A stretch of 11,999 nucleotides of DNA. Origin: an uncultured candidate division Zixibacteria bacterium. GTDB taxonomy: Bacteria; Zixibacteria; MSB-5A5; GN15; FEB-12. The number at the start of each line of letters is the position of its first letter. Position 1 is the stretch's first letter. The stretch lies in assembly GCA_913009765.1 (NCBI GenBank), contig CAJVYT010000096.1:1-11999 (forward strand), given 5' to 3'. The position numbers were made by a program, and so were the translations under genes. The notes beneath the pieces were generated by a model. The model made no database searches. It was not told the DNA's origin and saw only the letters and a list, made by a program, of their open reading frames with translations. Below, one piece after another: positions 1 through 11,999 of this stretch.

Positions 1-65
1 CGTCCCTTTTTCACAAAAGTCCTGAGGTATTCTACCTCTTTATCACTAAGTTTTATTCTTTTCAT
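1..65 (-). CDS. Partial ORF, N-terminus of a probable IS630-like transposase
   Basis: The ATG is at 65 and the frame runs off the left edge after about 21 codons, beginning MKRIKLSDKEVEYL and ending near FVKKG. Short basic N-termini of this kind, with an acidic helix followed by a KKG turn, precede the helix-turn-helix of many IS630/Tc1-type transposases in archaea; this is family recollection, not an alignment. A TATA-like element sits about 28 nt before the ATG, so the message is probably leaderless. The right edge of the window carries a similar N-terminus on the opposite strand. The catalytic domain is not in the window, so another small HTH protein cannot be excluded. Confidence 0.4.
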   Translation of the reverse strand, partial: MKRIKLSDKEVEYLRTFVKKG

Positions 66-87
66 AGAAGATACATAGCTTTACTGG

Positions 88-97
88 CATATATAGT
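88..97 (-). promoter_or_regulatory. TATA box of the left-edge partial ORF
   Basis: On the minus strand this reads ACTATATATG, centred about 28 nt before the ATG at 65. That spacing places the transcription start at or near the start codon, and no ribosome-binding site is visible, which fits leaderless archaeal transcription. Confidence 0.4.
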
Positions 98-123
98 CGT
101 CTAAAAACTAAGTTGATAAGACA

Positions 124-645
124 CTAGCAGTTATATTTCTCAGAAAAGTACCTGAATGACTTATTCTTCTGCTTAGCTATTTCAATAGAAAAAGATTTCA
201 GAATCTCTAATAGAAAATCTATTCTGGAATCAAACTTTTTGGGGATTAAATCATTAAATTGCTCTTTTGTAATGTCATCTGTATTGCTAAGAGTATGCAT
301 CTCGAATCGTTTATACTCTTCATCATCTAATCCAGCAAGATACCAGCTCTCTATTTCCTTTATCACTACAATTATTTTATCATTCTCAATATTTCTCAAG
401 TTACATGTTCTCTTTTTTTTATCAGCTATACATGGAGAATTGTCGATATCTGTCACGTAAATATAGTCCGCCTCTTCTCCTTTAAAACTTTTAAGGTAAT
501 TATGAACCATCTTTTTATTTTGATTCGCATAGGTTATGATTTTTACAAAATTATACTCTTCTTGTAGTTCAGGTTTTAATATACTCTGAAAGAACCTTTC
601 GTCATCCACGCCTTCTACCAATATATACAATCCTCTGTAACTCAT
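124..645 (-). CDS. TOPRIM-like (DUF4276/DUF4435-type) nuclease-like protein, partner of the ATPase
   Basis: 173 aa. The N-terminus has a beta strand followed by EGVDDERFF (Glu11), and a second strand carries VTDIDN (Asp66, Asp68). This Glu plus DxD spacing is the metal-binding pattern of TOPRIM folds. KEIESWYLAG at 96-105 resembles the IExW segment of DUF4276-type proteins. The start is 2 nt after the stop of the upstream ATPase gene, and the preceding gaggca may act as the ribosome site, so the pair is co-transcribed and probably translationally coupled. In OLD, Gabija and PARIS systems an ABC-type ATPase senses or gates while a TOPRIM protein cuts nucleic acid; here the two functions are on separate chains, as in PARIS (AriA/AriB). 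The family call is from motifs; an anti-phage role is inferred. The protein is small for a stand-alone TOPRIM nuclease and has no visible additional domain. Confidence 0.65.
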   Translation of the reverse strand: MSYRGLYILVEGVDDERFFQSILKPELQEEYNFVKIITYANQNKKMVHNYLKSFKGEEADYIYVTDIDNSPCIADKKKRTCNLRNIENDKIIVVIKEIESWYLAGLDDEEYKRFEMHTLSNTDDITKEQFNDLIPKKFDSRIDFLLEILKSFSIEIAKQKNKSFRYFSEKYNC

Positions 646-647
646 AG

Positions 648-1913
648 TTATGCCTCAAGTAAGTTTTGTACATAAAGCTCGTCAATTCCTATATCATTTT
701 TTAAAAATTTTTTCATTTCCTTGTTATCAGCTGGTCTGGAAATCCTTGAAAAACCTTTTTTATCGCGGGATATAAGCATAAGATTTTCTAAATCCGTATG
801 TTTCACTATTTCAGGGTTATGGGTGGTAATGATAATTTGTTTCTTTTGTGAAGCATCCTTCATCGTATCCACTAACTTTGCGATAATATAAGGATGTATG
901 TTTCGTTCGGGTTCCTCGATTATAGTTAACGGTTTTTCCCCGAAATATAGGGCAATAATTAAAGCTGTTATGTTTATTGTCCCATCAGAAATTAAAGAAG
1001 CTGGCAGATACTTTTCAGAATATATTTCTCGTAATTTGAAGAGGACGGATTTATCTGCAAATTTTACTGCATCAAGGTCATCTATAAATGGTAGAAGGTC
1101 TTTTACCAGATTAAAAAACTTTCTTTTTTCATTTTTGTGTTTTATGATATTCTTAAGAACAATGGATAAATTGCTCCCATCTTCTTCCAACTCAGCTTTT
1201 CCAGTGATAGGAGTAGCTTTTTTGGGAAGCTTTGTATCAAAATCGTATATAGAAATATCACTGAAAAACTTGTTCAATGAAAGTAGAAAAGGGGAACTAG
1301 TCTCAAGAAGAAGAGTATTGAGCGGCAATGTTTCTTCTCTTAAAAATAGGGGAAAGATATCATCTTCCGTTATAGAGATTCCTTCTGGTTTATCTAAATG
1401 AATCTTTACTTCTCCTTTAACGCAAGAAATGTTGATTTCTCCTGGTCCAAGCTCTTCTATTTCTTTTTTTTCTGTTCCTCTATTATGTCTATCGACTCTA
1501 AAAAACTCACATTTCTGAGTTAAGTTATCTCGGGCAATCTCAAACTCCAATCCACCTCTTTGTTTGTCTTTAAACTTCAACGCAAACTCATAAATTGTTT
1601 CAGATATTTTTAGTCCCATGAAACCTTCCTTTGTCTGTTTTCCAGATAATAAAGATTCCTTATCAAAAACAACTTTTAAGGAAAAATTCTCAGAAGCACC
1701 AATGTTTATATTCCTAAGATATTCAACACCTCCTTGCATGGATATCGCATTATTTAACCCAAAATTTGTTATGTCCCTTAGAAATTCAAAAATATGAACA
1801 AAATTAGATTTTCCAGAAGCATTGGCACCTATCAGCACATTGAACTTACCAAGCTCTACTTCTAACTTTTCAAAGCTTTTAAAATTTATTACTCTTATGC
1901 TTTTTACACTCAT
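648..1913 (-). CDS. ABC-type/RecF-like AAA ATPase (AAA_15/AAA_21 class), defence-associated
   Basis: 421 aa, soluble. It opens with IRVINFKSFEKLEVELG, the usual first strands of SMC/RecF/OLD-type ATPases. Walker A is GANASGKSN (29-37). An ABC-signature-like LISDGT lies at 308-313, Walker B TIIEEPERNIHP at 330-341 with Glu334/Glu335, and the switch segment TTHN with His365 at 363-366. The region between (about 75-290) is the variable insertion typical of this class. Start choice: ATG at 1913 with GGAGG at 1921-1925. The next gene, a TOPRIM-like protein, begins 2 nt after its stop, so the two make one operon. Predicatively an ATP-hydrolysing sensor or gate that controls the TOPRIM partner, as in OLD/PARIS-like immunity; function is inferred from gene pairing and motifs. 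Confidence 0.75.
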   Translation of the reverse strand: MSVKSIRVINFKSFEKLEVELGKFNVLIGANASGKSNFVHIFEFLRDITNFGLNNAISMQGGVEYLRNINIGASENFSLKVVFDKESLLSGKQTKEGFMGLKISETIYEFALKFKDKQRGGLEFEIARDNLTQKCEFFRVDRHNRGTEKKEIEELGPGEINISCVKGEVKIHLDKPEGISITEDDIFPLFLREETLPLNTLLLETSSPFLLSLNKFFSDISIYDFDTKLPKKATPITGKAELEEDGSNLSIVLKNIIKHKNEKRKFFNLVKDLLPFIDDLDAVKFADKSVLFKLREIYSEKYLPASLISDGTINITALIIALYFGEKPLTIIEEPERNIHPYIIAKLVDTMKDASQKKQIIITTHNPEIVKHTDLENLMLISRDKKGFSRISRPADNKEMKKFLKNDIGIDELYVQNLLEA

Positions 1914-1920
1914 GTTTTAA

Positions 1921-1925
1921 CCTCC
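1921..1925 (-). promoter_or_regulatory. Ribosome-binding site of the AAA ATPase gene
   Basis: GGAGG on the minus strand, 7 nt before the ATG at 1913. It fixes this start and shows the gene is not leaderless. Confidence 0.65.
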
Positions 1926-1950
1926 TTTATTGGCAATGACGTATAACTCG

Positions 1951-1967
1951 TTAATATGCAACATTAA
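1951..1967. promoter_or_regulatory. Possible operator: inverted repeat before the defence operon
   Basis: TTAAT and ATTAA arms separated by 7 nt, 38-54 nt upstream of the ATPase start codon and over the likely core promoter. The arms are only 5 bp and the area is AT-rich, so chance is quite possible. Confidence 0.2.
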
Positions 1968-2151
1968 TACCGTACATCCTGCCCATCTGGTGGTATAAGC
2001 GAACTGACTATCTTCTACCTATTCATCTGCAACTATCTAATGGACTTTTCACCTTATTTATTCCCCTATTGCTTACATGAATATATACCTCTATCGTTTT
2101 TGAACTTATTTTAAATCTGTCTCGCCCCCTATAGATGGGTTGTAAAACCGG

Positions 2152-2165
2152 GAAAGGGGTATAAA
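2152..2165 (-). promoter_or_regulatory. TATA-type promoter, probably for the defence operon or a leader RNA
   Basis: Minus-strand TTTATACCCCTTTC resembles the extended TATA of the pilin gene (TTTATATACCCCCTTT) with one TA step missing. It lies 44 nt beyond the stop of the HerA-like gene and about 240 nt before the ATPase ATG, so it would give a leader of over 200 nt. Confidence 0.3.
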
Positions 2166-2208
2166 CCGTAGCATCCTTCCTGATTTTAATTCTTTTACAG
2201 GCAGTAAT

Positions 2209-3546
2209 TCACTTTGCGAGTCTGTATCTTTTCAGAGCATCCGGGAACAGTTGATTCATTGGATTCGAAGGCAGTTTGAACACAACCTGCACGAATTTTT
2301 CAGGTATAACCGGGTCGACTTTCATTATAAAAGGTTCAATATATTCTTTTGCAAAATTCATGAATACAATACCTTCTCCCACACCCAACCTGTCAATCTT
2401 ATCATTAAGCCTGGGGTCAAGTTTCATAGATTTAGAAATTGAATCCCTGTCTTGCCCCTGCAACTTAAAAAGTAATATAGTTCCTGCATTATTTGTGATA
2501 TAATTCTGGAGATCTGTTACGTCCTGAGTAGATACTATTACCCCCACTCCGTATTTCCTGCCTTCTTTATACAGTGCTTTCACAGGTGATTGTTCTATAT
2601 TGATTACCTTCCATGCTTCATCAAGGACCACTATAAGTTGAAGCGGGTTTTTTGACAGACCTTTATTTCTCATATACTCTACAAGAAACTGTAATATGCT
2701 TATTGCAACACTCGACCTGCTGTTTTCATCCGGTAACTTAGATAAATCTATTACCACAAATCCACTCTCAAAAAGTTCTTCCAGTTGAATAGTGGAATGT
2801 CTGGCAAGAACATCGTTGGGCGGTTTGGTATAAACCTCAAGTTTCTCCAGCAATCCTATCGCACTTTCCCGCATACTGTGGCTGCTGGCCATCATCTGTA
2901 CAATTTTTGTTATCTGTTCGTTATATTCTTTATTCTTAAAATCACCGGTAACTGCATCGAAAATCAATTCCCCGAGTAGGTTACATACGTCTTTCAGAGT
3001 AGGAGGCTCCCTGTTCCAGGTTTCAATATTGCTGGTGATACCTTTTTTTTTGTAACCCTCTTCTGTGAGTATCCTGAGTATTCTCGCCTGTCGGGTAGCC
3101 TTTTCAGTATCCAGGAAAGGTTTTAATGCCACCTCTGCCTGTTTAGCTTTTATACCCGGTGAGATTCCAGTCCCAAGGTCAAGCACATTTATTGCGTCTC
3201 TTCCCAGCTGAATCACGTGGCCTCCGACCATTTCCGCATACACCACATACTCGCCGGTGAAATCCATTACGAGTATATTTGAGTTGAACTCGATAGACGC
3301 TCTGCTGATAAGTGTTTCAATTGTGGTGGATTTTCCAAACCCCGTCCCTCCCAGAATAGTTATATGGGGATTGGCTATTTTTTCAGGGCGCCAGAATACC
3401 GGTTTTCTCAGAATATCCGTATGGCCCAGATAGACCGCCTTTTCTCCTGCTTCCGGAATAAGGGATTTACTCCGTGGTTCCGAAGGTTTGATTAATAGCG
3501 TTCTGGTTACCAGCTCGGATACTTTGATTCTCTGTATCACACTCAT
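2209..3546 (-). CDS. HerA/VirB4-like DNA-translocating or secretion ATPase
   Basis: 445 aa, last gene of a four-gene operon. Walker A is GGTGFGKST (66-74), followed by an early strand ILVMDFTGEY (91-100) typical of HerA/FtsK/VirB4 ATPases. Walker B is LIVVLDEAW (304-312; Asp309, Glu310), then EGRKYGVGVIVSTQDV (328-342), the sensor Gln region. The C-terminus ends with RLGVGEGIVFM and a final strand. No membrane segments are seen, so it is a cytoplasmic motor. The ATG lies 3 nt after the preceding stop, implying coupling to the membrane protein gene. In Sulfolobus CedB and in conjugative systems VirB4, such ATPases power DNA or protein movement through a polytopic membrane partner. Chromosomal HerA (repair) is less likely because no NurA neighbours it and its neighbours are membrane proteins. 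Confidence 0.8.
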   Translation of the reverse strand: MSVIQRIKVSELVTRTLLIKPSEPRSKSLIPEAGEKAVYLGHTDILRKPVFWRPEKIANPHITILGGTGFGKSTTIETLISRASIEFNSNILVMDFTGEYVVYAEMVGGHVIQLGRDAINVLDLGTGISPGIKAKQAEVALKPFLDTEKATRQARILRILTEEGYKKKGITSNIETWNREPPTLKDVCNLLGELIFDAVTGDFKNKEYNEQITKIVQMMASSHSMRESAIGLLEKLEVYTKPPNDVLARHSTIQLEELFESGFVVIDLSKLPDENSRSSVAISILQFLVEYMRNKGLSKNPLQLIVVLDEAWKVINIEQSPVKALYKEGRKYGVGVIVSTQDVTDLQNYITNNAGTILLFKLQGQDRDSISKSMKLDPRLNDKIDRLGVGEGIVFMNFAKEYIEPFIMKVDPVIPEKFVQVVFKLPSNPMNQLFPDALKRYRLAK

Positions 3547-3549
3547 AAC

Positions 3550-4062
3550 TCAGAATACCCCCAGATAGAAGATGCCCGCCGAGCTGACTGTGAAAATTAT
3601 AAGAGGAAATATGATTTTGCCGGATGATGACTTATGGATTTCCGTACCAAACCACCCTGCAGAATAGCACAGAAAAGTCCCGGTGATAAGGACAAAGAAA
3701 ATATTATACATAGAATGTGCTGTAGGGAATGCAAATAAAACAGAAGAGAAGTTTTCTTTACCGGAGGTGAAACTCATTGCAGTGAGAAAATGCGGTATTA
3801 TTTTTGCCAGAGGTGTAAATACATAGGATACCCTGACTCCCACGGCGAGAGATATTAAAACAGAAGCAAGGCCATAGTACATGGCAGAGCCCAGGAGAAT
3901 TGTAATTATCGCCAGAAACGTAGTGGATGGGAGTATTTCAGCCACCGCATACCATTTCCCACTGACGAAAGGCAGAGCGATTCCAGACATGAATGCAATC
4001 ACAGCAAGGTAGGAGACCAGTTCCTGTTGTAAGATATCTTCTGTTATTGTTGTCTTTCTCAC
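3550..4062 (-). CDS. Polytopic membrane protein of the transfer-like operon
   Basis: 170 aa with about four or five hydrophobic segments at roughly 15-33, 45-76 (one long or two helices), 118-136 and 149-170, and short polar loops. The start is GTG at 4062, overlapping the stop of the preceding MinD-like gene by 4 nt (GTGA), and the HerA-like gene follows 3 nt after its stop. Being wedged between two ATPase genes suggests it is the membrane channel or platform that one or both dock on, in the position of CedA in Ced or VirB6-like proteins in conjugation systems. I recognise no family motif, so the role is inferred from topology and gene order only. Confidence 0.6.
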   Translation of the reverse strand: MRKTTITEDILQQELVSYLAVIAFMSGIALPFVSGKWYAVAEILPSTTFLAIITILLGSAMYYGLASVLISLAVGVRVSYVFTPLAKIIPHFLTAMSFTSGKENFSSVLFAFPTAHSMYNIFFVLITGTFLCYSAGWFGTEIHKSSSGKIIFPLIIFTVSSAGIFYLGVF

Positions 4063-4643
4063 CGTTGGAACAGCCCCCTCTTTTTCTTGTTTATTTTCCC
4101 TCCCTTCCTCTGAAGTTTCAACTTCTCTCCGATTTTAATTATCTGAGTCTCCATCCTCCTGTCCATGTCTTCATATGTTACAGGTTCGCCCGTATACAGA
4201 CAATTCTCTATATCATTGGAAAGAGGAGTCCAGCCTATAAGGGATACTCCCAATTTATGAGCAATTTTCTCTGCCTCTTCTTCACCGGATGCCATGGAAA
4301 TAATAACACCCTGGATGTGGGCATTTGCAAACTCCTTCATGTCTTCTATCATTCTTTTTGTGGATGCAACCTCATGTGTGTGCGGAGAGGTTACGACTAT
4401 GACCCATCCGTCCGGGTTTTCCTTTAGGATATGATAATAGGGCCTCCCTCTCTCATCTACAAGAGCGGTATCAATTATACAGGGGGCGATGATACCGTCT
4501 TTATCATAGGGCTCTGCCCCCGGGAAGAGCTCTGTAAGTGCCCTGTAAGGGTCGGCGTCATACACGCCTATTGCGTGTGTGACAGCCAATAACGAAGCTA
4601 TCACGGTTTTGCCGGGTCCTTTTCCGCTCAGAATTAGTTTCAT
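4059..4643 (-). CDS. MinD/ParA/CooC-like (SIMIBI) P-loop ATPase with altered Walker A
   Basis: 194 aa. The first strand leads into LSGKGPGKTVIASLLA (5-20), a deviant Walker A one residue shorter than the usual SGKGGVGKT. VYDADP (28-32) matches the DADP of switch I in MinD/CooC proteins, and CIIDTALVD (55-63) resembles the switch II strand. TSPHTHEVASTKRMIEDM (85-102) and AHKLGVSLIGWTPLSNDI (128-145) follow the MinD pattern of a helix after the fourth strand and the LG-xxLGxxPxD strand. The segment between P-loop and DADP is shorter than in MinD. The gene begins 5 nt after the upstream stop and overlaps the downstream start by 4 nt. A role in positioning or assembling the membrane machine is inferred; plasmid partition with the ParB-like protein upstream is an alternative. 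Confidence 0.7.
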   Translation of the reverse strand: MKLILSGKGPGKTVIASLLAVTHAIGVYDADPYRALTELFPGAEPYDKDGIIAPCIIDTALVDERGRPYYHILKENPDGWVIVVTSPHTHEVASTKRMIEDMKEFANAHIQGVIISMASGEEEAEKIAHKLGVSLIGWTPLSNDIENCLYTGEPVTYEDMDRRMETQIIKIGEKLKLQRKGGKINKKKRGLFQR

Positions 4644-4648
4644 TTATT

Positions 4649-5035
4649 TCACCAGGTCGGGACTTGGTTTGCCAGCGCTGTCGAACCGCTCCCTGCACGC
4701 AGAAAGAATTTTATCAGTACGGGCAATGCTGCAAGTATAAGTAGTGATATAAGTGCAACGGTGAATATTTTCTTTCCTTTCACAAACATCTCCGCACCTT
4801 CCGACCTGTCACCACCCACTGCACGCCCGACAATTATCATTCCCAGACTTACAAGTAATACTGCGACATCCAGATACAATAACAGTGTGACTATACTCTG
4901 TATGTAGAATTTGTTCTGTAACAGCGGGATTTCCTGCATAAGCCCGCCCAATCCAGTCTCCTGTACCGCTGCAACACTGTTAAAGATAATGTCTATCAGT
5001 ATTGAAACAACCATTATGCCTCTAATCGAAGCCAT
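4649..5035 (-). CDS. Small membrane protein, candidate VirB2/CedA1-like pilin subunit
   Basis: 128 aa, first gene of the transfer-like operon. Hydrophobic segments lie at about 5-24, 46-70 and 90-112. The first could be a signal or anchor ending in AAVQ. The remaining two helices are joined by a short charged loop GRAVGGDRSEGAEMFVKGKK (70-89). Two helices linked by a short basic loop is the plan of VirB2/TrbC conjugative pilins and of archaeal CedA1/TedC. The start is ATG at 5035 with GGAGG at 5043-5047 and a TATA element at 5074-5089. The assignment rests on topology and neighbours (HerA/VirB4-like ATPase three genes on), not on sequence identity; a simple accessory membrane protein is possible. 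Confidence 0.6.
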   Translation of the reverse strand: MASIRGIMVVSILIDIIFNSVAAVQETGLGGLMQEIPLLQNKFYIQSIVTLLLYLDVAVLLVSLGMIIVGRAVGGDRSEGAEMFVKGKKIFTVALISLLILAALPVLIKFFLRAGSGSTALANQVPTW

Positions 5036-5042
5036 CTCTATT

Positions 5043-5047
5043 CCTCC
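5043..5047 (-). promoter_or_regulatory. Ribosome-binding site of the VirB2-like gene
   Basis: GGAGG on the minus strand, 7 nt before the ATG at 5035, confirming that start. Confidence 0.6.
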
Positions 5048-5073
5048 ATTCAGATATCACAGGATACAGAAAT

Positions 5074-5089
5074 GAAGGGAGTATATAAA
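5074..5089 (-). promoter_or_regulatory. Extended TATA promoter of the 5035-2209 operon
   Basis: Minus-strand TTTATATACTCCCTTC, 39-54 nt before the start codon at 5035. It is nearly the same as the elements at 5960-5975 and 10721-10736 (consensus TTTATATACYYCCTTY), which is longer than a TATA box alone. Expected transcription start is near 5057, giving a leader of about 20 nt. Confidence 0.65.
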
Positions 5090-5103
5090 GGGAGTGCTGT
5101 TTT

Positions 5104-5125
5104 CTTTCTGGTACCTACCAGAAAG
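5104..5125. repeat. 22-bp near-perfect palindrome (possible operator or RNA hairpin)
   Basis: Two perfect 10-bp arms, CTTTCTGGTA and TACCAGAAAG, flank a 2-bp centre. It extends by two more pairs after one mismatch (5101-5128). It overlaps the stop codon of the peptidase gene and ends 15 bp upstream of the TATA element of the next operon. No T-run follows it on the minus strand, so it does not look like a simple terminator. A regulator site for the downstream promoter is the more attractive reading. Confidence 0.6.
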
Positions 5126-5705
5126 GAACAAAAAAATGCAACAGCGTGATTATAAGGATTATGTGCAGAAACGGGAATGGTTTATATGTTTTTTGACATG
5201 TTTCAACATACAGCATTTCGTTATATTTCATATATCCAAGGTATAGGAAAGCCAGCAGCCCTCCAAATACACGGGAAATCAAAATAAGCGCTGCCAGAGC
5301 GACAACTACCATAGGCTCGATATTTTTCATAGCTTTTTTTGTAGGAAAAGCAATCCAGAGCATAATACACGCCATAACAAAAAATAATGGCTGCACAGGG
5401 GATGAGAAATTTAACACCAATAGACTGAGGATAATAAATTTAGCATCAGCGGGGCCCAACCAGGCCAGATAAAACATTAATAAAACAATGACAGAAGCTG
5501 CAACTCTGGACATAGCCAGAACGGGAGAAACAGAGAATTCTATCAGACAAAATATAAAACCTGTTATGAGACCTCCGAGTAGAATTTTGTTCAGTAGTGG
5601 AGAGATCTCTGCCTTATGAAAGTCCTGCACAGAGCCAATTGCCAGAAGGCTAATAGCAAAATACGATAAAATATTATAAAAAAAAGAAAGGAGATTGGGC
5701 AGCAT
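5115..5705 (-). CDS. A24-family prepilin peptidase-like membrane protease
   Basis: 196 aa with about six membrane helices. The two catalytic aspartates of the A24 family are visible: Asp28 in SVQDFHKAEISPLLNK, just after helix 1 and followed by the polar stretch that usually precedes an N-P/N-x turn, and Asp87 in AWLGPADAK, matching the archaeal GxAD form of the GxGD motif. Archaeal members (FlaK, PibD, EppA) cleave class III signal peptides of archaellins and pilins in the membrane. The gene starts 11 nt after the stop of a tiny pilin-like protein, its natural candidate substrate, with aaggtg as ribosome site. Length is somewhat short but within the archaeal range. The C-terminal part (about 160-196) adds a further helix. 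Activity is inferred from the two Asp motifs and the neighbour. Confidence 0.8.
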   Translation of the reverse strand: MLPNLLSFFYNILSYFAISLLAIGSVQDFHKAEISPLLNKILLGGLITGFIFCLIEFSVSPVLAMSRVAASVIVLLMFYLAWLGPADAKFIILSLLVLNFSSPVQPLFFVMACIMLWIAFPTKKAMKNIEPMVVVALAALILISRVFGGLLAFLYLGYMKYNEMLYVETCQKTYKPFPFLHIILIITLLHFFVPFW

Positions 5706-5716
5706 GAACCCACACC

Positions 5717-5929
5717 TTAAGGCGCACCAACGGAAGATACGAATACGCTTGTTTTTGTAGATACAGTGCCGATTGTGGTGCTGGCCTTCTGGTATGCTAT
5801 GTAGGCCAGAGCAGCTATCATCGCTGCTACAAGCACAGCTACGATAAGTCTTATAGGAGTGGATATCTCTGCAGACCTTCCATTGACAAAGCGCTCTGAA
5901 AAAGCCTTTGCCTTTGATATTCTTCCCAT
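5717..5929 (-). CDS. Small type IV pilin-like protein
   Basis: 70 aa from the ATG at 5929. The frame is open farther upstream to a GTG at 5983, but that extension would translate the TATA element, and GAGGTGA sits just before the ATG, so the short form is preferred. A basic N-terminus (KAKAFSERF) leads to NGRSAEIS (16-23) and one hydrophobic helix at about 24-46, then a Thr/Ser-rich tail. This layout matches archaeal class III signal peptides: if Gly17 is +1, Ser19 and Glu21 fall where the Q-x-S-x-E pilin motif has its Ser and Glu, though Gln is replaced by Gly. The prepilin peptidase gene follows directly, 11 nt on. The tail is very short, with no globular head. Pilin identity is inferred; a small single-pass accessory protein is the alternative. 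Confidence 0.6.
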   Translation of the reverse strand: MGRISKAKAFSERFVNGRSAEISTPIRLIVAVLVAAMIAALAYIAYQKASTTIGTVSTKTSVFVSSVGAP

Positions 5930-5959
5930 CTTATTTATCACCTCATCAGATGAAAAAGC

Positions 5960-5975
5960 AAAGGGGGTATATAAA
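5960..5975 (-). promoter_or_regulatory. Extended TATA promoter of the pilin-peptidase unit
   Basis: Minus-strand TTTATATACCCCCTTT, 31-46 nt before the ATG at 5929. Same 16-bp type as at 5074-5089 and 10721-10736. It lies in the 30-85 nt between the adhesin stop and the pilin start, so the pilin can be expressed separately from the adhesin. Confidence 0.65.
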
Positions 5976-6013
5976 GGTACCACTGATTTCTCAGCAATAT
6001 GAACTACTTTGTC

Positions 6014-8740
6014 CTATTGTAATGTCACATTATCAATGGCGCCATATGCTGTATAATACCAACCCCACCAAGCATAATAATTATTTCTAAAAGTTCCTGT
6101 TTTTCCTTCAAATTTTAACACATCAGCATCAGGTTGAGATATTCCAAGTTTTACCTCTCCTATTTCTTTTAGTGTAACCAACCAACCATTATATTGATTA
6201 AACTCTGCTACATCGTAAAATTTTACATTATAAATACCAGAAGTTAAATTAAAAGAATATAACTTCCATTTTTTATTAGTCACACCAAAATTATTTGTTT
6301 TAGTACCTATTTTAATAACAATTCCTTTATTAATAGGATACCCCAATGCTGGATTAACACTTTTACCTTCTAAATATACATTATTCTTAGTGCTAGCCAG
6401 GTGATAATTAGACCACCCTGTCCGATTAGAAGGTGTGTTAAAGTTCCACGATATTGATTCGCTATAATAAAACTTTGTTGTTTCTGTTGTAGATTTACCG
6501 TTATCTCCGACAGCATGTAGAGTTACGGTATTCCATGCATTTGGTTTGAACAGAAGGCTCGGGTTGTTGAGACCCCAATTATTTGTTGTAATGTGTTTCA
6601 TAAGGAGCCAGTTACCATTATTCAACTTCAGATATACTTTTGACACACCGTACGGCGAATATGCTGCTGCTGTAAATTCACCTGTGTTTTTAAGCGGATT
6701 ATATCTCCCGTTATTCTTCTCAGAAGTCAAATAAATATATGGTGGAGTGTTAAGTTTATATGTGACCCTGTATTCTTTTACGTTACCCGCATCGTCTGTT
6801 AGTCTGAAAGATAATGTGACACTCTTTGTTGTTGTTGCATGAAACACAAGATTACCATCGAGTAATTTCTGTCGAGAGCTCGTTGCTGTCCTGACAGTTA
6901 CCCACTGCCCGGGTCCTGTGATATTCCCATTAACGTCTATGAACCCCTTATCATTTGATATTTCCACTTCAATTTTCTTCACTCCATAATCATCCGAAGC
7001 AGTGAGATTAATTTCCTGATTCACTGAAGTAATAATACTGTTGTTTTGAGGTGAAACGGATTTCAGTGCGGGTGGCTCGATATCATAGTATATTTTACCC
7101 ACAGTAGTGCCGCTTTTTCTGCCTGACCAGTCTTCTGCTTTTACATCTATAGTGTTCCAGCCGGGAGTAAGTCCCAGTTTGCCTGCGTCAGTGTAGAAAT
7201 ACTCTGTACCAACTTTGATAGGATATATATATCCTGACACGCCCCACAAGTCGGTGCCCAGAGCGCCGATATAAGTATTCTCATATCTCCCTGCCCGTAT
7301 CCAATCTCCCCGGCGTATCCATACAGTAACCTTCGGTGAAGGCTGGTCAAATGCTTTTTTTATCTGGCCTCCATACACTCCAGCTATTATCCCATGTTGA
7401 ATGGAGAATTGATTTAGTCTGTGATATCCGCTATCATCACTTACACGGACAATTACACTGTTGTTTGTAACTCCTGTTGTGCGGAATATCGGATTATAGA
7501 TTGTATTATAGTCACACCAGGTGTTTTCCTGGTTCCATGATTTTTTTGCCACTCCAAAATAAACTTCTATTGGGCAGGGGTCCCATCCTGAAGTCCCGGT
7601 AGTATAACTGGCGTAAAGAGTGGACCCACGGCTATAAAACCCTTTTTGAATCCGGGGTGCTTCTTTATCCCCATACACTATAAGTTTTCCTGAGACACCC
7701 CCCGAGACAACCGGGAGGTTAAAAAAGCATGTATCCTGTTTGAGCTTACCTGAATAAAAAATATTGTAAACACGATAGAAATACCCAAAATCTCCCTGGT
7801 CATAGCCATCGTTATAAGCACACCCTGCACGAATGTTTTTTATAGCAAGCTTCTTCTGGAGACTAAAAGGTTCATATAGCCATACTTTCAGGTTTTTAAT
7901 GTGTAAAGATCCACCGCCATAATCAGAATAGGTAATTTTATTGTTTTGCCACACAGGTTTGTAAAAAATTGTATATTCCGGGGCGTAATTGGAATTTGCC
8001 AGTGAAAAGGTTGCGGCCAGTTTGCCTTTTACTCCTATGAAATTGTGTGTATCTATTGTGATAGTGCTGACATACAATCTACCTTCTGGATCGTAAACAT
8101 TTAGTGTCATACCGTTTGTAATAGGGTCCTGCAGGAACCCCTTCTCAGTCCTTCCGGGAGCATGTACAACAATCCTGAACCCTGTATCAGTATAAAATGC
8201 CAGATCTGATTGGCCTACTTTGCTTGTAAACGGTAAGTAATATGTACGCCACTCACCTTTTCCTGAGAATGGATTATATATTACCAAAGCTGTGGCCGTT
8301 GCACTTTTACCATTTTTGTCTATTGCGTGAACTGTTATTATATTCTTACCGGTAATCAGATTGACGTTTCTTGCAACCCATGCAGCTGTACCTGTTGCTG
8401 TCTTCCATGTTCCGTTATTAACTTTATACTGTACATTTCTGATAACCCTCTTTGACCATGCCCTGCCTGTGATAGTTATTGGACTTGTCAGAGTAGTCAC
8501 ATTGTTTCCAGGGTATAAAATAGATACAGAAACCCCGGATGCAGGAGTTTGCGATGTTTTATAAACCCCTTGTGGTGCTGTTCCGCCCGATTCAATAGCC
8601 ACGGGCATCCAGATTGTTATGTTACCTCTTTCAACAATCATATAGCCGGGAACAGTTGTGTTCGCATATACAGGAGAGTATATTATTAGTGCAAGTGCCA
8701 GCGTGAAAAACACCGGGAGTATCAATTTTGCGTTATTCAT
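6014..8740 (-). CDS. Secreted multidomain Ig-like adhesin or surface protein
   Basis: 908 aa. The Sec signal peptide MNNAKLILPVFFTLALALII is followed by a likely cut after VYA (26). An Ig-like domain spans about 70-157. Further Ig-like units at about 470-555, 557-665 and 666-752 carry the recurring pattern NxIxVxAxDxxGKS...Y (for example TGKNIITVHAIDKNGKS at 130-146 and WNTVTLHAVGDNGKS). Residues about 763-908 begin SWNFNTPSNRTGW and end GAIDNVTLQ, the frame of jelly-roll carbohydrate-binding domains. No C-terminal membrane helix or sorting signal is seen, so anchoring is unknown; it may decorate a pilus or the S-layer. Many NxS/T sequons are present. Its own TATA box lies 25 nt before the ATG and there is no ribosome site, so it is probably leaderless. 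The 3' end is much richer in A+T than the rest. Adhesion is inferred from domains and the pilus neighbours. Confidence 0.7.
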   Translation of the reverse strand: MNNAKLILPVFFTLALALIIYSPVYANTTVPGYMIVERGNITIWMPVAIESGGTAPQGVYKTSQTPASGVSVSILYPGNNVTTLTSPITITGRAWSKRVIRNVQYKVNNGTWKTATGTAAWVARNVNLITGKNIITVHAIDKNGKSATATALVIYNPFSGKGEWRTYYLPFTSKVGQSDLAFYTDTGFRIVVHAPGRTEKGFLQDPITNGMTLNVYDPEGRLYVSTITIDTHNFIGVKGKLAATFSLANSNYAPEYTIFYKPVWQNNKITYSDYGGGSLHIKNLKVWLYEPFSLQKKLAIKNIRAGCAYNDGYDQGDFGYFYRVYNIFYSGKLKQDTCFFNLPVVSGGVSGKLIVYGDKEAPRIQKGFYSRGSTLYASYTTGTSGWDPCPIEVYFGVAKKSWNQENTWCDYNTIYNPIFRTTGVTNNSVIVRVSDDSGYHRLNQFSIQHGIIAGVYGGQIKKAFDQPSPKVTVWIRRGDWIRAGRYENTYIGALGTDLWGVSGYIYPIKVGTEYFYTDAGKLGLTPGWNTIDVKAEDWSGRKSGTTVGKIYYDIEPPALKSVSPQNNSIITSVNQEINLTASDDYGVKKIEVEISNDKGFIDVNGNITGPGQWVTVRTATSSRQKLLDGNLVFHATTTKSVTLSFRLTDDAGNVKEYRVTYKLNTPPYIYLTSEKNNGRYNPLKNTGEFTAAAYSPYGVSKVYLKLNNGNWLLMKHITTNNWGLNNPSLLFKPNAWNTVTLHAVGDNGKSTTETTKFYYSESISWNFNTPSNRTGWSNYHLASTKNNVYLEGKSVNPALGYPINKGIVIKIGTKTNNFGVTNKKWKLYSFNLTSGIYNVKFYDVAEFNQYNGWLVTLKEIGEVKLGISQPDADVLKFEGKTGTFRNNYYAWWGWYYTAYGAIDNVTLQ

Positions 8741-8760
8741 ATAATCTAACTGTAGGAGTT

Positions 8761-8769
8761 GTATAAAAG
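8761..8769 (-). promoter_or_regulatory. TATA box of the adhesin gene
   Basis: Minus-strand CTTTTATAC, about 25 nt before the ATG at 8740. It differs from the 16-bp extended TATA of the neighbouring units, and no ribosome site lies between it and the start codon, so transcription probably begins at the ATG. Confidence 0.5.
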
Positions 8770-8787
8770 GAGACTGCCTTTTTCCCT

Positions 8788-8813
8788 AACACGTCCAGGG
8801 CTTCACCCGTGTT
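8788..8813. repeat. Inverted repeat between ParB-like and adhesin genes
   Basis: Arms AACACG and CGTGTT enclose 14 nt, which itself holds a short GGG/CCC pairing. T5 follows on the plus strand only, where no gene precedes it. On the minus strand it directly follows the ParB-like stop and may serve as the 3' end structure of that transcript. Confidence 0.3.
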
Positions 8814-8814
8814 T

Positions 8815-9942
8815 TTAATACAAAAGAGGAGGGAGTATTTTATTGAGTTTGTTGATATCACGTGTTGCAATGGATACTGCAATATTCACATTCTTCAAAA
8901 TTTCCTCTATACTCTTTTTGTTTCCCAGTATACTTTCATACACATTTGCAAGTTGATATATGAAAACTTCAGCGTCCTCAAAACTGGGAGTACCTTTCGA
9001 CCTCAGTATGAGATAATAGAAATTATACAGATATGCAGATAGGAAAGACCCCTTGGCAGATACCACATAATTGTTATCAGTATCACTCTTTTTTATGTAA
9101 CCTCTTATTACCAGATTTTCTATACTTTCTTTAATTTTTATATCTGCACTTCCACAGGCTTGGATAATCTCTTCTTCGGAGAGAGCAGAGCTCCGGAGTT
9201 GATACACAACCATCAGGTCGGTGGAGGACAGTGAGGCAACCTCTTTACAAATATCTATTGGGGTGATTAAGCTTTTGTTGTTTTCAGGGTCATGTTTCTT
9301 GAGTTCCTCTCTTTTCACTTCTCGGATTCCTTCTCTGGCCTTTTTCACCTCACCATTCGCAACCTTTTCAAGAACTTTCTTTTGAACCTCTTCAGGCTGT
9401 TTTATCAATAATTTTGCTTCAGGAATGGATAGCTTTCCTTTCACAACTTTCTCAGCAATTTCAGGTGATTTCTGCTTTATCTTTTTGGCGTCTGAGACAT
9501 AATGAGGATTAGTTCCTACTAATTTGGCTGCATGGTCTCTTGCCCGCCCCTTATCCAGTTCGGGAATTATTTCCCTAACTGGATTTTCTTTATACTGTGG
9601 TGCATTATAATGTCCGATTGCCTGCCTTTCCTTCGCTTCCTCCTCAAGAAAAGGTAGCATGTTCTCAGATATCATAGCCTTCTGCGACTGTGATAAATGC
9701 CTGCGATGAAGATTTAACGATATTATGAATTCAACAAGAGATCCTTCACCATCCCATTCTCTTAACTGTAGTTTGACACCTGCTTTCTCGCAGGCAAGAT
9801 ACCTGTTTCTGCCATCAACTATTTTTCCTTTCCATGTCCAGATTGGTTCCCTGAGACCATGTTTTCTGATGTCTTTCACAAGGTCCTTGAACTCTTCCTC
9901 TGCCATTAGCGGGAAGATATTCGTGATTGGGTGAAACTTCAT
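8815..9942 (-). CDS. ParB-like DNA-binding protein with C-terminal winged helix
   Basis: 375 aa, soluble. Residues 1-80 form a ParB/sulfiredoxin-fold domain: MKFHPITNIFPLMAEEEFKDL is the usual opening strand and helix, and DGRNRYLACEKAGV (43-56) is the signature. A middle helix-turn-helix at about 128-165 (GRARDHAAKLVGTNPHYVSDAKKI) resembles the KorB/ParB central domain. A winged helix follows at about 238-298, ending YIKKSDTDNNYVVSAKG, then a helical tail. The ATG at 9942 has GAGGTG before it. The gene is 37 nt downstream of the zinc-ribbon protein. No ParA is adjacent; the nearest is the MinD-like ATPase about 5 kb away. It may be a partition protein or a ParB-fold transcription factor of the element. 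Confidence 0.75.
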   Translation of the reverse strand: MKFHPITNIFPLMAEEEFKDLVKDIRKHGLREPIWTWKGKIVDGRNRYLACEKAGVKLQLREWDGEGSLVEFIISLNLHRRHLSQSQKAMISENMLPFLEEEAKERQAIGHYNAPQYKENPVREIIPELDKGRARDHAAKLVGTNPHYVSDAKKIKQKSPEIAEKVVKGKLSIPEAKLLIKQPEEVQKKVLEKVANGEVKKAREGIREVKREELKKHDPENNKSLITPIDICKEVASLSSTDLMVVYQLRSSALSEEEIIQACGSADIKIKESIENLVIRGYIKKSDTDNNYVVSAKGSFLSAYLYNFYYLILRSKGTPSFEDAEVFIYQLANVYESILGNKKSIEEILKNVNIAVSIATRDINKLNKILPPLLY

Positions 9943-9947
9943 TTTAC

Positions 9948-9965
9948 CACCTCAACACCCAGAAA
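9948..9965. repeat. 18-bp direct repeat, copy 1 (before ParB-like gene)
   Basis: Minus-strand TTTCTGGGTGTTGAGGTG, identical to 10702-10719. It contains the ribosome site GAGGTG of the ParB-like gene and ends 6 nt before its ATG. Identity beyond the ribosome site is unexpected and suggests a shared operator. Confidence 0.7.
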
Positions 9966-9979
9966 ATGAGACATTTTTA

Positions 9980-10357
9980 TTATTCTCCATAAAAATTCAA
10001 CCCGTTTGTTGTTATCATCCAGTAGGCTTTTTTTTGTCTCACTGCCACCCGTACCAATCTGAGAGTCTCCAGTTTATGCAACTGTTTTCTCGTTTCTCTA
10101 TCTAGATTTTGGTCGGATAACTCAGAGGTTACCATATTATTCAGAATCGCAATTCCTGTCCCTCCTATAAGCCTGTCTACAGGAAGTGATACCTCTAAAT
10201 TGTATTTATTTTTATGAGCTTTTCTAAGAGTGTATTTAGCTAAACATACTGGGCAGACACCTGTAAAGTCTCCTTCTGGACGTGCCTGTATTTCCAGCCC
10301 TGGTGCGCTATAACAAAGAGGACAGAAAATATTAGTGTCAAATACTTCGCCTGCCAA
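9980..10357 (-). CDS. Zinc-ribbon / winged-helix small DNA-binding protein
   Basis: 125 aa. Two CPxC knuckles (CPLC at 12-15 and CPVC at 35-38) make a zinc ribbon, followed by a basic linker and a helical region with a winged-helix look: LDRETRKQLHKLETLRLVRVAVRQKKAYWMITTNGLNFYG (85-124). The start is TTG at 10357: a strong AGGAGGG ribosome site is at 10364-10370, 6 nt upstream, and this site sits right after the stop of the preceding 58-aa gene, so the genes are coupled. It is likely a transcription regulator of the element. An exact family was not recognised. Confidence 0.6.
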   Translation of the reverse strand: MAGEVFDTNIFCPLCYSAPGLEIQARPEGDFTGVCPVCLAKYTLRKAHKNKYNLEVSLPVDRLIGGTGIAILNNMVTSELSDQNLDRETRKQLHKLETLRLVRVAVRQKKAYWMITTNGLNFYGE

Positions 10358-10363
10358 CTTATA

Positions 10364-10370
10364 CCCTCCT
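10364..10370 (-). promoter_or_regulatory. Ribosome-binding site fixing a TTG start
   Basis: AGGAGGG on the minus strand, 6 nt before the TTG at 10357. It decides this unusual start codon. Confidence 0.65.
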
Positions 10371-10547
10371 TCAAATGAGATTATGTCCTTTTGCTACTTT
10401 GAGCAGACCATTTGCCAGATTTTTATTGAGTTCATTGCCTCTCTCCGAGAGGTCTTCTAAGGAGTGTAAAAACTCGGGGTTCTCCAAAGATTCTTCCAGG
10501 TCGGCAAGTAATTGATACTTACCCTTTCTTTCGGTTGTTTTTTTCAT
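10371..10547 (-). CDS. Small charged hypothetical protein
   Basis: 58 aa, beginning MKKTTERKGKYQLLADL and ending VAKGHNLI. It is highly charged and probably all helical. Its ATG overlaps the stop of the upstream RHH gene (ATGA, 4 nt) and the zinc-ribbon gene begins 13 nt after its stop, so it is translated within the control cluster. I recognise no family. The placement directly after an RHH protein, with a 4-nt overlap, is like the partner of a toxin-antitoxin or partition pair, but its sequence has no toxin motif that I can see. Confidence 0.55.
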   Translation of the reverse strand: MKKTTERKGKYQLLADLEESLENPEFLHSLEDLSERGNELNKNLANGLLKVAKGHNLI

Positions 10548-10696
10548 TCTACAACCCTCGGCCTTCTTTCCAACACACGTCTGGCAGCATCCTTAAAGAA
10601 CTCAGATCTGCTACTGTAATACTCCTCCTCTATAAGATTGTCTATTTTCTTCACAAGTTTCTTAGGTACCGTTATTGTTAGATTTTTACCTTTCAT
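10544..10696 (-). CDS. Ribbon-helix-helix (CopG/Arc-like) DNA-binding protein
   Basis: 50 aa: MKGKNLTITVPKKLVKKI is the N-terminal strand that pairs in the dimer to contact DNA, then helix 1 (about 13-24), the turn YYSSRSEF (26-33) and helix 2 (about 34-44). This is the complete RHH fold and nothing else. The start is ATG at 10696 with GAGGTG at 10702-10707 and the extended TATA at 10721-10736. Being first in its operon, it is a good candidate for an autorepressor of this cluster. It overlaps the next gene by 4 nt. The family is clear from sequence; which DNA it binds is unknown, with the 18-bp repeat as the first candidate. Confidence 0.8.
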   Translation of the reverse strand: MKGKNLTITVPKKLVKKIDNLIEEEYYSSRSEFFKDAARRVLERRPRVVE

Positions 10697-10701
10697 CTGT
10701 T

Positions 10702-10719
10702 CACCTCAACACCCAGAAA
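10702..10719. repeat. 18-bp direct repeat, copy 2 (before RHH gene)
   Basis: Identical to 9948-9965. It lies between the TATA box and the RHH start codon, where a bound repressor would block transcription initiation. Confidence 0.7.
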
Positions 10720-10720
10720 T

Positions 10721-10736
10721 AAAGGAAGTATATAAA
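10721..10736 (-). promoter_or_regulatory. Extended TATA promoter of the RHH control cluster
   Basis: Minus-strand TTTATATACTTCCTTT, 25-40 nt before the ATG at 10696. It is the third member of the shared 16-bp promoter type. Confidence 0.65.
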
Positions 10737-10766
10737 CCCCCCCGGATTTTATATGGGATTTATGGA

Positions 10767-10794
10767 AATTTTTATAAGTTGCTATGTAAAAATT
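10767..10794. repeat. AT-rich inverted repeat upstream of the RHH promoter
   Basis: Perfect 8-bp arms AATTTTTA and TAAAAATT with 12 nt between, 31 bp upstream of the RHH TATA element. It could be an operator or a degenerate end of the adjoining transposase remnant; AT-richness makes chance plausible. Confidence 0.3.
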
Positions 10795-11029
10795 AATATA
10801 TAGGAATTACTCATATTCAAGGTGAAGGTGAAAGTGAATTATCGTTTTTTTTAGATATGACAAAAGAGAAAGGCTTTATTCCTCTTATATTAGTCTCCCT
10901 CAAGGATTCCCACATCTTGTAGGAACTCTTTCTCCTCTTGAGAAAGAAGGCCATGGCGCTCCATTTCCTGGAGGGTTTTCCTCCTTTCTTGAATATTCCA
11001 GGAAACACTCCGGCGGGTTCCCATTCAAG

Positions 11030-11848
11030 TTGGGATATCATGACCTGATAAAAAGAGCCAATGACATCCATCGTCTTGCCAGGAGACTCATGCACGAGAA
11101 TTGCAGGCGTAACATGTTCGTGAAGGAACTTATGGTCATGGACAGCCATATTGCGAAAGCACTTGACAGAGATGGTGTAAATGCAGATGCTAGAAAATTG
11201 GCACTGCTAGCAGTCTGGTTCGAAACGGTTAGGGAAGTACTCAGGCTTTCCCGACCAGGAAATCATCTGAAGAAAGGAGAACCTATGGGCTCTGAGGAAC
11301 TGGATGCTATAGATTACAAGTTGGAAGAGGTGCTGGACGAGGTAGAATTAGAAGCACAGCGGCTTGACGGATATTACCCAAAGATGGTATCAAAAATGCG
11401 AAAGATGATTGCTGTGCACAGGCACGAACTCTTCGTCCATGTGACGGACAGCAAAGGAAATGATGTATCCTTCAGCAGGGATAACAATTTCCTGGAAAGG
11501 AACCATCGATGGGGGAGGATGCACTGCAGGAGGAGGACAGGTAAGAGTATGACCCGGCGGGAGATGGACGCCCACGGAGCATTGAACGCCATCTTCTCCA
11601 ACCTTTTCAATGAGACTTATGTGACAAAGGTTCTTGGGGATGTAAAAGACCTGGGCATGGCGTTTCACCAGATTGATTACAAGGAGGTAAGGGAGTTTTT
11701 GAAGGAGCTACAAAGACGCAGGAAGGGACACATCCTCCCTGTAAAAGATTCCGACAGAGGCGACCTACTGAAGAGTCTCGTGGAAACCCTGGAATACGAT
11801 GATTTATACTGTGGGAGGATTAACGAATGGATAGCGGCACTCAGCTAA
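11030..11848 (+). pseudogene. 5'-truncated transposase (C-terminal catalytic part)
   Basis: About 272 aa from a TTG at 11030; the frame stays open up to 10838 with no ATG before about 11084. Helical segments lead to NNFLERNHRWGRMHCRRRTGKS (about 155-176), which matches the final Glu-containing NNxxE...RRxTG block of DDE transposases (IS66/ISNCY-like), followed by a helical tail. The DDE Asp residues expected upstream are not present in this frame, so the gene is a remnant. The piece between 10838 and 11030 (SSFLEYSRKHSGGFPF and following) seems to continue the same protein, with an old breakpoint near a T8 run at 10845-10852. GC content is higher than in the neighbouring genes. The exact IS family is not certain. 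Confidence 0.5.
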
Positions 11849-11898
11849 TCCAAAAGAGGATTGACGCTATAGCTCTGACAGACTAATTCTTCACTATA

Positions 11899-11908
11899 TT
11901 TATATATT
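11899..11908 (+). promoter_or_regulatory. TATA box of the right-edge partial ORF
   Basis: TTTATATATT, about 26 nt before the ATG at 11929, again implying a leaderless message. Confidence 0.4.
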
Positions 11909-11928
11909 TGGATGTCATCATTTTTTGT

Positions 11929-11999
11929 ATGAAGCGAATTACTATTAATTTAAAACAGGATGAGACTGAATCCTTGAGAAGAATTGTTAAAAAAGGGAG
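11929..11999 (+). CDS. Partial ORF, N-terminus of a probable IS630-like transposase
   Basis: The frame starts MKRITINLKQDETESL and reaches RRIVKKG at the window end. It resembles the minus-strand ORF at 1-65 (MKRI at the start, VKKG at the end, similar spacing) but is not the same sequence, so these would be two related insertion sequences rather than two copies of one. The rest is outside the window; only N-terminal pattern supports the call. Confidence 0.35.
   Translation, partial: MKRITINLKQDETESLRRIVKKG

Follow-up and report, generated by a model that had tools for sequence, protein, structure and literature searches.

Only a handful of systems for conjugation are known in archaea. The Ted system of Thermoproteales, as presented in PMC9905601, consists of TedA, TedB and TedC with VirC1/ParA-like and HerA-like genes; its loci are described there as combining MinD/ParA with VirB2-, VirB6- and VirB4-like genes, and TedC and TedA as homologous by profiles to CedA1/CedA and VirB6. 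Thaumarchaeal ICEs are reported in PMC6563490 to carry VirB4, VirD4, VirB6, VirB3, TadC, a prepilin peptidase, pilins and ParB; according to the same account, VirB4 and VirD4 occur together in most of them, and the ATPases FlaI and PilT are found as well. Finally, the pT26-2 family comprises integrative archaeal plasmids for which DNA transfer has been proposed (PMC6972569). The cluster analyzed here, contained in a stretch of 11,999 nucleotides (hereafter, the window), looks related to, yet distinct from, these few transfer machines. Its features are as follows:

2209..3546, minus strand: 445-aa ATPase of the HerA/VirB4 superfamily, consisting of a bare motor domain (Pfam DUF87, NCBIfam CedD, own clade)
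3550..4062, minus strand: 170-aa polytopic membrane protein starting at GTG, with some five hydrophobic segments by hydropathy; candidate inner-membrane pore
4059..4643, minus strand: small MinD/ParA-like protein, 194 aa, apparently altered Walker A (Pfam ParA PF10609)
4649..5035, minus strand: 128-aa protein in which a hydrophobic helix at the N-terminus precedes a hairpin of two helices with a short charged turn between them; VirB2/CedA1-like pilin candidate
5067..5120, minus strand: TATA-like box (repeat family D1) plus TGGTAGGTACCA palindrome, likely the promoter of the four-gene unit
5115..5705, minus strand: A24-type prepilin peptidase-like membrane protein, 196 aa (PF01478 at 5.3e-4, below cut-off; aspartate motifs)
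5717..5929, minus strand: 70-aa protein, putatively pilin-like and of class III type, with a polar N-terminus followed by one hydrophobic helix (sequence and hydropathy)
5953..5991, minus strand: TATA-like box (repeat families D1/D2), likely the promoter of the pilin-A24 unit
6014..8740, minus strand: 908-aa Ig-fold surface protein with a hydrophobic segment at its N-terminus; candidate adhesin (Pfam Big_7 at 2.7e-8, hydropathy)
8815..9942, minus strand: ParB-like protein, 375 aa (Pfam HTH_ParB at 23.5 bits, cut-off 22.6; PHROG ParB-like at 1.2e-14)
10544..10696, minus strand: ribbon-helix-helix (CopG-type) regulator, 50 aa (Pfam RHH_1 at 4.2e-9, over cut-off)

All six minus-strand ORFs assigned to the machine by the first-pass annotation were located where it had sited them, including the pilin-like start at 5929; the mechanical ORF list extends the latter ORF to 5983, inside a TATA repeat, and its own ATG yields the 70-aa product. 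The pilin-like and A24-like genes, 11 nt apart, make up one unit, separated by 79 nt from a second unit of four genes with gaps of 5, −4 and 3 nt. TATA-like repeats (families D1/D2) at 5067-5105 and 5953-5991 stand one ahead of each unit and are likely promoters; an exact TGGTAGGTACCA palindrome lies at 5109-5120 ahead of the four-gene unit, and the promoter-like element of this unit recurs 5′ of the 128-aa gene in locus L105 and 5′ of the ParB gene in L106. Two observations speak against these genes being chance ORFs: a comparison of the 128-aa gene with its G005 copy shows 21 synonymous and 4 non-synonymous differences in 129 codons, and, with the exception of the 70-aa gene, all have homologues or, failing that, a weak match to a family. 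As previously asserted, no PilB/VirB11-type ATPase or relaxase was detected among the window proteins scanned (all but the smallest ORFs). A search of the 12-kb window, a partial contig, likewise found no relaxase, VirD4-type receptor, integrase or TFIIB.

The ATPase matches Pfam DUF87 over cut-off (6.1e-16), along with TraG/VirB4 matches in Pfam/NCBIfam, and carries Walker A at residue 66 of 445 and Walker B (VVLDEAW) at residue 306. A profile built from the window protein and nine relatives gave 255-331 bits to a wider group outside the profile (named members from Asgardarchaeia, Micrarchaeia and Micrarchaeota) and 294-323 bits to three ATPases of the nearest archaeal phylum, versus at most 66.5 bits to the chromosomal HerA-like proteins of that phylum, none of which was used in building it. 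The chromosomal HerA-like group also stood apart from the window ATPase clade in a 36-row tree (quick method, no bootstrap). The earlier assignment of the motor to the HerA/VirB4 superfamily, outside the chromosomal HerA-like type, is thus borne out. The closest models are of the CedD/CedB/VirB4 and DndH types, not Zot. Nevertheless, orthology with CedD (83.8 bits versus an NCBIfam cut-off of 600) or CedB (77.5 bits versus 700) is rejected; the CedD model has matches in all 23 nearest-phylum genomes, none over cut-off, with 17 matches above 83.8 bits. Nor is the protein VirB4 proper: with Walker A already at residue 66, it lacks the N-terminal VirB4 domain, and the best stretches of the VirB4-type NCBIfam models TIGR00929, TIGR02746, NF045971 and NF045975 align only from profile positions 391-489 on. 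Plasmid counterparts were also dismissed as orthologues. The 447-aa ATP-binding protein of pMEFER01, which we take to be the counterpart of t26-14p, scored 19.6 bits with the window-family profile, compared with at least 255 for the wider family, and the three DUF87 ATPases of the Sulfolobus plasmids pNOB8 and pHGQ25 scored 47-60 bits.

T4SS-pilin-like genes are found 5′ of the ATPase gene, on the same strand, in 11 of 80 loci encoding its relatives (mostly Micrarchaeota), which supports a role in secretion or transfer. In the remaining 69 loci no such gene was seen; upstream sequence is shorter than 3.5 kb in 17 of the 80. The linked pilin-like genes number 16 at E<1e-5, including five used to build the pilin profile. 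Among ten tested, nine have a match to Pfam T4SS_pilin, in every case below cut-off (E from 2.5e-4 to 0.19), and two to TrbC/VirB2; NCBIfam gave no support for the six tested, and searches against the PDB returned no match. The T4SS-pilin label of these genes is itself, therefore, a sub-threshold and putative one. In profile comparison, the pilin profile aligned with a pilin-like gene pair in genome G001 at 94% probability, and these G001 genes had no match in Pfam.

The 128-aa protein of the window was originally described as VirB2-like, a similarity that did not materialize at a significant level: profile comparison gave probabilities of 0.4-0.5%, and the score against the pilin profile (−2.1 bits) ranked 98th of 1001 when pooled with 1000 class-preserving shuffles. 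Neither Pfam nor PHROG has a match for the 170-aa protein, and its one NCBIfam match is far below cut-off; besides the window's own copy, two relatives at 85-86% were recovered, a search for distant homologues found none, and the AlphaFold model was useless (pLDDT 38). The MinD-like match (PF10609, 5.6e-6) is weaker than claimed, at 26.4 bits versus a cut-off of 27.1; we read its Walker A as altered to SGKGPGKT. With this sub-cut-off match and apparently altered motif, the 194-aa gene is the window's representative of the ParA/MinD superfamily found in Ted loci. Its homologues, two in G001, a frameshifted one in G005 and one with a single in-frame stop in G006, lie near ATPase, ParA or pilin-like genes in these genomes. 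For the A24-like peptidase, both aspartate motifs (the first Asp; GPAD-x-K) are in place, and the two aspartates are invariant in all three sequences of an alignment with two element-borne A24-like proteins; here, too, the match falls short of what had been stated (20.8 bits versus a Pfam cut-off of 26.5). The 70-aa protein matches no family over cut-off in Pfam, PHROG or NCBIfam and would be a class III-type pilin by motif. The 908-aa surface protein, not assigned to the machine by the first-pass annotation, is probably part of it; its G006 homologue (56% over residues 569-907) is encoded 10 nt upstream of the ATPase gene of that genome.

Several observations bear on mobility. The 128-aa and MinD-like genes recur in G005 as a decayed relic (91.6% DNA identity over 909 aligned bases), which breaks off within the MinD-like gene and ends 7 nt away from the 3′ terminus of a gene for tRNA-Ser, the latter found by ARAGORN with the intron option and not by default. 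The cluster is therefore probably mobile. The ParB and ribbon-helix-helix genes were counted toward mobility as well: ParB, a component of thaumarchaeal-type ICEs that is present in the window, has a 72% homologue of its N-terminal 140 residues in G005.

Gene order around the relatives is variable. The idea that the six genes form a conserved unit fails, given that in G005 the place upstream of the 128-aa gene is taken by a ParA-like gene instead of A24/pilin, and that in G006 the ATPase directly follows the surface protein, in the order surface protein-ATPase-ParA-MinD-like. By contrast, the combination of ATPase, ParA/MinD and A24-like genes does recur in a second lineage, G026, where the ATPase, ParA, A24-like protein and two membrane proteins are encoded within 6.5 kb. 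G001 contains two loci that each combine a MinD-like with a pilin-like gene; ParA and TFIIB are also encoded in one of them. Overall, nearest-phylum relatives show a homologous surface protein and ParA/MinD beside the ATPase, and an A24-like peptidase once.

Set against the known systems, the window resembles Ted, by description in PMC9905601, in bringing together a candidate small two-helix pilin, a polytopic membrane protein, and VirB4/HerA-type and ParA/MinD-family ATPases. Unlike in Ted, the 128-aa and 170-aa proteins have no demonstrated TedC/TedA-type profile homology, and the window has an A24-like protein, a class III-type pilin candidate, a surface protein and a probably mobile setting; the Ted account does not mention a prepilin peptidase in the parts concerned. 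With Ced and the Ups pili of Sulfolobales, as described in PMC9905601 and PMC11868833, it shares a HerA/VirB4-superfamily motor and small membrane proteins beside class III pili (in the window, a candidate pilin), but the window ATPase is far below the CedB/CedD cut-offs and without an N-terminal VirB4-like domain, and the A24-like peptidase is encoded within the cluster. Thaumarchaeal ICEs, by their description in PMC6563490, similarly unite a VirB4-type ATPase and ParB in one mobile element with a prepilin peptidase and pilins, for which the window has candidates, and the TFIIB gene of one G001 locus is a further likeness; as far as that description goes, they differ from the 12-kb window with its single bare motor, degenerate MinD-like protein and no TFIIB. 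The combination, which had been deemed unrecognised, is thus partly published: with prepilin peptidase, VirB4 and ParB in ICEs (PMC6563490) and MinD/ParA with VirB2/VirB6 in Ted (PMC9905601), the window is a variant of published themes. In the pT26-2 family (pMEFER01), an ATPase of HerA/VirB4-like type and comparable size (447 aa) likewise comes with small membrane and large surface proteins, although 12 further pMEFER01 proteins reached a best E of 0.019 against the window. The conjugative plasmid pNOB8 and pHGQ25 share DUF87 ATPases, ParB-type and ribbon-helix-helix proteins with the window (ParB versus pNOB8 ParB, E 5e-8 in a 19-protein set), but their three DUF87 ATPases fall outside the window ATPase family.

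Our preferred reading, held at about even odds, is that the window carries the transfer module of an integrative mobile element of archaea, and that this module is a pared-down, conjugation-like type IV secretion machine. The minimal archaeal transfer apparatus originally envisaged finds partial support: the motor type, the pilin link in the wider family, the probable mobility and G026 favor it, and the missing VirB2 similarity, the unplaced 170-aa protein, the variable make-up of the six-gene set and a window in which no relaxase or transfer substrate was seen weaken it. In such a machine, the 128-aa protein would be exported and polymerize into a VirB2/CedA1-like fibre or conduit, and the 170-aa protein would form the membrane pore, on which the 445-aa ATPase, devoid of the VirB4 N-terminal domain, would dock and drive the movement of DNA and/or pilin. 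The MinD-like protein might deliver ParB-bound element DNA to the pore, whereas the 70-aa class III-type pilin, with its A24-like peptidase and the Ig-fold surface protein, might contact the partner cell, a role akin to that of Ups pili beside Ced in Sulfolobales. What the analysis observed directly is the order of the genes, the promoter-like repeats, the family of the ATPase with its link to pilin-like genes in relatives, the ParA/MinD, surface and A24-like proteins that accompany it in relatives, and the relic next to a tRNA gene. We infer the pilin and pore roles of the 128-aa and 170-aa proteins, as well as DNA as the cargo, the direction of transfer and the integration of the element.

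The absence of a detected relaxase or VirD4-type receptor in the window would also fit a surface filament or a protein-secretion/adhesion device without DNA transfer, in which the ATPase would export both pilin and surface protein, be it for attachment or for contact-dependent competition. The large surface protein adjoining the machine genes (and directly 5′ of the ATPase gene in G006), the cluster's own A24-like protein and class III-type pilin candidate, an adjoining defence-like pair and the near-universality of the ATPase family in Micrarchaeota all point in this direction; we nonetheless hold it unlikely, because the ParA/MinD and ParB neighbours would suit DNA handling better and a relic lies beside a tRNA gene. 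The tight grouping of the surface protein gene with those for small membrane proteins and the ATPase could alternatively reflect the morphogenesis module of an archaeal membrane or filamentous virus, with the 908-aa protein as spike, small hydrophobic structural proteins, and an FtsK/HerA-superfamily ATPase for genome packaging or extrusion. This would be compatible with a weak match of Zot-like type (0.0017) and with another to a PHROG family labelled terminase, and HerA-like helicases are listed in PMC4158269 as possible viral DNA pumps in archaeal dark-matter islands. Yet five IMG/VR scans, two with the ATPase and one each with the surface protein, MinD-like protein and ParB, found no relative, no capsid match was obtained among nine proteins in PHROGs, the ATPase is nearer to CedD/CedB/VirB4 and DndH-type models than to Zot, and its relatives are linked to T4SS-pilin-like genes, making a viral origin still harder to credit. 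Most improbable of all appears a domesticated or host-serving Ced-like DNA import system, with which the host would exchange or repair DNA, rather than the element spread itself. Functionally, Ced and Ted are the nearest models, import of DNA by Ced is described in PMC9905601, and in Micrarchaeota the ATPase family belongs to the core genes; however, the ATPase is found (E<=1e-25) in only 3 of the 23 nearest-phylum genomes, one more having the decayed relic of neighbouring genes, a patchy and decaying distribution like that of mobile elements.

If the transfer-module reading is true, a machine pared down to a single bare motor, a pair of small membrane proteins and one MinD-like protein would reveal which components type IV secretion can do without. 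More speculatively, the ATPase could mark an archaeal family of type IV secretion-like machines separate from Ced/Ted and from the thaumarchaeal ICE type, one that would work without the N-terminal domain of VirB4. We tentatively envisage two states of this family: a mobile-element transfer module with its own adhesin, class III pilin and peptidase (the window and the phylum of the 23 genomes), and a chromosomal machine of Micrarchaeota, possibly for uptake of DNA from hosts or neighbours. Should the ATPase be a core gene in most Micrarchaeota, it would be a testable candidate for DNA or protein exchange of these reduced archaea with other cells. The family was indeed detected in 173 of 196 Micrarchaeota genomes and, being near-universal there, need not mark conjugation.

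The first-pass annotation had placed six minus-strand genes at 2209-5929, and the ORFs of the window bear this out. The genes form two units separated by 79 nt: in the four-gene unit (128-aa protein, MinD-like protein, 170-aa polytopic protein, and 445-aa HerA/VirB4-like ATPase) they are spaced by 5, -4, and 3 nt, and the two genes of the other unit (70-aa pilin-like and A24-like proteins) lie 11 nt apart. The remaining features of the window and the related sites in G005, a genome from the archaeal phylum nearest to the window proteins, are as follows:

124-1913: AAA_21 ATPase and 173-aa TOPRIM/DUF3226-like protein, downstream of the cluster
5109-5120: exact TGGTAGGTACCA palindrome, ahead of the four-gene unit and its 128-aa gene
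6014-8740: Ig-fold surface protein, 908 aa
8815-9942: ParB-like protein
11030-11848, plus strand: 272-aa ORF without a Pfam match, transposase-like to our eye
G005 locus L105, about 1771 (one mismatch) and 2658: TGGTAGGTACCA palindrome
G005 locus L106, 1539: TGGTAGGTACCA palindrome

A TATA-like repeat (families D1 and D2) is found ahead of both units and, as we read the sequence, would provide their promoters. The search for TGGTAGGTACCA with up to two mismatches returned four matches at three places, compared with a mean of 0.74 in shuffled sequences (2 of 200 shuffles reached as many), and across the window, L105, and L106 the palindrome precedes genes for the 128-aa protein, for a ParA-like protein, and for ParB. 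It is likely to represent an operator common to the operons of the element.

The ATPase is of the DUF87/VirB4/TraG type (Pfam DUF87, 6.1e-16). Among NCBIfam models, CedD scores best, with CedB and models of the VirB4 type next, every one of them well short of its cut-off, and in PADLOC the protein is matched with similar scores by DndH and MADS8, so that its label holds at the superfamily level only. The CedD model matches proteins, again below cut-off, in all 23 genomes of the nearest phylum; the top NCBIfam match thus signals no more than the superfamily, and we rejected orthology to CedD. With the Walker A motif at residue 66, there is no room for a VirB4 N-terminal domain. To place the family, a profile (A1) comprising the window ATPase and nine relatives was scored against 75 proteins. 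The window protein and eight building rows reach 711-795 bits, values that are high by construction. Outside the building set, the three ATPases from the nearest phylum score 294-323 bits, a wider group, with named members from Asgardarchaeia, Micrarchaeia, and Micrarchaeota, 255-331 bits, and more distant relatives 121-191 bits; bacterial HerA-like proteins do not exceed 69 bits and chromosomal HerA-like proteins of the nearest phylum 66.5 bits. A quick 36-row tree (SH-aLRT only, with two long-branch rows) agrees with this grouping, and in it the three nearest-phylum ATPases do not cluster as one group. On the strength of the scores and the tree, identity with chromosomal HerA was rejected. 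Three DUF87 ATPases of Sulfolobus plasmids score 47-60 bits, and membership in the pT26-2 family was dismissed, the pMEFER01 ATPase scoring 19.6 bits.

A scan of genome contigs for the ATPase yielded at least 80 loci, most of them titled Micrarchaeota; the titles of 13 among the 80 listed read Marsarchaeota, ainarchaeum, or simply archaeon. A pilin-like profile built from seven hand-picked two-helix proteins (five from these loci and two from G001, a nearest-phylum genome) was matched at E<1e-5 by 16 genes, which are spread over 11 of the 80 loci listed; 11 of these genes were new to the profile, and one extra match had E 0.51. All 16 are upstream of the ATPase and on the same strand, at about -2 kb in seven loci and at -8 to -10 kb in four. 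Pfam T4SS_pilin matches nine of the ten linked proteins tested (E 2.5e-4 to 0.19) and TrbC/VirB2 two of ten, in every case below cut-off; none of the six tested has NCBIfam support, and the PDB search returned no match. The profile detects no pilin-like gene in 69 of the 80 loci listed, 63 of the 80 having at least 3.5 kb of upstream sequence. Furthermore, the ATPase family is present in 173 of 196 Micrarchaeota genomes and is therefore near-universal, a core gene of this group. Core-gene status and the 69 loci lacking a profile match both count against a pilin-linked transfer function and hence against the reading of the cluster as a stripped-down conjugation-like transfer module of an archaeal integrative element, which we hold with only moderate confidence. 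In most of the 13 Micrarchaeota loci inspected (L014, L022, and L042 among them), a protein of about 270 aa is encoded upstream of the ATPase, which is mostly followed by a 120-200-aa two-helix membrane protein (often with CxxC) and by proteins of about 250 aa and 750-870 aa. We noticed no description of this locus in the accessible portion of the open-licence literature.

In the nearest phylum, the ATPase was found at E<=1e-25 in 3 of 23 genomes. In G006, a surface protein gene is followed 10 nt on by the ATPase, then by ParA and, close to the contig end, by a MinD-like gene that a single in-frame stop interrupts. The C-terminal 339 residues of this surface protein (L089, 279-3347) are 56% identical to those of the window protein, versus about 24-27% before them, which we read as a conserved base and a putatively variable outer part. 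In G026, genes for a hydrophobic protein (302 aa), a membrane protein (397 aa), an A24-like protein (169 aa), the ATPase, and ParA share a 6.5-kb region, with the ATPase and A24-like genes convergent and overlapping at their 3′ ends; Pfam gives no match for this A24-like protein, but it shares 44% identity over 94 aligned positions with a G001 protein above the A24 cut-off. G001 itself contains two similar element-like regions (contigs C162 and C34). In both, a MinD-like gene occurs together with genes for a PAPS-reductase-like protein and for a two-helix pilin-like protein (114-115 aa); the ATPase of this genome sits on a contig separate from both. The first region adds a membrane protein of 396 aa and a class III-like protein of 64 aa, on a contig also encoding ParA and TFIIB. 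Searches of Pfam, NCBIfam, and PDB gave nothing relevant for the 396- and 397-aa proteins (loci L107 and L088), which look TadC/FlaJ-sized; a TadC-like identity is at most our suggestion.

In G005, an intact copy of the 128-aa gene (97%) lies between a ParA-like gene upstream and a frameshifted MinD-like gene downstream. Homology to the window (91.6% over 909 aligned bases) extends to within 7 nt of the 3′ end of a tRNA-Ser gene with an intron, detected by ARAGORN with the intron option and not by default. A second G005 contig encodes a ParB N-terminus, upstream of which are the same promoter-like repeat and palindrome as in the window. MinD-like matches (E<=0.001) occur in 6 of the 23 genomes, three of them weak. 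The 128-aa protein has a clear match within the phylum in G005 only, with four more at E 0.002-0.08; in a Foldseek search with its predicted model, no VirB2-type pilin was among the best 50 of 134 matches (best E 0.46), a result that proves nothing. The predicted structure of the 170-aa protein is unusable, and its candidate homologue in G006 (contig C146, E 5e-4) was discarded as antisense to what we regard as a transposase-like ORF.

Parts of this combination have precedents. According to the available text on Ted, MinD/ParA was already paired with VirB2-, VirB6-, and VirB4-like genes (PMC9905601), and thaumarchaeal ICEs, in the available text of their description, unite VirB4, prepilin peptidase, pilins, TadC, and ParB (PMC6563490). 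As far as the accessible open-licence literature shows, the new features are the family of bare-motor ATPases, the degenerate MinD-like partner, the position of a surface protein gene immediately ahead of the ATPase gene in G006, and an occurrence across at least two archaeal phyla.

The contig ends do not overlap, and a circular form was rejected; given the transposase-like appearance of the 272-aa ORF, an insertion element may form the contig end. A ribbon-helix-helix protein is also encoded near the six-gene cluster. The C-terminal part of the ParB-like protein shows a weak match, below cut-off, to archaeal Sta1/Lrs14 winged-helix regulators (NCBIfam). The AAA_21/TOPRIM-like pair matches the PADLOC candidate defence system HEC-01 (2e-50 and 7e-9).
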